Of a stretch of DNA of 64,000 bases, positions 1 to 64,000 are shown piece by piece (within the stretch, counting starts at the first letter, position 1; every line of letters begins with the position of its first letter). Position numbers and translations under genes: made by a program. The DNA comes from Pontibacter sp. SGAir0037 (GTDB taxonomy: Bacteria; Bacteroidota; Bacteroidia; Cytophagales; Hymenobacteraceae), in assembly GCF_005491705.1 (NCBI RefSeq), contig NZ_CP028092.1:1116001-1180000 (forward strand), written 5' to 3'. The notes beneath the pieces were generated by a model, which saw nothing but the letters and a program-made list of their open reading frames with translations, ran no database searches and was not told the origin of the DNA.

Positions 1-971
1 TTAAGTCCTGCATACACAAATTCGTAGGCATCTGGTGAATACAGGTTATAGTTCTGAGAAAAGTTTTGATCCTGCTTCAATTGATCGAATTCAGTGGCGG
101 CAATATCACTTAGTACATCCAGTTGCTCATTTTTGAGAGCGAGTAAGGCGGTTGTATTTTCAGGAATAATTTGAAAATTAATTCTGGAGGGGTTAGCGGT
201 AAGATAGGTGGAGGCTGAACCTGTGTTTTTCCCCCACCAATTATCTTTTCGTTTCAGAGTGATGTATTGGCCTGAACTCCAGGAATCGAGTTCATAACCG
301 CCGCTACCTTTTAAAAGCTCTTTGTTTCGGGCGAAATCAGAGCCATTGAATCGTGTAGCAAATTCATTAAATTCAGTATTCTGCTCAAGTTGGGCCTTTC
401 CAGAAACCAGATCGGCTATACTTACCTGTTGCATAAGCCCGTTCGGATCGAATACTTTGGCTGGTAATATAAAAAAGTCACCAGCCACTAATTCCATTTC
501 AGGGCTAAAGCCCTCGCAAACAAAAGTAAATTTTCTTTCATTGGCAGGGTCTGCAATAAAATCAGTTATAAATTCCAACTGAGGTTTTAGCCTTCCATTA
601 TTCAGGAGCGGCGCTTTAATTAATTTCAAAGTGAAAGCAACATCGCTTGCCAGAACAGGACTCCCATCGCTCCATTCCGCTTCCTCCCGAATTGTAAACG
701 TGATATACGTCAGGCTGCCCCGACGTTCGATCACCGGATAAGACTCAGCTAAAACCGGCTTTAATTCATTATCTTCCAGATCAGCACCTAATAAGCTCTG
801 ATACAGTAACTTAATGAGTTGTTCAGCTTGTATATTAGTATAGCTGACTGGGTTTAAATTTTCTGGGTCTGCAGAAATATGCACCCTTACTTCTTCTGGC
901 TGGTTTTGATATTGGCCACAAGAGCTGAAAATTATAATGAATGAAAAAAAAAGTAAAATCTTATTCCACAT
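1..971 (-). CDS. Peptide ABC transporter substrate-binding lipoprotein (SBP_bac_5), partial
   Basis: The gene starts at 971 on the minus strand and runs off the left edge, leaving 323 codons and no stop. The N-terminus is a lipoprotein signal: a short basic start, a hydrophobic run, then FSSC as lipobox. The rest reads like the OppA/DppA family: an N-terminal ENLNP segment, then LYQSLLG, LAESY, a REEAEWSDGSPV segment and KRKDNWWG, all typical of SBP_bac_5. Such proteins bind oligopeptides or dipeptides for an ABC importer; here it would be anchored to a membrane in the periplasm. A GGAG sits 5 nt before the ATG. It lies 74 bp downstream of the 57-aa small ORF on the same strand, so the two may be co-transcribed. 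Codon use is AT-rich. Permease genes, if any, would be outside the window. Confidence 0.85.
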   Translation of the reverse strand, partial: MWNKILLFFSFIIIFSSCGQYQNQPEEVRVHISADPENLNPVSYTNIQAEQLIKLLYQSLLGADLEDNELKPVLAESYPVIERRGSLTYITFTIREEAEWSDGSPVLASDVAFTLKLIKAPLLNNGRLKPQLEFITDFIADPANERKFTFVCEGFSPEMELVAGDFFILPAKVFDPNGLMQQVSIADLVSGKAQLEQNTEFNEFATRFNGSDFARNKELLKGSGGYELDSWSSGQYITLKRKDNWWGKNTGSASTYLTANPSRINFQIIPENTTALLALKNEQLDVLSDIAATEFDQLKQDQNFSQNYNLYSPDAYEFVYAGL

Positions 972-1045
972 ATTGCTCCAATATGATAATGATAGGAGCA
1001 ATATAGGGAAAAGGCATTACAGAGAAAATTATATTTGAATACTTC

Positions 1046-1219
1046 TTAGTCGTTATCGGCCCAAGTTGTTGATCCTCCAAAAGTTGAGATAGTGCTACTC
1101 TGAGAAGATGTGGTTGTTGTACTAGATTTAGTAGTTTCTACAGTTTTGTCTTTTGCATCTCCATTTCCTGATAGAAGAATAGCTAGGTTAAGTAGAACGG
1201 TTGTAACAATTGCTCCCAT
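1046..1219 (-). CDS. Small secreted or membrane peptide, 57 aa, unknown
   Basis: This ORF has an ATG at 1219 and a TAA at 1046-1048. Residues 2-17 are hydrophobic (GAIVTTVLL... ILLSG), like a signal or membrane segment. Residues 20-46 are rich in Lys, Thr and Ser, including a TTTT run. The C-terminus is FGGSTTWADND. There is no recognisable domain. It looks like an exported peptide precursor whose C-terminal part could be released, but that is inference. It sits between the divergent TPR-like gene and the peptide-binding lipoprotein gene, on the latter's strand, with a 31-bp palindrome 21 bp upstream of its start. No Shine-Dalgarno is visible, which is normal in Bacteroidota. It could also be a non-coding leader; the signal-like N-terminus and the divergent layout favour a gene. 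Confidence 0.5.
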   Translation of the reverse strand: MGAIVTTVLLNLAILLSGNGDAKDKTVETTKSSTTTTSSQSSTISTFGGSTTWADND

Positions 1220-1240
1220 GATAGTTGTTGTTTCTGTTAT

Positions 1241-1271
1241 TGATTATACTACAAATATTGTAGTATAATCA
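1241..1271. promoter_or_regulatory. 31-bp perfect palindrome, candidate operator
   Basis: Two perfect 14-bp arms (TGATTATACTACAA and its complement) flank the 3-nt centre ATA. It lies in the 263-bp AT-rich gap between the divergent small-peptide ORF (start 1219) and the TPR-like gene (start 1483). Read on the minus strand, the centre contains AATATTTG, one mismatch from the Bacteroidota -7 element TAnnTTTG, so a bound protein could block transcription toward the peptide gene. No U-tract follows on either strand, so a terminator is less likely. The rest of the gap shows no other clear signal. Confidence 0.55.
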
Positions 1272-1482
1272 GCTCAAAAAAAGGAAGGTTTGATTTATAA
1301 AGTAACTATGATTTTATTTTAGATAAATATTCTTATTTTATAAATAATGATACAGTATCTTTTATTTATAAGGCGAAAAAATAGTATTGATAGTATTTAT
1401 TGTTCTATTTGTTAAATATTATTTTGATATTTATTGAAGAAAGTAACATTTAGGATAATAATATTAAAAATTAAATATTTAA

Positions 1483-2973
1483 ATGGAGGAACTAATAAAG
1501 ATTTCTAAAATAGTAAAGAATAGTCATAATCTTAAAACTGTGCTTCCAGTTAATTATAAATCTCGCAGTTTAGAAGCTGAATTTCTCATCAAGCTTGAAA
1601 ATGGTGAATTTGTAAGTGATTATGAAGCAGCACAATACTTTTATAGGTCTGATAATAATGATGTTAAGTATAAAATGCTTAAGCACAGGTTGAAGAAAAA
1701 ACTTTATAACAAGTTATTTTTTGTAGATTTTAGTAAAGTTAAGTCAAAACCGTTTTATGAAAAAGAGCATGAGTGCATATCTCTGTTATTACAGGCAAGA
1801 GTACTATTAAGACAGAATGAAAATGAATTATCTTCTATTATTGCAAAAAAAGCATATAATATAGCTGTCGAATATGATTTTACTAGTTTTAAAGCTGAAG
1901 CACTGGAATTAATTTTAACATGGTTAACTGAAAAGGGAGATTTAAAAAAATTTAAAATAACAGATAAAGAGTTAAGAAACGTTTATCAATTAATTAGTCT
2001 TGAGAGAGAAGCTGTTGGGATTTACCAACTGGTGATGATAAATACAAAAAAATCTATTAAATCTCGCAAAGCTTTTCTTCCTCAATTGCCATCTTTGATC
2101 AGTAGAACTGAACAAATTTGGGATCAAACAAAAGCTTATATGGCTTTTAATTCATATTATAGACTTTTTCTTTTATTTAATGAATTTGAAGGTAGCTTCG
2201 ATAAAGTAATTGATCTGGCCATTCAAGCAGAAGAATGGCTCAAAGAAGGTAAAATAAATACTCATCGTTTCGACTCACGCTATAATAAGTTTATATTAGT
2301 TTACTCGCATTTGCGGGCAAAAAATTATGAAAAGGGATTAGAGTATGCTGAGCAGTACCTGGATGAATTTGATTCAAGATCCAGAAACTGGTTTGCTTAC
2401 ATGGAAAACTACTTCTTGCTGGCGCTTCACGCAAGAAAGTATCAAATAGCTCTGAACTTACTTTTCAGGGTTAATAGCAACCCATCTATGTCCGAGATTA
2501 CCAACGCTGCTAAAGAACGGTGGATGTTATACCGGTCTTACCTTGATCTGGTATTTCCTAACCAACATATGCCCCAAAGTATCAGCGCTTTCCTTTCGGC
2601 ATTGCCCGAGTACAGCAAAGATAAACAAGGCTTTAATGTGGCAATTTTAATCTACCAGTTTATTCTGTACCTAAATAAAGCCGATATTGAAGGGCTTATT
2701 TATCGGATTGAAAGTCTTAAGAAATATATTTTAACACACTTAAAAGATAACTTTAGTTTGCGTAGTCGTCTCTTTCTAAAGCTTTTAATGCTAACTGTGA
2801 CCGAAAATTATGACCCGAAGCAATGCCGAATTAAAGGGCAAAGCCTATACCAAAGGCTACAGCATACACCAAGCCCTGGAGATGCTTATGCCGAAATTGA
2901 AATCATTCCCTATGAATACCTGTGGGAACATATTTTGTCTATTCTGGAAAAGAAGCAATTAAGGGGAGAGTAA
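1483..2973 (+). CDS. Large alpha-helical, TPR-like protein of unknown function
   Basis: A 496-residue protein with no signal peptide or membrane segment, so probably cytoplasmic. Residues 45-90 form a compact Lys/Arg-rich helical region (DYEAAQYFY ... LKHRLKKKLYNKLFFVD) that I recall as the recurrent start of an uncharacterised Bacteroidota family. From about residue 100 to 480 it is a series of amphipathic helix pairs with Ala, Tyr and Leu spacing like TPR repeats (for example YEKGLEYAEQYL). Codon use in the first two thirds is strikingly AT-rich and becomes more like the neighbours toward the 3' end. It is divergent from the small peptide and peptide-binding lipoprotein genes across a palindrome. 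A sensor or regulator role is inferred from layout only; no helix-turn-helix is certain. Confidence 0.7.
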   Translation: MEELIKISKIVKNSHNLKTVLPVNYKSRSLEAEFLIKLENGEFVSDYEAAQYFYRSDNNDVKYKMLKHRLKKKLYNKLFFVDFSKVKSKPFYEKEHECISLLLQARVLLRQNENELSSIIAKKAYNIAVEYDFTSFKAEALELILTWLTEKGDLKKFKITDKELRNVYQLISLEREAVGIYQLVMINTKKSIKSRKAFLPQLPSLISRTEQIWDQTKAYMAFNSYYRLFLLFNEFEGSFDKVIDLAIQAEEWLKEGKINTHRFDSRYNKFILVYSHLRAKNYEKGLEYAEQYLDEFDSRSRNWFAYMENYFLLALHARKYQIALNLLFRVNSNPSMSEITNAAKERWMLYRSYLDLVFPNQHMPQSISAFLSALPEYSKDKQGFNVAILIYQFILYLNKADIEGLIYRIESLKKYILTHLKDNFSLRSRLFLKLLMLTVTENYDPKQCRIKGQSLYQRLQHTPSPGDAYAEIEIIPYEYLWEHILSILEKKQLRGE

Positions 2974-3035
2974 TTATTCTCGAAAACATAATAAAGCGTC
3001 TGACTTAGCAATTTCTTTTTTTGCTAAATTCCCGC

Positions 3036-4370
3036 ATGCAAAAAAATAATCCGACCATTACAAGGGCATGGTGTTTCTACGATTGGGCTAACTCTGTTTA
3101 CTCACTTGTTATAACATCTACCATATTTCCTATTTATTATAGCGCTGTTGCCAAAGATCCGGTAACAGCGTCTACCATTGTTCCTTTTTTAGGATTCGAA
3201 CTGGAAAGCGCTGTGCTGTTTTCATATGCTGTTTCTGCTGCTTTTTTAATAATTGCTGCGTTAAGTCCTTTTCTCACGGCTATTGCAGACTATAGCGGTC
3301 GTAAGAAATTATTTATGCGGCTTTTTTGCTACATAGGTTCTCTATCCTGTATTGGATTATATTTTTTTACGAGGGAAACCTTCACCTTTTCCGTAATTCT
3401 CTTTGTGCTGGCTTCGATTGGCTTTAGTGGCAGTATCGTTTTTTACAATGCTTATTTACCCGAAATTGCTACAGAAGATCAATATGATAAGTTAAGTGCC
3501 CAGGGGTTTGCTATGGGGTATATTGGCAGTGTAGTATTACTGGTTTTCAACCTGGCCATGATTCTGCAACCCGGATGGTTTGGTATAGCAGCAGACAATA
3601 CTAGTTTGCCTCCTCGTATTGCTTTCTTAACCACCGGCTTATGGTGGTTTGGATTTGCTCAGTACTCGTTCTACCACCTGCCGGCGAATGTACACCACCG
3701 AAAGCCGAAGGGCAGCTGGGTGCTGAATGGGTTCAGAGAGTTGCAGAAAGTACTGCATCAGGTAAAGGAGTTGCCACTGCTTAAGCGTTACCTGCTGGCT
3801 TACTTCTTTTACAATATGGGGGTGCAAACGGTTATGTATGTAGCAACAATCTTTGGAATAGAAGTACTTCAACTGGAAAGCGGAGATCTGATCACCACTA
3901 TCCTGATCATTCAGTTAGTGGCAATTGCGGGAGCTTATGGCTTTGCCGTCCTTTCAAGAAAGTTCGGAAATATCAAAGCCTTAATGGGGGCTGTTGTTGT
4001 CTGGATTGGCATCTGTGTTGGTGCCTATTTTACAGATAATGTATACCAGTTCTACATTTTGGCTGCTATAGTAGGAACAGTTATGGGGGGCGTGCAGTCT
4101 TTATCCCGCTCCACCTATTCAAAATTAATTCCGGCTACAACCATCGATAATGCTTCTTTTTTTAGTTTTTATGATGTTACCGAGAAAATTTCAATTGTGT
4201 TAGGAACACTTGCCTATGGTGCCATTGCCCAGGTGACGGGTTCTATGCGTAACAGCATACTGGCCTTGCTGGTGTTTTTTGTAGTAGGCTTGTTTTTCCT
4301 GTTTTTTGTGAAAGGTAAGAAGTCCTTAGAGCCAGCGGTAGAAGAAGGAACTGTTAGGATAATGAATTAG
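3036..4370 (+). CDS. MFS transporter, UMF1 (Atg22-like) family
   Basis: The protein begins MQKNNPTITRAWCFYDWANS; the WxxYDWANSxY start is the hallmark of the UMF1 / vacuole-effluxer Atg22-like branch of the major facilitator superfamily. A longer frame exists from a TTG at 3021, but the ATG at 3036 gives the family's usual start. The 444 residues contain about 12 hydrophobic segments with the cytoplasmic ADYSGRKK loop between helices 2 and 3 and a GGVQSLSRSTYSKLIP segment near helix 10, both typical of the family. It acts in the inner membrane; the substrate is unknown, although yeast Atg22 exports amino acids. It follows the AT-rich gene by 62 bp on the same strand and ends at a strong bidirectional terminator. 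Confidence 0.88.
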   Translation: MQKNNPTITRAWCFYDWANSVYSLVITSTIFPIYYSAVAKDPVTASTIVPFLGFELESAVLFSYAVSAAFLIIAALSPFLTAIADYSGRKKLFMRLFCYIGSLSCIGLYFFTRETFTFSVILFVLASIGFSGSIVFYNAYLPEIATEDQYDKLSAQGFAMGYIGSVVLLVFNLAMILQPGWFGIAADNTSLPPRIAFLTTGLWWFGFAQYSFYHLPANVHHRKPKGSWVLNGFRELQKVLHQVKELPLLKRYLLAYFFYNMGVQTVMYVATIFGIEVLQLESGDLITTILIIQLVAIAGAYGFAVLSRKFGNIKALMGAVVVWIGICVGAYFTDNVYQFYILAAIVGTVMGGVQSLSRSTYSKLIPATTIDNASFFSFYDVTEKISIVLGTLAYGAIAQVTGSMRNSILALLVFFVVGLFFLFFVKGKKSLEPAVEEGTVRIMN

Positions 4371-4375
4371 CAGCC

Positions 4376-4424
4376 TTCTCATTAAAAAGGCCAGCCTGTT
4401 CAAGGCTGGCCTTTTTAATGAGAA
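4376..4424. terminator. Bidirectional intrinsic terminator
   Basis: A perfect 21-bp stem (TTCTCATTAAAAAGGCCAGCC and its complement) has a 7-nt loop. A/T runs inside the arms provide a U-tract in both directions. It separates the converging ends of the MFS transporter gene and the amidohydrolase gene. Confidence 0.9.
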
Positions 4425-4434
4425 TGCTAAAAGA

Positions 4435-6084
4435 TTATTTCTTATAAACTAATTTGCCATTTACATAAGTGCGGAGCACTTGCAAAGCACGCATTTCTTC
4501 TGGCGAAACAGTTATCAGGTCCCTGTCTACCATAATAAAATCTGCAAACTTTCCGGCTTCTATACTTCCTTTTTCATTTTCCTCGAAAGCAGAGCGGGCA
4601 GCCCATATGGTCATTCCTCTCAGCGCTTCTTCACGGCTTAGTGCATTTTCCATCTGAAAGCCTCCAGTTGGATAGTTCTTAGCATCCTGACGAGCAACAG
4701 CAGCATGAAATCCGAAGATAGGGTTGATGTCTTCAACCGGGAAGTCGCTGCCCAGCGCTAAATAGCCGTTTTGCTGCATCAGTTCTTTAAAAGGATAAGC
4801 ATGTTTAAGACGCTCATTCCCTAATCGATCGCCTGCCCAATACATGTCAGAGGTGGCATGTGTAGGCTGTACAGAAGGTATAATACTGAACTGACCGAAT
4901 TTTTTCATATCAGTAGGCGTAATGATCTGCGCATGCTCAATCCTCCAGCGCTTATCATTCCTGCCACTTAAAACTTCCCCGTAAATATCCAGCAAAAGCC
5001 GGTTGGCAGAGTCTCCAATCGCATGTGTGTTCATCTGGAAGTTATGCTGGTTCAGCAAAGCCGCGATGGCTCTAAATTCCTGTTCCGAAGCAAGTAAGAA
5101 GCCATAGTGACCAGCTCTGTCGCTGTAGGGTTGCAGCAAACTAGCGCCCCTGGAGCCTAAAGCACCATCAGAATAAATCTTAAAAGAACGAATGTTTAAC
5201 CTGTCGGTTTTATAAGGGCCATTCTTAAAGTAGTAATCCTGATTTTCCTGTGAAGGGTTTAGCATGGCATAAATACGCATCTGCAGATCACCGCTCTGGT
5301 GCATATTGTCCATCAGGTCTACAGTAGACTTGTCGAGGCCGGCATCGGCGATACTGGTCAGGCCAACGGCAAAGCAATTTCTTTCTGCATTTTGTAGTGC
5401 CTGGCGCTGTTCCTGCTCATCCGGTGCCGGTATTTTGCTTGTTACCAGGTCAACAGCATTATCAATGAGAATGCCTGTTAGCTTTCCATTTTCAACCTCT
5501 ACCAGGCCTCCAACTAATTTGGTTTGTGTGGTAATACCCGCCAGGTCCAGTGCTTTCTGGTTTGCCAAAGCAGCATGTCCGTCTACACGGCTAAGAATAA
5601 CGGGAGTATCCGGGAATAACTGATCCAGCGTATCTTTTGTAGGAAATTCCTTAACCTGCCAGTCGTTTTGGTCCCAGCCCCGGCCTGTAATCCAATCAGC
5701 ATCAGGGTATCGCTTTTGCTGATCCACCACTTTCTGCACCACCTCCTTATAAGAAGTAGTGCCTACCAGGTCCGCTGATTGTAAAGCCAAACCATAGCGG
5801 AAGAAGTGGGAGTGGGCATCTATTAATCCCGGATAAATGGTTTTGCCTTCAGCATCAAGCTCTTCAGAAGCTTTATACTTATTCCGTATAGCTTCTGTAG
5901 TGCCTACGTCAATTATTTTCCCGTCTTTTACTGCAAAAGCTTCGGCTTTACCGAAGCTTTCGTTTACAGTATAAATATTACCGTTAAAGACTACCAGGTC
6001 GGCTTGCTGGGTGCTGGTACAGCTGCTAAAAAGGGCACTGGAAAGTAAAGCCGCTGCTGTAAGGGCGCGTAAGGTTTTATTCAT
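4435..6084 (-). CDS. Amidohydrolase_3 family lipoprotein (YtcJ-like)
   Basis: A 549-residue metal-dependent amidohydrolase. The signal peptide ends in a lipobox (LFSSC), so the enzyme is predicted to be a membrane-anchored, periplasm-facing lipoprotein. After it come the beta-sandwich strand ADLVVFNGNIYTVN, then the metal motif DAHSHF near residue 90, HAIGDSAN around 355, EHAQ around 385 and SDFPVE around 445, matching the Amidohydrolase_3 / YtcJ pattern. Homologues hydrolyse N-substituted amino acids or formamides; the substrate here cannot be told. The end carries the family's IEAGKFADFIMVD segment. The start lies 9 bp downstream of the AMP nucleosidase stop, so the two are probably co-transcribed. 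Confidence 0.87.
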   Translation of the reverse strand: MNKTLRALTAAALLSSALFSSCTSTQQADLVVFNGNIYTVNESFGKAEAFAVKDGKIIDVGTTEAIRNKYKASEELDAEGKTIYPGLIDAHSHFFRYGLALQSADLVGTTSYKEVVQKVVDQQKRYPDADWITGRGWDQNDWQVKEFPTKDTLDQLFPDTPVILSRVDGHAALANQKALDLAGITTQTKLVGGLVEVENGKLTGILIDNAVDLVTSKIPAPDEQEQRQALQNAERNCFAVGLTSIADAGLDKSTVDLMDNMHQSGDLQMRIYAMLNPSQENQDYYFKNGPYKTDRLNIRSFKIYSDGALGSRGASLLQPYSDRAGHYGFLLASEQEFRAIAALLNQHNFQMNTHAIGDSANRLLLDIYGEVLSGRNDKRWRIEHAQIITPTDMKKFGQFSIIPSVQPTHATSDMYWAGDRLGNERLKHAYPFKELMQQNGYLALGSDFPVEDINPIFGFHAAVARQDAKNYPTGGFQMENALSREEALRGMTIWAARSAFEENEKGSIEAGKFADFIMVDRDLITVSPEEMRALQVLRTYVNGKLVYKK

Positions 6085-6093
6085 GAACGGTGC

Positions 6094-6867
6094 TTATTCA
6101 AAACGCATGTGTTTAACAGATTCACCAGAGTTAATTAACTCTAACAAGGCATCAATACCAATGCTCAGGTGTTTTTCTACATAGTTGGACGTTACCAGTT
6201 TATCACTTTCAGAAGTCTTCACACCTTCTGGCACCATCGGGTTGTCTGATACAAGCAGAAGGGCTCCGTGAGGTATTTCATTGATAAAGCCAACGGTGAA
6301 GATGGTAGCTGTTTCCATATCCACACCCATAGCCCTGATTTGGCGCAGGTATTCTTTGAAATCCTCATCATGCTCCCAAACCCGGCGGTTGGTTGTATAA
6401 ACGGTACCGGTCCAGTAATCCATTTCATGTTTTTTGATCATGGATGAAACCGCTCTTTGCAGGCGGAAAGATGGCAGCGCCGGAATTTCCGGTGGAAGGT
6501 AATCATCGGAAGTACCTTCGCCCCGTATGGCGGCGATAGGAAGAATAAGATCGCCCAACTGGGTTTTCTTTTTTAAACCTCCGCATTTGCCAAGAAATAA
6601 AGCCGCCTTCGGTTTTACAGCTGAAAGCAAGTCCATAACTGTTGCCGCCATTGGGCTACCCATTCCAAAGTTTATAATGGTGATGTTATTGGCAGTTGCC
6701 GTTTGCATGGGTTTGTCTAAGCCACGTACCTCTACTCCAAAACGATCGGCGAACATGCGCACATAGTTTATAAAATTGGTGAGTAGGATGTACTCGCCGA
6801 ATTCGTCTAGTGGTACACCTGTGTAGCGAGGCAACCAATTCTGAACAATTTCTTCTTTGCTCTTCAT
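6094..6867 (-). CDS. amn: AMP nucleosidase
   Basis: 257 residues, matching the short Bacteroidota form of AMP nucleosidase, which lacks the N-terminal domain of the E. coli enzyme. It should cleave AMP to adenine and ribose 5-phosphate in the cytoplasm, setting adenylate levels. The nucleoside-phosphorylase fold is visible: INFGMGSPMAATVMDLL, then FLGKCGGLKKKTQLGDLILP (phosphate/ribose site), then the DMETATIFTVGF segment and LVSDNPM near the end. The start MKSKEEIVQNWLPRYTG is characteristic. It is the first gene of a two-gene unit with the amidohydrolase. A hairpin followed by nine U residues lies just upstream in its apparent leader. Confidence 0.9.
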   Translation of the reverse strand: MKSKEEIVQNWLPRYTGVPLDEFGEYILLTNFINYVRMFADRFGVEVRGLDKPMQTATANNITIINFGMGSPMAATVMDLLSAVKPKAALFLGKCGGLKKKTQLGDLILPIAAIRGEGTSDDYLPPEIPALPSFRLQRAVSSMIKKHEMDYWTGTVYTTNRRVWEHDEDFKEYLRQIRAMGVDMETATIFTVGFINEIPHGALLLVSDNPMVPEGVKTSESDKLVTSNYVEKHLSIGIDALLELINSGESVKHMRFE

Positions 6868-6891
6868 CGTTCTCTATTCTTTAATTTAGGT

Positions 6892-6937
6892 AAAAAAAAA
6901 CCGCCTGTTCAGTAGAATATCTTACTGGGTTGGGCGG
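6892..6937 (-). terminator. Terminator-like hairpin upstream of amn
   Basis: Read on the minus strand: a CCGCC/GGCGG outer stem, an internal loop, a CAGTA/TACTG inner stem, then nine T residues at 6900-6892. It has the form of an intrinsic terminator but lies 24 bp upstream of the amn start, in a divergent gap where no minus-strand gene ends. A leader attenuator is therefore possible. The stem has internal loops, so stability is uncertain. Confidence 0.4.
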
Positions 6938-6956
6938 CAAAAATATAAATTGCGAC

Positions 6957-7409
6957 ATGGAAATACTGAACCTGCCGCCATTCGAGTACAAAATTAAACA
7001 ATTTGAGGCGAATTCAATGATTTTTGATGTACTCAGACGAAAATACGTGGTTCTAACGCCGGAAGAGTGGGTAAGACAGCATTTTATTCATTACCTGATC
7101 AACGAGCTGAAGTACCCGAAAAGCCTGTTAAGCATTGAAAGGGGAGCTAAATACAATCAACTTCAGAAGCGAACAGATCTCTGTGTATATAACCAGCAGG
7201 GAAAGCCACACCTGCTGGTGGAGTGTAAAGCGGCCCATGTACCTGTTACCCAAGAGGTGGTGAAGCAGGTATCGGTCTACAACCAGGTGCTTCATGCTGC
7301 ATATGTAGTCATTACCAATGGCCTTGAGCATTACTGCTGGGAGGTGGACTTTCTAAACAAAGCGTATAAGCCGTTGCAGCAGATACCTTCCTTTAAGTAT
7401 GAATCATGA
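6957..7409 (+). CDS. HsdR N-terminal-like (HSDR_N_2) protein
   Basis: 150 residues from the ATG at 6957; an upstream TTG at 6930 is in frame but less likely. The single domain resembles the type I restriction enzyme R-subunit N-terminal nuclease fold (HSDR_N_2): EEWVRQHFIHYLI, then a K.RTDLCVY segment with the catalytic Asp, and LLVECKA, the E-x-K half of a PD-(D/E)xK site. No helicase part follows, so this is not a restriction subunit. Stand-alone copies are common in Bacteroidota; their role is unknown. It is divergent from amn and closed by a terminator. Confidence 0.8.
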   Translation: MEILNLPPFEYKIKQFEANSMIFDVLRRKYVVLTPEEWVRQHFIHYLINELKYPKSLLSIERGAKYNQLQKRTDLCVYNQQGKPHLLVECKAAHVPVTQEVVKQVSVYNQVLHAAYVVITNGLEHYCWEVDFLNKAYKPLQQIPSFKYES

Positions 7410-7433
7410 ATTGATTCATGTGTTGGCTCATAA

Positions 7434-7471
7434 AAAAAGCGGCCTTTCCGGAGGTGGAGAGGCCACTTTTT
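7434..7471. terminator. Bidirectional intrinsic terminator
   Basis: Arms AAAAAG-c-GGCCT (7434-7445) and AGGCC-a-CTTTTT (7460-7471) give a stem with one C/A mismatch and T runs in both directions. It closes the converging HSDR_N_2 and alanine dehydrogenase genes. A small inverted repeat (ATGAATCA/TGATTCAT, 7399-7419) overlaps the stop of the former. Confidence 0.8.
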
Positions 7472-7487
7472 ATTGATTTTATTCTGC

Positions 7488-8600
7488 TTACAGAATAGAG
7501 TCTACTTCAACATAGTCCAGGTTAAAGGCTTCGGCTACCCCTTTGTACACTACCTGACCTTTTACTACGTTCAGACCTTTTTTCAGCTCGGCACTATCGG
7601 CGCAGGCTTGTTTCCAGCCTTTATTAGCTAATTGAATAGCATAAGGCAGCGTGGCGTTTGTAAGCGCTAAGGTAGAAGTATAAGGTACAGCGCCAGGCAT
7701 ATTGGCTACGCAGTAATGTACCACATCGTCTATTACATAAGTAGGGTCTTCGTGAGTAGTAGGCTTACATGTTTCAATACAACCGCCCTGGTCTACAGCT
7801 ACGTCAACCAATACAGTACCCGGGCGCATTTCTTTCAGCATATCGCGGGTAATCAGGTGAGGAGCTTTTGCACCAGGTATCAGCACAGCACCCACAATCA
7901 AGTCGTGTGTAGAAAGCAGCTCACGAATGTTGTATTCGTTCGACATAAAGGTGTTCACGTTGGCAGGCATGATATCGTCGAGGTAACGCAGGCGCTGCAG
8001 GTTGTTATCCATAATTGTAACATCTGCACCCATACCGGCAGCAATTTTAGCTGCATTTGTACCAACCACACCACCACCTAAGATAAGTACTTTTGCAGGA
8101 CGAACGCCTGGTACTCCTCCTAATAAAATGCCGCGGCCTTTCAGTGGTTTCTCCAGGTATTTCGCACCCTCCTGAATAGCCATTCTGCCAGCTACCTCAG
8201 ACATCGGAACTAACAAAGGAAGTGTTCTGTCTGCCCGTTCTACGGTTTCGTAAGCAAGGCAAACTGCCTTTTGCCTGATCATGGCATGCGTAAGCGGCTC
8301 ATAAGAAGCAAAGTGGAAGTAAGTGAACAATAACTGGTCTTCCTTAATCAGGTTATACTCAGATTCAATTGGTTCTTTTACTTTAATAATCATTTCAGCA
8401 ACGCCGTATACCTCCTCTATGGTAGGCAGAATAGTAGCGCCTGCTTTTACATACTCCTCGTCTACAAAACCGCTGCCTTCTCCGGCAGTAGCCTGAATGT
8501 AGACGGTATGTCCATAACGAACCAGCTCGATTACACCAGCAGGTGTAACCCCAACGCGGTTTTCGTTATTCTTGATTTCCTTCGGAACACCAATTATCAT
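7488..8600 (-). CDS. ald: Alanine dehydrogenase
   Basis: 370 residues, the family's full length. It interconverts L-alanine and pyruvate plus ammonia using NAD in the cytoplasm. The start [17 protein letters not shown] carries the substrate-binding Arg; MIIKVKEP gives the catalytic Lys region and FTYFHFA the catalytic His. The Rossmann motif [13 protein letters not shown] begins near residue 175, and DVAVDQGG and NMPGAVP are diagnostic of the family. It is a single gene with its own terminator downstream and a 216-bp upstream gap shared with the downstream end of the DUF1573 gene. Confidence 0.96.
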
Positions 8601-8679
8601 TTGTGCTTATTAGTTTAGTTTATAGTTCTTTTGAAAAAGTGCGCAAATATACCATATCCCGCCAGATATAAAACAAAAA

Positions 8680-8699
8680 AGCCACAAATAGCTGTGGCT
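8680..8699 (-). terminator. Terminator hairpin, minus strand
   Basis: AGCCACA / TGTGGCT with a 6-nt loop; on the minus strand it is followed by TTTTTTGTTT. It probably acts as a second terminator for the DUF1573 gene that ends at 8817. Confidence 0.6.
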
Positions 8700-8760
8700 G
8701 TACCTAAAGTAAAATTGCACTGAAATACTGGTAAACAGGAGTAGGGGAGCTTATAAAATG

Positions 8761-8787
8761 AAAAAAGGCAGCGACAAAATCACTGCC
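8761..8787 (-). terminator. Terminator hairpin, minus strand
   Basis: GGCAG / CTGCC arms followed on the minus strand by six T residues. It lies 30 bp after the stop of the DUF1573 gene and is in tandem with the hairpin at 8680-8699. Confidence 0.65.
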
Positions 8788-8816
8788 ATTAGTACAAAAT
8801 AAAACTATGAAAAAAA

Positions 8817-9599
8817 CTATTTGAAAGGTACTGGCTCTGCGCCTTCCCTTATCATATTCTTTGTAACCAAACTCTCTACAACTGTAGCCTTAAGCGTAAG
8901 CCTGAGGTCCGGCATTATTATATCGTTTGAAAGAACTGTTACCACCTCGTTTTGATCATTTAACACCGATGGCTTGTACATTAGTTCCAAAATTCCTTGT
9001 TGTCCTGGTTTAAGTGCCGGCTCTGAAATTCTATAGCTAATGCAGTTACAGTTATTCTTTATTCCTTGTATAATCAGGTCCGTCCGACCTGTATTTTTAA
9101 TGATGAACTTTGCTACAGCTTTTTGTCCTTTTTCAAGTTTTCCGAAGTTGTAGTTTGTGCTTCCTACTGCCAAACGCGGCGACTTTAACTTTTGTTCCTC
9201 GGTATAACTGGTTTTTAAATCTTTTGCTCCAACATCTCCCTTAATATATAAAACATTTGTGGGATTTGCAGCATTTGATGTTACAGTTATCGATTTGTGA
9301 AAAGGGCCGGGACGCCCAGAACTGTTATAAACGGCTTTTATAACGCCTGTTCTACCAGGTAAAATAGGTTCTTTGGTCCAGTCTGGCGTAGTGCAACCGC
9401 AAGAGGGCTGCACATTTGCAATTACAACTGGTTGAGTACCCACATTTTTTACTCTGAACTCGTATGAAGCTTGTATGCCTTCGGCAAATGTGCCGAAATC
9501 ATGCAATTCTTTTTCAAACTTAAGCTCTCCTTGTGCAAAGGCATTGAAACCGGCAAAAAGGAAACAAAGCATCCAGAGAAAGTAGAGCTTTTTAATCAT
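8817..9599 (-). CDS. Exported protein with two DUF1573 domains
   Basis: 260 residues with an N-terminal signal peptide ending near AFAQG. Two Ig-like DUF1573 units follow: residues 25-120 (FEKELHDFGTFAEG, CGCTTPDWTKEPILPG) and 140-240 (NYNFGKLEKGQ, NCNCISY). DUF1573 domains are ASPM/SPD-2/Hydin-like beta sandwiches found in surface or periplasmic Bacteroidota proteins; no activity is known. The CGCTTPxWTKEP loop recurs in the single-domain protein at 38595-39050. The gene is monocistronic with two terminator hairpins. Confidence 0.85.
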   Translation of the reverse strand: MIKKLYFLWMLCFLFAGFNAFAQGELKFEKELHDFGTFAEGIQASYEFRVKNVGTQPVVIANVQPSCGCTTPDWTKEPILPGRTGVIKAVYNSSGRPGPFHKSITVTSNAANPTNVLYIKGDVGAKDLKTSYTEEQKLKSPRLAVGSTNYNFGKLEKGQKAVAKFIIKNTGRTDLIIQGIKNNCNCISYRISEPALKPGQQGILELMYKPSVLNDQNEVVTVLSNDIIMPDLRLTLKATVVESLVTKNMIREGAEPVPFK

Positions 9600-9726
9600 A
9601 TTCCAAAGTAAAATAAAAGTGTATTAAAAGGCAAGAAGTCTTAAAAGTACAAAACAAAGATACAAAATCTTTTTATAAAACAATAGGTTCTTTCAAATAC
9701 GACTGTACGGCCGAAACCCCTTCAGA

Positions 9727-9757
9727 TTTGATATTAGGTGAATCTTATGTACTTTTG
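9727..9757 (+). promoter_or_regulatory. Bacteroidota-type promoter for the E1 dehydrogenase gene
   Basis: TTTG at 9727-9730 and TACTTTTG at 9750-9757 are separated by exactly 19 nt, an exact match to the -33 TTTG / -7 TAnnTTTG consensus of the Bacteroidota primary sigma factor. The start codon is 35 nt further on, giving a short leader. Confidence 0.75.
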
Positions 9758-9792
9758 ATGTAAAATTTTACTTTACTTTTTATTCAGAAGAT

Positions 9793-12201
9793 ATGCAAAC
9801 TGCTGAAGCATCTATTTCTCAGAAAATTAGCACTCAGGAAATCCTAAACGATTATCGTATCGCCTGGGAAAGCCGTCAGGCCAGCCTTACCGGTCGTAAA
9901 GAGGTTTTTATGGGGAAAGCCAAGTTTGGTATTTTCGGTGATGGTAAAGAAGTGCCTCAACTAGCTATGGCCAAATATTTCAAGGAAGGTGATTTTCGCT
10001 CGGGGTACTACCGTGACCAGACCTTCATGTTTGCCATAGGGGAGCTAACACTGCAGGAATATTTTGCACAGCTTTACGCGCATACCGACCTGGAAGCAGA
10101 TCCGTCTACTGCCGGTCGTTCTATGAACGGGCACTTTGGTACACGCTCCCTGGATGATGAAGGGAAGTGGAAGAATCTGACAGAGATAAAAAATTCCAGT
10201 GCTGATATTTCTCCTACAGCGGGACAGATGCCCCGCCTGGTTGGCTTAGCCTATGCCTCCAAGCTATATCGGGAGAATCCAATTCTGCAGGATGAGAAAC
10301 AGTTTTCCGTTAATGGAAATGAAGTGGCTTTTGGTACAATTGGTAACGCCTCTACCTCCGAAGGTGTTTTCTTCGAGGCAATTAATGCTGCCGGTGTACT
10401 GCAGGTACCTATGCTTGTTTCGGTTTGGGACGATGGTTACGGTATTTCTGTTCCGGCTGAGTACCAGACCACTAAAGGTAGTATTTCCGAAATTTTGGCA
10501 GGCTTTCAGCGTAACGCCAAAGGAGAGCAGGGATATGAAATTTTCAAGGTAAAAGGATGGGATTACGCTGCACTTTGCGAAACGTACGAAGCAGCCGTGC
10601 AGGTTTGCCGCGAGGAACACGTGCCTGTGCTTATACACGTGGAGGAGGTAACACAGCCACAAGGCCATTCCACTTCCGGTTCGCATGAACGTTACAAATC
10701 TAAAGAGCGCCTGGCCTGGGAGGCGGAATACGACTGCATTAAAAAGATGCGGGAATGGATTATTGAGAGCAATATAGCTACAGCCGAAGAAGTAGACAAA
10801 ATTGAAGCTGAAGCCAAGGAAGCAGTGCGTGTAGCCAGAAGCAATGCCTGGAACGCGTTTGCCCTATCTATAAAAGCAGATCAGGATGAGGCACTGAGGC
10901 TGATGGATAACTTAAGTGCAGCCTGCCCTCATATTACTCAGATTGCAACCATAGCAGAAGAGCTGAGAAAAGTCAGTACTCCAATCCGGAGCGATGCCGT
11001 TAGAGCTGTGCGGAAGGTGTTGCGCTATGTAAGGCACGAAAGAAACCAGGCCAAAAGAGAACTGGTGGAGTGGCACGAGCAGCAACTGGGAGAAAATGCC
11101 GATCGCTTTAACTCGTATCTGTACAGCCAATCCGATGAATCCGCACTGCTGGTAGAAGAAGTTCCTGCCGAATATCAGGAAGACTCACCTGTAGTAGACG
11201 GAAGGGAAGTGCTCAAAGCATGCTTTGACGCCATGCTGGAACGCGACCCAAGAGTATTTGCTTTAGGTGAAGATGTAGGGTATATAGGTGATGTAAACCA
11301 GGCTTTTGCTGGTTTGCAGGAAAAATATGGCAAGCTGCGGGTAACTGATACCGGTATCCGGGAGTGCACCATTATCGGGCAGGGCATTGGCGCTGCACTA
11401 CGTGGTTTACGCCCGATTAGTGAAATACAGTACCTGGACTACCTGCTGTATGGCATACAAATTATGTCCGACGACCTGGCTTCTTTGCAATACAGAACCA
11501 AGGGCGGCCAGAAAGCACCTGTTATTGTACGTACCCGCGGTCACAGGTTAGAGGGAATCTGGCATTCCGGATCTCCGATTGGTATGATTCTGCACAGCAT
11601 AAGAGGTATGCACGTGCTCGTGCCTCGCAACATGACCCAGGCAGCAGGCTTCTACAATACAATGCTGAAATCTGATGAACCGGCACTGATAATAGAATGC
11701 CTGAATGGCTATCGTCTGAAGGAACGCCTGCCTTCTAATATTGCTGAGTTTACAGTACCACTAGGTAAACCGGAAGTTCTGCAGGAAGGCAGCGACGTAA
11801 CCATGGTTACCTATGGCTCGATGTGCCGTATTGTGATGGAGGCCGCCAAACAATTAGAAGAATTCGGAATCTCTGTTGAGGTGATAGACGTGCAAACGTT
11901 GTTGCCTTTCGACCTGGAGCATAGCATCACGGATTCCATCCGCAAAACAAACCGCGTACTGTTTACCGACGAGGACGTACCGGGCGGAGGTACTGCCTTT
12001 ATGATGCAGCAGGTGGTAGACGAGCAGGAGGCATGGCGTTACCTCGATTCCAAACCCGTATGCCTTGCGGCACAGGCTCACAGACCAGCCTATTCTTCTG
12101 ATGGCGATTATTTCTCTAAGCCAAATACAGAAGATGTATTTGAAGCAGTATACGCAATCATGCATGAGGCGGATCCTGAAGCATTTCCTGCTTTGTTTTA
12201 A
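9793..12201 (+). CDS. Fused 2-oxoacid dehydrogenase E1 (alpha + beta), branched-chain type
   Basis: 802 residues joining the two thiamine-diphosphate E1 subunits. The alpha part (about 1-440) has GYYRDQTF, GRSMNGHFG and the SPTAGQMPRLVGLAYA segment; the beta part (about 466-800) starts VVDGREVLKACFDAML and includes FALGEDVG, RVTDTGIRE, HSGSPIGM and FTDEDVPGGG. Such fusions supply the E1 of a branched-chain 2-oxoacid dehydrogenase in Bacteroidota and decarboxylate the oxoacid onto the lipoyl E2, in the cytoplasm; E2 and E3 are not nearby. The ThDP motif in the alpha half is altered: GNAS replaces the usual GDGA at about residue 184, and WDDGYG replaces the usual NN pair near 213. The gene is alone, with a clear promoter and a long terminator. 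Confidence 0.9.
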   Translation: MQTAEASISQKISTQEILNDYRIAWESRQASLTGRKEVFMGKAKFGIFGDGKEVPQLAMAKYFKEGDFRSGYYRDQTFMFAIGELTLQEYFAQLYAHTDLEADPSTAGRSMNGHFGTRSLDDEGKWKNLTEIKNSSADISPTAGQMPRLVGLAYASKLYRENPILQDEKQFSVNGNEVAFGTIGNASTSEGVFFEAINAAGVLQVPMLVSVWDDGYGISVPAEYQTTKGSISEILAGFQRNAKGEQGYEIFKVKGWDYAALCETYEAAVQVCREEHVPVLIHVEEVTQPQGHSTSGSHERYKSKERLAWEAEYDCIKKMREWIIESNIATAEEVDKIEAEAKEAVRVARSNAWNAFALSIKADQDEALRLMDNLSAACPHITQIATIAEELRKVSTPIRSDAVRAVRKVLRYVRHERNQAKRELVEWHEQQLGENADRFNSYLYSQSDESALLVEEVPAEYQEDSPVVDGREVLKACFDAMLERDPRVFALGEDVGYIGDVNQAFAGLQEKYGKLRVTDTGIRECTIIGQGIGAALRGLRPISEIQYLDYLLYGIQIMSDDLASLQYRTKGGQKAPVIVRTRGHRLEGIWHSGSPIGMILHSIRGMHVLVPRNMTQAAGFYNTMLKSDEPALIIECLNGYRLKERLPSNIAEFTVPLGKPEVLQEGSDVTMVTYGSMCRIVMEAAKQLEEFGISVEVIDVQTLLPFDLEHSITDSIRKTNRVLFTDEDVPGGGTAFMMQQVVDEQEAWRYLDSKPVCLAAQAHRPAYSSDGDYFSKPNTEDVFEAVYAIMHEADPEAFPALF

Positions 12202-12216
12202 AAGACCTAAATAGAT

Positions 12217-12259
12217 AAACAGAAAGCCCCGGCAGATGCACTGCCGGGGCTTTCTGTTT
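12217..12259. terminator. Bidirectional intrinsic terminator
   Basis: A perfect 19-bp stem (AAACAGAAAGCCCCGGCAG and complement) with a 5-nt loop and terminal T tracts. It lies between the converging E1 gene and the lipoprotein gene. Confidence 0.92.
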
Positions 12260-12274
12260 TATAGTAGCTTTTTT

Positions 12275-12859
12275 TTATATCAGATCCGGAAATAAAGTGA
12301 TTTCATCTGTTACTATCACATTGCTTTTATGAGGTACCGGTGTTGTTCTGTCGTAAATAAACAGCTCAAACTTAACAACTGTGCCAGGAGCAAATATATC
12401 TGAGTCAAAAGCTTCTGTGGTATACTTTAGCTCGCCTTCCAAAGGCTCTTTCCGGTCGTCATTTGATACTCTCGGGAATCGCTGATTAAACTCGCTACTT
12501 AATTCAGGGAAAGGATATGGTACAAATCGATAGCCGCCATTCGGGTCCTGTTCCCGGATCAGGAGGTTTGCAATAAAGTTATTGTAATAGGGTGAGCCGA
12601 AGTTAAAGGGAGCTTCTGTGTCCTCTTTGATAGTGGAAGATAAACCAAGATTTCCATCCCCATCCTGAAACCGTATCACGATACTAATGATATCCCTGGC
12701 GATACGTGGGTCCTGGCCCTGTTCGAGTGGTGCGCGCGATTGTTCCACCCGCAGATACTGTATATGGGGCTCATCTGGAAAGTTAGGCTCCTTCCGGCAG
12801 GAGCTTAAAGCCACTACCAGTAAAAACAAAGCTAATCCATTCTTTAGCATGTCTTTCAT
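12275..12859 (-). CDS. Hypothetical lipoprotein
   Basis: 194 residues. The signal is ALFLLVVALSSC, a good lipobox, so the mature protein is a membrane-anchored lipoprotein. The mature part contains an IRFQDGDGNLGL motif that I recognise from a recurrent Bacteroidota lipoprotein type, followed by beta-rich sequence ending in VKFELFIYDRTT. The function is unknown. An alternative ATG three codons in (12850) would also keep the signal. It is a single gene with a shared terminator. Confidence 0.75.
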   Translation of the reverse strand: MKDMLKNGLALFLLVVALSSCRKEPNFPDEPHIQYLRVEQSRAPLEQGQDPRIARDIISIVIRFQDGDGNLGLSSTIKEDTEAPFNFGSPYYNNFIANLLIREQDPNGGYRFVPYPFPELSSEFNQRFPRVSNDDRKEPLEGELKYTTEAFDSDIFAPGTVVKFELFIYDRTTPVPHKSNVIVTDEITLFPDLI

Positions 12860-13094
12860 GTGTTCTGTTGGAAAATGAAGCTAAATTTACTAAATCAAAC
12901 GAATAGATATAGTATTTGTTATAAGTTTGTTTATAGGATTTTCAGGTATTATTTACACAATTCCGTATGTCTGCTGGTGCTAAAGTAGTAGCAATATCTT
13001 TTGTAAGCATTGTGGTAGATTTTAATATTCAATTCTCAACTCTTATTAACTGTGTAGCCACATCCTTCTTCTTTTTAATTCGTTTACAGCTGCC

Positions 13095-14012
13095 ATGGGA
13101 TATCTATTTTTTATAGTTTTTGCTGCCGGGCTCTGCTTCCTGTTTTACCGCTGGGCTACCCGAAAGCAGCGGCACCGGCAAAAGGTGCTGGCACAGGAAT
13201 TTCCGGTTACCTGGAGAAAAATTCTGCAGGATCGGGTGGGCTTTTACCACACCTTAAAAGAGGAAGATCAGCAGCGGTTTGAGAAGATGATTCAGCTTTT
13301 CTTATCTGAAAAGCGCATAACTGGAATAAAAACAGAAATCGACGATGTAACCCGCGTACTCGTTGGTGCCAGTGCTATTATACCTATTTATGGTTTCAGA
13401 GATTGGGAATACCAGAATTTAGGTGAAGTATTGGTGTTTCCGGGAAGCATCCAGCGCTTCAAAGAGGAGGAGGGAGAAGCTGTATCAGAAGTATTAGGGC
13501 GTGTTAATCCTTTTCAGAACGATCATTATGTAACCTTGTCTAAACCTGCGCTGGAACGTGGCTTTAACGATATGAAAGATCGCCAGAACGTAGGCATCCA
13601 TGAATTTGCACATATGCTCGACCAGGCCGACGGTGAGATAGACGGCACACCCAATGCCTACCTGCCCGATGAACTGGTAAGGCCATGGCAGGAGCTGATG
13701 TACCGCAAGATAAAAGCCATCAAAAGCGGTGATTCTGACATCAACCCATATGGCGCAACCTCTGAAGCTGAGTTCTTTGCCGTTGTAACCGAGTATTTTT
13801 TCGAGAAGCCGGATCAGTTGGCAGAAAAGCACCCTAAACTATACGAGATGCTTACCAAGGTCTTTCACCAGAACCCTAAAAGAAGGTTTAAGTTACTGGA
13901 CTTCAACAGTCTGTTAAACCCTTACGGGAAGCGCTTGGGTCGCAACGAACCATGCCCGTGTGGTAGTGGGGCAAAGTATAAAAACTGCTGCCTGCAAAAA
14001 GAAAAGGTTTAG
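13095..14012 (+). CDS. MtfA-like zinc peptidase with SEC-C motif
   Basis: 305 residues. An N-terminal membrane segment (about 2-18) is followed by an MtfA (DgsA anti-repressor) peptidase domain: WRKILQDRVGFYHTL, then HEFAHMLDQADG (zinc HExxH, about 169) and AEFFAVVTEYFFE giving the third ligand. The C-terminus adds a SEC-C zinc motif, GRNEPCPCGSGAKYKNCC, known from SecA and other proteins as a metal- and protein-binding tail. The usual MtfA is about 265 residues, so the tail accounts for the extra length. In E. coli MtfA titrates Mlc, but Mlc is not a Bacteroidota regulator, so the target here is open. A long hairpin closes the gene. Confidence 0.85.
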   Translation: MGYLFFIVFAAGLCFLFYRWATRKQRHRQKVLAQEFPVTWRKILQDRVGFYHTLKEEDQQRFEKMIQLFLSEKRITGIKTEIDDVTRVLVGASAIIPIYGFRDWEYQNLGEVLVFPGSIQRFKEEEGEAVSEVLGRVNPFQNDHYVTLSKPALERGFNDMKDRQNVGIHEFAHMLDQADGEIDGTPNAYLPDELVRPWQELMYRKIKAIKSGDSDINPYGATSEAEFFAVVTEYFFEKPDQLAEKHPKLYEMLTKVFHQNPKRRFKLLDFNSLLNPYGKRLGRNEPCPCGSGAKYKNCCLQKEKV

Positions 14013-14016
14013 TATT

Positions 14017-14066
14017 CTGCAAAAGCGAAGGCCCGGACTATTCAGCCCGGGCCTTCGCTTTTGCAG
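14017..14066. terminator. Bidirectional intrinsic terminator
   Basis: A perfect 20-bp stem (CTGCAAAAGCGAAGGCCCGG and complement) with a 10-nt loop. It sits between the converging ends of the MtfA-like gene and the response regulator gene. Confidence 0.88.
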
Positions 14067-14079
14067 GTTGCCGAAACGG

Positions 14080-15246
14080 TTACGTAACAACAGGGCGGGC
14101 ATAGAGCTGCGCATCCTCTTGCGTAATGGTTTCGCCACTCATAATAACAAGTCGCTCTACTACGTTTCTGAGTTCCCGCACATTACCGCGCCAGTCGAGT
14201 GTTTGCAGATAGGCTAAAGCATCAGGCGCAATAAACTTGGGCTTGTTGCCGTAGTCGTTGGCGATATCGTTCAGGAACTTGCTCACCAGATCCGGAATAT
14301 CTTCCCGTCTTTCGTTCAGCGGTGGTACATGAATAAGAATTACTCCTAAACGATGGTACAAGTCTTCGCGGAAGTTACGGGCCTCGATCTCTTCGAGAAG
14401 GTTCTTGTTGGTGGCGGCTAAAACACGTACATCTACCTGTATGTCTTTATCGCCGCCTACACGGGTAATCTTGTGTTCCTGCAGTGCACGCAGCACTTTA
14501 GCCTGTGCCGATAAACTCATGTCGCCAACCTCATCTAAAAATAAGGTGCCGCCGTTGGCTTGCTCAAATTTACCTATACGCTGCTTCACTGCCGATGTAA
14601 AAGACCCTTTCTCGTGCCCGAACAGTTCGCTCTCGATCAATTCGCTAGGTATGGCGGCGCAGTTTACTTCAATCATCGGTCCCTGGGCACGGTTGCTGTT
14701 TTCATGTATGGCACGTGCTACCAGTTCTTTACCCGATCCGTTCGGGCCGGTTATCAATACCCGCGCATCGGTGGGGGCTACCTTTTCGATCGCCTGCTTT
14801 ACACGATCCAGCGCTGCCGAAGAGCCTACCATTTCATAGTTCTTGGAGATTTTCTTCTTCAGAATTTTTGTCTCCGTTACCAGGCTAGCCTTGTCCAAGG
14901 CATTCCTGACAGTTACAAGCAAACGGTTCAGATCGGGTGGCTTCTGCAAAAAGTCATAGGCTCCTTTTTTGGTGGCATCAACGGCCGTATCAATCGTGCC
15001 GTGGGCAGAAATCATGATAAAGGGGGTGTCAGGCACCATTTCCATTGCCTTCTCCAATACCTCAATGCCATCCATACCTGGCATTTTAATATCGCAAAGC
15101 ACCACGTCATACTTGGTTTTACTGATATACTGAAGCCCTTTAGCCCCATCTTCGGCCTCGTCAACGGTATAGTCTTCGAATTCCAGAATTTCTTTCAGGG
15201 TGCTGCGGATGGCCCTTTCATCATCTATAATCAGTATTTTGGGCAT
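14080..15246 (-). CDS. NtrC-type response regulator lacking a DNA-binding domain
   Basis: 388 residues: receiver domain 1-120 (DD at 8-9, phospho-acceptor D52, conserved Lys in FLQKP), then a sigma-54 AAA+ domain with Walker A GPNGSGKE, Walker B GGTLFLDEVGD and the RxxNVVERL end. Two departures from the family stand out. The sigma-54 contact loop GAFTGA reads GSFTSA. The protein stops at the AAA+ lid with no Fis-type helix-turn-helix. It may therefore act through other partners or not through sigma-54. No sensor kinase is adjacent. Confidence 0.9.
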   Translation of the reverse strand: MPKILIIDDERAIRSTLKEILEFEDYTVDEAEDGAKGLQYISKTKYDVVLCDIKMPGMDGIEVLEKAMEMVPDTPFIMISAHGTIDTAVDATKKGAYDFLQKPPDLNRLLVTVRNALDKASLVTETKILKKKISKNYEMVGSSAALDRVKQAIEKVAPTDARVLITGPNGSGKELVARAIHENSNRAQGPMIEVNCAAIPSELIESELFGHEKGSFTSAVKQRIGKFEQANGGTLFLDEVGDMSLSAQAKVLRALQEHKITRVGGDKDIQVDVRVLAATNKNLLEEIEARNFREDLYHRLGVILIHVPPLNERREDIPDLVSKFLNDIANDYGNKPKFIAPDALAYLQTLDWRGNVRELRNVVERLVIMSGETITQEDAQLYARPVVT

Positions 15247-15450
15247 AGTTTTTTTATAGTTTCACTTCTAATGCTAGTTTAAACAATAATGAGCCAACAA
15301 ACAAGGCGGCTGCTGCACTTGTACGGTTAAACTAATTACAAAGCTACTTACAGACGGTTACTTCTATCTCTTAAATGCTGTTTTTAATATTCTGACTATA
15401 CTTCAGGCCTGCTTTTCTGCATTAGCTGCTTTCTCTGGTGCCGTAAACAA

Positions 15451-15483
15451 AGAAAGCCAGGTATGCTGTATACCTGGCTTTCT
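15451..15483 (-). terminator. Intrinsic terminator hairpin
   Basis: A perfect 14-bp stem (AGAAAGCCAGGTAT and complement) with a 5-nt loop, 22 bp past the stop of the transglutaminase-like gene. The rest of the 15247-15505 gap shows no gene. Confidence 0.8.
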
Positions 15484-15505
15484 GGTAATTCCTTTCGCGG
15501 AATTC

Positions 15506-16411
15506 TTATTTGTTGAAAGTGATGACACTATATAATTCTGGCTCCAGGAAAGGTCCTCCGGGATAACCTGCCGTATAATCGAAGTTAATCCAAAGGTCGC
15601 CATTGGTTTCATGGAAATGGATTTTACCACCACTGATTTCGTCCGGGAACAGGGTACGTACGGCATAGCTTATCTTATCTAAATCTTCGGCTTTACCTAC
15701 TTTTACCTCTGTATACATATGCCCACTGGTTATAATAATACGCGCCTCGCCGCCGATAGCCATGATAGAGGAAGCCATCAGGATAGAATAATCGTCGCAG
15801 TCGCCTGCCAGTAAGCCAATGCTCTCGGTAGGAGGGGAGTAATAGTCCAGCCCGAGGGGATCGTTTACATACTTCCAGTTCAGGCGGATGTGCTTAAACA
15901 GCGAGAAGTAGCGCACAATTTTGCCGTATTTGCGGTAATACTCATCATGAAAATAGCGTGTGGAGTTCTCTACAGCAAAACTTCTGACCTCCGGGTGGGT
16001 AGGCTGCATAGCGCTTTTAACCCGGCGTTCCTGAAAATATGTGCCTTTTATAGGTTTAAAATAAGAAACCCGGTGCGGGTTACTGGTCATGTTTACCAGC
16101 ATGGCATTATAATCTGCCGTCAGGTTATCCATCGAATACTTGTCGAATGTGCTGTTGAACCCGATTACCACTAAAATAGCAAAGAATAAAAATACTATAA
16201 GTTTAGCGCTTATTTTGGTGATAACGATGGAGGCGGTAGCAGCCAGCATGATGCACAGCAGGAAATTCAGTTCGTAATCTATAAAACTGATGGGCGGCAA
16301 GTAAAAACTTATAAGCACCGCCAATGGGAACACTATAAGAATCTGAATAAACCTTACTGCAAACTTTGCCAGGTTTGAAGGCTGAAAGAACCGCGTCATA
16401 ACGTCCCACAA
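15506..16411 (-). CDS. Membrane protein with transglutaminase-like domain
   Basis: 301 residues with three hydrophobic segments in residues 15-90, then a soluble domain. The soluble part has AGDCDDYSILMAS with the catalytic-type Cys, GHMYTEV with the His and WINFDYT with the Asp, in the order of the transglutaminase/papain-like triad. Such domains are often cryptic peptidases. The soluble domain faces one side of the inner membrane; its substrate is unknown. An alternative ATG at codon 5 (16399) is possible. It is not tightly linked to either neighbour. Confidence 0.78.
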   Translation of the reverse strand: MWDVMTRFFQPSNLAKFAVRFIQILIVFPLAVLISFYLPPISFIDYELNFLLCIMLAATASIVITKISAKLIVFLFFAILVVIGFNSTFDKYSMDNLTADYNAMLVNMTSNPHRVSYFKPIKGTYFQERRVKSAMQPTHPEVRSFAVENSTRYFHDEYYRKYGKIVRYFSLFKHIRLNWKYVNDPLGLDYYSPPTESIGLLAGDCDDYSILMASSIMAIGGEARIIITSGHMYTEVKVGKAEDLDKISYAVRTLFPDEISGGKIHFHETNGDLWINFDYTAGYPGGPFLEPELYSVITFNK

Positions 16412-16549
16412 TTAATGGTTACTGGCGCTATAGGCCTGGTTGTAATTTATTTAAAGAGGTGATTAGCCTCCGCATCAGGATAACGCAAAATCCAGGCCTT
16501 TTAGCTCCATATCCGATAAAATATTTAAGGAATTTTATTTGTAATCCGA

Positions 16550-16619
16550 TTGCTTAAAATTTCGGCAAAATTTGTAAAATTTACAAGCCCTGCTTCTGCA
16601 AGTTTATAATTTTAAGCAA
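16550..16619. repeat. Nested inverted repeats in intergenic region
   Basis: Outer 12-bp arms TTGCTTAAAATT (16550-16561) and AATTTTAAGCAA (16608-16619) enclose a second perfect palindrome, TTGTAAA-A-TTTACAA (16572-16586). The gap 16412-16687 lies upstream of the transglutaminase-like gene and downstream of the lipoprotein gene, so the repeats could be operator sites or a weak terminator. Confidence 0.4.
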
Positions 16620-16687
16620 CCGGATTTCTTTTAAAAGCAGCGGTGGTTATTTGTTGCTTCTAACGCCTCAGAGGCATTGGGTTCTTC

Positions 16688-17806
16688 TTATTGATATTGT
16701 ATGTACAGAGGCTTTGGCTCCAGAGCCAGGATTTCAGCTGGAGTCATGAGCCGGTGGCCTTTTTTGGTATCGTTCTTATAAAACAACTTGAACCCGGTAA
16801 ACTGTACCGGCTCATTTTTTATATAGCGACGATACGTGTCTTTTTTCAGGGCCGGACTGCCCCAGCCATCCATGTGCATGACAACCTGTACTTCTGGCCT
16901 CAGTTTTATGTCTTTATAGTTAGTGATCATGCGCTGTGTGAAGCGGTGTACGATAAAGAGCTTTGGTGGCAACTGGTGTTCTTTTACCAGGTCTGCAAGT
17001 AAACCAGAGGCATAATTCAGGTCTGCTGCGTCGAAACTGCCGACTCTTTTTCCCGGCACCCCGGTTTCTCCCATCGCAAACTCTGCATCAACCCCCAGAT
17101 GCACATTGGGAAGCTGCAGGTACTGAGTGAGCCGTGGCAGCTCTTCCTGAAGCGTACTTCTTCCTATCTGCACATCCAGAAAAACAATGGCATCACGTTT
17201 TTTAGCTATTTCCAGTACATCGTCTATCATTTTGTCGGTCATGCGCAGGCGGTATTTGGCTCCCTTTCCGGGGCTTCCCTGTGCTGTAACAACAATGGCA
17301 TGTAAGGCTGGCTGTACCGGAGTGAGTGAGTCTGCTTTTTCCCAGTTTGCCACCTCTTCATCGAGCTTGCTCAGCATTTGCTCCGGCGGCAGTTCTCCGA
17401 GTATGCCCATGCGCTTAGAGAGCAGGTTACCGTAAAAGGCGATAACACGTTTTTGGGGAAGTATGGCTCCTTTCAGGGGTTTGGGGCCCGGGTACTCCCA
17501 GGCAGAATCGGCTTCGGGTGCTTCGGCAACTTCCTGTACAGCTGTATCGGCGGGTGCAGGTGCAGGGGGAGTTTCAGGGCTTGCCGCTTCTGTTACTTGT
17601 GTAGCCTGACTGGCTTCTTTCTCCTGTGTACAGGCACTGGCCATCACAATACTGCATCCCAGTAGTACTGTTTTAAGTGCAGTGGTAAAATATGTCTGTT
17701 TTGTGAAGTTTGTAATCTGATTTTGTGTGGCAGCGTTCTGCTGCTTCGGGTAGTGGCTGCTCATTAAATTAACGTTAAAGCGTATTTTAGTCTCAATATA
17801 TAGCAT
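16688..17806 (-). CDS. Hypothetical lipoprotein, possible TIM-barrel-like
   Basis: 372 residues from the ATG at 17806, which directly follows the FRG gene stop (TAA then ATG). An internal ATG at 17764 (codon 15) is an alternative. In either case the N-region before the hydrophobic stretch is unusually long, and the lipobox is MASAC. A Pro/Glu/Ala-rich linker of about 40 residues follows. The mature domain has alternating beta/alpha signatures (IAFYGN, HAIVVTA, AIVFLDVQIG, VHLGVDAEFAMG, LFIVHRFT, VVMHMDGWG) like a TIM barrel, with acidic residues at strand ends. No family is recognised. The coupling to an FRG-domain gene is the only clue to role. Confidence 0.7.
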   Translation of the reverse strand: MLYIETKIRFNVNLMSSHYPKQQNAATQNQITNFTKQTYFTTALKTVLLGCSIVMASACTQEKEASQATQVTEAASPETPPAPAPADTAVQEVAEAPEADSAWEYPGPKPLKGAILPQKRVIAFYGNLLSKRMGILGELPPEQMLSKLDEEVANWEKADSLTPVQPALHAIVVTAQGSPGKGAKYRLRMTDKMIDDVLEIAKKRDAIVFLDVQIGRSTLQEELPRLTQYLQLPNVHLGVDAEFAMGETGVPGKRVGSFDAADLNYASGLLADLVKEHQLPPKLFIVHRFTQRMITNYKDIKLRPEVQVVMHMDGWGSPALKKDTYRRYIKNEPVQFTGFKLFYKNDTKKGHRLMTPAEILALEPKPLYIQYQ

Positions 17807-18646
17807 TTACGGTTCATTTATTTCATTAGCTGCTATATTTAAATCTTCCTTCATGTAAAGGTGCGTGTAGTGCCGCTTTAGCCATTGGCTCAGGCCCGAC
17901 AAACCAGGCATCAGTACCCGCTCTGTAATATTTGCCTGGTCCAGCTTATCGCGTATTTCCCATTTTAATTCGGCTGGTATAATAATCCTGAAATAAATGT
18001 CCGGATGATTCTGCAGCCATGCACTCAGGTCACCGTTTACCTTCGACATCATAGAGAAAAGCGCATACTGATGCACAATGCGCGCATCTATGGATGGTGG
18101 CTCCAGGAAAACCACAAAAGGATCATCCTGAAAACCTGCCAGTTCTGTTAAGGAAGAACATACCGGCTCCAGTAGCTCAGGAGTAAATACATTTCCTTCT
18201 TCGAAAAGTGCGTCTTTTAAAGGTTTGGGTAATTCTTCTTTGGCCTTTACATAATCTATACACCATACGGCCCCGTCCAGGTGATATTGTTTCAAGTCCT
18301 GCGTTACAAAATGCAGGGCTACATACGGTGAATATGTCCAGTCGAGGAGCCGGGTTGGCAAACCGTGGTGCTGGGCCACAGCCAGCCAGTTCCAGACAGA
18401 GTAGTTGGCATGTGATGTTTCTGTACGGGCGTATTTTTTAAAATTACGTAGTATATGCGTTTCCAGCTGAGCATAGTTTTTACCTATGCGTGAAATACTG
18501 GTATTCAGACTATAGCCTTTGTCTGCCGCTCCTCTGTATACATAAGAAGAGCGGAACCGGCCAATTTCTTCGTTCCATGAATGATCAAACAAAGCCGATT
18601 GAAGCTCAAGCCAACTTTTTACTACAATTTCTTTTCCTTTTGTCAT
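17807..18646 (-). CDS. FRG-domain protein
   Basis: 279 residues, no signal. The FRG domain is clear: F/YVYRGAAD near residue 37 and QHHGLPTRLLDWTYSPYVAL near 93-112, the invariant core of the family. FRG domains are small proteins or modules of unknown catalysis, scattered through bacteria and phages and repeatedly found in defence-type genes. Nothing else is fused. The stop codon abuts the ATG of the lipoprotein gene, which suggests translational coupling. Upstream is a 283-bp gap with no clear signal. Confidence 0.85.
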   Translation of the reverse strand: MTKGKEIVVKSWLELQSALFDHSWNEEIGRFRSSYVYRGAADKGYSLNTSISRIGKNYAQLETHILRNFKKYARTETSHANYSVWNWLAVAQHHGLPTRLLDWTYSPYVALHFVTQDLKQYHLDGAVWCIDYVKAKEELPKPLKDALFEEGNVFTPELLEPVCSSLTELAGFQDDPFVVFLEPPSIDARIVHQYALFSMMSKVNGDLSAWLQNHPDIYFRIIIPAELKWEIRDKLDQANITERVLMPGLSGLSQWLKRHYTHLYMKEDLNIAANEINEP

Positions 18647-18929
18647 AAAATGATGTGATCGTAATAACGTGTTGCTACAGGAGGTGCAATGTTGGTTGCT
18701 CTCGTATACTTCAATCTTTTTGAAATGTTTGCCGGGCTTAAAGATGGGTTGTTACACACGCCCTGTGCTTTTGCTTACAAGCCAAGTGCCATCCGTTTAA
18801 ATACTATAGGAACATATCATTATATGAATTCTTTATAAATTTAATAATTAAATTTTGTGTAATTTTTATACCAGATAAGGTTTTGTGTCGTAATGATACA
18901 CTATGTTTAACCATTAACTATGAAAATAT

Positions 18930-19814
18930 ATGTTTTATCATGACAACAAGCTTCAGTACAAAGTTAGGGTGGAAAAACCCAGTCCTGCCTTTGCGAACAT
19001 GCTGCAACAGGCAATAGGAGGGATTGAAGGGGAGATACGTGTATGTCTTCAGTACCTTTTCCAGGCTTGGGGTTCCAGAGGCCCTAAAAAGTATCGTGAT
19101 ATGTTGTTAGAGACAGGCACTGAGGAAATTTCACATATTGAGATGTTGGCTACTGCTGTTGCGCTTAACCTGGAGGGAGCTCCGGTTTCTTTACAGGAAG
19201 AGATGGCCAAAGACAAGGTAATTGGTGCCGTAATGGGTGGTATGAACCCGCGCCATGTGCTTTCTTCCGGATTGGCAGCTATGGCTGTAGATGCTAATGG
19301 TGTGCCTTTTAATGGTTCCTGGGTAGTGGGCAGCGGAAACCTGGCTGCTGATATGTATGCCAACGTGATGGCTGAATCTACCGGCCGCGTGCTGGCGACC
19401 AGACTATGGGAAGCTACCGATGATCCGGGTATGAAAGATATGCTTGCCTTTCTGATTGCGCGTGATACCATGCATCAGAACCAGTGGCTGGCTGTGCTGG
19501 AAGAACTGGGTGGTTTACAGGGTGTTCACCCGATTCCGAATACTTTCCCTCAAACGGAAGAAAATAAAGAATTTAACTATGCTTTCGTTTCCACTAAAAT
19601 TACTGATATGGACGGCGACGGCGACAGCATGATGGGAGCCCGCTGGACCAGCGGACCTTCTATGGATGGCAAAGGAGAATTTAAGCTTGTGCGTGCTATG
19701 CCACAGGGTGGTGAGCCAATGCTTGGACCACCAGACCCAAGAGGTCATGCCCAGAAAGAACAGATGATGGGCGAAGCCGGCGGTATGATGGATAAAATTA
19801 AAGACGCTCTATAG
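18930..19814 (+). CDS. Manganese catalase
   Basis: 294 residues. It disproportionates hydrogen peroxide with a di-manganese centre. The start MFYHDNKLQYKVRVEKP is typical; ligands fit E35 in GGIEGEIRV, E66 and H69 in EEISHIEMLA, and a second Glu/His pair in NVMAESTGRVL and RDTMHQNQW. The length fits the family, and the tail is Gly/Met-rich with PMLGPPDPRGHAQ. It is a single gene, convergent with the umu operon and separated from it by a terminator. Confidence 0.93.
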   Translation: MFYHDNKLQYKVRVEKPSPAFANMLQQAIGGIEGEIRVCLQYLFQAWGSRGPKKYRDMLLETGTEEISHIEMLATAVALNLEGAPVSLQEEMAKDKVIGAVMGGMNPRHVLSSGLAAMAVDANGVPFNGSWVVGSGNLAADMYANVMAESTGRVLATRLWEATDDPGMKDMLAFLIARDTMHQNQWLAVLEELGGLQGVHPIPNTFPQTEENKEFNYAFVSTKITDMDGDGDSMMGARWTSGPSMDGKGEFKLVRAMPQGGEPMLGPPDPRGHAQKEQMMGEAGGMMDKIKDAL

Positions 19815-19869
19815 TTTATATAGTATATGAGCCTCGGTAATGGGGCCTGCAAAGGAATGAACCTACCCA

Positions 19870-19909
19870 AAAAGCGGAGTTAGCAGCAGATGCTGTTATC
19901 TCCGCTTTT
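19870..19909. terminator. Bidirectional intrinsic terminator
   Basis: AAAAGCGGAG (19870-19879) pairs with CTCCGCTTTT (19900-19909); an imperfect inner stem TTAGCAGCA/TGCTGTTAT extends it. It lies between the converging manganese catalase and radical SAM genes. Confidence 0.85.
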
Positions 19910-19913
19910 CGCT

Positions 19914-20984
19914 TCAAAACAAACCTAGCTGTTTCCCTGCTTTTGTACAGAAGTGGCTATAGTTGTATGGCCTCATCTGGCGGCCAGGCATAAACTTTTG
20001 CCTGCTCATCTTAAACAGCTTGTTTATAGCCTCTGCCATTTTCCCTTCGCCCCGCATGCGCACACCAAAGCGACTGTCGTTAAGCTGACCGCCATGCACG
20101 TCGGCAATCTGGTTCAATACTTTATCCGCCTTCTCCGGAAAGGCCTGCCGTATCCAGTCTTCGAAAATGGGGCCGATGCTGCCGTTTAGCCGTACCATGG
20201 TATAGGCTACATTGCTGGCTCCGGCCTCTGCCACCTGCTTTATAATTGCTGGAATCTCGGAATCGTTCAGCCCGGGTATAATGGGAGCCACCATAACATT
20301 TACAGGTATACCTGCCGAACAAAGCTGGCGCACTACTTCCAGTCGTTTTGTTGCGGATGCCGTTCTGGGTTCCAGTTTCTGGCGTAGCTGTTCGTTTAGC
20401 GTGGTAATACTGATGCTCACATGCACCAGGTCTAATTTGCTAAGTTCCTGTAGCAGGTCCAGGTCGCGAAGAATAAGTGCGTTTTTGGTAATCATGCTTA
20501 CCGGGTGGCGGTACTGCAGCAATACTTCCAGAATGCGGCGCGTGAGCTTCTTTTTTGCTTCTATGGGTTGGTAGCAATCGGTATTGCCGGCCAGCATGAT
20601 GGGCATAACCTGCCAGTTGGGGTTTTCCAGTTGTTGCGCCAGCGCCTCCGGCGCATTTTCCTTTACAATGATTTTCCGTTCAAAGTCGAGCCCGGCTCCA
20701 TAGCCCCAGTATTGGTGGGTGTTGCGGGCGTAGCAGTAAATGCAGCCATGTTCACAGCCCTGATAGGGGTTAAGAGAGTAGCCAAGTCCCAAGTCCGGGC
20801 TGTCTACTTTGTTTACCACTTTCTTCGGGTGCTCTACCAGGAACTCTGTTTTGGAATTAGACAGCATTGGCTCATCCAGCCCCTCTATATGCGCCGCCAC
20901 ATATTCCTGCTTCAGGTAAGGATTGGCCGGGTTGTATTGCGCTCCACGCCCTTTTAAGAATTCTTCCGCTTTCATAGTTTGCAT
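19914..20984 (-). CDS. PA0069-family radical SAM protein (SplB-related)
   Basis: 356 residues. The iron-sulfur motif is C77-EHG-C81-IY-C84, after GYSLNPYQGC; this is the PA0069/Rv2578c branch of the radical SAM proteins, related to spore photoproduct lyase. The C-terminus GRQMRPYNYSHFCTKAGKQLGLF is typical. A function has not been proven for the branch. The start could also be the ATG three codons in (20975), which has a better spaced AAGG. The gene begins only 17 bp after umuC on the same strand, so it is probably the third gene of a umuD-umuC operon. Confidence 0.88.
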   Translation of the reverse strand: MQTMKAEEFLKGRGAQYNPANPYLKQEYVAAHIEGLDEPMLSNSKTEFLVEHPKKVVNKVDSPDLGLGYSLNPYQGCEHGCIYCYARNTHQYWGYGAGLDFERKIIVKENAPEALAQQLENPNWQVMPIMLAGNTDCYQPIEAKKKLTRRILEVLLQYRHPVSMITKNALILRDLDLLQELSKLDLVHVSISITTLNEQLRQKLEPRTASATKRLEVVRQLCSAGIPVNVMVAPIIPGLNDSEIPAIIKQVAEAGASNVAYTMVRLNGSIGPIFEDWIRQAFPEKADKVLNQIADVHGGQLNDSRFGVRMRGEGKMAEAINKLFKMSRQKFMPGRQMRPYNYSHFCTKAGKQLGLF

Positions 20985-21001
20985 ACCTTATTTTTTCATT
21001 T

Positions 21002-22285
21002 CTAACTCTTCACAACCATTATCTCATTTATATGGGTGGTATAGCGGGGCGACCGCATTTCGCTCCTCATCTTCCAGGGATGGTTCTCTTCTGGCGCGTA
21101 CACACCCTGTTCCGCAGATATAAGAGTGCCCCGGCCCCAGCGTGCATTCACTTTATCGATCACTTCCATAATACGCTGGTGCTTTTCGCGGTCTATTGTA
21201 TCAAGCAGAGGCATTTGTGCGTGGTCTTGTGCACAAAGTTCAGATACAATAACACCGCTTTTCTTATAGTGATAGCCCTGTCTGTAGAGAGGCTGCAGCG
21301 CCAGGTTTGCGTAATGCACCAGTTCCAGCGTACTGTTGGTGGCAACAGGCAGCATAACTGTTTTGCTGTTATAGTATACCTGCTCATCTTTATCGGGGTA
21401 AGACTGCAGGTATACCGTTAATAAACCGGCACAAGTGCGCTGCCTGCGAAGCTTTGCAGCGCAGCTGGAGGCATAACTGGCTGTCGCTTCTTTAATAAGG
21501 TCCATAGAGGTAAGGGCCTTTCCGAAGGAGCGGGACGTGCAGATACTTCGCTTTGCGGGAGGTGCCATTTCCATGTCCAGGCACGCTTCTCCGCGCAGCT
21601 CTTTGGCAGTGCGCAAACCAACTACTGTAAGATGTTTCTTAACGAAGGAATCCGTTGCCTGGCTCAGGTCCCAGGCGGTACTAATGCCGAAGGCTGCTAG
21701 TTTACGGGCATTGCGGTGGCCGATACCCCACACATCACCTACTGCTGTAATTTTTAAAGCATGGCGTATAGCCTCTTGCTCCTGGAGCAGCACTACGCCT
21801 TGTTTGTCTTTTTGCTTTTTAGTGAGACGGTTGGCGAGTTTAGCCAGCGTTTTAGTAGGGGCTATACCAACGGATACCGGTATGCCTGTCCGCTGCTGTA
21901 CTGTGCTGCGAAGTTTTATGGCATGTTGTTTTATATCGTTGGTAAGCAGGGTAGTCAGGTTCAGGAAAGCCTCATCCACAGAGTAAATCTCCACATCCGG
22001 CGAAAAATGACTCAGTACGTTCATAACGCGGCGCGACATATCGCCATATAAGGTATAGTTGCTGCTAAAAACTCTTACGTTGTTTTGTTCGAGCACCTGC
22101 CTTGCCTTGTAAGCAGATTCTCCCATGGGTATGCCTAGCGCCTTCGCTTCTTCGGAGCGGGAAATAATACAGCCATCATTATTCGAAAGTACTACAACAG
22201 GCTTGTTGTGCAGGCTAGGATCAAACATCCGCTCGCAGGAAACATAGAAGTTGTTGCAGTCGACCAGTGCGTACAGCTTTTTCAT
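21002..22285 (-). CDS. umuC: Y-family DNA polymerase, UmuC-type
   Basis: 427 residues. The polymerase palm motifs are present: YALVDCNNFYVSCER at the start, SNNDGCIISRS, and the SVDEAFL catalytic acidic pair, followed by a helix-hairpin-helix region (VGDVWGIGHRN) and the C-terminal DUF4113-like end (RGTLISAEQGVY). UmuC (Pol V catalytic subunit) copies damaged DNA during the SOS response. It follows umuD by 5 bp, confirming the pair, and is followed closely by a radical SAM gene. Confidence 0.95.
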   Translation of the reverse strand: MKKLYALVDCNNFYVSCERMFDPSLHNKPVVVLSNNDGCIISRSEEAKALGIPMGESAYKARQVLEQNNVRVFSSNYTLYGDMSRRVMNVLSHFSPDVEIYSVDEAFLNLTTLLTNDIKQHAIKLRSTVQQRTGIPVSVGIAPTKTLAKLANRLTKKQKDKQGVVLLQEQEAIRHALKITAVGDVWGIGHRNARKLAAFGISTAWDLSQATDSFVKKHLTVVGLRTAKELRGEACLDMEMAPPAKRSICTSRSFGKALTSMDLIKEATASYASSCAAKLRRQRTCAGLLTVYLQSYPDKDEQVYYNSKTVMLPVATNSTLELVHYANLALQPLYRQGYHYKKSGVIVSELCAQDHAQMPLLDTIDREKHQRIMEVIDKVNARWGRGTLISAEQGVYAPEENHPWKMRSEMRSPRYTTHINEIMVVKS

Positions 22286-22290
22286 GAGCT

Positions 22291-22770
22291 TTAGTGCTTT
22301 ATTTTATGAATGGCCCACGTTACCACGCCCCACGCCTGAAAATCCATATCCTCTGTTATCTCTAATGCTGAAAAGGCCTCGTTAGCAGGTTGCAGGTAAT
22401 ATTTCTGGTCTTTGCATATCAGTCGCTTTACCGTAAACTCTCCGTTCACTTTCCCTATAATAACATTTCCTGTCAGCGTTTTGATAGAGCGGTTTAAGAG
22501 CGATCGGTCTACTATCAGTATATCTCCATCGTGCAGACGGGCGTCTACCATAGAGTTGCCCATTACTTTTACCAGGTAACTGCTATCAGGATCTTTTATA
22601 AGGAAGTTCTGCAGGTTTATAACCTCTACTGTATAATCATCGGCAGGAGAAGGAAATCCAGCTGCTACTCTGGAATGTACGAGTGGTAGCTCTACTGCTT
22701 CTAAATAATTGTCAGGCAGCAACTCGAAGGGGGATGAGAGCAGGAAGGGGTGCTTGGTAAAATTTTCCAT
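22291..22770 (-). CDS. umuD: UmuD-type S24 autoprotease
   Basis: 159 residues from the ATG at 22770; a longer frame from a TTG at 22839 overlaps promoter-like sequence and is unlikely. The protein has the LexA/UmuD design: a cleavable A37-G38 bond, catalytic S73 in MGNSM and K115 in EFTVKRL. RecA-stimulated self-cleavage makes UmuD', the Pol V subunit. There is no N-terminal DNA-binding domain, so it is UmuD rather than LexA. First gene of the umuDC operon. Confidence 0.92.
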   Translation of the reverse strand: MENFTKHPFLLSSPFELLPDNYLEAVELPLVHSRVAAGFPSPADDYTVEVINLQNFLIKDPDSSYLVKVMGNSMVDARLHDGDILIVDRSLLNRSIKTLTGNVIIGKVNGEFTVKRLICKDQKYYLQPANEAFSALEITEDMDFQAWGVVTWAIHKIKH

Positions 22771-22808
22771 AGTTTTATTTTGTACTGCTTCTTTTTCAGA
22801 AGTCGTTT

Positions 22809-22859
22809 CAAATATAGTATCTACTAATATATTTAGCAATTAATACTAATAAAATTAGT
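22809..22859 (-). promoter_or_regulatory. umuDC promoter with operator-like palindromes
   Basis: On the minus strand a -7 element TATATTTG (22816-22809) lies 39 nt before the umuD ATG, with an ATTG about 20 nt upstream. Two palindromes overlap or flank it: TAGTA-TC-TACTA (22815-22826) and ACTAAT-AAA-ATTAGT (22845-22859). Their placement suits repression, plausibly by LexA. I do not know this lineage's LexA box, so the protein is inferred. Confidence 0.5.
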
Positions 22860-22941
22860 TTTTTGTTGTAATAAAATTCAATGCGTCCCCGCAACAAGCC
22901 CGACAATAAGCAGTAGAAAAGTCAGGACAATTCTAGAAGGC

Positions 22942-23391
22942 ATGCAGGCAATCATTTTTTGTGGAATACAGGCTAGTGGTAAATCCAGCTTTTACATAGA
23001 GAACTTTTTTAATACCCATGTGCGCATTAGCCTTGATTTATTGCGCACCCGCTACCGGGAGCAGCTTTTTCTGAGAAGCTGCCTTGCCACGCAACAACGC
23101 TTTGTGGTAGATAATACAAATCCGACTGTAGCAGAACGTAGCAGGTATATCGACATGGCCCGGTCAGCGCGGTATGAGGTAGTGGGTTATTATTTTGAAA
23201 CAAGTGTGCAGGCGGCCATACTGCGAAATAATACCCGATTGGGTCGGTGGCAGGTGCCTGAGCGTGGAATATATGGCACGCAGAAAAAGCTGCAGAAACC
23301 TTCTTACAGCGAAGGATTTGATGCACTTTATACAGTGCAGCTATTGCCGGCAGGAGATTTTAAGGTGCAGGCCTGTGCAAAGAACGCCTAA
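22942..23391 (+). CDS. Small P-loop kinase-like protein (AAA_33)
   Basis: 149 residues. Walker A is GIQASGKSSF near residue 8. The order FCGIQASGKSS, then RISLDLLRTR, then FVVDNTNPT matches the polynucleotide-kinase-like AAA_33 family, where the Asp of the second motif is catalytic and DNTN forms Walker B. It would phosphorylate a small molecule or nucleic-acid end; the substrate is unknown. It is divergent from umuDC and ends at a terminator. A polynucleotide kinase next to a DNA-repair operon is suggestive but not shown to be linked. Confidence 0.8.
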   Translation: MQAIIFCGIQASGKSSFYIENFFNTHVRISLDLLRTRYREQLFLRSCLATQQRFVVDNTNPTVAERSRYIDMARSARYEVVGYYFETSVQAAILRNNTRLGRWQVPERGIYGTQKKLQKPSYSEGFDALYTVQLLPAGDFKVQACAKNA

Positions 23392-23397
23392 AGCTTA

Positions 23398-23461
23398 AAA
23401 AGGCTGTGTTTTGCATTAAATCGCTGATTATATAGAAGATATAGAGCAAAAACAGCCTTTT
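23398..23461 (+). terminator. Intrinsic terminator
   Basis: Outer arms AAAAGGCTGT.TTTTGC and GCAAAA.ACAGCCTTTT, with T-runs, just after the kinase gene stop. The loop is long, about 30 nt. The rest of the gap to 23653 shows nothing clear. Confidence 0.65.
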
Positions 23462-23653
23462 CCGCATGAGGCTATAATGGGATATAGAGATGCAGCTATT
23501 ACGGGAAAGTACGTAGGTAATTAGGTGTTTATTTTGTAGCTGTAGCTTATTCGTTCGCGTTTTAAGAACAGTCGGGACATGAAAAGGTATGCAGGAAGAT
23601 GATGCCCGGCTATAGTATAAGTCCTGTTAATATTTATTCTAATTATTTAAGCT

Positions 23654-24190
23654 ATGAAAAACGTGTTTAATGGAAGCTGGAAACTTCTTGCCATGATGGT
23701 GTTTGTTGTTACTTTTTCCGCTTGTAACGATGATGATGGAGACATTCTGGAGCCAGATCGCCTGAGTTCTGCTGAGTTTGTGCAAAGAGCTGCAGCAAGC
23801 GATATGTTCGAAATTGAAACTGGCGAGATGGCCGAGGATATGGCGGAGCGTGAAGATGTAAGAACATTTGGCCAGATGATAGTAAACGATCACACCGAAT
23901 CCAGCACTATACTGATGGCAATGGCCAACCAGAAAAACCTACCAGTACCCACTGCTTTGCCACAAGACAAAATGGAAATGAGAAATAGGCTGGCTGGTAT
24001 GACAGGCACTGAATTTGACATGGAATTTATGACACAGCAGGTAGCTGCTCACCAGGAAGCCGTTGCACTTTATGAACAGGCAGAAGATGAATTACAGGAC
24101 ACTGAACTAAGAAACTTTGCAGCAGCAACGTTGCCTGTATTAAGAGAACACTTAGAGCATGCTCAGATGCTGAGAGATGCTTTAGATTAA
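23654..24190 (+). CDS. DUF4142 lipoprotein
   Basis: 178 residues. The signal ends in FSAC followed by NDDDGD, a typical acidic lipoprotein start. The mature part is an all-helical ferritin-like DUF4142 domain: FVQRAAASDMFEIETGEMA, DVRTFGQMIVNDHTES, and FDMEFMTQQVAAHQEAVALYEQ, with His in the helix pairs. DUF4142 proteins are periplasmic and sometimes stress-associated; no catalytic role is established. Single gene with its own terminator. Confidence 0.88.
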   Translation: MKNVFNGSWKLLAMMVFVVTFSACNDDDGDILEPDRLSSAEFVQRAAASDMFEIETGEMAEDMAEREDVRTFGQMIVNDHTESSTILMAMANQKNLPVPTALPQDKMEMRNRLAGMTGTEFDMEFMTQQVAAHQEAVALYEQAEDELQDTELRNFAAATLPVLREHLEHAQMLRDALD

Positions 24191-24216
24191 TCCCTAAACT
24201 CACTTTTTAACACGAA

Positions 24217-24242
24217 GCGCCAGCTGGTTTCCCGGCTGGCGC
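24217..24242 (+). terminator. Intrinsic terminator
   Basis: GCGCCAGC (24217-24224) pairs with GCTGGCGC (24235-24242), followed by TTTCGTTG. It lies 27 bp after the DUF4142 gene. Confidence 0.8.
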
Positions 24243-24334
24243 TTTCGTTGTAGTTAAAATTTGCAAAAATGTAAAGATTACGTCATTCAGCATTAATAAT
24301 TTCAATAATTGAAACGAGATTTTGAAGAACTATG

Positions 24335-24364
24335 TTTGAGATGTGATTCAAAATGCTATTTTTG
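24335..24364 (+). promoter_or_regulatory. Possible promoter for the aminotransferase gene
   Basis: TTTG (24335-24338) and TATTTTTG (24357-24364) are 18 nt apart, one short of ideal spacing. A second -7-like element, TATGTTTG, lies at 24331-24338. The leader to the ATG at 24381 would be very short. Confidence 0.35.
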
Positions 24365-24380
24365 AGAAATTTTATTGGAT

Positions 24381-25631
24381 ATGATAGAACGTAGTAAGCG
24401 GCTGAATGATGTGTTTTATGAACTGCGTGGGCCTATTTATGAGAAGTCTAAAGAGCTTGAGCAGCAGGGGCATCGTGTAACAAAGTTAAATATAGGCAAT
24501 CCCGCGCCCTTTGGTTTTAATGCGCCCGATGCCGTTATAGAGCATATTATCGCCAACCTGCGTCATGCCCAGGGCTATTCCGACCACAAAGGACTGGTTT
24601 CGGCGCGTGAAGCCATTAAAGCCTACTACGAAACAAAAGGAATAGCCAACATACACATCGATGATATCTTTATCGGGAACGGTGTGAGTGAAATGGCCAT
24701 GCATGCAGTACAGGCACTGGTAAATACAGGAGACGAAATCCTGGTGCCATCACCTGATTATCCTATCTGGACAGCTGCCGTGAACTTTTCAGGAGGCAAA
24801 ACGGTGCATTACCTCTGCGACGAGGAATCAGACTGGTTTCCTGATCTGGCGGACATCCGCCGTAAGATCACCAGCCGTACCAAGGCCATTGTCCTGATTA
24901 ACCCGAATAACCCAACGGGTGCTGTTTATTCAAAAGAAATATTGGAGGAACTGGTAAAACTTTCGGTAGAACACGACCTGGTAATTTTCTCGGATGAGAT
25001 TTACGATAAGATTCTGTACGATGGCACCATCCATTACCCGACAGCGGCTCTATCGGATGAAGCCGTAATTGTTACCTTTGCGGGTTTGTCTAAGAACTAT
25101 CTGTCAGCCGGTTTCCGGGCTGGCTGGATGGTAGTAACCGGAGACAAAGCGAAGGCAGCATCGTATATAGACGGCCTGAACACCCTGGCAAGTTTGCGTG
25201 TGTGCAGCAATGTGCCGGCGCAGCATGCTATTAAAGTGGCGCTGGAAGGATACCAGGAAATGAACGACCTGGTGTTGCCAACAGGCCGGCTGGGGCAGCA
25301 GCGGGAAGTTTGTTACAATAAACTTACCGCTATACCCGGTATTACCTGTGTAAAGCCAAAGGGTGCTTTTTACATGTTCCCGAAAATCGATGTCAGAAAA
25401 TTCAACATTCAGAACGACTTCCGGTTTGCGCTGGACTTCCTGCAGGAACAGCATGTGCTGCTGGTACAAGGCAAAGGATTTAACTGGCACCAACCAGACC
25501 ATTTCCGGATTGTATATTTGCCGTCTGTAGAGGAGCTAATCCAGACGATGGACAAGCTCGATGTTTTCCTGTCTACTTATTGGCAACAGGACGTAAAGGC
25601 TGGCGTAAGCCAGGAAGCAATCGAACTTTAA
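24381..25631 (+). CDS. Alanine transaminase-type PLP aminotransferase (AlaA-like)
   Basis: 416 residues from the ATG at 24381; an in-frame TTG at 24375 is unlikely. Fold type I PLP enzyme: KLNIGNPAPFGF for substrate, INPNNPTGAVY, SDEIYDKILYDG and the Schiff-base Lys in LSKNYLSAGFRAGW. The sequence KSKELEQQGHRVTKLNIGNPAPF is close to E. coli AlaA, which makes alanine from pyruvate and glutamate. No operon partner; a terminator follows. Confidence 0.9.
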   Translation: MIERSKRLNDVFYELRGPIYEKSKELEQQGHRVTKLNIGNPAPFGFNAPDAVIEHIIANLRHAQGYSDHKGLVSAREAIKAYYETKGIANIHIDDIFIGNGVSEMAMHAVQALVNTGDEILVPSPDYPIWTAAVNFSGGKTVHYLCDEESDWFPDLADIRRKITSRTKAIVLINPNNPTGAVYSKEILEELVKLSVEHDLVIFSDEIYDKILYDGTIHYPTAALSDEAVIVTFAGLSKNYLSAGFRAGWMVVTGDKAKAASYIDGLNTLASLRVCSNVPAQHAIKVALEGYQEMNDLVLPTGRLGQQREVCYNKLTAIPGITCVKPKGAFYMFPKIDVRKFNIQNDFRFALDFLQEQHVLLVQGKGFNWHQPDHFRIVYLPSVEELIQTMDKLDVFLSTYWQQDVKAGVSQEAIEL

Positions 25632-25648
25632 CTTAAGTCCCCATAAAC

Positions 25649-25689
25649 ACAGAAGAGGCTGTTCCGACTTTCCGGGCAGCCTCTTCTGT
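25649..25689. terminator. Bidirectional intrinsic terminator
   Basis: A perfect 13-bp stem (ACAGAAGAGGCTG and complement) with a 15-nt loop. It separates the converging aminotransferase and M1 peptidase genes. Confidence 0.88.
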
Positions 25690-25705
25690 TTTGGCATAAA
25701 CTACT

Positions 25706-27376
25706 TTATTGTACTTGCTTAACCGTTACATAATAATTCGCATCAACCTGAACAGCCGCATTCTTTTTTTGTCCCTTCAGCTCTTTCCAGGTAGTGGCTG
25801 GCTCCAGCCTGGTTTCTTTACCGCCGATGCTTACCTTCACTGGCAGGTTGAACCCATCCACTGCGTTGGCCCATCTATACTTTAAGGTGGTGCCGTTCGC
25901 CTGGTACTCCAGCACCGGAATCCGGGTATCGCGCAGGTACTGGTTGAAAACAGGCGTCAGGTCGCGTCCGATGTGCTGGCTCAGGTAATCTTCAATCTGT
26001 TTCGAAACAACAGTCTGGTGATAGAACTCCTTGTTCAAACCTCTTAAAATATCGCGCCACTTTTCGTCGTTGTTCAGCACCTGGCGCAGCGTGTGCAGCA
26101 TATTGGCTCCTTTAAAATACATGTCACCTGAGCCTTCCTGGTTTACATCATAGTAGCCGATAATAGGGCGGTCGTTTTCAATGTTTTCTCTCTGGCCGAT
26201 CACGTAGGCACTACCTGCGTCTTTACCATAATGATACTCTACAAAAAGACACTCCGAATAAGTGGTAAAGCTCTCGTGTATCCACATATCAGCAATATCC
26301 TTATAGGTAATGTTGTTGGCAAACCACTCATGGCCCGATTCGTGCACAATAATGTAGTCGAACTTCATGCCCCAGCCTGTGCCACTCAGATCATGGCCCA
26401 GATAGCCATTCTGGTAACCGTTTCCATAGGTAACAGAACTCTGGTGTTCCATGCCCAAGTAGGGTGCTTCCACTAGCTTGTAGCTGTCTTCGTAAAAAGG
26501 ATAAGGGCCAAACCAGTGCTCAAAGGCCTGTAGGGTGCGGCTGGCATCTTTAAACTGCTTCTTTGCTTTATCTAAGTTGTTGCGCAGCACATAGTAGTCG
26601 CAGTCGAGTATGCCTTTTTCCCCTTTATACTTCTCTCCAAAATGCACATAGTCGCCAATGTTGATGTTCACGCCATAGTTGTTGATCGGGTTGGAGACAA
26701 ACCAGTGGTAGGTTTTGGTACCATCCTTCTGCTGATCGACCCCACGTAGCCTGCCATTCGATACATTCACCAGCTGCTCCGGCACATTAACGCTCATCAG
26801 CATGCTGTCTGGCTCATCGTACATATGGTCTTTGCAGGGCCACCACATGCTGGCACCGTCGCCCTGGTTAGAGTTGGCAATAAATGGCTTGCCATTGGCG
26901 TCGCGTTTCCAGGTAATACCTCCCGACCAGGGCGGGCGTTTGCTTACCAAAGGTTTGCCGCTATAGTGTACCACTACAGCATTTACCGCACCCGCCGTTT
27001 GGTTTTCCTGTAGCTGTACATAATACACATTGCCGTCTCTTGTGGTGTTTAAGGTTTTTCCATTCTGTGTTACCTTGCTGATGTTCATGGGCTGCTGCAT
27101 GTCAATCTGCATTCGTTGGTAAGGCTCCAGCACCTTATATTGAATGGTATTGGTGCCGCTAATGGTGCTGTCGGAAAGATTTACTTTAACATTGAGGTGG
27201 TAATAGGTCAGGTCCCACCATGCTCTTTCTTTAGTAACAGAACCACGCAGAGTATCTTGCCGGGTAAAGTTTGGCTGCTCCTGGGCCCGGGCAGTTCCTG
27301 AGTTCAGGAAGACAAAGGCTACTGCAAACAGGCCGGCCAGCAAAAAGGTTTTTTCACAGGTTGTCTTTTTCGACAT
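25706..27376 (-). CDS. M1-family metallopeptidase, exported
   Basis: 556 residues with an N-terminal signal peptide ending near ARAQE. The zinc site HESGHEWF is followed 18 residues later by the third ligand in WIHES, as in M1 aminopeptidases. YLGMEHQSSVTYGNG is the GAMEN-like substrate loop, where MEHQ replaces AMEN. It probably trims N-terminal residues from peptides in the periplasm. At 556 residues it is the short M1 form without the large C-terminal domain. A 548-bp gap lies upstream. Confidence 0.9.
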   Translation of the reverse strand: MSKKTTCEKTFLLAGLFAVAFVFLNSGTARAQEQPNFTRQDTLRGSVTKERAWWDLTYYHLNVKVNLSDSTISGTNTIQYKVLEPYQRMQIDMQQPMNISKVTQNGKTLNTTRDGNVYYVQLQENQTAGAVNAVVVHYSGKPLVSKRPPWSGGITWKRDANGKPFIANSNQGDGASMWWPCKDHMYDEPDSMLMSVNVPEQLVNVSNGRLRGVDQQKDGTKTYHWFVSNPINNYGVNINIGDYVHFGEKYKGEKGILDCDYYVLRNNLDKAKKQFKDASRTLQAFEHWFGPYPFYEDSYKLVEAPYLGMEHQSSVTYGNGYQNGYLGHDLSGTGWGMKFDYIIVHESGHEWFANNITYKDIADMWIHESFTTYSECLFVEYHYGKDAGSAYVIGQRENIENDRPIIGYYDVNQEGSGDMYFKGANMLHTLRQVLNNDEKWRDILRGLNKEFYHQTVVSKQIEDYLSQHIGRDLTPVFNQYLRDTRIPVLEYQANGTTLKYRWANAVDGFNLPVKVSIGGKETRLEPATTWKELKGQKKNAAVQVDANYYVTVKQVQ

Positions 27377-27507
27377 AGGTATAGGTTTAAGTATAAGGGT
27401 TACGTATGCTTTGTTTTAGCTTCCCGGGCAAGGCACCGGTAGCTTGCTGCCAGCGATGTTATAACCAGTGCATTGGCAACTAAATCTATGCAGCTGGTAT
27501 TATTGCT

Positions 27508-27600
27508 TTACCAGCTCAAATCTGAAAGGTTAAGTTGAGTAATATGAAAAGCCATCAGAAAGAGAAGAAGAACTATCCATAAGAGGATAAGTTTTTTCAT
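27508..27600 (-). CDS. Possible 30-aa hydrophobic peptide
   Basis: ATG at 27600, TAA at 27508. The peptide is MKKLILLWIVLLLFLMAFHI followed by a polar end, so it would be a single membrane span of small-protein size. A hairpin, AGCTGGTA (27492-27499) with TACCAGCT (27509-27516), overlaps the stop codon. It lies in the gap between the M1 peptidase and the next gene, on the peptidase strand. Evidence is only composition and the Lys-rich start; it may be chance. Confidence 0.3.
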   Translation of the reverse strand: MKKLILLWIVLLLFLMAFHITQLNLSDLSW

Positions 27601-27861
27601 GCTAAGGATATTTTTACATCTAAAAAAGAGAATAATCCGCAATATAGCAAGTAGCTAAAAAAGAATATGGCCTGTGCTCCCAAAGCTCATGTCAGCGGTA
27701 GCTTTAACCGGTTTATCATTAAAAACTGTTAATCTATTTTGTAAAAAATATATACCGTTTGCGGCCAATCCTAACAGCCTTAACAAGAGAAACCTACAGG
27801 CAAAATCAACAATAGAAGCAGGCGAGGGAGAAATCTTTTTTTAGAATTTTTAAAATGATAC

Positions 27862-27893
27862 TTTGTTGCATATGCAATTAAGTGGTAAATTTG
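27862..27893 (+). promoter_or_regulatory. Bacteroidota-type promoter for the TonB receptor operon
   Basis: TTTG (27862-27865) and TAAATTTG (27886-27893) are 20 nt apart, matching the -33/-7 consensus. The ATG of the first gene is at 27925. Confidence 0.6.
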
Positions 27894-27924
27894 AACATAG
27901 TTTCTTTCAGCAACGTGCTACAGC

Positions 27925-28284
27925 ATGACTAAAAAGGATATATACAACCATCGTCTTTCATTTATACTGGTGCTTCAGTGTTTGCTGTTGCTCAGGATAA
28001 CAGTGCCTGCCCTGCATGTACTGGCTCATGGTACAGATGAAGTTATATCCGATACTGCTGATGCATCGGCTCTTTGTTTGATTTCTGAGGCTGCTTCCGA
28101 AGAAAAAGAAGCGGATAAAACAGCGCAGATCATCCAGCTGGCGCTAACCGATATGCTGCCTGTACCTATCATGCAATATGATTTTGCAGGTGAATTTTAT
28201 ACAGGTACTATTCCCAAAGGGCCGGAAAACGATAAGCTGATCAGCCGGGACCTTACCTGTATTACCCCACCTCCCCAGGCTTAA
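27925..28284 (+). CDS. Hypothetical small membrane-anchored protein
   Basis: 119 residues. A hydrophobic span at about 12-32 is followed by HVLAHGTDEV, an HxxxH pair, then an acidic stretch rich in Asp, Glu and Ala, and an end rich in Thr and Pro. No known domain. It precedes a TonB receptor gene by about 300 bp with a hairpin between, and shares its promoter. The His pair and the His-rich lipoproteins further down suggest a common metal-related theme, which is inference. Confidence 0.65.
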   Translation: MTKKDIYNHRLSFILVLQCLLLLRITVPALHVLAHGTDEVISDTADASALCLISEAASEEKEADKTAQIIQLALTDMLPVPIMQYDFAGEFYTGTIPKGPENDKLISRDLTCITPPPQA

Positions 28285-28313
28285 TACCTGATTGCTATTC
28301 TTTCTTGCGGTTG

Positions 28314-28337
28314 CCAAGGCACAACCTGCCTTGGTTT
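28314..28337 (+). terminator. Terminator-like hairpin before the TonB gene
   Basis: CCAAGGCA (28314-28321) and TGCCTTGG (28327-28334), 5-nt loop, then TTT. It could end the small gene's transcript or attenuate the TonB gene. The rest of 28285-28589 has no gene that I can support. Confidence 0.45.
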
Positions 28338-28589
28338 AACCTCCTGTTCCGGCACGTTTTAGATAATGGGACAGAGGCTGATCCTTTGTTCATGGGGTGA
28401 TCTAAAGCAAATGCATGTTTAAACTTTGTTGTTCCGCCTGATCTGCGAAGCACAAAGACTGCTGCAGAGCTTATTTCTATCCAAGATTTTATTTTCAAAA
28501 GTGCGTGGTTCTTGCGAGGTTTTAATGCTGCTCCACAGAAGAAAAAGCGCGTGCCTTCTTACTACAATTTACCTTATCTCTTTGCTTTT

Positions 28590-30986
28590 ATGAAGTTTAT
28601 TCTGATGCTATTATTCTTTAGCATTGCCACTCATGCTCACAGTCAAGGCTGGAACCTGTCAGGGAAGTTACTGGATGAAAACAGTAAACCGCTGCCAGGG
28701 GTAACGGTAAGGCTGAACCCTGGTGAAATGGCCACCCAAAGTGATGCGAGCGGGAACTTTTCCTTTACTGCTTTACAGGCTGGAGAATATAGACTGACGG
28801 CCTCTTTCACAGGCTATGAGCTGCAAACGGTTACTGTAGCTATTCAGAGCAGTAACAAAAAGATATCTGTCAGGCTTCGTCCGGCGATTCAGGAGCTAGA
28901 AGAAGTTGTTATACAAGGAGATCAGGTGGCACTTCGGAAACAGGAAGAAGCGCTGAACCTGGAGGTAGTAAACACTGACTTTATACACCGGAACCTGGGC
29001 GGTAGCATGATGCAAACGCTGGAGCGCCTACCAGGTATCAGTACCATCGGCATTGGCTCGGGCCAGTCTAAGCCACTCATCCGCGGACTTGGCTTTAACA
29101 GAGTAGTGGTGGTAGATAAAGGGGTGAAGCACGAAGGGCAGCAATGGGGTGCCGATCATGGGCTGGAACTGGATCAGTTTGCTGTTGAAGAAGTGGAACT
29201 GCTGAAAGGAGCCGCTTCTTTTGCCTATGGTTCTGATGCTATAGGCGGCGTTATTCACGTAAAGCCGGTGCAGCCGCCTAAAAATAATGGGTTGGGTGGC
29301 TCGGTAGACCTGATCGGCAAATCCAACAACAACCTGTATGGTACTTCAGTGAACCTGTACAACCGGAAAGACAAGCTATTTTTCGATACACGCCTCACCT
29401 ACCAGCGCTACGGCGACTACCGGGTACCAACCGATGTGGTGCATATATACGATTATCCTGTGCGTTTATACAAGAACCACCTGCGCAATACGGCCGGAAA
29501 GGAAACCGGGCTGCACCTGAATGCCGGATATCTGGGTAACCGGTTCAGGTCAGTTTTTTACCTCAGCCACGTGTACAGCAAGAGCGGCTTTTTTGCCAAC
29601 GCCCACGGGCTGGAGCCGCGGCGTGTAAACACCGATCTGCACGACAGCTCCAGCCGAGACATTCAGATGCCCAACCAGCAGGTGAATCACTATAAAATTA
29701 TTAACCGGAGCGAGCTGCAATTGCCCGGGCACCGGATGGAAATGGAAGTAGGTTACCAGCGCAATTTCCGGCAGGAGTATAGTGCGTATGTCAATCATGG
29801 CTATATGCCTCCTGTATATCCTGCTGATATGCCTGTGTCTTCTGAGCTGGAAAGGGAGTTCGATAAGCATGTGTATTCTATTAATCTGCGCGATCATTTG
29901 ACACTCGGCCGCCACACGCTGACTGCCGGCATCAACAGCGAATACCAGCATAATACCATCGGCGGGTGGGGCTTCCTGGTGCCGGCTTTCAGGCAAGTTA
30001 CAGCTGGTGCCTTTCTTTATGATAAGATAGAACTCTCAAACAACCTTTTGCTGCACGCTGCTTTGCGCTACGACCATGGCCAGATTGAAATCTCTGAGTA
30101 CACAGACTGGTTTACTTCTGATATAACTACACCCGAAGGGGAGGAAATTTCTCGAAACCTGACGCGGGCGAATAACCTGAACCGTACGTTTAACAGCCTG
30201 GTGTGGTCGGTCGGGGTTAACTATAATCTGGATAAGTTTCAGTTGAAAGCCAACTTAGGTAAAAGCTTCCGGATGCCGATTGCCAAAGAACTGGCAGCCA
30301 ACGGGGTGAATTACCACTACTTCAGCTATGAGCAGGGCAACACCGGCTTGTTGCCGGAGCAGTCGTACCAGGCAGACCTGGGCGTAACCTGGGCAGAAGA
30401 GAAGTGGTCGGTACAGGTGAATCCGTTTTTCAACTACTTCACTAATTACATATACCTGAACCCTACACCGGATCATGATTATTTATACGGAGCTGGTAAC
30501 CAGGTTTTTGCATACACTCAAAGCGAAGTGATGCGCTATGGCGGAGAAGTGCAGCTAAGCTATAACCTGCTCAGAAGCCTCCGGACAGAGCTACTAGGAG
30601 AGTACGTATATGCACGCCAGCTTTCAGGAGATAAGAAGGGCTATACGTTACCTTTTTCGCCACCACCTTCGGTACTGCTGAATCTTACCTGGTCTCCGGC
30701 GCTAAATCATCCCTTACATAACACCTATTTCTCCTTTGACTACCGCCTCACAAGCAGGCAGGATAACATTGTGCCACCGGAAAAGAAAACCCCTGGGTAC
30801 CAGGTTGTGAATATACAACTGGGAACAACAGTGCATCTGCACAAACAGCCGCTACAGCTAAGCCTGCAGGCCCGAAACCTGCTTAATACATACTACCTGA
30901 ACCATACAAGCTTTTACCGGCTCATTGAACTCCCGGAAGCTGGGCGGAACATAGTACTCTCTTTAAAAATACCATTTAACAAATAA
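28590..30986 (+). CDS. TonB-dependent outer-membrane receptor
   Basis: 798 residues from the ATG at 28590, giving a clean signal peptide (MKFILMLLFFSIATHAHSQ); a longer frame from a TTG at 28512 is not needed. Residues 22-105 are a carboxypeptidase-regulatory-like domain (GKLLDENSKPLPGVTVRL). The plug follows with LERLPGISTIGIGSGQSKP, IRGLGFNRVVVVDKGV and GAASFAYGSDAIGGVI, and a beta barrel ends in a hydrophobic/aromatic strand (GRNIVLSLKIPFNK). The substrate is imported with TonB energy. Neighbours suggest a metal or metallophore rather than glycans: no SusD gene is present. Confidence 0.93.
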   Translation: MKFILMLLFFSIATHAHSQGWNLSGKLLDENSKPLPGVTVRLNPGEMATQSDASGNFSFTALQAGEYRLTASFTGYELQTVTVAIQSSNKKISVRLRPAIQELEEVVIQGDQVALRKQEEALNLEVVNTDFIHRNLGGSMMQTLERLPGISTIGIGSGQSKPLIRGLGFNRVVVVDKGVKHEGQQWGADHGLELDQFAVEEVELLKGAASFAYGSDAIGGVIHVKPVQPPKNNGLGGSVDLIGKSNNNLYGTSVNLYNRKDKLFFDTRLTYQRYGDYRVPTDVVHIYDYPVRLYKNHLRNTAGKETGLHLNAGYLGNRFRSVFYLSHVYSKSGFFANAHGLEPRRVNTDLHDSSSRDIQMPNQQVNHYKIINRSELQLPGHRMEMEVGYQRNFRQEYSAYVNHGYMPPVYPADMPVSSELEREFDKHVYSINLRDHLTLGRHTLTAGINSEYQHNTIGGWGFLVPAFRQVTAGAFLYDKIELSNNLLLHAALRYDHGQIEISEYTDWFTSDITTPEGEEISRNLTRANNLNRTFNSLVWSVGVNYNLDKFQLKANLGKSFRMPIAKELAANGVNYHYFSYEQGNTGLLPEQSYQADLGVTWAEEKWSVQVNPFFNYFTNYIYLNPTPDHDYLYGAGNQVFAYTQSEVMRYGGEVQLSYNLLRSLRTELLGEYVYARQLSGDKKGYTLPFSPPPSVLLNLTWSPALNHPLHNTYFSFDYRLTSRQDNIVPPEKKTPGYQVVNIQLGTTVHLHKQPLQLSLQARNLLNTYYLNHTSFYRLIELPEAGRNIVLSLKIPFNK

Positions 30987-31038
30987 ACAATGAAAAATCA
31001 ATTCCTTTTAGGATAGACGACAACTAATGCACGGTGGC

Positions 31039-31067
31039 GGGGTGTGCGGCAGCACACCCCGGCTGCC
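31039..31067 (+). repeat. Overlapping alternative RNA hairpins
   Basis: GGGGTGTGC (31039-31047) pairs with GCACACCCC (31052-31060) around a GGCA loop. GGCAGC (31048-31053) could instead pair with GCTGCC (31062-31067), excluding the first stem. It is in the leader between the TonB gene and the first DUF4625 gene, without a U-tract. A processing or switch element is possible. Confidence 0.4.
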
Positions 31068-31103
31068 CTAATTTCACTATTAACCTATCAAAGATCTAGT
31101 ACC

Positions 31104-31574
31104 ATGAAAAAGAATTTATTCAGCTTATTGCTGGCTGTACTTGTTTTAGCTGCAGGATGTAAAGACGACCAGGATGCAATTGACACCGAATATCCTGAAA
31201 TCATTTTAACGGCTTCCAACACTTTCCCGGTTCAATGCAGCACTATTAAGCGGGGAGAGTCCTTTACCGTTCGGATTCTGCTCCGCGACAACATGCAGCT
31301 AGGTTCCTATAGCCTGGACATTCACCACAACTTCGACCAACATACCCATAGCACTGAGGTAGAGGAATGTACGATGGAGGCAGTAAAAACACCTGTCACA
31401 CCTTTCCTGTTCATCCGGAATTACCCGATACCGGAAGGCTTAAGAGAGTACCAGGCCGCCACAGAAATTGAGGTGCCGGCCGATGTAGATCCCGGAGATT
31501 ACCACTTCTTGATTCGTGTGACAGATAAGGAAGGCTGGCAGACACTGAAAGGGCTAAGCATCAAAATAGAATAA
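31104..31574 (+). CDS. DUF4625 lipoprotein
   Basis: 156 residues from the ATG at 31104, after a GTG frame start at 31044 that gives no signal peptide. The lipobox is LAAGC followed by KDDQD. The mature domain matches DUF4625, a beta-sandwich lipoprotein family of Bacteroidota: YPEIILTASNTFPVQC, GESFTVRILLRD, DIHHNFDQHTH with four His, and DPGDYHFLIRVTD. It probably binds a ligand or metal at the cell surface or periplasm for the TonB receptor encoded just upstream. Confidence 0.85.
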   Translation: MKKNLFSLLLAVLVLAAGCKDDQDAIDTEYPEIILTASNTFPVQCSTIKRGESFTVRILLRDNMQLGSYSLDIHHNFDQHTHSTEVEECTMEAVKTPVTPFLFIRNYPIPEGLREYQAATEIEVPADVDPGDYHFLIRVTDKEGWQTLKGLSIKIE

Positions 31575-31639
31575 GCTTATAGCCTCTGTATTCTCTAAAG
31601 AAGAATTTATTTTTTCATTAACCATTTTAATATTTTATC

Positions 31640-32353
31640 ATGAAAAACACTTTTAAGCTTTTCGGTTACTCTTTGTTGCTTCTTGTATTGCTGGTATCCT
31701 GTAATAAAGACGAGGATGAAGTAACACCGGTTCCTGCTTTTACTGAAATTGAAATCGGGTCGAACAACAGCAAAATAGCTTATGCCGGAAGCGACTTACA
31801 TTTAGACGCAGCCATTGTGGCACCTGGCACTATTGCCAGCGTTCGTGTTGAGATACACCCTGAATCAGGTTCAGGCTGGGAGTTTAATGAGGTGTATACG
31901 GAAGGACTCGCTGGGAAAAAAAATGCAGATTTTCACAAGCACATCGATATTCCTGCGTCAGCAGCTACAGGCCATTACCATTTCCATTTAGTGGTGACAG
32001 ACAATTTAGGTCAGAAAGCGGAAATTGATGAGGAAATTGAAATAAAAGAGGATGCCACCCTGCCTTCTATCTCAGGATTACAAATTGAAGTGGAAGACGG
32101 TGGAAACGAAATTCATGTGGAAACTACCATTAATGCTCCTAACAGAATTGCCGAAGTTAAAGTGGAGGTACACGGAGCATGGGAGAAAGAGTTTGAGTTT
32201 GACGATGCAGCCATGGTTGGACAAACTTCCTATGAATTCCATAAGCACATCAATATAGCAGCTGCACCGGCAGGGCATTACCATCTTCACTTTACTGTAA
32301 TTGACCAGGCAGGAAAAGAAAGAGAATTTGAAGGGCACTTCGATAAGCCCTGA
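31640..32353 (+). CDS. Two-domain DUF4625 lipoprotein, His-rich
   Basis: 237 residues, lipobox LVSC then NKDEDE. Two DUF4625-like units are in tandem, each ending in the same His-rich hairpin: FHKHIDIPASAATGHYHFH and FHKHINIAAAPAGHYHLH. The repeated HKH...GHYHxH pattern is strongly suggestive of metal coordination. Between them lies the acidic EIEIKEDATL linker. It follows the single-domain DUF4625 gene by 65 bp and completes the TonB receptor locus, ending before a perfect terminator. Zinc or copper capture is a reasonable inference. Confidence 0.88.
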   Translation: MKNTFKLFGYSLLLLVLLVSCNKDEDEVTPVPAFTEIEIGSNNSKIAYAGSDLHLDAAIVAPGTIASVRVEIHPESGSGWEFNEVYTEGLAGKKNADFHKHIDIPASAATGHYHFHLVVTDNLGQKAEIDEEIEIKEDATLPSISGLQIEVEDGGNEIHVETTINAPNRIAEVKVEVHGAWEKEFEFDDAAMVGQTSYEFHKHINIAAAPAGHYHLHFTVIDQAGKEREFEGHFDKP

Positions 32354-32431
32354 AGATAACAGGCAAGATTAGTTGCGGCACTAAATCAATTGAAACAAGC
32401 CTTAAAACTAACCTTGCTTAAGATGTAATAG

Positions 32432-32488
32432 CAGGTGCGGGAATACCTGAAGAAGCTTTAAGCCAACCTTCAGGTATTCCCGCACCTG
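32432..32488 (+). terminator. Intrinsic terminator of the TonB locus
   Basis: A perfect 20-bp stem (CAGGTGCGGGAATACCTGAA and complement) with a 17-nt loop, then TTTTATTTT. Confidence 0.92.
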
Positions 32489-32763
32489 TTTTATTTTATG
32501 AAACTAAAGCTTTTCCAAATTATGAATTAGAAATGAAGCACTGAATGTAGTTTATCCTATTCATAATGCGGATATTAATTATAGACAGCGACAGAACTTC
32601 CTGGAAACAGTTCTACGAAAAAACCAAAAGAATAAGCCTTGCTTCTTGTGTCTTGATACGTGAGTCCTGTTTCCAGAAGAGATGTAACTTCAACTTCCGA
32701 TAAGTTAGGACGCAGTCTATATATAGTTTAAATTAAAATAGCACTTAGCAATAACCTGCTGTA
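32489..32763. other. Intergenic region, no supported gene
   Basis: Together with 32354-32431 this is a 410-bp gap. It contains only a 45-codon ORF (32566-32703) that I do not trust and the downstream end of pyrE. No RNA gene is visible. Confidence 0.5.
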
Positions 32764-33399
32764 TCAGCCCCAGGTTTCAGGCGATTTCCTCCATTCGGCC
32801 AGTGCTTCCATGGCTGAGGCAGCAATATACCCATTCTGTAAAGCCGCTTCGGTTAAGGCATTGTAGTTGCTCAGGCATACCAGCGGAATGCCTGCAGTCC
32901 GGAAATTTTCTTCCGCCAGAGCAAAGCCATAGGTAAAAATAGCGGCCATACCTACCACGTTGCCACCCGCAGCCCGTACGGCTTCAGCTGCCTTCAAAGA
33001 ACTGCCACCTGTCGAAATCAGGTCCTCTATTAAAACCACTTTCTGGCCTTCTAGTAATTTACCTTCAATCTGGTTACCCATGCCGTGTTTTTTAGGCTCC
33101 GGGCGAACGTAAAGGAAAGGCATTTCCAGCAGATCGGCTACCAGGGCACCTTGTGCAATACCTGCCGTGGCTACGCCGGCAATGGCTTCTGCTTCTGAAA
33201 AATTACTTTTAACCAATTCAGCCAACTGTTGCTTTATAAAACTGCGTATATGCGGGAAAGAAAGCGTAACGCGGTTGTCGCAGTAGATGGGCGAGTTCCA
33301 GCCTGAGCTCCACTTAAACGGCTGCTCGGGTCTCAGTTTTACGGCCTCTGTTTCTAACAGGAAAGAGGCTACCTTATGTGCTGTAGTAGTAGAATCCAT
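32764..33399 (-). CDS. pyrE: Orotate phosphoribosyltransferase
   Basis: 211 residues. It joins orotate to PRPP to give OMP in pyrimidine synthesis. The PRPP loop is VVLIEDLISTGGSSLKAA and the flexible catalytic loop is RPEPKKHGMGNQIEG; PFKWSSGWNSPIYCDNR is the orotate-site start. Divergent from a Nudix gene with a 97-bp shared promoter region. Confidence 0.96.
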   Translation of the reverse strand: MDSTTTAHKVASFLLETEAVKLRPEQPFKWSSGWNSPIYCDNRVTLSFPHIRSFIKQQLAELVKSNFSEAEAIAGVATAGIAQGALVADLLEMPFLYVRPEPKKHGMGNQIEGKLLEGQKVVLIEDLISTGGSSLKAAEAVRAAGGNVVGMAAIFTYGFALAEENFRTAGIPLVCLSNYNALTEAALQNGYIAASAMEALAEWRKSPETWG

Positions 33400-33496
33400 G
33401 GCCGAAGTTACATAAATATTCAGCCCGTTGAATTTCTTTAAAGCGAAATATTAATCTTATTGTGTAAATTTCGGGCTGTTCTAAAGCACCTAATCT

Positions 33497-34177
33497 ATGA
33501 ACGTCTTTATAAACGATATTCCTCTTATTCTAAAAAAGTCAAAAGAAAAAATTCAGAAACATCATTACGATGTGGTACTCAATGCCAAAGACGAATTCTC
33601 TTCCAAAGATTTAATAGGTAATGTGCTGGTAAAAGATGTCGACAATCTTTTAGTAGACAGGGTCATCAGGCTAATGGAAGTAAAAAAGCTCAAAAAGCTG
33701 AAGTCGCTTACTTTAGTGGCTGATAAAAAAAAGCAGCTGATCGAATACCTGAAAGACCAGTTTAAAATTGTAAAAGCGGCAGGAGGCCTGGTCGTTAAAG
33801 ACGGAAAAATCCTGATGATTTATCGTTTAGGGGTTTGGGACCTGCCAAAGGGCAAACTGGAGAAGAAAGAGAAAGTAAAAGAAGGTGCCCTGCGAGAGGT
33901 AGAGGAGGAGTGTAACATAAAAGTAGAGGTGCTGGATAAGCTCCCGAAAACCTGGCACTCTTATGCTTTCAAAGGAAAGAAAATTCTTAAGAAAACTTCT
34001 TGGTTCCTGATGAACTGTACCGACGACAGCCTGATGAAGCCTCAGGCGGAAGAATTTATAGAAAAAGTGTGCTGGATGACTCCTGAGGAAGCGATCGAAG
34101 TATTACCGGAAGCTTATACTTCAATAGCTTTTGTTATGAGACACTATCTGCAATCTCTGAAATCCGGAAAGGTATAA
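33497..34177 (+). CDS. Nudix hydrolase with N-terminal extension
   Basis: 226 residues. The Nudix box is GKLEKKEKVKEGALREVEEE followed by CNI, so the last conserved Gly is a Cys; the catalytic REVEEE is intact. The first 90 residues form a separate Lys-rich alpha/beta region of unknown role. It probably hydrolyses a nucleoside diphosphate derivative. Its 3' end overlaps the convergent coaD by 44 bp. Confidence 0.87.
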   Translation: MNVFINDIPLILKKSKEKIQKHHYDVVLNAKDEFSSKDLIGNVLVKDVDNLLVDRVIRLMEVKKLKKLKSLTLVADKKKQLIEYLKDQFKIVKAAGGLVVKDGKILMIYRLGVWDLPKGKLEKKEKVKEGALREVEEECNIKVEVLDKLPKTWHSYAFKGKKILKKTSWFLMNCTDDSLMKPQAEEFIEKVCWMTPEEAIEVLPEAYTSIAFVMRHYLQSLKSGKV

Positions 34178-34610
34178 AGCTGTCGACGTTTCCTCCAAAT
34201 TTGTGAATTTCCCTGATAATGGACGAACTGATAGCTGCCAGTGCTGGTGAGGTAATCAGGAAAACCGTTTCCAGCTCCGGATTTACATGCCTGTTGGCCT
34301 GTGCAATTGTATTTTCATATTCAAAATCGGTGGTATTGCGCAAGCCACGCAACAGGAACTTTGCATCCACTTCCCTGGCAAACTCGGCTGTTAGTCCTTT
34401 ATAGGATTGCACTTTTACAGCCGGCTGGTCTTTGAAAAGATGGCGTATGATGTGCACCATCTTTTCTACCGGAATATAGCGTTGCTTGCTGCTGTTGTTA
34501 CCAATTGCAATAATTACCTCATCAAACAGCCTGCTTCCGCGCTGCACCACATCTAAATGGCCGTTAGTGAAAGGATCAAATGAGCCGGGAAAAATTGCGA
34601 TTCGCTTCAT
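34134..34610 (-). CDS. coaD: Phosphopantetheine adenylyltransferase
   Basis: 158 residues from the ATG at 34610; upstream in-frame codons to 34676 are not part of the family. It makes dephospho-CoA from 4'-phosphopantetheine and ATP. Motifs: FPGSFDPFTNGHLD (nucleotidyltransferase HxGH region), LLRGLRNTTDFEYE and ISSSIIREI. The stop lies inside the end of the convergent Nudix gene. Confidence 0.96.
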   Translation of the reverse strand: MKRIAIFPGSFDPFTNGHLDVVQRGSRLFDEVIIAIGNNSSKQRYIPVEKMVHIIRHLFKDQPAVKVQSYKGLTAEFAREVDAKFLLRGLRNTTDFEYENTIAQANRHVNPELETVFLITSPALAAISSSIIREIHKFGGNVDSFIPFRISEIADSVS

Positions 34611-34672
34611 GGCTTTTTTAATTTGAAGATTTGTGGATTTTGGAATATGGAGATGAGGTAATAAAAAATTAA

Positions 34673-34951
34673 TCAAGCATCATTGATACCAAATTTGAAT
34701 AATCTTTTCGCAATTTGATCATCTGTGGGATTTTTTCTCAAACTCTGAACCCAATCCTCAACAAACTCTTTTGCTAAAAAAACTTCGATCAGGTAAGAAT
34801 AACTTTTCCCATCCACAACTTTAACCCCATTATCATCATCTTCTGCATATGCCAGAATAATATCTGACTCGTACTTTTTCATGTCCGCATGATAAATTAC
34901 TAATTCATCATCAATAGCTTCTAGCTCTTTTATCAATTCAACTAACTTCAT
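34673..34951 (-). CDS. Hypothetical 92-aa protein
   Basis: Small acidic protein (MKLVELIKELEAIDDELVIY...) with no signal peptide and an AT-rich codon use unlike coaD and DUF3822 on either side. I do not recognise the family; the size and an acidic, helix/strand composition resemble small immunity-type proteins but this is only resemblance. It occupies the place where I would expect rsmD between coaD and DUF3822 in related genomes. Confidence 0.65.
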   Translation of the reverse strand: MKLVELIKELEAIDDELVIYHADMKKYESDIILAYAEDDDNGVKVVDGKSYSYLIEVFLAKEFVEDWVQSLRKNPTDDQIAKRLFKFGINDA

Positions 34952-35070
34952 CTTCGTTTAACTGCTATTGTTATAAATTTTGAGTGGCTGTTAAAGTTAT
35001 AGGCGTGATTCGTATTGTACATTTGGAGAATAAAAATTTAAAAAATCTCCTAATCTTCAAATCTTCATTT

Positions 35071-35958
35071 TCACTCACAAAAATGCAGGGTATATATCTC
35101 AAAGTAGCGGTGTTCGAACAGGTCGTCGAATTTATAGCTATAAGCTACGTCTATAGGCTTTTTGCCCAGGTGCACGTGGCGGATATATTTAGTAAGAATG
35201 CTGAATAAACCGGAATCGTGGGTGATGTCTCCCCAAACTGTAATGGTTTCCTGCTCTGGATTCATTTTTTGTTCCTGCATTACAAAAATCACATAGTAGA
35301 TAAAATCCTCTGCACTCATGTAAGGGAAAATATTGCAGAACTGCAGCCCGGTTTCACTCACAACCAATATAGTCAGGTAATTTTCTTCTACAAAAACATA
35401 CACATTACGGCCCGTCTTTCGGCCTGTCTGGTGCAAAGCTCCTTTCATCAGGGCGCTTGTCTGGTGCACATGTTGTATCGGCCGCTCCGAAAATAAACTG
35501 GCTGCCATTCTGTAGATTACACCTTCCATGGCAAAAATATTCACGGCTTCCATATCGCTGTGGCGGTACGAAAGCACAATGTCCTGCTGCAGGTTCAGGT
35601 CGCTGTGCAGGCGCAGGTAGTCTTCCTTGTGTGCAGGATCATATAGCGTTACCGGCACCAGTGTAAAGAACTTATTGCTTACCGAAACCCGCACATGAAG
35701 CCAGCGCTGCTCTTTTAGAAGCGGATTGGTTTCGGCAATCAGGCTCAATTGCTCTGCTACCTGCAGAGGCGAAAAAACCGTCATCAGTTCGTAATCTTCC
35801 AACACCACAAACTTATTTCGTTCTGTATCGGCCACTCCGATGCGAATAGTCTTCGGGCTGATTTTGATGTACAGATTACACTTAGTCGCTTCAGACAGCG
35901 TAAATGCTTCGTCGTGGATTTTATGGGCAAGCCGGAAATGAGTGCTCGAGTTGTTCAA
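35071..35958 (-). CDS. DUF3822 family protein
   Basis: 295 residues, no signal. The sequence fits DUF3822, an actin-like-fold family confined to Bacteroidota that is usually encoded by coaD/rsmD. Visible features are CNLYIKISPKTIRIGVAD at the start (a nucleotide-type beta turn), NVYVFVEENYLTILVV and ITVWGDIT in the second half. The function is unknown. It is followed at 34951 by an unrelated small gene after 119 bp. Confidence 0.85.
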   Translation of the reverse strand: MNNSSTHFRLAHKIHDEAFTLSEATKCNLYIKISPKTIRIGVADTERNKFVVLEDYELMTVFSPLQVAEQLSLIAETNPLLKEQRWLHVRVSVSNKFFTLVPVTLYDPAHKEDYLRLHSDLNLQQDIVLSYRHSDMEAVNIFAMEGVIYRMAASLFSERPIQHVHQTSALMKGALHQTGRKTGRNVYVFVEENYLTILVVSETGLQFCNIFPYMSAEDFIYYVIFVMQEQKMNPEQETITVWGDITHDSGLFSILTKYIRHVHLGKKPIDVAYSYKFDDLFEHRYFEIYTLHFCE

Positions 35959-36023
35959 TGGTTATTGGCTTCGTTGTGCAATGCAAGTATAAAGAAAATA
36001 TAGCAATTGGCGGCAAAAGCAGT

Positions 36024-36509
36024 TTACCGGGCAAACTGGTGTGTCATACCAAAGAGATCATCCAGGTTAATCAAGTAGTGCAGAATTTTGTGTTTGTCCG
36101 GTTGCGGAATCTTTCTGATCTCAGACATCGGCAAAAAAGCTACTTCTTCAATAAGTTGTTGATCGGCAGGAGATTCAGGGTCATAACCAGTAGCAGCTTG
36201 TCCGCCAAGTATCTGTACCTCAAAAAATAGCTCTATAGCGTGAAGTGGAGGCTGGAGAAACTCGTTCAGAAAAAGAAACCGCTTTACAGCCACCTGCAGG
36301 CCTGTTTCTTCAAAAAATTCTCTTTGGAGGCAGGCTTCAACCGTTTCTCCAAACTGCAGGCCTCCTCCAGGAGGGGCCCAGAAACAGTTGTTGGCTATGG
36401 TCGCCTGATGCCTTACCAGGAGCAGCTTATCATCTTGAATGCAAATGCCGGAAACGCGCAGGCGAACTTTGTCTGCATAAGCAGCGGCATTCGGGTTAAG
36501 TATCGTCAT
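36024..36509 (-). CDS. Nudix hydrolase
   Basis: 161 residues. Canonical Nudix box GGGLQFGETVEACLQREFFEETGL. The N-terminus RLRVSGICIQDDKLLLVRH and WAPPGGG are typical of ADP-ribose or NTP pyrophosphohydrolases; substrate not identifiable. It is divergent from the thioesterase gene with a 37-bp gap. Confidence 0.88.
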   Translation of the reverse strand: MTILNPNAAAYADKVRLRVSGICIQDDKLLLVRHQATIANNCFWAPPGGGLQFGETVEACLQREFFEETGLQVAVKRFLFLNEFLQPPLHAIELFFEVQILGGQAATGYDPESPADQQLIEEVAFLPMSEIRKIPQPDKHKILHYLINLDDLFGMTHQFAR

Positions 36510-36546
36510 TTTTGGTAACGTGTAGTATTGGTGGTAAATTTACAAA

Positions 36547-37002
36547 ATGATTAGAACGTATAATTCCGATTTTGAGCGAGATGTTCGTGAGAAATTAGAG
36601 CGGCAGGAATTTATGAAGCTGATGGGCTTTGATGTAACGAGCATTAAGGAAGGCCGCGTGGAAGGAGAACTGGTGCTGAGGCAACAGCACCGGCAGCACA
36701 AAGGTTTTACACACGGTGGCGTTATAGCCACACTGGCCGATATAGTAGCAGGATTTGCAGCAGTTACGCTGGTAGCAAAAGACCAGCATGTAGTAACGGC
36801 AGAACTTAAAGTATCTTACTTCCATCCCGGAGTCGGCGATAAGCTTATTGCCAAAGGCTATGTGATCAAACAAGGCCGCATGCTCAACTTCTGCGAATCA
36901 GAAGTATACGCCATCAAAGGAGAAGAGGCCCCCCTGCTCATTGCCAAAGCCTCTGCCACCATGGCTACCATTTCAGCACAGCCAAAAGAAAATTTTAAAT
37001 GA
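36547..37002 (+). CDS. PaaI-type hotdog thioesterase
   Basis: 151 residues. The hotdog-fold core HGGVIATLADIVAGFAA matches PaaI-family acyl-CoA thioesterases (HGG and the helix-borne Asp), with ELKVSYFHPGVGD for the second strand. It hydrolyses a CoA thioester in the cytoplasm. Single gene, 103 bp before the helicase gene. Confidence 0.88.
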   Translation: MIRTYNSDFERDVREKLERQEFMKLMGFDVTSIKEGRVEGELVLRQQHRQHKGFTHGGVIATLADIVAGFAAVTLVAKDQHVVTAELKVSYFHPGVGDKLIAKGYVIKQGRMLNFCESEVYAIKGEEAPLLIAKASATMATISAQPKENFK

Positions 37003-37105
37003 TCAGGTAAAAATCAGGAATAGGATAAACAAGATTGCGTAAATATTGTAACCTCTCTGATTGCCTGACTCTCTTTCTTTATAGATTTTAACTCCCAAAC
37101 TCCCC

Positions 37106-38512
37106 ATGCGTCCTGTAGAAGCACTTAGAAACAGTTTTCCTTTCGAACCTACCGAGGATCAGGCGAAGCTTTTTGCAAAGCTGGATGAGTTTATTGTAAC
37201 TAAAGAGGTAGAGAAAGCTGTGTTTTTGCTCAAGGGCTATGCCGGTACAGGTAAGACAACGGTGGTTACCTCGCTGGTAAAGATTCTGAACAAGTTCGGG
37301 TATAAGTACGTGCTGCTGGCTCCAACAGGAAGGGCGGCAAAAGTAATGTCATCTTATAGCGGCAAAGTAGCTTTCACTATTCATAAAAAAATTTACCGCC
37401 AGACGGCAAACCCTTATTCCGAAGGACTGGCCTTTACCCGGCAGCCAAACAAGGCAGAAAGTACTGTTTACATTGTAGATGAGTCTTCTATGATATCAGA
37501 TGAAGCTGGTTTCGGTGAAAATGGTTTGCTGCGGGATTTAATGAGCTATGTGTTTGAGAAAAAGACAAACAAGCTACTGCTAATCGGCGACACGGCCCAG
37601 TTACCACCCGTAAACCAAAGCCTGAGCTTATCTTTGGATGCAGGTTATCTGAAGCACAACTTCCGGTGCCATGTGCAGGAAATTGAAATGAAGCAGGTGA
37701 TGCGCCAGGCAGAGCAATCGGGTATTCTGATGAATGCCACGAACCTGCGTAATCAGCTGAAAAACGACAAACCGGAGATAAAGCTGCATACCAAAGGCTG
37801 GCGCGACATCTATAAAATGACGGGCGAGAAGCTGGAAGATGGTTTGCGCTACGCCTACGATAAATTCGGAATAGAAAATTCCATTGTTATCTGCAGATCA
37901 AACAAAACTGCTAATCTGTATAACCAGCATATCCGCAGGCAGATTTTTTTTGCGGAAGATGAGATAGGAGTAGGGGATTACCTGATGATTGTGCGCAATA
38001 ACTATTTCTGGCTACCCAAAGATTCAGAGATCGGTTTTATGGCAAACGGTGACTTTGTGGAGATTACCAAGATTATCCGGTACGAAGACATGTACGGGTT
38101 CCGATTTGCCGATATTAGAATCCGGTTTGTAGATTACCCGGATGCAGAAGAGCAGGAGGTGAAGATTATGCTGGATACTTTATATTCTGATGCTCCGGCT
38201 TTGCCTGCCGATCAGAACAAAAAGCTGTACGAAGAAGTATTGCGGGACTATGCCGATATAAAGACCAAGCGCGAACGCAGTAAAGAACTGAAAAAGAACC
38301 CTTACCTGAACGCGCTGCAGGTAAAGTTCGCCTATGCTCTTACCTGCCATAAAGCACAGGGTGGCCAGTGGAAGGCTGTGTTTGTAGATCAGGGATACCT
38401 GAAAGAGGAGATGGTAAACGAGGAGTTTGCCCGCTGGCTGTATACAGCCCTTACCCGCTCTTCTGAGGAGCTGTTCCTGCTGAACTTTAATGCGCAATTT
38501 TTAGTTGGCTAA
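37106..38512 (+). CDS. RecD-like superfamily 1 helicase
   Basis: 468 residues. SF1B helicase motifs are in order: LLKGYAGTGKTTVV (I), APTGRAAKVM (Ia), VDESSMIS (II), LIGDTAQLPPV (III) and ALTCHKAQGGQWKAVFVD (V/VI region). It lacks the N-terminal domain of RecD2, so it is the compact form common in Bacteroidota. Probably 5'-3' DNA unwinding in repair. Not linked to recB/recC. Confidence 0.88.
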   Translation: MRPVEALRNSFPFEPTEDQAKLFAKLDEFIVTKEVEKAVFLLKGYAGTGKTTVVTSLVKILNKFGYKYVLLAPTGRAAKVMSSYSGKVAFTIHKKIYRQTANPYSEGLAFTRQPNKAESTVYIVDESSMISDEAGFGENGLLRDLMSYVFEKKTNKLLLIGDTAQLPPVNQSLSLSLDAGYLKHNFRCHVQEIEMKQVMRQAEQSGILMNATNLRNQLKNDKPEIKLHTKGWRDIYKMTGEKLEDGLRYAYDKFGIENSIVICRSNKTANLYNQHIRRQIFFAEDEIGVGDYLMIVRNNYFWLPKDSEIGFMANGDFVEITKIIRYEDMYGFRFADIRIRFVDYPDAEEQEVKIMLDTLYSDAPALPADQNKKLYEEVLRDYADIKTKRERSKELKKNPYLNALQVKFAYALTCHKAQGGQWKAVFVDQGYLKEEMVNEEFARWLYTALTRSSEELFLLNFNAQFLVG

Positions 38513-38594
38513 CAAACTATTTTAGTATCTTGTAACGTTTATAAACTAATTACTCTTTAAAAGCGTAACCAAAGCAAATAACACATCATACAGC

Positions 38595-39050
38595 ATGAAA
38601 AAGATTCTTCTTTCCTTTGCATTTGCATCATTGGTAGCTGGAGGCGCTGTAGCCCAACAGCAGCCTAAAACACAGGCTACCGCACCTCAGGCTCAGGCTA
38701 AAGCCGGAGCTGCAATTACTTTCGAAGCAACAGAGCATAACTTTGGCGATATTACCCAGGGGGATGTGGTGGAGCATACGTTCACCTTTAAAAATACCGG
38801 TAACCAGCCACTTGTAATCGAGCGTGTGGATGTAACCTGCGGCTGTACTACGCCAGCATGGACTAAAGAGCCGGTGCTGCCAGGTAAAACAGGAACTGTC
38901 ACAGCTAAATTTAACAGTGCCGGTAAACTTGGCCAGCAGAAGAAAGCCATTACAGTGCATTCCAATGCGGCAGACGGTGCTGCATATGTTTACATAGTAA
39001 CTAATATCAAAGAAAAAGGAGCTGCTGCCAGCGCTAAGGCAAATCAATAA
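38595..39050 (+). CDS. Exported single-domain DUF1573 protein
   Basis: 151 residues. Signal peptide ends near GAVAQQ, followed by a Gln/Ala-rich linker, then one DUF1573 domain (FEATEHNFGDITQGD, CGCTTPAWTKEPVLPG). It shares its Cys loop with the two-domain protein at 8817-9599. Role unknown. A perfect terminator follows. Confidence 0.87.
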   Translation: MKKILLSFAFASLVAGGAVAQQQPKTQATAPQAQAKAGAAITFEATEHNFGDITQGDVVEHTFTFKNTGNQPLVIERVDVTCGCTTPAWTKEPVLPGKTGTVTAKFNSAGKLGQQKKAITVHSNAADGAAYVYIVTNIKEKGAAASAKANQ

Positions 39051-39074
39051 GCGGCATCTTTATATCATAACATC

Positions 39075-39114
39075 AATAAGAAAGCCCCTGAACTTGTTCA
39101 GGGGCTTTCTTATT
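39075..39114. terminator. Bidirectional intrinsic terminator
   Basis: A perfect 18-bp stem (AATAAGAAAGCCCCTGAA and complement) with a CTTG loop. Closes the DUF1573 and DUF423 genes, which converge. Confidence 0.93.
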
Positions 39115-39131
39115 CAGGGCCTTAGCTAAAC

Positions 39132-39509
39132 TTAAAGTGCTTTCAGAATGGCATAGAATAAAGCGCCCCAGCCAATAATCATAAATGTGCCGCCAATAGG
39201 AGTAATAGCTCCAAGCCAGGTAATGCCGGTAAGGCAAAGGGTATAAAGCGAACCTGAAAAAATAAGTATACCCAGAAAGAAGCACCAGGCAGCCACCTGT
39301 AAGGCAGGTTGCTCTATTCGGAACAGCAGTAGCCCTACCGCCAGCAAGGCCAACGTATGGTACATCTGGTATTTTACAGCTGTTTCAAAAGTATCCAGCC
39401 GTCCTGTTTTCTCCAATAAGCCTCGCAGGGCATGGGCACCAAAAGCACCAATCATTACAGATAAAGCACCAAAAGCACTGGCAATAAGAAGTATGGCTTT
39501 TTGAGTCAT
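39132..39509 (-). CDS. DUF423 small membrane protein
   Basis: 125 residues from the ATG at 39509; an upstream frame to 39551 adds an unlikely N-terminus. Four hydrophobic spans with the family start GAFGAHAL near residue 25 and the GSLYTLCLTG segment. DUF423 proteins are inner-membrane proteins without assigned function. Confidence 0.9.
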   Translation of the reverse strand: MTQKAILLIASAFGALSVMIGAFGAHALRGLLEKTGRLDTFETAVKYQMYHTLALLAVGLLLFRIEQPALQVAAWCFFLGILIFSGSLYTLCLTGITWLGAITPIGGTFMIIGWGALFYAILKAL

Positions 39510-39584
39510 GGGTGTATATGAAATACTGTTTCTGTTTGCACAAAGGTACAACAGCCGGAACTAAATCGGGCAACAAACCATAAT

Positions 39585-40493
39585 TTATAGTTGCTGAAAC
39601 AGGTTAGGATAATCTGTAATAATGCCGTCTGCACCCATTTGCTTTAGCCTCTTTATCTCATCAACCTTGTTAACGGTCCAGGGGATAACCTTGATGCCCT
39701 GCTGGTGACAAGCCCGGAGCAATTCCGGTGTAACTAATTTATAGTAGGGACTATAGATTTCAGGTGTAAAGCCAAGCACCTGAAGGTTTTCTTCCAGGCT
39801 CTTCTGATTTTCAACCAGCAGGGAAGTTCTCACGTGCGGGTATTGCTGGTGCAGCACCTGCAGCGTACGCACATCAAAAGACTGTATAATTACCCAAGGC
39901 GTAATTTGCTTTTCCTCTATCACCTCCATCAGCAGGCGCACGAATTCTTCGGGGGCAGGATGCAACAAATTATCGGAAGCAGGTTTGGATTTGGTTTCGA
40001 TGTTGTAAAACACCTGGGGCAGCTTATGGGTTGCAAGGTATTGCTGCACGCTATCTATAACTGCTGCCAGAGTAGGTTTATAAGACTTTACCCTTTGCTG
40101 CTCCGGAAACTTAGTGTAAAATTTTGTGCCGATGTCGAACGTCTGTATCTCATCCAGGTTCATCTGGTAGAGGGCGTACCGGTGCTTATCAGCGGGCGGA
40201 ATCTCCTGTCCATTTGGCAGCAGCACATAATCCGGGTTCATGTGAGGGTCGTGAGACAGCACCACCTGTTTGTCTTTGGTGATCTGTGTATCCATTTCCA
40301 GCGTGGTGACACCTAAATCTAATGCCCTAAGCATAGCAGGAACCGTGTTTTCAGGCATCAGGCCTCTTGCCCCTCTATGCCCTTCGGTATCAAAATCAGG
40401 AAGTGGTGCGGATTGCTGTGTTGGTGCCATCTTAGATGTACAGGCCGATAAAGTAATGCTTGCAAACAGGATCAGGTGTAGTATACGTCGCAT
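39585..40493 (-). CDS. Glycerophosphodiester phosphodiesterase lipoprotein
   Basis: 302 residues from the ATG at 40493; the longer upstream frame lacks a signal. Lipobox LSAC then a GDPD domain: GHRGARGLMPENT, LEMDTQITKDKQVVLSHDP (metal and general base) and WTVNKVDEI near the end. It would release glycerol 3-phosphate from phospholipid headgroups in the periplasm. Confidence 0.92.
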   Translation of the reverse strand: MRRILHLILFASITLSACTSKMAPTQQSAPLPDFDTEGHRGARGLMPENTVPAMLRALDLGVTTLEMDTQITKDKQVVLSHDPHMNPDYVLLPNGQEIPPADKHRYALYQMNLDEIQTFDIGTKFYTKFPEQQRVKSYKPTLAAVIDSVQQYLATHKLPQVFYNIETKSKPASDNLLHPAPEEFVRLLMEVIEEKQITPWVIIQSFDVRTLQVLHQQYPHVRTSLLVENQKSLEENLQVLGFTPEIYSPYYKLVTPELLRACHQQGIKVIPWTVNKVDEIKRLKQMGADGIITDYPNLFQQL

Positions 40494-40656
40494 GAAAAAG
40501 GTTTGTCTTTTAGGAAAACAAAAATCTATCAATTCGATTGAAAAGGAAACCTGCCCACAGAGGTTTAACAATTTGGTAATAGCAGTAGCGGCCATTACAA
40601 AGCTTTACCAATGGCCAAACAGCTGCTAAAAATAAAGCGTAATCGCTTCAAACGCC

Positions 40657-40695
40657 GAAGTCCTTTCCTGGGCCTTCAGCCAAAGAAAGGACTTC
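40657..40695 (-). terminator. Terminator-like hairpin
   Basis: GAAGTCCTTTC (40657-40667) and GAAAGGACTTC (40685-40695), 17-nt loop. It is 23 bp past the stop of the DUF2750 gene. No T-run follows. Confidence 0.5.
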
Positions 40696-40717
40696 AGATA
40701 ATGAAATGTATGTATAG

Positions 40718-41173
40718 TTATTCTTCTCCTTCTCCCTCAAGCGCCTCGTTTACCTGCTCCTCGAACTCCTCCTGGCTATCATACTGCGTAAATTCCAGTG
40801 TCTTACCTTTTTCCTTTAGTTCTTCCAGTACATCCAATGCTACTTCCAAAGGCTCTTTTTCTGTTCCTACCAGGTTGGAGGTCCAGTTGGCGCCCAATAA
40901 TAAATTGTCGCCATACATGCCCACGCACCAGTTCTCTAAAAATTCTACCAAAGAAATAGATTCGGCTTTATAAGATGACCAGTCGTCTTCGGCACATGCT
41001 TCGGCACTTTTTTCCTGCGACCAAAACAGAATCACTTCCACATCTTCAAACTCATAGGAGCTGGAGGTGGCCCAGGTATCCTGGTGTGTGAGTCCCCAGA
41101 CTTTGTCGGTTGCAACAACATCTTTGATAAAGTCCTGGTATCTTTTTTCTACGTCTGGAGCGTTGTCTTTCAT
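40718..41173 (-). CDS. DUF2750 domain protein
   Basis: 151 residues, very acidic, no signal. DUF2750 features: RYQDFIKDVVATDKVWGLTHQDTWA, VILFWSQEKSAEAC and LVEFLENWCVGM. The C-terminus is Glu-rich. The function of the family is unknown. Downstream on the same strand as yggS with a 70-bp gap, so it may be co-transcribed with neighbours. Confidence 0.83.
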   Translation of the reverse strand: MKDNAPDVEKRYQDFIKDVVATDKVWGLTHQDTWATSSSYEFEDVEVILFWSQEKSAEACAEDDWSSYKAESISLVEFLENWCVGMYGDNLLLGANWTSNLVGTEKEPLEVALDVLEELKEKGKTLEFTQYDSQEEFEEQVNEALEGEGEE

Positions 41174-41253
41174 AATTTTGCTGTACAGGTTTAGTTTCCT
41201 ACAAACGAAGGTAATGATATTTTAGCATTAAGCTAAATTTTTGGAAGCTGCTG

Positions 41254-41940
41254 CTATTTGCTGTAGTTGCGCGAGCCGAAGATGCCGCTTCCTACCCGGA
41301 TCATCGTGCTGCCTTCTTCTATAGCCAATTGCCAGTCGGAGGTCATGCCCATAGAGATTTCCTGAAACTCGTCGTTGGCAAAAAAGTAGGTTTCTTTCAG
41401 CTGCTGAAAACACGCGCGCAGGTACCGGAACTCCTCTCGTAGCTTATCCTGGTTATCGGTATTGGTGGCAATGCCCATTACGCCTGTTATACGTGCATAT
41501 TTCATGTTGCGGTATTCTTCCGACTCCAGTAGCGCCACAGCATCTTCGTAGCTCATGCCATATTTGGTTGCTTCGTCGGCAATGGATATTTGCAGGAAAC
41601 AGTTAATTGGGATGGTTCGGTTAAGAGCCTCTGCTCGCTTATTTATCTCTACCAGAAGTTTCAGGCTGTCGACAGACTGAATGGTGTCTACAAAAGAAGC
41701 AATATACTTTACTTTGTTGGTTTGCAAATGCCCGATCAGGTGCCAGGCAATGTCATGCGGCAGTTTTTCCCGCTTGTCTACGAGCTCCTGAACCTTATTT
41801 TCGCCAAATAACCGATGGCCCGCATCATACGCCTCCTGTATCAGTTCTACCGGGTGTGTTTTAGAAACGGCTACCAGCCGGCAGGGAGTATTTTTTAACT
41901 GTGCATCAAAGAATAAGATATTATCAGCAATCGTGGACAT
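41254..41940 (-). CDS. YggS/PROSC pyridoxal-phosphate homeostasis protein
   Basis: 228 residues. The start LVAVSKTHP carries the PLP Lys; FGENKVQEL, WHLIGHLQTNKVKY and GMSYEDAV are family landmarks, and SMGMTSDWQLAI and VRVGSGIFGSR form the phosphate-binding end. It controls free PLP levels rather than catalysing a reaction. Confidence 0.93.
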   Translation of the reverse strand: MSTIADNILFFDAQLKNTPCRLVAVSKTHPVELIQEAYDAGHRLFGENKVQELVDKREKLPHDIAWHLIGHLQTNKVKYIASFVDTIQSVDSLKLLVEINKRAEALNRTIPINCFLQISIADEATKYGMSYEDAVALLESEEYRNMKYARITGVMGIATNTDNQDKLREEFRYLRACFQQLKETYFFANDEFQEISMGMTSDWQLAIEEGSTMIRVGSGIFGSRNYSK

Positions 41941-42034
41941 GGTGCTTGTGGTTTATCAGGGATTTGAATTTAATTATATGTAATTATCAATGACATCCAT
42001 TTACATAAATCAGCTAAAAAAGTTCAGGCGCCGA

Positions 42035-43084
42035 TTAATCTTCCAGCACATTGGTAACAAAGGTGTTCTTCAGCAGCATCCAGATCAGGAAGAAAAGCAT
42101 GGCCCATTTCAGGTATACCTGGTAATAGTCTTTGGTATCTCTGAAGCGCTTTTCTATGATTTCAGTCTTTTCATACTTGTTGATGTTCCTGAAAATTTCT
42201 TCCAGAGCATCTTTTGTGTCAGCTCTGAAGAAAAGGCCTTCTGCTGTCTGGGCTATTTCCCGCAGACTGCTTTCATCCAGCTGGGTATCCACCACTAATG
42301 TGTTCCCTGCTTCATCCTTATAAGATGCTTGCCCGTCTTTGCCTATACCTATTGTGTATACTTTAATATCATGGCCATAAGCCAGGCGTGCGGCCATAAG
42401 TGGGTCAAGGCTTCCGGCTGTGTTTTCGCCGTCGCTGATCAGGATGGCTACTTTTGTTTTGGCATTCGAATCCCGCATACGGTTAATGGCTACAGCCAAA
42501 GCACTGCCTATAGCTGTACCATCGTTGGGGATCATACCGAATTCAATGGTTTTTATGTTTTCTTCCAGCAGCCTGTAGTCGGTGGTAAGAGGGGCCAGGG
42601 AGTAGGCGTCTCCGGCAAATACCACCAGCCCGATCCGGTCCTGCACACGCCCATTGATAAAGTTCTGCGCCACTTCCTTGGCCGCTTCCAGGCGGCTGGG
42701 CTTTATGTCTTCCAGCACCATAGAGCCCGATACATCCAATACCAGCACAATATCTATACCTTCCGAAGTTTGCTCTACCTGCTCGTTTATCTGTTGCGGG
42801 CGTGCCAGTGCCAGCAGCACCATAGAAATAAAGAGTATATACACCAGCGTAGGCAAATGCCTGAGCAAGCTTGTCCACTGCCAGCGCGCCTGCCGCTCAA
42901 ACATTGCCATGTCCAGCTTATTGCGGGAGTCGTAAATAAAAAGCCACCTGAGCAGGAAAAGCAACGGAATAGCAGGCAGCGCGTAGAGCACCAGCGGGTA
43001 CACCCAGTCGTAGGAGCGAAGGGTGCTGTAGGTAAACCACTCCAGGCTCAGCCAATCCCACATATTATCGCTTATTTTTAACAT
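42035..43084 (-). CDS. batA: BatA-type VWA membrane protein
   Basis: 349 residues. N-terminal membrane spans are followed by a VWA domain with the MIDAS motif DVSGSM, ILISDGENT and TIGIGKDG, and a C-terminal span LKWAMLFFLIWMLL. An internal ATG at codon 8 is a plausible start because the start overlaps the upstream gene by 20 bp. Bat (Bacteroides aerotolerance) proteins act at the inner membrane; partners are DUF58 and BatD-type proteins, two of which precede it here. moxR is not in the window. Confidence 0.9.
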   Translation of the reverse strand: MLKISDNMWDWLSLEWFTYSTLRSYDWVYPLVLYALPAIPLLFLLRWLFIYDSRNKLDMAMFERQARWQWTSLLRHLPTLVYILFISMVLLALARPQQINEQVEQTSEGIDIVLVLDVSGSMVLEDIKPSRLEAAKEVAQNFINGRVQDRIGLVVFAGDAYSLAPLTTDYRLLEENIKTIEFGMIPNDGTAIGSALAVAINRMRDSNAKTKVAILISDGENTAGSLDPLMAARLAYGHDIKVYTIGIGKDGQASYKDEAGNTLVVDTQLDESSLREIAQTAEGLFFRADTKDALEEIFRNINKYEKTEIIEKRFRDTKDYYQVYLKWAMLFFLIWMLLKNTFVTNVLED

Positions 43085-43973
43085 TTCTGATTAATTCCCG
43101 CTGTACTTTATACCTGTTTTTTGCGAAGCGCTTCAATTTGGTTTGTGCTCGTTTCGTTTCTGTATCTGCGGCTGTTAAAGCGTTGCCATAAATAGCTTTG
43201 TCGCACAGGCGCAGGGCATTGTTTACTTCTTCGTCATCGTTGTAGTAGGTAACAATTTCTTTGGTAGTGAAGGAGTTAATGGCACTGCGTTCCAACCGGG
43301 TAAGGTAGTTTTTCCAGAGCGAAACAGCTTTTTCCACGCTTTGGGTAGAACCGGATTTCACAAAGCGGTCAACGTGAGCATTATAACGCGATGCAAAGTA
43401 CAGGTAATCTTTACGCAGGCGGTAAAGTTTATAGTTGGTTTGAATCACCTTTCCGAAGATGAGCCAGATAAGGCTGAAAAACACCACTACCGCTACGATC
43501 CATACCAAAAGCCTGGGCCAGTCGAAACGCTCCGGCACCAGCATCAGGTTTGTTTCAGATTTCAGAACCAGTGGCTCCTGCACCTGCAACACCTGTTGCT
43601 CCAGAACCACAGCCTTCGTTTCTGTAAACACCTGTATAGTGTCTTCGTTTTGCAGCACAAAAACAGGCAGGTGCAGCTGCTGAACTGGCGCTGTTTCGAA
43701 AGTGCGCAGTACATACACCACACTGTCTGTGCTGATACCTGCCCTGGTTATGGTCGGTGTAAATTTCTTTTGCACCAGTTCGAAGGGGGCAAAATTATAA
43801 CTGGAGTCCGGCAGTATGGCTTCCTGTAGCGGCGGATGGCGGTATACCAGTGCGTATTCAAATAACTCACCCAGCTTTACGGTATCTTTGTTAAAGCTAC
43901 CCAGAGGTTTCATTATCTGCTGCCCCCAGGCAAGGGAAGGTAATAAGCTCAGAATAAATAATAACTTACGCAC
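43065..43973 (-). CDS. BatD-like exported protein of the Bat operon
   Basis: 302 residues with an N-terminal signal (AWGQQ) and one membrane span at about 170-190, giving a periplasmic beta-rich part and a cytoplasmic Lys/Arg-rich tail. It overlaps the start of batA by 20 bp and the end of the DUF58 gene by 8 bp. It has the topology and position of a BatD-like or accessory protein but is too diverged for me to name firmly. Confidence 0.75.
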   Translation of the reverse strand: MRKLLFILSLLPSLAWGQQIMKPLGSFNKDTVKLGELFEYALVYRHPPLQEAILPDSSYNFAPFELVQKKFTPTITRAGISTDSVVYVLRTFETAPVQQLHLPVFVLQNEDTIQVFTETKAVVLEQQVLQVQEPLVLKSETNLMLVPERFDWPRLLVWIVAVVVFFSLIWLIFGKVIQTNYKLYRLRKDYLYFASRYNAHVDRFVKSGSTQSVEKAVSLWKNYLTRLERSAINSFTTKEIVTYYNDDEEVNNALRLCDKAIYGNALTAADTETKRAQTKLKRFAKNRYKVQRELIRNVKNKR

Positions 43974-44847
43974 TTTTCTTTGTAGACTTATTGCGGAGCC
44001 TGAACAGGTTCACCAACTGGTTAACATAGTCTTCGTTTGCCATAATAGCCAAGTAGTTAGCCTGGTATTTCTGGCAGATGCGCATTATTTTCGACTGATT
44101 CTCCGTATGCTGGGCAAAGTACCTTTTCTGAAACTCTTCGCCGGAAGTGTTCATCCAGATAGTTCTTCCTGATTCTTTATCTAAAACAGGCACTATTCCC
44201 ATCGGAGGCATTTTCTTCTCCCGCACGTCCATCAGCTGCAGCACAATCAGGTCGTGGCGTTTGGCCAGCATGGCTAGTTCCTTTTCGTAATTCACATCTA
44301 TAAAATCAGAGATAAGCAGGATAATGCTGCGGCGTTTGATAATATCCAGTGTCAGTTTGATGCCTGAGGCCAGGTTTGTCTTCAGCGAATCAGGTTTTAG
44401 CTCATGTAAAGCTTTTATAATAGTATAGGCCTGCTCAATGCCTTTAGCTGGCTTTATGTATTTTTCTTTTTGATCGCTGATGCAGATGATGCCGATCTGG
44501 CTTTGCTGCCTGGCTGCCGAGAGCGCCAGTACACCGCAGATCTCTTTTCCAACCTCCAGCTTTTTCTGCTTGCCCGTGCCTATGGCCTGAGAGGCACTCA
44601 CATCCAGCATCAGAAACACCGACTGCTCTTTCTCCTCCCGGTAGGTCTTCACAAAAGTGCCATGCCCTTTCGCCGATACATTCCAGTCAATAGAACGTAC
44701 ATCGTCTCCATACTGGTATGCACGTACATCGTCAAATTCCAGCCCGGTGCCTTTAAACACAGAGTGGAAGTCGCCTTGCATTTGCGTGGTAATTGCCTTC
44801 CTGATTCGTATTTCGTATTTTCGAAGCTTTTGTACAAGCTCTTTCAT
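43966..44847 (-). CDS. DUF58 domain protein
   Basis: 293 residues. DUF58 signature FDDVRAYQYGDDVRSIDWN, then FLMLDVSASQ (MIDAS-like) and LLISDFIDV. No membrane span. In Bacteroidota it partners MoxR AAA+ ATPases and Bat proteins. First gene of the operon DUF58, BatD-like, batA. Confidence 0.93.
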   Translation of the reverse strand: MKELVQKLRKYEIRIRKAITTQMQGDFHSVFKGTGLEFDDVRAYQYGDDVRSIDWNVSAKGHGTFVKTYREEKEQSVFLMLDVSASQAIGTGKQKKLEVGKEICGVLALSAARQQSQIGIICISDQKEKYIKPAKGIEQAYTIIKALHELKPDSLKTNLASGIKLTLDIIKRRSIILLISDFIDVNYEKELAMLAKRHDLIVLQLMDVREKKMPPMGIVPVLDKESGRTIWMNTSGEEFQKRYFAQHTENQSKIMRICQKYQANYLAIMANEDYVNQLVNLFRLRNKSTKKSA

Positions 44848-44905
44848 AGACTTGTTCTCTGCCGTAAGATTTTAAAATTAGAACTTATTCTCGTATTTTA
44901 CACCC

Positions 44906-45301
44906 GTGAAAAGACTTTTCTTCTTATTATTTAGCCTGATTTTTTTCTGTTGCAAGCAGCAGGAGCCGGAAAGACCTGAAAACCTGATTCCTCAGGACAA
45001 AATGGTGCAGATTCTAGCTGATATTCATACCGTGGAAGCCCGGATCGAAAACAGAGTCAGTTATCCGGACACTTCTCTGATGGTTTTCAATAAAGAACAA
45101 TCCAAGGTGCTGGAGCAACATGATGTAACGCTTGAGCAGTTCAAAGAAACCTACCAGTTTTACCTGGACAATGTAAAGCAGATGGACAAGCTGTATGAGG
45201 TGATCATTGATACACTCAGTGCCAGGGAAGTAAAGGCCCGTACTTCTTATCAACCAAATCAGTTAAAAGTAGAGGGCACAGAACTTCGGCCGGTAGAGTA
45301 G
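44906..45301 (+). CDS. DUF4296 lipoprotein
   Basis: 131 residues, starting with GTG at 44906 and reading (M)KRLFFLLFSLIFFCC. The lipobox Cys is in FFCCK. The mature DUF4296 part is helical (DKMVQILADIHTVEARIENR). The family is restricted to Bacteroidota and of unknown function. Divergent from the DUF58 operon by 58 bp. Confidence 0.85.
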   Translation: MKRLFFLLFSLIFFCCKQQEPERPENLIPQDKMVQILADIHTVEARIENRVSYPDTSLMVFNKEQSKVLEQHDVTLEQFKETYQFYLDNVKQMDKLYEVIIDTLSAREVKARTSYQPNQLKVEGTELRPVE

Positions 45302-45312
45302 TTTTAAATTAT

Positions 45313-45648
45313 TTACATCAGCTTACTGCCGTTGGGTACTTTGCCCGCGGGCTGTGCGAGTACTATATCCTTATTTTCATTTTCAAAGCCTGTCACCAGA
45401 ATCTCTGAAATATACTTTCCAATCTGCTTGGTGCCTAAATTAGTCACGCAGAGCACCTGTTTACCTACCAGTTCCTCCTTTGTATAAAGTCTGGTAATCT
45501 GCGCGCTCGACTTCTTCAGGCCCAGTGGTCCCAGATCCACCACCAGTTTATAGGCAGGCTTCCGCGCTTCCGGGAAATCATTTACTTCTACAATTGTGCC
45601 TACTCTGATGTCTGTTTGCTCAAAATGCTGCCAAGTGATTGTATCCAT
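45313..45648 (-). CDS. tRNA-binding protein, CsaA/YgjH-like
   Basis: 111 residues, a single OB-fold tRNA-binding domain: DIRVGTIVEVNDFPEARKPAYKL, SAQITRLYTKEELVGKQVL, CVTNLGTKQIG and NENKDIVLAQPAGKVPNG. CsaA binds structured RNA or tRNA and has chaperone-like activity. The gene end is 11 bp from the DUF4296 gene, convergent. Confidence 0.93.
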   Translation of the reverse strand: MDTITWQHFEQTDIRVGTIVEVNDFPEARKPAYKLVVDLGPLGLKKSSAQITRLYTKEELVGKQVLCVTNLGTKQIGKYISEILVTGFENENKDIVLAQPAGKVPNGSKLM

Positions 45649-45688
45649 CTTGCTTCATTTGTTGTGTTGATTTAATTTGTTTTTATTG

Positions 45689-45712
45689 GGGAAACACTTT
45701 GAAGTGTTTCCC
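45689..45712. repeat. 24-bp palindrome in a divergent promoter gap
   Basis: GGGAAACACTT and AAGTGTTTCCC around a central TG. It lies between the divergent tRNA-binding gene and the FAD/Rieske gene, 41 bp upstream of the former and 161 bp before the latter. No U-tract on the far side. Operator-like, unassigned. Confidence 0.4.
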
Positions 45713-45873
45713 GGGTTAAGGTGCACAAATTAACAAAATATTATCCGTTTTACTTCTAAAAGCAAGCTGTAAGGCTCAAACAGCAACATAAGCCCTTTCA
45801 CGCCGTAATCCTAATCTATTATCCTTCCTTTAAAATTGGTAAAATCAAGTGTAAAATTTGCAAAATAGATACT

Positions 45874-47418
45874 ATGAAAAGAGAATCCGGAGCGAGTTTA
45901 CCTGTATGGGTAGAGGGCGTAACGATGCCAGAAACAGGTCCTTTACTTGAAAATATTGAATGCGATGTTTGTATAGTGGGAGCTGGTTTAGCGGGTATGT
46001 CTACCGCTTATATGTTAGCCAAGGAGGGAAAGAATGTGGTGGTGTTGGAGGCAAAGAAAATAGGAGGGGGGGAAACAAGCAGAACGACTGCCCATTTATC
46101 GAATGCACTCGATGATCGCTATTCTAATTTAGTGAAGCTGTTCGGCGAAGAGGGGGCACTGCTGGCGGCCCAGAGCCATGGCCGGGCGATAGATAAAATA
46201 GAAGAGATTGTAAAGGAGGAAAACATCGACTGTGACTTTACCCGGATAGACGGCTACCTGTTTGCCAACGACCGGCAGGAGGAGGAAGAACTGCTGAAGG
46301 AGCTGGAGGCAGTGCAGCAAATAGGCTGGCGTGATGTGATTCTTCGTAAAGATAGTCCTGTTAAAACGCTTACAGGGCTTCCTTGCCTGCATTTCCCGAA
46401 CCAGGCACATTTTCACGTGCTGAAATATCTCTCAGCTATCAGCAGCGCTTTTTTAAATATGGGCGGCAGGATTTTTACCGAAACCAAGGTAACGCGCTAT
46501 GAATCTGGTACGGTTGCAACTGTTATCTCTGAAGATAATTTTGCTGTTTCGGCTAATCAACTGGTAGTTGCTACCAACACACCGACCAACGATTTTGCTA
46601 CCATGCATACCAAGCAAGCCCCTTACCGCACGTATGTAGTAGGTGCTATGGTAGCAAAAGATGCTGTTCCTGATGCACTTTACTGGGATATGGCAGAGCC
46701 GTATCATTATGTAAGGCTGCTGAAGGGAAAGGCTCTGGACGAAGGTGCTGCCTCAGACCTGTTAATTGTAGGTGGTGGAGACCATAAAACGGGGCAGGCT
46801 GAGAATTACGAATCGAGCTTTAGAGACCTGGAGCGCTGGATGCGACTGAAGTTTCCGGAGGCTGGCGAAGTGATCTACCGCTGGTCTGGCCAGGTATACG
46901 AGCCGGTGGACCTACTGGGTTATATTGGCAGAAATCCGGGTGACACTGACAATGTATATATCATAACAGGTGACTCCGGACACGGTATGACGCACAGTAC
47001 CATTGGCGGTATGCTGATCACAGACTTGATAATGGGCAGAGAGAATCCCTGGGCCACACTATACGATCCGGGTAGAAGCCCTATGAAAGCAGCAGGAGAG
47101 TATATAAAGGAGAACCTGAATGTGGCGGCACAGTTTAAAGATTTTGTTACACCGGGTGAGGTAAAAGATCCGCAGGAGGTATTACCCGGTACCGGACGTA
47201 TCATGCGTAAAGGTTTAAGTAAAGTAGCTGTATACTGTGATCAGGATGGTGTGAGGCATACCTGTTCAGCCGTTTGCACGCACATGGGCTGTATTGTCAG
47301 TTGGAATGATGTGGAAAGTTCCTGGGACTGCCCTTGCCACGGTTCACGCTTCGATCCATTTGGGCGTGTTATCACCGGACCAGCAACCAAAGACCTGGAG
47401 CCTGAGCAGGAGGATTAA
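45874..47418 (+). CDS. FAD-dependent oxidoreductase with C-terminal Rieske domain
   Basis: 514 residues. FAD motif CIVGAGLAGMSTAYMLAKEG near residue 30 and the GGGETSRTTAHLSNALDDRY segment typical of DAO-type oxidases; TGDSGHGMTH follows. Residues 430-514 are a Rieske 2Fe-2S domain: CTHMGC with CPCHGSRFDPFG. This fusion occurs in many bacteria; substrate unknown. Soluble, no signal. Confidence 0.93.
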   Translation: MKRESGASLPVWVEGVTMPETGPLLENIECDVCIVGAGLAGMSTAYMLAKEGKNVVVLEAKKIGGGETSRTTAHLSNALDDRYSNLVKLFGEEGALLAAQSHGRAIDKIEEIVKEENIDCDFTRIDGYLFANDRQEEEELLKELEAVQQIGWRDVILRKDSPVKTLTGLPCLHFPNQAHFHVLKYLSAISSAFLNMGGRIFTETKVTRYESGTVATVISEDNFAVSANQLVVATNTPTNDFATMHTKQAPYRTYVVGAMVAKDAVPDALYWDMAEPYHYVRLLKGKALDEGAASDLLIVGGGDHKTGQAENYESSFRDLERWMRLKFPEAGEVIYRWSGQVYEPVDLLGYIGRNPGDTDNVYIITGDSGHGMTHSTIGGMLITDLIMGRENPWATLYDPGRSPMKAAGEYIKENLNVAAQFKDFVTPGEVKDPQEVLPGTGRIMRKGLSKVAVYCDQDGVRHTCSAVCTHMGCIVSWNDVESSWDCPCHGSRFDPFGRVITGPATKDLEPEQED

Positions 47419-47458
47419 AAGGTATGTTATCTTCTATAGAGCCTGTAGGTTCGTCTAT

Positions 47459-47513
47459 TCCACAAGCAGCAACGCATCGCTAGTAGTACTAGCGATGCGT
47501 TGCTGCTTGTGGA
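47459..47513. repeat. 55-bp perfect palindrome between convergent genes
   Basis: Perfect 27-bp arms (47459-47485 and 47487-47513) around one central G at 47486; the left arm includes CACAAGCAGCAACGCATCGC. It has no U-tract. It sits between the convergent ends of the FAD/Rieske gene and the DUF922 gene. It may serve as a bidirectional terminator or be a mobile-element remnant. Confidence 0.75.
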
Positions 47514-47531
47514 TGTAGGTATTAACTAAAA

Positions 47532-48119
47532 TTACATCTTTTTATAGGCCTCCAACTCCTGAAGACGCTTCGAAATATTATCAGCCCATACCTGCTGTAC
47601 CTCAGCATCCAGTCCATGGCGGGAAAGTTCATCAAACTCCAGCTGTTCTGCCTTCCAGGTTTTAAAAGCTTCAGCCACAGTTGGGTTCATTCGGTCTTTC
47701 ATGTTGGTGCAGGTGGTGCCCAGAGCAGCCAGCTTTTTGCGAAGCAGGCGGGCGTGCACCTCCGTTAAATCGAAATGCAATTGCTCGTGGTAAAGCAGTT
47801 TTTCCGATTTTTTATTTTTTGACCATGACTGCGTAGCCAGGAAAACACATTTTACCTCATACACAAATTCATTGTTGCTGCATTTGGCATCTACAGCCAG
47901 ATTGGCGGCAGTAACTGCATGATGCGGATTGCCTTCTTCCGGTAAGCCTTTAAAATCGTCCCAGTTCAGTCTGCGGTCAGAAGACCAGGCAATGTTTTCG
48001 CTTGCCAGATTTTTATCTGCTGAAACAGAGGTGGTTAAAGGTTTTAAATTGGACTCAGGCTTTAGTACAGGCGCAAAAAGCCACGAAAAGAAAGAGAGTA
48101 AAAATGTAATAAGTACCAT
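47532..48119 (-). CDS. DUF922-type peptidase-like protein
   Basis: 195 residues with a hydrophobic signal-like N-terminus. The DUF922 family core is seen: LNWDDFKGLP and LLYHEQLHFDLTEVHARLL, where HEQLH is an HExxH zinc motif. It is predicted to be exported. Whether it is a peptidase is unproven. Confidence 0.82.
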   Translation of the reverse strand: MVLITFLLSFFSWLFAPVLKPESNLKPLTTSVSADKNLASENIAWSSDRRLNWDDFKGLPEEGNPHHAVTAANLAVDAKCSNNEFVYEVKCVFLATQSWSKNKKSEKLLYHEQLHFDLTEVHARLLRKKLAALGTTCTNMKDRMNPTVAEAFKTWKAEQLEFDELSRHGLDAEVQQVWADNISKRLQELEAYKKM

Positions 48120-48189
48120 TGGCTAAAAGGTAAATTTATTTTCAAATTCAGAACTGTTTAAAATTTAAAAAAGTGCCCGAATTTGTAAC

Positions 48190-49533
48190 TTATTTAGCTT
48201 TTGCCTCGTAGCTGAGTTTTTTAAAGCGAAAAAATAGTAAAATAGCAGCAACCGATAAGCCCACTAAGAGACCTGTCCAGATGCCGTTTACACCAAAATC
48301 AGCAACAAAACAAAGTAAATAACCTACAGGTAATCCAATTATCCAATAAGCTACCAACGAAATGATACTTGGTACTTTAACATCTTCCAAACCTCTTAAA
48401 GCACCCAGACCAACTACCTGTACTCCGTCTGAAATCTGAAACAGAGCAGCAATTATTAGTAGCATAGAGGCAATTTGAATAACCTCTTCATCATGAATGT
48501 ATAAGTTAGGAATAAATTTGTTTCCTGCAATCATCAGCAGGCCACTAAATGTCATAAAACCTATTGCCATTACAAAACTGCTGGTACCGGCCAGGCGCAT
48601 GGCTCTTTTGTTACCTAAGCCTTTCTGATTTCCGACTCGTATGGTAGCCGCTGCCGCAATGCCGCTTGCCATCATATAAGTGACAGAGGCCACATTAATG
48701 GCGATCTGGTGTGCTGCCAGCTGTTTAGCGCCTAACCATCCAATCATAATGGCTGAAAAACTGAAAGCACCCATTTCAAAAACCATCTGAATGGAAATAG
48801 GTATGCCTAGTTTAATGAGGCGGTACATATGGGTTGAGGAGAGGTAGCGGAGTTTCAGGTATTTCTGGTATACTTCAAACCTCCTGTTATAAAGGATATA
48901 GGCTCCCATCATCATGGCCATAAGTACCCTTGATATCATGGTGGCCCAGCCGGCACCTATCAGTCCCATTGGCTCAAAGCCTAATTTCCCAAAAATCAGG
49001 ATATAGTTTAAAACAACGTTCAGGCCGTTGGCTATAATGGAAACATACATGGCCACTTTGGTGAGGGAGAGGCCTTCTGCAAACTGCCGGAATGCCTGGA
49101 ACACCATCAGGGGAACCATGGAAAGAAACAGGATCTTTATATAGGGAATTGCCATCTCTACTACCTGAACCGGCTGATTAAGCAGCCTGATGTAAGGTGA
49201 AACAAAATAGCCTACTACAAAAAGTAAGATGCCTACCACCAGGTTGGAAACCAGGGCATTGAGAAGCAGCAGCGAAATTCGCGTATAATTGCGTCTGCCT
49301 TCTGCCGCAGCAATCAAAGGTGTAATACTAAAAGAGATGCCCAGCCCAAAGACCAATGTAATCGTAAAGATGCTGTTACCCAGGGAAGCAGCAGCCAGTG
49401 GAATGGTACCGATCTGACCTACCATCAAGCTATCAAAAACACTTACCATGATGTGCCCCAACTGGCTGAGCACGACCGGATAGGCCAGGAGGAAGTTTTT
49501 ACGGAAATGTTCTTTGTATTCAGCTGATCTCAT
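48190..49533 (-). CDS. MATE family efflux transporter
   Basis: 447 residues with about 12 spans. MATE/NorM landmarks: YPVVLSQLGHIMVSVFDSLMVGQIGTIPLAAASLGNS, EGRRN, GAGWATMISR and VGNQKGLGNKRAM. Inner-membrane cation-drug antiporter; substrate unknown. Single gene, 151 bp downstream of the aminotransferase gene end. Confidence 0.94.
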   Translation of the reverse strand: MRSAEYKEHFRKNFLLAYPVVLSQLGHIMVSVFDSLMVGQIGTIPLAAASLGNSIFTITLVFGLGISFSITPLIAAAEGRRNYTRISLLLLNALVSNLVVGILLFVVGYFVSPYIRLLNQPVQVVEMAIPYIKILFLSMVPLMVFQAFRQFAEGLSLTKVAMYVSIIANGLNVVLNYILIFGKLGFEPMGLIGAGWATMISRVLMAMMMGAYILYNRRFEVYQKYLKLRYLSSTHMYRLIKLGIPISIQMVFEMGAFSFSAIMIGWLGAKQLAAHQIAINVASVTYMMASGIAAAATIRVGNQKGLGNKRAMRLAGTSSFVMAIGFMTFSGLLMIAGNKFIPNLYIHDEEVIQIASMLLIIAALFQISDGVQVVGLGALRGLEDVKVPSIISLVAYWIIGLPVGYLLCFVADFGVNGIWTGLLVGLSVAAILLFFRFKKLSYEAKAK

Positions 49534-49684
49534 AGCAGTACCCTTTTGAAAGAGCCCGCAAAATTAGCCTTTTTTATTTTCAGGCACAGCTAGTATCCGA
49601 AATTATAGTGGATAATCAGTTTGACTCTGTGTGAAGCCAGACCACTGGCTTTCCGCAATAGTTGCAAGCATAGCAGAGAGACGA

Positions 49685-50800
49685 CTACAGGTGATCTGCC
49701 TCCAGTTCAGCCAGGGCCTGTTTTAATCTTTTGATTGCTTCCTGAAGCTCAGCTGGTTCTATGGCAAACGACATACGTGCATGGCCCGGTGCTCCAAAAT
49801 AATCTCCGGGTGAGAGTGTTAAACTATAATCCTGTTCCAAATATTTACACAAGTCTATAGCAGAGTAAATCTTTTTACCTGCACTTGTTTGGGTACCCAG
49901 AAAGTGGCTGAAGTCCGGAAAAAGGTAGTAGGCTCCTTCAGGCTGGAAAAAGGTTACATGCGGTATCTGTGCCATCGCTTCTATTGCTGCCAGTCGGTTT
50001 TCTTCCAGCACAGGTAGAAAGGTTGCCAATATAGTGCTGCGGTGTTGTAGTGTAGCCAAGGCGCCGGCTTGTAAAATCGGGCTGATACCGGACAAAGTCC
50101 CGAACTGATAGGCAATACATTTTTCGATGATTTCCCGTGCACCAACAACATAGCCTACGCGCCAGCTGGTCATGGCAAACGATTTTGAAAAGCCGTTCAC
50201 GATCAAGCATCTTTCCTGCGGCCCCTGGCAGGAAAGGATAGAAGTAAAAGGCCTGCTGTAAGTAATATAGTCGTAAATTTCATCACAGATAATGTATAAA
50301 TCAGGGAATTCAGAGGCAGCAGCCAGTATGGCCTCGAGTTCTTCTTTCTTGTATATACGGCCTGTAGGGTTTGCCGGATTAGTTAATAATAGTATCCTGC
50401 TTTTCCCGTGCAGTACCGCCCGTAATGCCTCTGGCTTAAGGCTATACTGGTCAGCGAAGCTGGTGGGTATTGTTACTAAGCTTCCTTTGCTGTATTTAAC
50501 CAGCTCATGAAAGCCAAACCAGGCGGGTGTGGGAATCACTACTTCATCTCCCTCTTGCAGCAACACCGAAAACAGGGTATGCAGGGCTGATTTACTGCCA
50601 GAGGTGATAAGTACCTGGTCTGCCTCTATGGCCATTCCTTCGTTTTTATACTTTCCGGCAACTGCATTTCGCAACTCTTCTGTTCCCTCAGCGGCATTAT
50701 AAAAGTTTTCCCGCTCTTGTAAAACAGCCATAGCGGCTGCCGAGGCCTGTTCAGGGCTTTTAAAGAAACTGGTGCCGGAAGCTAGGTTAAGGTGCTGCAT
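49685..50800 (-). CDS. PLP aminotransferase class I/II, egt-linked
   Basis: 371 residues, fold type I. ITSGSKSALHTLFSVL, TNPANPTGRIY, CDEIYDYITYS and the Schiff-base Lys in FSKSFAMTSWRVGY. It starts two bases after the egtD stop codon and so is translationally linked to egtB-egtD. By itself it reads as an aspartate-type aminotransferase; in this setting it may supply the missing PLP C-S lyase step (EgtE role), but true EgtE is a class V-like enzyme, so that is inference. Confidence 0.9.
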   Translation of the reverse strand: MQHLNLASGTSFFKSPEQASAAAMAVLQERENFYNAAEGTEELRNAVAGKYKNEGMAIEADQVLITSGSKSALHTLFSVLLQEGDEVVIPTPAWFGFHELVKYSKGSLVTIPTSFADQYSLKPEALRAVLHGKSRILLLTNPANPTGRIYKKEELEAILAAASEFPDLYIICDEIYDYITYSRPFTSILSCQGPQERCLIVNGFSKSFAMTSWRVGYVVGAREIIEKCIAYQFGTLSGISPILQAGALATLQHRSTILATFLPVLEENRLAAIEAMAQIPHVTFFQPEGAYYLFPDFSHFLGTQTSAGKKIYSAIDLCKYLEQDYSLTLSPGDYFGAPGHARMSFAIEPAELQEAIKRLKQALAELEADHL

Positions 50801-50802
50801 GT

Positions 50803-51810
50803 TTAGTCGACGTTGAAAAGTACATCAGCAAAATAGTTATTCTTATCCTGAAATACATGCTCTAATGTAAAACCACACTGTCTGCCAAGCTCCTGTACCT
50901 GTTGTATAGAATATTTATAGGAACTTTCAGTTTGTATTGCTTCCCAGGCTTCAAAATGAAATGTTAAGTCTATCTCTTTAATATATACCTGCTGCTGCTT
51001 TTCGCTGATCAGGTAGCTCTTCATAGCGCCTTCCTGCGGCTCGTACATCGCGTAGTGCCGGAAAGCACCCAAATCGAAGTTGCCGCCAAGTTCCTGGTTA
51101 ATGCGATGCAGCAGGTTCAGGTTAAATGTGGAAGTTACTCCGGCTGCATCATCATAGGCAGGTATGAGTTTGTCAGGGTCTTTGCGCAAATCTATACCCA
51201 TCAGGAATTTATCGCCCCGGCGCAGGTAGCTCCTGATGCTCCGCAGGAAGTCTTTACTCTCAGCCAGGTTAAAGTTGCCGATGTTGGAGCCCAGGAAGAG
51301 TACCACTTTGCGTTCCTGCTTATGCTGGTGCAGCCATTTCAGGGCCATAAAGTATTCGCCTATCACCGTCTGTAGCTGCAGCTCCGGTAGCTCGTTTTGC
51401 AGCTTAACCGTAAGTTGCTCCATCGCATTTCCGGAAATATCCACCGGAACGTATTCAAAATCCTGATGCTGGGCAGTAAGCTGGTGTAAAAGAATTTTCG
51501 TTTTCAGCGCATCTCCGGCACCCAGGTCGATCAGGTGAAAAAAACCGTTTTCACTAAAACGCTGTGCCATGGCTTTTCTGTTTTCTGACAGCACATCGTA
51601 TTCGCATCGGGTAAGATAATACTCCGGCAAGTCCATGATCTGCTGGAAAAGCCTGCTGCCTTCGCTGTCGTAAAAGTAGCGGGAGGGTAAGGCTTTCGGT
51701 TTTCTGCTGAGGCCTACAGCTACATCCTGGGCAAATACCAGCTTATCAGAGGCAACATCTCTTTTCAGGCCCAGTTCTACTATAGGTAGGGCTGTATGTT
51801 TTATTTGCAT
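50803..51810 (-). CDS. egtD: L-histidine N-alpha-methyltransferase
   Basis: 335 residues. EgtD adds three methyl groups from SAM to histidine to give hercynine. Motifs: ALPSRYFYDSEGSRLFQQIMDLPEYYLTR start, DLGAGDALKT (SAM motif), FLGSNIGN and GIDLRKD, and the C-terminal FHFEAWEAIQTESSYKYS. Six bases separate it from egtB upstream. Confidence 0.95.
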   Translation of the reverse strand: MQIKHTALPIVELGLKRDVASDKLVFAQDVAVGLSRKPKALPSRYFYDSEGSRLFQQIMDLPEYYLTRCEYDVLSENRKAMAQRFSENGFFHLIDLGAGDALKTKILLHQLTAQHQDFEYVPVDISGNAMEQLTVKLQNELPELQLQTVIGEYFMALKWLHQHKQERKVVLFLGSNIGNFNLAESKDFLRSIRSYLRRGDKFLMGIDLRKDPDKLIPAYDDAAGVTSTFNLNLLHRINQELGGNFDLGAFRHYAMYEPQEGAMKSYLISEKQQQVYIKEIDLTFHFEAWEAIQTESSYKYSIQQVQELGRQCGFTLEHVFQDKNNYFADVLFNVD

Positions 51811-51816
51811 AAAGTT

Positions 51817-53088
51817 TTATTTTGCCAGCCGGATACCATTGTATTGCCAGCGTTTGTCCGGGTGAAAGAAGTTTCGGTAGGTTGTACGGATATGGCTCTC
51901 CGGAGTGGCGCAGGAGCCGCCTCTGAGTACCATCTGGTTCAGCATAAATTTACCGTTATACTCTCCAAGGGCACCCGGAGCTTTAGAAAACCCCGGATAA
52001 GGATGGTAGGCACTATACGTCCATTCCCACACGTCTCCGTACAGCTGTTGTACCTCTGCCGTCGGAGCCGCTGCAACAGGCTCCAGAAATTCTGTTTCTA
52101 CAAAATTTCCGTTTCCCGGTTTGTGAACCTGGCTGGCAGCCTCCCATTCAAATTCAGTTAAAAGTCTTTTGCCGGCCCAACTGGCATAAGCGTTGGCCTC
52201 GTAAAAGCTGATATGGCAAACCGGAGCATTTTTGTCTACTTTTTCCAGGCCATGCATACTGAACCGATGCCATTCGCCTTCCTGCTCTACCCAATAAAGC
52301 GGCGCCTGCAGTTTTTCAGTGTTCACAAGGGCAAAACCTTCGTCAAGCCAATGCCTGAAATCACTGTAACCGCCATCCTGCATAAATTCGAGATACTCGC
52401 CATTTGTTACCAGCTGGTTCATGATCTGAAAGTCTTCTAAAAGTACTTTATGTACCCCCAGCTCATTATCGAAGCAAAATTCGTTGCCCTTATAGCCAAT
52501 TTCATAAACCCCGCCCGGAACATCTGCAAAAGCAGGAGCAAGGGTTGCACTCGTCTGCGGTGTCTTCGGGTTTGTCTTCGAAAAATATGCAGGCATTAAA
52601 GGGTTGGTGCTTAATATGTATTTTATGTCGGTGATTAACAGTTCCTGGTGCTGTTGTTCGTGCTGCAGGCCAAGCTCCAGGATTGGTAAAATTTCGGCTA
52701 TCTGTTTATCCGGTAAGTTCTGAAGCAGTATTGCCACGTGCTCGTTTACATGAGCCCGATAGTTATAGATGTCCTGTAGGGGAGGTCTGGTGAGTGTGCT
52801 GCGCTTATCCCGCTGCACCCGGTTGCCGACCGAATTATAGTAGGAGTTAAAAAGGTAGCTATAGTGGGGGTGGAATAATTTATAGTTCTGCAGATAGGGC
52901 TTCAGTACAAAGTTCTCAAAAAACCAGGTGGTATGGCCCATATGCCATTTAGGCGGGCTTACATCAACAATAGGTTGAACAACAGTGTCTTCGGGTTCCA
53001 GAGGACGACAAATCTGCTCTGTTCGGGCTCGGATTTGTTCGAAACGAGCTATGGTGACTGCGTGTGCAGAAGCGAATTGAGTGCTCAT
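51817..53088 (-). CDS. egtB: Ergothioneine sulfoxide synthase
   Basis: 423 residues. DinB-like N-terminal domain with iron ligands H52 (HMGHTTWFFENF) and HEQQHQELL near 140; C-terminal FGE-sulfatase domain with RGGSCATPESHIRTTYRNFF. EgtB joins a thiol to hercynine with oxygen. There is no egtA or egtC nearby, so either cysteine is used directly or those steps are elsewhere. First gene of egtB-egtD-aminotransferase. Confidence 0.94.
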   Translation of the reverse strand: MSTQFASAHAVTIARFEQIRARTEQICRPLEPEDTVVQPIVDVSPPKWHMGHTTWFFENFVLKPYLQNYKLFHPHYSYLFNSYYNSVGNRVQRDKRSTLTRPPLQDIYNYRAHVNEHVAILLQNLPDKQIAEILPILELGLQHEQQHQELLITDIKYILSTNPLMPAYFSKTNPKTPQTSATLAPAFADVPGGVYEIGYKGNEFCFDNELGVHKVLLEDFQIMNQLVTNGEYLEFMQDGGYSDFRHWLDEGFALVNTEKLQAPLYWVEQEGEWHRFSMHGLEKVDKNAPVCHISFYEANAYASWAGKRLLTEFEWEAASQVHKPGNGNFVETEFLEPVAAAPTAEVQQLYGDVWEWTYSAYHPYPGFSKAPGALGEYNGKFMLNQMVLRGGSCATPESHIRTTYRNFFHPDKRWQYNGIRLAK

Positions 53089-53283
53089 GATCTAAAAGAA
53101 TGATTTATAACTGAATAGCCTGGCCTTGGTGTGTTGAATAATATAGTGGTTAGCCCTATGTACGGGAATTCCGTTGAGAATGGTTTATCTTAGTGTCTGA
53201 TTAATAGGTTGGGCAGGTAAAGGAGCTGAAGAATTTCATACGCTTAACCGGTAAAATTAAGTCTAACCCCAGCTTGAAGAAGA

Positions 53284-54363
53284 ATGCAGCTTAAATTACA
53301 GTATATCTCCAGAGAACTTCGTTTTAAATTTGATGCCCGTACTTCGCGGGGAGCCATTTCTACGCATAAAGCTTACTACCTTATGCTTTCTGATACTGCT
53401 AATCCCGAAATAGCTGGCATTGGAGAGTGTGCACCCCTGGCAGGATTAAGCATTGATGACAGGCCTGATCTTGAAAAGAAGCTGCATGAAATGTGCCACC
53501 GGATCAGCAGTGAAAAAGATTTAGTGCTAGATGAAACAGGCAGACTTTCTGATTTGCTTGAGTTGGAGGAATGGCCGGCCATTCGTTTTGCACTTGAAAC
53601 AGCCTGGCTGGATCTGCAGAACAATGGCCAGAGAATTCTGTTTCAAAACTCCTTTAGTAGCGGTGAGCGGGGTATACCCATTAACGGACTCGTATGGATG
53701 GGAGAGAAGGCTTTTATGCAGGAACAGATAGAAAAGAAGCTGGCAGATGGGTATGAGTGCCTGAAGCTGAAAATCGGAGGGCTGGATTTTAAAACAGAAC
53801 TGGAGCTTTTGCAGCAGATCAGAGAAGTGGCCGGTGCAGAAAAGCTTGCGATCAGGGTAGATGCCAATGGCGCTTTCTCACCGCAGGAGGCATACAAAAA
53901 GCTGGAGCGGCTAGCCAAATATGACATCCATTCCATTGAACAACCCATCAGGCAGGGACAATATGACGAAATGGCCCAGCTTTGTGCGTATACTCCTATC
54001 CCGATTGCCCTGGATGAAGAATTAATCGGTGTGCAGCACCGGGAAGAGCAAATCAGGCTCCTGGAGAAGATCAAGCCACAGTACATTATACTGAAGCCGA
54101 CTTTGCTAGGCGGTTTAAGAGCCAGTGAAGCCTGGATCCGTGAGGCTGAGGCAAGAGCGATTGGCTGGTGGATAACCTCTGCCCTGGAAAGCAATATCGG
54201 ACTGAATGCTATCAGCCAGTTTACGGCAAACTATCCCTTAGCAATGCCTCATGGCCTGGGTACGGGGCAACTGTATCACAACAACCTTCAGTCGCCCTTG
54301 CAAATTAAAGAAGGCAGCTTATGGTACAGGCCGGAGGTGGAATGGGAATCGTTGGCGACCTGA
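53284..54363 (+). CDS. menC: o-Succinylbenzoate synthase
   Basis: 359 residues, enolase superfamily. Catalytic order KLKIGG, RVDANGAFSP, EQPI, DEELIG, KPTLLGG and SALESNIGL fits MenC, which dehydrates SHCHC in menaquinone synthesis. A dipeptide epimerase is the alternative, but the SALES(N)IGL and start favour MenC. No other men genes are near. Confidence 0.85.
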   Translation: MQLKLQYISRELRFKFDARTSRGAISTHKAYYLMLSDTANPEIAGIGECAPLAGLSIDDRPDLEKKLHEMCHRISSEKDLVLDETGRLSDLLELEEWPAIRFALETAWLDLQNNGQRILFQNSFSSGERGIPINGLVWMGEKAFMQEQIEKKLADGYECLKLKIGGLDFKTELELLQQIREVAGAEKLAIRVDANGAFSPQEAYKKLERLAKYDIHSIEQPIRQGQYDEMAQLCAYTPIPIALDEELIGVQHREEQIRLLEKIKPQYIILKPTLLGGLRASEAWIREAEARAIGWWITSALESNIGLNAISQFTANYPLAMPHGLGTGQLYHNNLQSPLQIKEGSLWYRPEVEWESLAT

Positions 54364-54384
54364 TAAGTTCTGGCGCCTGAGGTG

Positions 54385-55086
54385 CTATGGCTGGCTATAT
54401 TGCTCTTTTAGTAACTGCATTACTTTTTCCATGCCGGTACTTGCCTTTTCCTCGATGAGATGCAGGTTCTTGCGGGGGCGGATGTAAGGCAGGTTAGGGT
54501 CAACTACTATAATCGGTACGTCATCCGAAATATAATCCACCAGGCTGGCTGCCGGGTAAACAACCAGTGAAGTGCCGACAACAAGTAAAATATCAGCCTT
54601 CATCGTAATGTCTGCTGCCACTTCCATCATGGGCACCGGCTCGCCAAACCAGACAATGTTGGGGCGCAATTGAGAACCGCGTGCGCACTTGTCGCCCAGC
54701 TTAAGTTCATGCCCTTTTATAGGATATACAAGTTTCGGATCCAGGGTGCTGCAACTTTCAAAGAGCTTGCCGTGCAGGTGAATAATGCGTTTTGAGCCGG
54801 CACGTTCGTGCAGATCGTCTACGTTTTGTGTGATAACGGTTACATCAAAGTCTTTTTCCAGTTCAACCAGAGCCAGATGTGCGGCATTCGGCTTGGCTTC
54901 ATGTGCATTCTTTCGGCGCTGGTTATAAAAATCAAGTACAAGCGCAGGGTTCTTTTTCCAGCCTTGCGGTGAGGCAACCTCCATTACATCATGCCCTTCC
55001 CAGAGACCGTTGGCATCACGAAAGGTGGCAATACCACTTTCTGCGCTAATTCCGGCTCCGGTTAAAACAACCAGCTTTTTCTTCAT
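54385..55086 (-). CDS. cobB: Sirtuin, NAD-dependent deacylase
   Basis: 233 residues. GAGISAESGIATFRDANGLW (NAD site), TQNVDDLHERAGS and the catalytic His in HLHGKLFESC. A YNQR motif near residue 55 corresponds to the Tyr and Arg that bind succinyl/malonyl groups in Sirt5-like enzymes. Only two Cys remain where the zinc ribbon usually has four, so zinc binding is doubtful. Cytoplasmic. The stop lies close to the convergent menC end. Confidence 0.92.
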   Translation of the reverse strand: MKKKLVVLTGAGISAESGIATFRDANGLWEGHDVMEVASPQGWKKNPALVLDFYNQRRKNAHEAKPNAAHLALVELEKDFDVTVITQNVDDLHERAGSKRIIHLHGKLFESCSTLDPKLVYPIKGHELKLGDKCARGSQLRPNIVWFGEPVPMMEVAADITMKADILLVVGTSLVVYPAASLVDYISDDVPIIVVDPNLPYIRPRKNLHLIEEKASTGMEKVMQLLKEQYSQP

Positions 55087-55098
55087 AAGTACATTAAC

Positions 55099-55785
55099 TT
55101 AAAATGCTATACCAATCTTAATGCCTCCTATCAGGTGAACTCCGGTATAGCCATAGTCCAGGTAATTTTCATTATAACGAACCTTTGTGTAATTAGTATC
55201 GATGTGGCTGTTTTTATACGTAACACCAACGTAAATATCTCCGACAATACGATCCGAAATCACAGGCCCTTGTAAGCCGGCTGTGCCCAGAATGCCCATT
55301 CTGGATATTCTTTCTTCGTGGTTTCTGGCGCGGTAAATATAGTAGTCTAATCCGTCATCACCAGTTTCTTCCTTCCAGCCTAATTTCTCGAAGCCGATGT
55401 TAAATTGATGGTAAGAAACACCGTAAGAAACATACAGGCGTGAGTTTGGCCCGAGGGAGGAGCCTCTGCTATAGACCCGGTGCATAAGCTGTGCACCATA
55501 CCCTTTTACGTGCGCGTAATCTTCGGCTTCGCTGTCTCTGGAAGTAAAGGCATCAGTAAACCAGGTCTCTCCATTGTACAGGCTTGGGGTAAGAACAATA
55601 CTATGCCTTGCGGCAGGCTTAACGGCCTTTTCGATTTCAAGAACGTAGGCATTAACTGCCAGGTGCTGCGGGCTGAATTTGATGTACAGGCTCTTGTGCT
55701 GAACCGAATCAGACTGCGCATAACCACAGAAAACGAACAAAGGACTCATCCAGAAAAGAATGAGCAGGCTGAGCTTATAGTGCAT
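55099..55785 (-). CDS. Hypothetical outer-membrane beta-barrel-like protein
   Basis: 228 residues with a signal peptide (FCGYAQ). The remainder alternates polar and aromatic/hydrophobic residues with Gly/Tyr-rich strands and ends in GIKIGIAF, a C-terminal Phe strand like outer-membrane barrel proteins. No family recognised. Between the sirtuin and LVIVD lipoprotein genes on the same strand. Confidence 0.7.
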   Translation of the reverse strand: MHYKLSLLILFWMSPLFVFCGYAQSDSVQHKSLYIKFSPQHLAVNAYVLEIEKAVKPAARHSIVLTPSLYNGETWFTDAFTSRDSEAEDYAHVKGYGAQLMHRVYSRGSSLGPNSRLYVSYGVSYHQFNIGFEKLGWKEETGDDGLDYYIYRARNHEERISRMGILGTAGLQGPVISDRIVGDIYVGVTYKNSHIDTNYTKVRYNENYLDYGYTGVHLIGGIKIGIAF

Positions 55786-55807
55786 TAAAAGGGGCTTTAA
55801 ACTCTCG

Positions 55808-56563
55808 TTAGGAGGATGGCTGAATTGTAATTTTGCTTAATAGCTCCAGGCTTTCACCCAGATACTGATACTGGTAAAAGCCATCGCTTCCAACCACCAG
55901 TAAATTCCCCTTGTCTGGAATCACATCAAATGCGTTGATGTTAAAGTGTTTTTTCAGGGTGATCGCATTAACATTGGAGGCATCATACATCTTCAGACCA
56001 TCATCACAGACAAACAAGTTGTTGCCATCTATTCCCAGTCCCATCGGGTTAACCATCTGGTACTGGCTTTTCAGCACTGGGTTTGTGATGTTTTGAATAT
56101 CAATTATTTGTAGCTCGTTGATGGCCCTTCCACAATTTGTTCCTGTTCGTAAGGTAACGTAGGCATAACGTCCATCTGTAACAACAGGATCGCAGCTGAA
56201 GGTGTGGCTATAATGTGACAATTCCTGCGGCGAAGCCGGATTCTCAACACTCAGAATATGCATACCTGTCTGGGTGCCTACAAAAAGCTTATCTTCAAAT
56301 GGAAAGATGGTTTCTACTCCAAAAGACAAAGGAACGGTTTTTTCTTTTACAGGGTCGGTAGGGCTGGTGATGTTGAACAGGTTAAGGTTGTTGTTATCTA
56401 CTGTGTACAGGTAGTCACCGCTTACTGCAAAACGGGCCATAGAGCCACCCTTACCTGTCGGAGATACTGCTTCGCGCGCTATAGAAGATGAATCGGTTTC
56501 GCAGGATTGCAAAGTGGCCAGCACGATACATACGGCAGAAATACAGAGGTTTAACTTTTTCAT
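55808..56563 (-). CDS. LVIVD-repeat lipoprotein
   Basis: 251 residues from the ATG at 56563; the frame upstream starts with TTG. Lipobox LQSC. LVIVD-type beta-propeller repeats: YLYTVDNNNLNLFNITSPTDP, KLFVGTQTGMHILSVENPASP, IIDIQNITNPVLK and NNLFVCDDGLKMYDASN. These propellers are surface or periplasmic. Start is one base after the stop of the preceding lipoprotein gene. Confidence 0.85.
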   Translation of the reverse strand: MKKLNLCISAVCIVLATLQSCETDSSSIAREAVSPTGKGGSMARFAVSGDYLYTVDNNNLNLFNITSPTDPVKEKTVPLSFGVETIFPFEDKLFVGTQTGMHILSVENPASPQELSHYSHTFSCDPVVTDGRYAYVTLRTGTNCGRAINELQIIDIQNITNPVLKSQYQMVNPMGLGIDGNNLFVCDDGLKMYDASNVNAITLKKHFNINAFDVIPDKGNLLVVGSDGFYQYQYLGESLELLSKITIQPSS

Positions 56564-56564
56564 C

Positions 56565-57080
56565 TTACTTTTTTTGTTTAGGTTCCCAACCAACTACAAT
56601 AGCATCTGCCGGCGCATCCTGGAGAGTTAAAAGTTCGCTCGGAAGATTGTCTGGTGAAAGAGGTGCAGGCAAAGCGTCTTTTACCCGTTTTGTTGTCTGA
56701 ATATTATTGATATCCTGAATGTTAATAGCGACAAGATCCACAGCATTATCTACATAAAGCATGTTGTTCTTGACTGCAAAATCCATGCATCCGGGAACCT
56801 GGATAAAAGCAATGTTTTCGGGGCGTTTTCTGTCGAGGTTGTTGATGATATGAATGCCTTTATACTGTTCGTTAATAAGAATATACTGCCCGTAGCTGTA
56901 AATCTTGCCTGGATTCACAATAGGCTGGGGAGTCTTTTTTACAACAGATTGTTCCAGCTGGCTTCGGCTCATCAATATTGGGGTATACTCTGAGAAGGGC
57001 TGGGGCTCGGGAGGCATCGGACAAGCCGTTAGCAGGGGTAACAGCAATACCATACTAGCGTAAAAGAGTTTTTTCTTCAT
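56565..57080 (-). CDS. Lipoprotein with partial LVIVD-like region
   Basis: 171 residues, lipobox LTAC then PMPPEPQP. YILINEQYKGIHIINNLDRKRPENIAF and MLYVDNAVDLVAINIQDINN resemble propeller blades of the LVIVD type. It is too short for a full propeller and may complement the downstream lipoprotein, with which it is coupled (stop, one base, ATG). Confidence 0.8.
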   Translation of the reverse strand: MKKKLFYASMVLLLPLLTACPMPPEPQPFSEYTPILMSRSQLEQSVVKKTPQPIVNPGKIYSYGQYILINEQYKGIHIINNLDRKRPENIAFIQVPGCMDFAVKNNMLYVDNAVDLVAINIQDINNIQTTKRVKDALPAPLSPDNLPSELLTLQDAPADAIVVGWEPKQKK

Positions 57081-57258
57081 AGCAAAAAGGTGAAAAGCGT
57101 TCAGAGTTCATCCTGGTCAGCATTCGGGTACGAACAGGAAAAGCATTAGTATTTCTTTCATTGTAGCACTACAAGCTGCTGGCTTCAGGCTACTTAATAG
57201 TAATAAAATTAGTAAAAATATTATATTAAGCAAATCTAATTTATTGTTCAACAAAAAA

Positions 57259-57298
57259 AGCCCGGTAGAAGAATCTGTTTCAAGTTCGTCTACCGGGC
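57259..57298 (-). terminator. Intrinsic terminator of topA
   Basis: GCCCGGTAGA (57260-57269) and TCTACCGGGC (57289-57298); on the minus strand the stem is followed by seven T residues. 21 bp past the topA stop. Confidence 0.85.
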
Positions 57299-57318
57299 CT
57301 TTATAAGAAAGGGTATTG

Positions 57319-59730
57319 TTACTTCTTCTTTGGAGCTGCCTTCTTTGCGGCAGGTTTTTTAGCCGCAGTTTTTTTTGCAGCTGGTTTTTTCTCGTCAGCA
57401 GGCTCTGCTTTTTTCTTAAAGCCTCCTCTGCCTTTCTTCTCCGGTGTTTTCTCTGCCAGTTCCAGGCATTCTTCAAGCGTTAGCTCCGTCGGCTCTTTGT
57501 CTTTCGGAATTTTAACATTCTTCTTGCCTACCACGATATAAGGTCCATACCGTCCGTTCAGTACTTGTACGTCCGGATTTTCCGGAAAATCCTTGATCAG
57601 TTTTTCTGCATCGGCCTTGCGCTTCGCTTCAATCAGCTCTATGGCTTCTTCTGCTGTTACTGTTTGTGGGTCCAGGTGCTTGGGCAGGGAGTAAAACTTG
57701 CTGTTGTGGCGGATATACGGACCAAAACGACCAATAGCAGCGGTCATGTCTTTTTCTTCGTAATTGCCCACCACCCTCGGCAGCTTAAAAAGTTCCAGTG
57801 CATCTTCTAAGGCAAGGCTTTCGATAAACTGGCCTTTGCGCAAACTGGCATAAACAGGCTTCTCTCCGGTTTCCTCGTTTTCTTCGCCAAGCTGCACATA
57901 AGGTCCAAACCGCCCGAGCTTAGCCACAATAGTCTTTCCGGTAGCAGGATCAGTGCCCAACTCCCTGGCGCCGGAAACATCGGCCCTGGAAATGCTTTCA
58001 CTGGACTCGATGCGCTGGTGGAACTTGTTGTAAAAATTCTCAAGCATTCCTTCCCACTCCTGCTGACCATGGGCAATCTCATCAAACTCAGCTTCTACCC
58101 GTGCTGTGAACGAAAAGTCGATCACGTTCGGGAAGTGCTCCACCAGGAAATCGTTTACCACCATTGCCATGTCTGTCGGAAACAGTTTTGCTTTTTCGGC
58201 ACCGGTTATTTCTGTTTTAGTTTGGGTTGAAATATTGTCACTTTTCAGGGTGATTACCTGGAAATTACGTTCTTTACCTTCACGGCTGTCCTTTTCTACA
58301 TAACCTCTTTTCTGGATGGTAGAAATAGTAGGCGCATAGGTAGATGGTCTGCCTATACCCATTTCTTCCAGCTTTTTTACCAGACTGGCTTCAGTATAGC
58401 GCGGGGCAGGGCGGGAGTAGCGCTGTGTTGCCAGCATTTGGCGTAAACCAAGTGCTTGACCGATAGACAAAGGAGGCAACATGCCTTTTACATCATCGTC
58501 CTGCTGCTCTTCATCGTCTTTCGACTCTATGTATACTTTCAGGAAACCTTCGAATTTAATTACCTCGCCTGTCGCCACTAATTTATCCGGGCGTGTTGAG
58601 ATACCGATGGTCGCAGTCGTTTTCTCAATTTCTGCATCAGCCATTTGAGAGGCAATGGCACGTTTCCAGATCAACTCGTACAGGCGTTGCTCGTTACGGT
58701 CGCTGCTGGCTACCATGGCCGAAAAATCGGTTGGGCGAATAGCTTCGTGCGCTTCCTGGGCCGACTGGTTCTTTGTTTTGAAACGCCGTGTTTTTACAAA
58801 GCGCTCACCGAAAGAGTTAGCTATGGCAGAGGAGGCCGACTGAATGGCATCTTCCGATAAGTTAACAGAGTCGGTACGCATGTAGGAGATCTTACCAGCT
58901 TCGTACAGTTTCTGAGCAATAGACATTGTCTGTGCTACCGAAAAATATAATTTACGGCTGGCCTCCTGCTGCAGGGTAGAAGTAGTAAAAGGCGGAGCAG
59001 GAGTCCTCTTCAGAGGCTTGGTCTCCAGGTTCTCTATTGTATAGGCAGCGCCTACACAACCCTGAAGAAAAGCCTGCGCTTCGTCTTCCGTTTTAAATTT
59101 GGCAGGCAATTCTGCTTCCAGAACTTTACCCTGCACATCGAAAGAAGCAGTTACTTTAAACGACGATTCGGCCTTAAAGCGATCGATTTCACGCTCACGC
59201 TCCACCACCAGGCGTACAGCCACGGACTGCACACGTCCCGCAGAAAGGCCCGTCTTTATTTTTTTCCAGAGTACAGGAGATAGTTCAAAACCTACCAAAC
59301 GGTCCAAGATACGGCGCGCCTGCTGTGCATTCACCAGGTCCATGTCTATGCCGCGCGGTGAGCTAATGGCATTCAGGATAGCATTTTTAGTGATTTCCCG
59401 GAATACGATGCGGCGTGTTTGTTTATTGTTAAGATTCAGAGCCTCCGTCAGGTGCCAGGATATAGCTTCTCCCTCGCGATCATCGTCCGATGCCAGCCAC
59501 ACAGTTTCCGCTTCCTTGGCAAGCTTACGAAGCTGTGCCACCACATCCTTTTTATCGCTTGAGATGACATACGTAGGTTTAAAACCATTTTTTACATCAA
59601 TGGCATTATTATCCTTGGGTAAATCACGCACGTGGCCGAAACTAGACTTCACTACAAAATCTTTCCCCAGATACCCTTCAATCGTTTTGGCCTTGGCAGG
59701 CGACTCTACTATTACTAAGTTTTTAATCAT
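57319..59730 (-). CDS. topA: DNA topoisomerase I
   Basis: 803 residues. Type IA enzyme: Toprim VESPAKAKTIEGYLG and DDREGEAISWHL; the catalytic Tyr in GKISYMRTDSVNLSEDA; C-terminal blocks with ATGKTIVAKLGRFGPYVQ, repeated RFGPYI and RYGPYI motifs that replace zinc ribbons. The last 35 residues are Lys/Ala repeats (KKPAAKKTAAKK), a DNA-binding histone-like tail. It relaxes negative supercoils. Confidence 0.96.
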   Translation of the reverse strand: MIKNLVIVESPAKAKTIEGYLGKDFVVKSSFGHVRDLPKDNNAIDVKNGFKPTYVISSDKKDVVAQLRKLAKEAETVWLASDDDREGEAISWHLTEALNLNNKQTRRIVFREITKNAILNAISSPRGIDMDLVNAQQARRILDRLVGFELSPVLWKKIKTGLSAGRVQSVAVRLVVEREREIDRFKAESSFKVTASFDVQGKVLEAELPAKFKTEDEAQAFLQGCVGAAYTIENLETKPLKRTPAPPFTTSTLQQEASRKLYFSVAQTMSIAQKLYEAGKISYMRTDSVNLSEDAIQSASSAIANSFGERFVKTRRFKTKNQSAQEAHEAIRPTDFSAMVASSDRNEQRLYELIWKRAIASQMADAEIEKTTATIGISTRPDKLVATGEVIKFEGFLKVYIESKDDEEQQDDDVKGMLPPLSIGQALGLRQMLATQRYSRPAPRYTEASLVKKLEEMGIGRPSTYAPTISTIQKRGYVEKDSREGKERNFQVITLKSDNISTQTKTEITGAEKAKLFPTDMAMVVNDFLVEHFPNVIDFSFTARVEAEFDEIAHGQQEWEGMLENFYNKFHQRIESSESISRADVSGARELGTDPATGKTIVAKLGRFGPYVQLGEENEETGEKPVYASLRKGQFIESLALEDALELFKLPRVVGNYEEKDMTAAIGRFGPYIRHNSKFYSLPKHLDPQTVTAEEAIELIEAKRKADAEKLIKDFPENPDVQVLNGRYGPYIVVGKKNVKIPKDKEPTELTLEECLELAEKTPEKKGRGGFKKKAEPADEKKPAAKKTAAKKPAAKKAAPKKK

Positions 59731-59898
59731 CCTATATTTTTACAGTCGAACTGTACAAAAATTAATTTGCCCAAAGTTCATATATTTTTTTAAACAATTA
59801 CAACAACAATCGTATAACATGGTTTTACAAAAAAATATATTACATTTAATCTGAACAAATAGCAGCTAAGCATCTATACGTACCCACTATCGAAAGAT

Positions 59899-60381
59899 AT
59901 GCAAAGAAATGTTCTGATCTGCCGCCATGCAGAAGCAAGTGATCCCTTTCCACTGCGACCAGACTTTGAACGAGAACTAACAAAAGACGGCATCCACCAG
60001 GCCCATCTTGCCGGGCAATGGCTGCGGGATCACTTCCGCAAAGTAGATGCCATACTTGCAAGCCCCTCTAACAGGACCCGCACCACGGCTGGTATTATTG
60101 CCGGCAGGCTGTACTTCGAAGACGAAAATATAACCTACGATCCGGATTTATACAATCCGCGGGAGTCGCAGCTTATAGGTGCCCTGAGCCGTTTGCCTGA
60201 GAGCGTGACCAATGTACTGGTTGTATCGCATAACCCAGGTGTAACACAGCTTGGCAGAACCTTAACCGACAAGCGCATTGGTTACCTGGAGCCGGCCCAG
60301 GTGCTTGCTGTTTCCATTAAGCTCGAAAAATGGGAAGAAGTTCATTTTACGACCGGCACCTTAATGAGTAGCAATATGTAA
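59899..60381 (+). CDS. SixA-type histidine phosphatase
   Basis: 160 residues, no signal. The phosphohistidine start is ICRHAEASDPFP, followed by KDGIHQAHLAGQWLR, ASPSNRTRTTAGI and VLVVSHNPGV. SixA in E. coli dephosphorylates phosphohistidine proteins; the target here is unknown. Divergent from topA. Confidence 0.88.
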   Translation: MQRNVLICRHAEASDPFPLRPDFERELTKDGIHQAHLAGQWLRDHFRKVDAILASPSNRTRTTAGIIAGRLYFEDENITYDPDLYNPRESQLIGALSRLPESVTNVLVVSHNPGVTQLGRTLTDKRIGYLEPAQVLAVSIKLEKWEEVHFTTGTLMSSNM

Positions 60382-60602
60382 TAATTTGTTTTACTTTCCC
60401 ATTTTAGCTCATTTAAATAAGTATGTTCCGGTTCCTGCTTTATAAGCCTTTAATTTTTAGATAATTATTATTCCGGCTTATGGAAGGGCTCCTGTTCTAA
60501 CTATATACAGATGGATAAATATTTTCAGATTTCCATTAATTTTGATAGCTTTAGCAGTTTTCAGGCAATCTGCTCTGAAATTTGTGCAACCTTAATCGCT
60601 AT

Positions 60603-61352
60603 ATGAAGACAACTGTTGTAGCAGTCATTAACCAGAAAGGTGGTACCGGCAAAACTACTACCACTATTAATTTAGGTAGTGCGCTGAGTAAAGCTGGTAA
60701 AAAGGTGTTGCTGGTAGATCTTGACCCTCAGAGCAATCTTTCTTATTCGCTTGCTGTAGCCAATCCGGATGCTACGCTGGCGGATGTTTTTCTGGGCAAC
60801 AAAGCGCTAAAGGATATACTGGTGGAAAAGGACGGGCTTTGGGTTGCCCCCGGCTCCAACGACCTGGTGGATGTGGAAATTTCGCTGGTGACACAGGAAG
60901 AAAGAGAAAAATTCCTGAAAAAAATACTTTCTGAAACGAAAGGCTTTGACTATGTGTTGATCGATTGTCCTCCATCCCTCTCCGTGCTAACGCTGAATGC
61001 ACTAACTGCCGCGCAGGAAGTACTGGTTCCGTTACAAATGGAAGTGCTTACCCTGCAGGGCCTTGACCAGATAATGAATACCGTTAACAAGGTAAAAAAG
61101 GCCTTTAACCCAAAACTTAAAATTAAAGGAGTCGTAGTGGTGATGTTTGATATCAGGAGAAAGCTGAGCCAGGAAGTGCTCGAGTACCTGCAGGAAAACA
61201 TCAAAGAGAAAATCTTTAAGAGCCAGATACGCTTAAATGTTAAGTTAGCAGAGGCTCCCTCGTTCGGTAAAAGTGTGCTGGACTATGATCCCTCTTCGAA
61301 CGGGGCAAAGGATTATAAGGCGTTGGCAGCCGAGTTTTTGGAGGCGTCGTGA
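60603..61352 (+). CDS. ParA-family ATPase (no adjacent ParB)
   Basis: 249 residues from the ATG at 60603; the frame from a TTG at 60582 adds only a few residues. Deviant Walker A NQKGGTGKTTTTIN, Walker A' VDLDPQSNLS, and YVLIDCPPSLS. No parB follows. Instead a poly-HAMP kinase gene starts 143 bp downstream on the same strand, so the ATPase may place that protein, as orphan ParAs do for chemosensory arrays. Confidence 0.92.
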   Translation: MKTTVVAVINQKGGTGKTTTTINLGSALSKAGKKVLLVDLDPQSNLSYSLAVANPDATLADVFLGNKALKDILVEKDGLWVAPGSNDLVDVEISLVTQEEREKFLKKILSETKGFDYVLIDCPPSLSVLTLNALTAAQEVLVPLQMEVLTLQGLDQIMNTVNKVKKAFNPKLKIKGVVVVMFDIRRKLSQEVLEYLQENIKEKIFKSQIRLNVKLAEAPSFGKSVLDYDPSSNGAKDYKALAAEFLEAS

Positions 61353-61495
61353 CAGCAATTAGCTGTTGTTTTAAAACAATTTTTTAATTTTGATTATCGC
61401 ATTAATCAAACACCCAGGCAAAGCACTAATACAAACTACGGTTTCGCATTAGCTTTGATTGGTTTATAGAAGATACCCAACTCAAGAAAACTTAT

Positions 61496-64000
61496 ATGGC
61501 CTTAGGAAAAAACCTGAAGTTGAGCAAAGACAAGCTCATAAGTGAAGAAGCCAAGCAAGAAAAAAATCCTGTTGCAAAAGCCAAGCAAGAAAGTAAGACG
61601 CCCACTGCTACTATAACAGAGGCTCCTGCTACGCCTGCTGCCGATGCACCCGTACAAGAAACAGCTACTAAAGAAGCAACTCCTGCCGCCGAAAGAAACG
61701 GAACTGCGACAATGGCTGACGTTGGTAATGCTAATACTAAAAAGAAGCAGGTACTGCCCCAGAACTCAGAGTATATAAGTGAGCAACTTAATAAAGTGCT
61801 TTACGCGCTGGATGCCTTTAAAAAAGGAGATATCTCTGTTCGCCTCACCAAACAGAACAACGACATTTTTGCGGAAATAGCCGAAGCCTACAACTCGATG
61901 GTGGAAATGATCGGTGGTGTAGGTGGCGAAGTGTCGCGTATCTCTAAAGTAGCCGGAGTAGAGGGTAACTTGAAAGCCCGGGCTTCTGCCGAGAACGCTT
62001 CCGGTTTCTGGAAAGATATGATCAATAACATCAATGGCCTGGTGGATTCCATTGCTGTTCCGGTACTCGAGGTGGGTAAAGTACTGAAGAATATTTCCAG
62101 GGGTAACCTGGACGAAACATTCCAGATTCCTGTTTCGGGTGACTTTAAAGTGATGGCCGAAACCATTAACCGCACGATTGATAACCTGAACCTGTTTGCC
62201 GGTGAGGTAACCCGTGTGGCACTCGAAGTGGGTACCGAGGGTAAATTGGGCGGACAGGCATCTGTGCCAAACGTGGCCGGTGTCTGGAAAGATCTGACCG
62301 ACAACGTGAACACCATGGCCAGCAACCTGACCCTGCAGGTGCGCGATATTGCGAAAGTGGCGATTGGTGTGGCTCAGGGTAACCTGACCCAGAAAGTATC
62401 TGTGGACGTGCGTGGTGAGTTTGAGCAGTTGAAGGATAACGTGAACCAGATGGTGGACTCGCTCAACATTTTTGCTGACGAGGTAACCCGTGTGGCCCGT
62501 GAAGTGGGTACAGAGGGTAGGTTGGGCGGCCAGGCGAAAGTGCCGAATGTGGCCGGTGTTTGGAAAGGCCTGACCGACAACGTAAACACCATGGCCAGCA
62601 ACCTGACGTCTCAGATGCGCGACATTGCCAACGTGGCAACCGCGGTGGCGAAAGGAGACTTAACACAAAAAATTACTGTAAATGTAAAAGGTGAGATTGC
62701 CGAGCTGAAGGATATCCTGAATGCGATGGTGGACTCGCTTAATATTTTTGCCGGTGAGGTAACCCGCGTGGCACGTGAGGTAGGTACCGAAGGGAAGCTG
62801 GGGGGACAGGCCAATGTACCTCGTGTAGAAGGAACCTGGAAAGAACTTACTGACAATGTAAACCTGATGACCAGCAACCTGACCTCGCAGGTGCGCGACA
62901 TTGCTAACGTAGCAACGGCTGTGGCGAAAGGCGACCTGACACAGAAAGTATCTGTTGATGTGAAGGGGGAACTGGGTGATCTAAAAGATATATTAAATGC
63001 GATGGTGGACAGGCTGAACGTGTTTGGCGCGGAAGTAACGCGTGTGGCACGTGAGGTAGGCACCGAAGGTATATTGGGTGGTCAGGCAAATGTGCCGAAT
63101 GTAGCCGGTATCTGGAAAGAACTAACAGATAACGTGAACTACATGGCCAGCAACCTGACGGCCCAGATGCGTGACATCGCTAATGTGGCAACAGCAGTAG
63201 CGAAAGGCGACTTAACACAGAAAATTACTGTAAATGTGCGTGGTGAGCTGGCTGAGCTGAAGGTGAACATTAACCAGATGGTGGACTCGCTCAACATCTT
63301 CTCCGACGAGGTAACGCGTGTGGCCCGTGAAGTGGGTACCGAGGGTAAACTGGGCGGACAGGCAACAGTGCCGAACGTGGGAGGTGTTTGGAAAGACCTG
63401 ACCGACAACGTAAACACCATGGCCAGTAACCTGACGGCGCAGATGCGTGACATTGCCAACGTGGCAACGGCAGTGGCCCAGGGCGACCTGACTCAGAAGA
63501 TCACAGTAGATGTGAAAGGTGAGCTGATGGATCTGAAAGAGAACCTGAACCAAATGGTGGACTCGCTCAACATCTTTGCCGGTGAGGTAACCCGCGTGGC
63601 CCGTGAAGTGGGTACTGAGGGTAAACTGGGCGGCCAGGCGGTGGTGCCGAATGTTGGTGGTGTTTGGAAAGATCTGACTGACAATGTTAACTCCATGGCG
63701 GGTAACCTTACCTCTCAGGTACGTGACATTGCCAACGTGGCAACGGCGGTGGCGCAGGGCGACCTGACCCAGAAGATCAATGTGGATGTGAAAGGTGAGA
63801 TGCTGTCCCTGAAGGAGAACCTGAACCAGATGGTGGACTCGCTCAACATCTTTGCCGGTGAGGTAACCCGTGTGGCCCGTGAAGTGGGTACTGAGGGTAA
63901 GCTGGGCGGACAGGCGGTGGTGCCAAACGTAGCCGGTACCTGGAAATCGCTTACTGATAATGTGAATACCATGGCCTCTAACCTGACCCTGCAGGTGCGT
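61496..64000 (+). CDS. Soluble poly-HAMP (Nik1-like) signalling protein, partial
   Basis: 835 codons from the ATG at 61496 to the window edge, still open. The first 90 residues are a Lys/Glu/Ala/Thr linker without membrane span. Then a HAMP-like segment ([13 protein letters not shown]), a second ([14 protein letters not shown]), and from about residue 235 tandem 92-residue units, each with a segment [47 protein letters not shown] and MVDSLNIFA. These match the 92-residue HAMP repeats of fungal group III (Nik1/Os-1) hybrid kinases and their bacterial homologues. GAF, kinase and receiver parts are expected beyond the window. Confidence 0.85.
62204..64000 (+). repeat. Tandem 276-bp repeats encoding HAMP pairs
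   Basis: The GAGGTAAC-type start of each unit lies at 62204, 62480, 62756, 63032, 63308, 63584 and 63860: an exact 276-bp period, seven starts before the window ends. Units are nearly identical in DNA in many stretches, so copy number could change by recombination. Confidence 0.93.

Follow-up and report, generated by a model that had tools for sequence, protein, structure and literature searches.

A soluble chemoreceptor with a long HAMP array in Pontibacter, encoded between an orphan ParA and a che gene run, and its candidate peptide link to ParA

What does a Nik1-like stack of HAMP domains report to in a bacterium, when the protein that carries it has no membrane span? An earlier note on this DNA had described such a stack from the window alone, that is, from the whole 64,000-nucleotide stretch analysed here (C1:1116001-1180000 of a 5.38-Mb, two-contig Pontibacter genome), and likened the array to those of the fungal osmosensing kinases Nik1/Os-1. 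Here we extend the reading into the flanking DNA (locus L003) and report that the gene encodes a soluble chemoreceptor of the MCP type, the sole PF00015 match in the genome, situated between an orphan ParA gene and a run of che genes. Sequence and analogy make it probable, in our judgement, that this receptor belongs to a cytoplasmic chemosensory array which ParA positions by way of the peptide at the receptor's N-terminus, in the manner of PpfA and TlpT, and whose sensor slot is exchangeable, a Nik1-type HAMP array occupying it here. Among the open-licence papers listed, none appeared to describe this system; the kind of system is already known, and the most interesting feature is a testable candidate link between peptide and ParA.

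The full-length gene and its neighbourhood

The receptor reading frame starts at 61496 and is still open at the window end. Together with its upstream neighbours it comprises the following features, in window coordinates unless a locus is named.

59899..60381, + strand: SixA-like histidine phosphatase (PF00300, E 4.1e-10; TIGR00249 at 57.9 bits, below its cut-off of 74.5)
60603..61352, + strand: orphan ParA-type ATPase, 249 aa from ATG, with a KGGTGKTT Walker A motif
61496..64000, continuing to L003:12020 (genome C1:1182019), + strand: soluble chemoreceptor gene, 1507 aa
61496..61540, + strand: N-terminal peptide, a candidate for docking or activating ParA on the grounds of conservation and co-occurrence with ParA
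61541..61771, + strand: linker rich in Ala, Pro, Lys and Glu by composition, poorly conserved
61784..61912, + strand: first canonical-type HAMP, before unit 1, read from the sequence by eye
61913..62188, + strand: end unit 1 (divergent plus canonical HAMP), 43-55% identical in DNA to the other units
62189..64000, + strand: inner 92-aa units 2 to 8, unit 8 being cut by the window end
Beyond the window, ending at L003:10949, + strand: array units 8-11

Eleven divergent-HAMP anchors recur at an exact spacing of 92 residues, the first at residue 154 and the last at 1074, with canonical anchors alternating; nine of the array's units, the inner ones, resemble one another, and the two at the ends are divergent. 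By our reading it holds about 23 HAMPs, 12 canonical and 11 divergent; Pfam marks 11 HAMP_2 and 10 HAMP stretches in the 1507-aa frame, followed by MCPsignal (PF00015) at residues 1232-1412 (E 1.8e-39, 135.8 bits against a cut-off of 34.6). The earlier note had looked to the 3' end for GAF, kinase and receiver domains, naming a missing kinase beforehand as refutation of its reading, and Pfam found no HisKA, HATPase_c, GAF or receiver domain in this frame. What stands of that reading is a poly-HAMP array of group III type in a bacterium; what gives way is the kinase output, the signalling end being MCPsignal. Pfam found no PAS domain in the receptor either. The claim that the protein lacks membrane spans holds, the highest 19-residue Kyte-Doolittle mean being 1.35, and the linker at 61541..61771 is probably disordered, judging from its composition. 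A QQ pair was spotted by eye in the context ASGTQQVAST, which fits the consensus and makes the pair a candidate MCP methylation site. The HAMP repeat also matches PDB entries 9trk and 9trj, whose chains are named histidine kinase,Gcn4p (E 6e-81 and 2.5e-38), and either could serve as a template for modelling the array.

Downstream of the receptor the gene order is cheW-cheY-cheB-cheA-cheC, with gaps of 12-33 bp or 4-bp overlaps. The cheB product combines receiver and methylesterase domains, and that of cheA has Hpt, dimerisation, ATPase and CheW domains. No ParB was found among the ten neighbouring genes scanned; the che-linked ParA is Soj-like by sequence, and the genome has in addition a separate Soj adjoining a Spo0J-like gene (so named by motif and place). 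The genome contains neither a second PF00015 match nor a Flagellin_N match, and its three CheR domains all lie outside the che gene run. Matches to the GldJ model fell below the curated cut-off, and the model also weakly matches 2 of 14 controls. Promoter-like sites occur at chance level; terminator-like sites number 17, against 10.0 (sd 3.1) expected. Further along the same locus, at L003:17548-18876, S-adenosylmethionine decarboxylase and spermidine synthase are fused in one 442-aa frame.

The array and its locus among relatives

Tandem Repeats Finder reports one long array in the window, at 62195-63999, with a period of 276 bp, 77% matches, 0% indels and a score of 1730. With the 11 anchors standing 92 residues apart, this confirms the 276-bp period and the 92-residue units described at the outset, and the 19-residue motif recurs as the earlier note had it. 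The program's sole other row, at 57350-57390 (41 bp, score 54), holds 2.7 imperfect copies of a 15-bp unit; they encode the Lys/Ala-rich tail of DNA topoisomerase I and lie at the 3' end of its gene.

The units are indeed repeated in the DNA, as the earlier note had said; the degree of identity it ascribed to them was overstated. Inner units 2-10 are 69-85% identical; of the 1342 DNA differences among units 3-9, third codon positions account for 888, and the longest exact run common to units is 32 bp, from which we conclude that the units are kept alike as protein and not as fresh DNA copies. Very recent expansion or strong concerted evolution is unsupported by a unit-by-unit comparison between loci: in L003 and L046 the best match lies at the same position for 9 of 11 units, and inner units find their best protein match, on average, at 91.3% in the other species and at 83.5% within their own protein. 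Since this gap has gone in distant pairs (L079/L081, 89.0 against 88.5), and the inner units of L062/L064 are blurred, some homogenisation of units is possible.

Measured between two fixed landmarks, the core length falls on exact 92-aa rungs, eight of them, in 61 of 62 measurable loci (58 of 59 with exact landmarks; a relaxed landmark adds L038, L041 and L094, and L208 was not measurable), the sole off-rung locus, L070, being 3 residues short. Unit counts cover 60 of the 61 family loci, the count in L070 having broken off at 1 and been set aside: 8 units were found in 11 loci, 9 in 2, 10 in 14, 11 in 16, 12 in 5, 13 in 4, 14 in 6 and 15 in 2. The expectation that repeat number varies is thereby borne out between species. 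Short-read assemblies can collapse repeats, and the 28 genomes in at most four contigs alone span 8 to 15 units (L070 uncounted). Of related loci, L043 and L048 are one whole unit apart and L073 and L071 two, the place of the change varying; no half-unit (single-HAMP) step was seen among measurable loci. Adding HAMPs in pairs would keep the sign of the signal; recombination alone would also give whole units, and because canonical and divergent HAMP DNA are at most 41% alike (ungapped alignments, shifts up to 60 bases), selection on parity is inseparable from recombination here.

The receptor signalling region has exactly one match in each of the 120 Hymenobacteraceae genomes searched. Loci were read in 61 of these 120 genomes, mostly picked for few contigs and a match far from a contig end, and cheW, cheY, cheA and cheC lie downstream of the receptor in all 61. 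ParA and SixA stand directly upstream in 42 of them (the Pontibacter, Rufibacter and Adhaeribacter groups) and were not found at the locus in the other 19 (the Hymenobacter and Solirubrum groups). The SixA-like gene precedes ParA in 42/42 ParA-bearing family loci, at 27-64% identity in 41 relatives; its product might act on the Hpt domain of CheA, and its role in the system is uncertain.

CheB is present in 46/61 family loci and missing from the che run in 15 (L038, L046, L065-L068, L080-L082, L084, L087, L088, L090, L094, L096). A CheR query gave no match in 3 of 30 genomes searched (G007, G004, G011), each of which keeps a CheB gene in the operon. Both observations make standard methylation adaptation doubtful; it may be decaying, or CheB may act otherwise.

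An order-wide search (E 1e-50) found a related signalling domain in 100 of 292 genomes, 42 of them outside the family, from which 40 loci in 38 genomes were taken (G188, G219, G231 and G242 were left out). Across the phylum, a threshold of E 1e-45 leaves 4 matching genomes out of 392, every one from the same family and one being the Pontibacter genome itself. In two other families, L208 (G227) and L209 (G304) encode HAMP-array receptors without peptide or ParA, whose signalling domains are 82% and 74% identical to the family's; L208 has a further receptor-like frame upstream, which may be a broken start.

The N-terminal peptide and ParA

A conserved basic peptide is present at the receptor's N-terminus. 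Receptors of ParA-bearing family loci start with MALGKN[LM]KL[SN]K[DE]KLI, which is absent in the 19 ParA-less loci. Within the genus (26 loci) residues 1-16 are 96% identical pairwise, with variable nucleotide columns numbering 3/0/8 by codon position, and the linker behind is poorly conserved. Using the pattern ^MALG.N[ILMV][KRN], chosen after seeing the sequences, and seeking ParA within 2.5 kb upstream, we found peptide and adjacent ParA together in 56 of 104 receptor genes of the order, neither in 46, peptide alone in 2 and ParA alone in 0 (L234 was omitted for want of upstream DNA, and four loci yielded a second receptor).

Genome-wide search located a similar ParA away from the receptor gene in both peptide-only genomes, and likewise in two further genomes whose peptide is the variant MASGKEIKRDRLI. 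The ParAs of these four genomes fall together with the che-adjacent ones and separately from Soj and the remaining ParAs (SH-aLRT 98), in a quick tree with flagged long branches. That tree samples 24 of the 56 ParAs adjacent to che genes; its other members are mainly the best match per genome. A relaxed recoding, made after the fact, gives 60 rows with both and 44 with neither, with no exceptions. By our count, 34 of the 44 come from wholly searched genomes in which no best ParA belongs to the che clade, and 8 come from six genomes that were searched in part (G141, G342, G253, G147, G302, G314). The remaining 2 belong to G156 and G181, as second receptors in genomes that do carry a clade ParA. 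The Hymenobacter/Solirubrum group lacks both peptide and ParA in 19/19 genomes, the best ParA there being 37-38% identical, compared with 69-100% in 10/10 ParA-bearing genomes.

Might this co-occurrence reflect shared ancestry and hitchhiking in one gene block, with ParA positioning some other cargo? Most of the 56 joint cases do come from a few clades. Supported independent contrasts number four to five; under strict coding an average of 3.8 out of 5 have the peptide going with ParA, and none shows the opposite, and after the relaxed, post hoc recoding 4 of 4 point the same way, with p at best 0.125. With so few phylogenetically independent contrasts, the co-occurrence is not significant. Hitchhiking is nevertheless unlikely, we think, for four genomes keep the peptide (or its variant) and a clade ParA on different contigs, both are missing together throughout the 19 Hymenobacter/Solirubrum-group genomes, and the peptide persists over unrelated sensor domains in the five loci scanned among 14 such.

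Another possibility is that the receptor tail binds the nucleoid directly and the adjoining ParA serves something else. There is precedent in FrzCD, a soluble receptor that contains HAMPs and whose basic N-terminus binds DNA (PMC12077210, PMC5716589). Ahead of the first HAMP, 18 of 19 ParA-less loci (L070-L073, L078-L092) have a TRKRG-type motif and 0/42 ParA-bearing ones do, which could be taken in the same sense for the Hymenobacter group. FrzCD tails, however, are reported to preserve charge and not sequence, whereas the peptide here is nearly invariant and is missing wherever ParA is missing. Net charge shows no difference between loci with and without ParA (p 0.61 for the last 30 tail residues, p 0.14 for the tail as a whole), and a compensating basic tail in ParA-less receptors was rejected on these figures. 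Direct nucleoid binding thus appears quite improbable for this receptor.

Spo0J-like proteins in ten genomes of the order have ALG[RK]G[LI], GLGRGL or VLGRGL near their starts, which resemble the MALG[KDN]N[LI] of the receptors, a likeness noted post hoc. By eye, the Arg with which Spo0J activates its partner lines up with a K, D or N in the peptide, a point against the reading favoured here.

Sensor exchange, proposed mechanism and known systems

Outside the family, 14 receptors have both peptide and ParA, and the five scanned contain PAS domains, one HAMP_2 stretch and MCPsignal, with no HAMP array. One of them (L212:7024-13275, G228), a PAS-array receptor 2084 aa long, has 13 PAS_3 stretches as well as the N-terminal peptide, and a ParA gene lies upstream of it. 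In other families of the order, HAMP arrays at most 74% identical to the window's inner units occur, among the matches listed, in long frames (mostly 1775-2232 aa), and all four array-bearing frames examined have Nik1 architecture, with HAMP array, GAF, HisKA, HATPase_c and receiver. As the same repeat is found in these kinase frames, the HAMP array is a module common to Nik1-type kinases and this receptor family, with different outputs. A Nik1/Os-1-like osmosensing hybrid histidine kinase, to which the repeat shared with kinases of the order and the histidine-kinase chains of 9trk and 9trj might point, is ruled out, barring a misassembly of the genome at this place, by a full-length 1507-aa frame that ends in an MCP signalling domain, has no HisKA, HATPase_c, GAF or receiver and heads a che gene run, and we give it next to no credence.

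Positioning of the array by ParA, with the HAMP rod as its input, is the reading we favour because it fits PpfA and TlpT and because HAMP conformers sending opposite signals are reported for Aer2 (PMC3570549). Short, positively charged N-terminal peptides, that of TlpT included, are common activators of ParA/MinD ATPases according to a paper on PomX (PMC7993993); PpfA of R. sphaeroides is reported to act through the TlpT N-terminus (PMC3964821), and the survey PMC2829493 reports PpfA homologues in che operons of 77/206 species surveyed. By analogy, receptor dimers, CheA and CheW would assemble into a cytoplasmic array, and the dimers' N-terminal peptides would dock on ParA at the nucleoid and switch on its ATPase in the way of ParB or TlpT; ParA would thereby position the array and share it out at division. 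The HAMP stack would serve as input and relay rod, in which an incoming change could flip alternating HAMPs and set CheA activity, and CheY-P, drained by CheC, would alter surface (gliding) motility or another output; gliding is a guess. Candidate stimuli are osmotic change, small molecules, as described for poly-HAMP kinases (PMC7643160), and a partner protein.

A broader proposal, tenable if somewhat short of an even chance, is that an address tag (MALGxN-K/R) couples soluble chemoreceptors of the order to a dedicated ParA clade while the sensor slot is freely swapped, the family's input being one HAMP rod that lengthens in sign-preserving pairs. Its length would be free to evolve because there is no second receptor that it has to match. 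The family offers a natural system for testing long HAMP arrays, with one receptor match per genome, 8 to 15 pairs and a conventional CheA readout, as well as a candidate short peptide for docking ParA cargo, with the Hymenobacter group, lacking either partner, as ready controls.

Among known systems, TlpT/PpfA of Rhodobacter sphaeroides resembles the present one in gene context and description, with a soluble receptor, an orphan ParA in a che operon and contact through the N-terminus (PMC3964821, PMC7993993). TlpT differs in having 567 aa, a length that leaves no room for a HAMP array of this size, and R. sphaeroides has a second, membrane-bound array, whereas here one 1507-aa receptor is the only MCP match and Flagellin_N has none. 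FrzCD of Myxococcus xanthus is likewise soluble, with HAMPs between N-terminal tail and signalling domain; PMC12077210 and PMC5716589 give it two HAMPs, in contrast to about 23 here, and a tail that is variable in sequence, basic and DNA-binding. Aer2-type receptors share alternating HAMP conformers in a soluble MCP, and Aer2 is unlike ours in having five HAMPs around a haem PAS domain (PMC3570549), PAS being absent from the Pfam results here; the NCBIfam Aer2 model aligns at 321.5 of 1200 bits, far below cut-off. Group III kinases, comprising fungal Nik1/Os-1 and bacterial AskA/AskB, are also poly-HAMP and without a membrane span (PMC7643160), the fungal ones being likened by description. Their output is kinase and receiver, in place of which the present family has an MCP signalling domain; the question of which stimulus acts on a HAMP stack away from the membrane bears on fungal osmosensing and fungicide action too.
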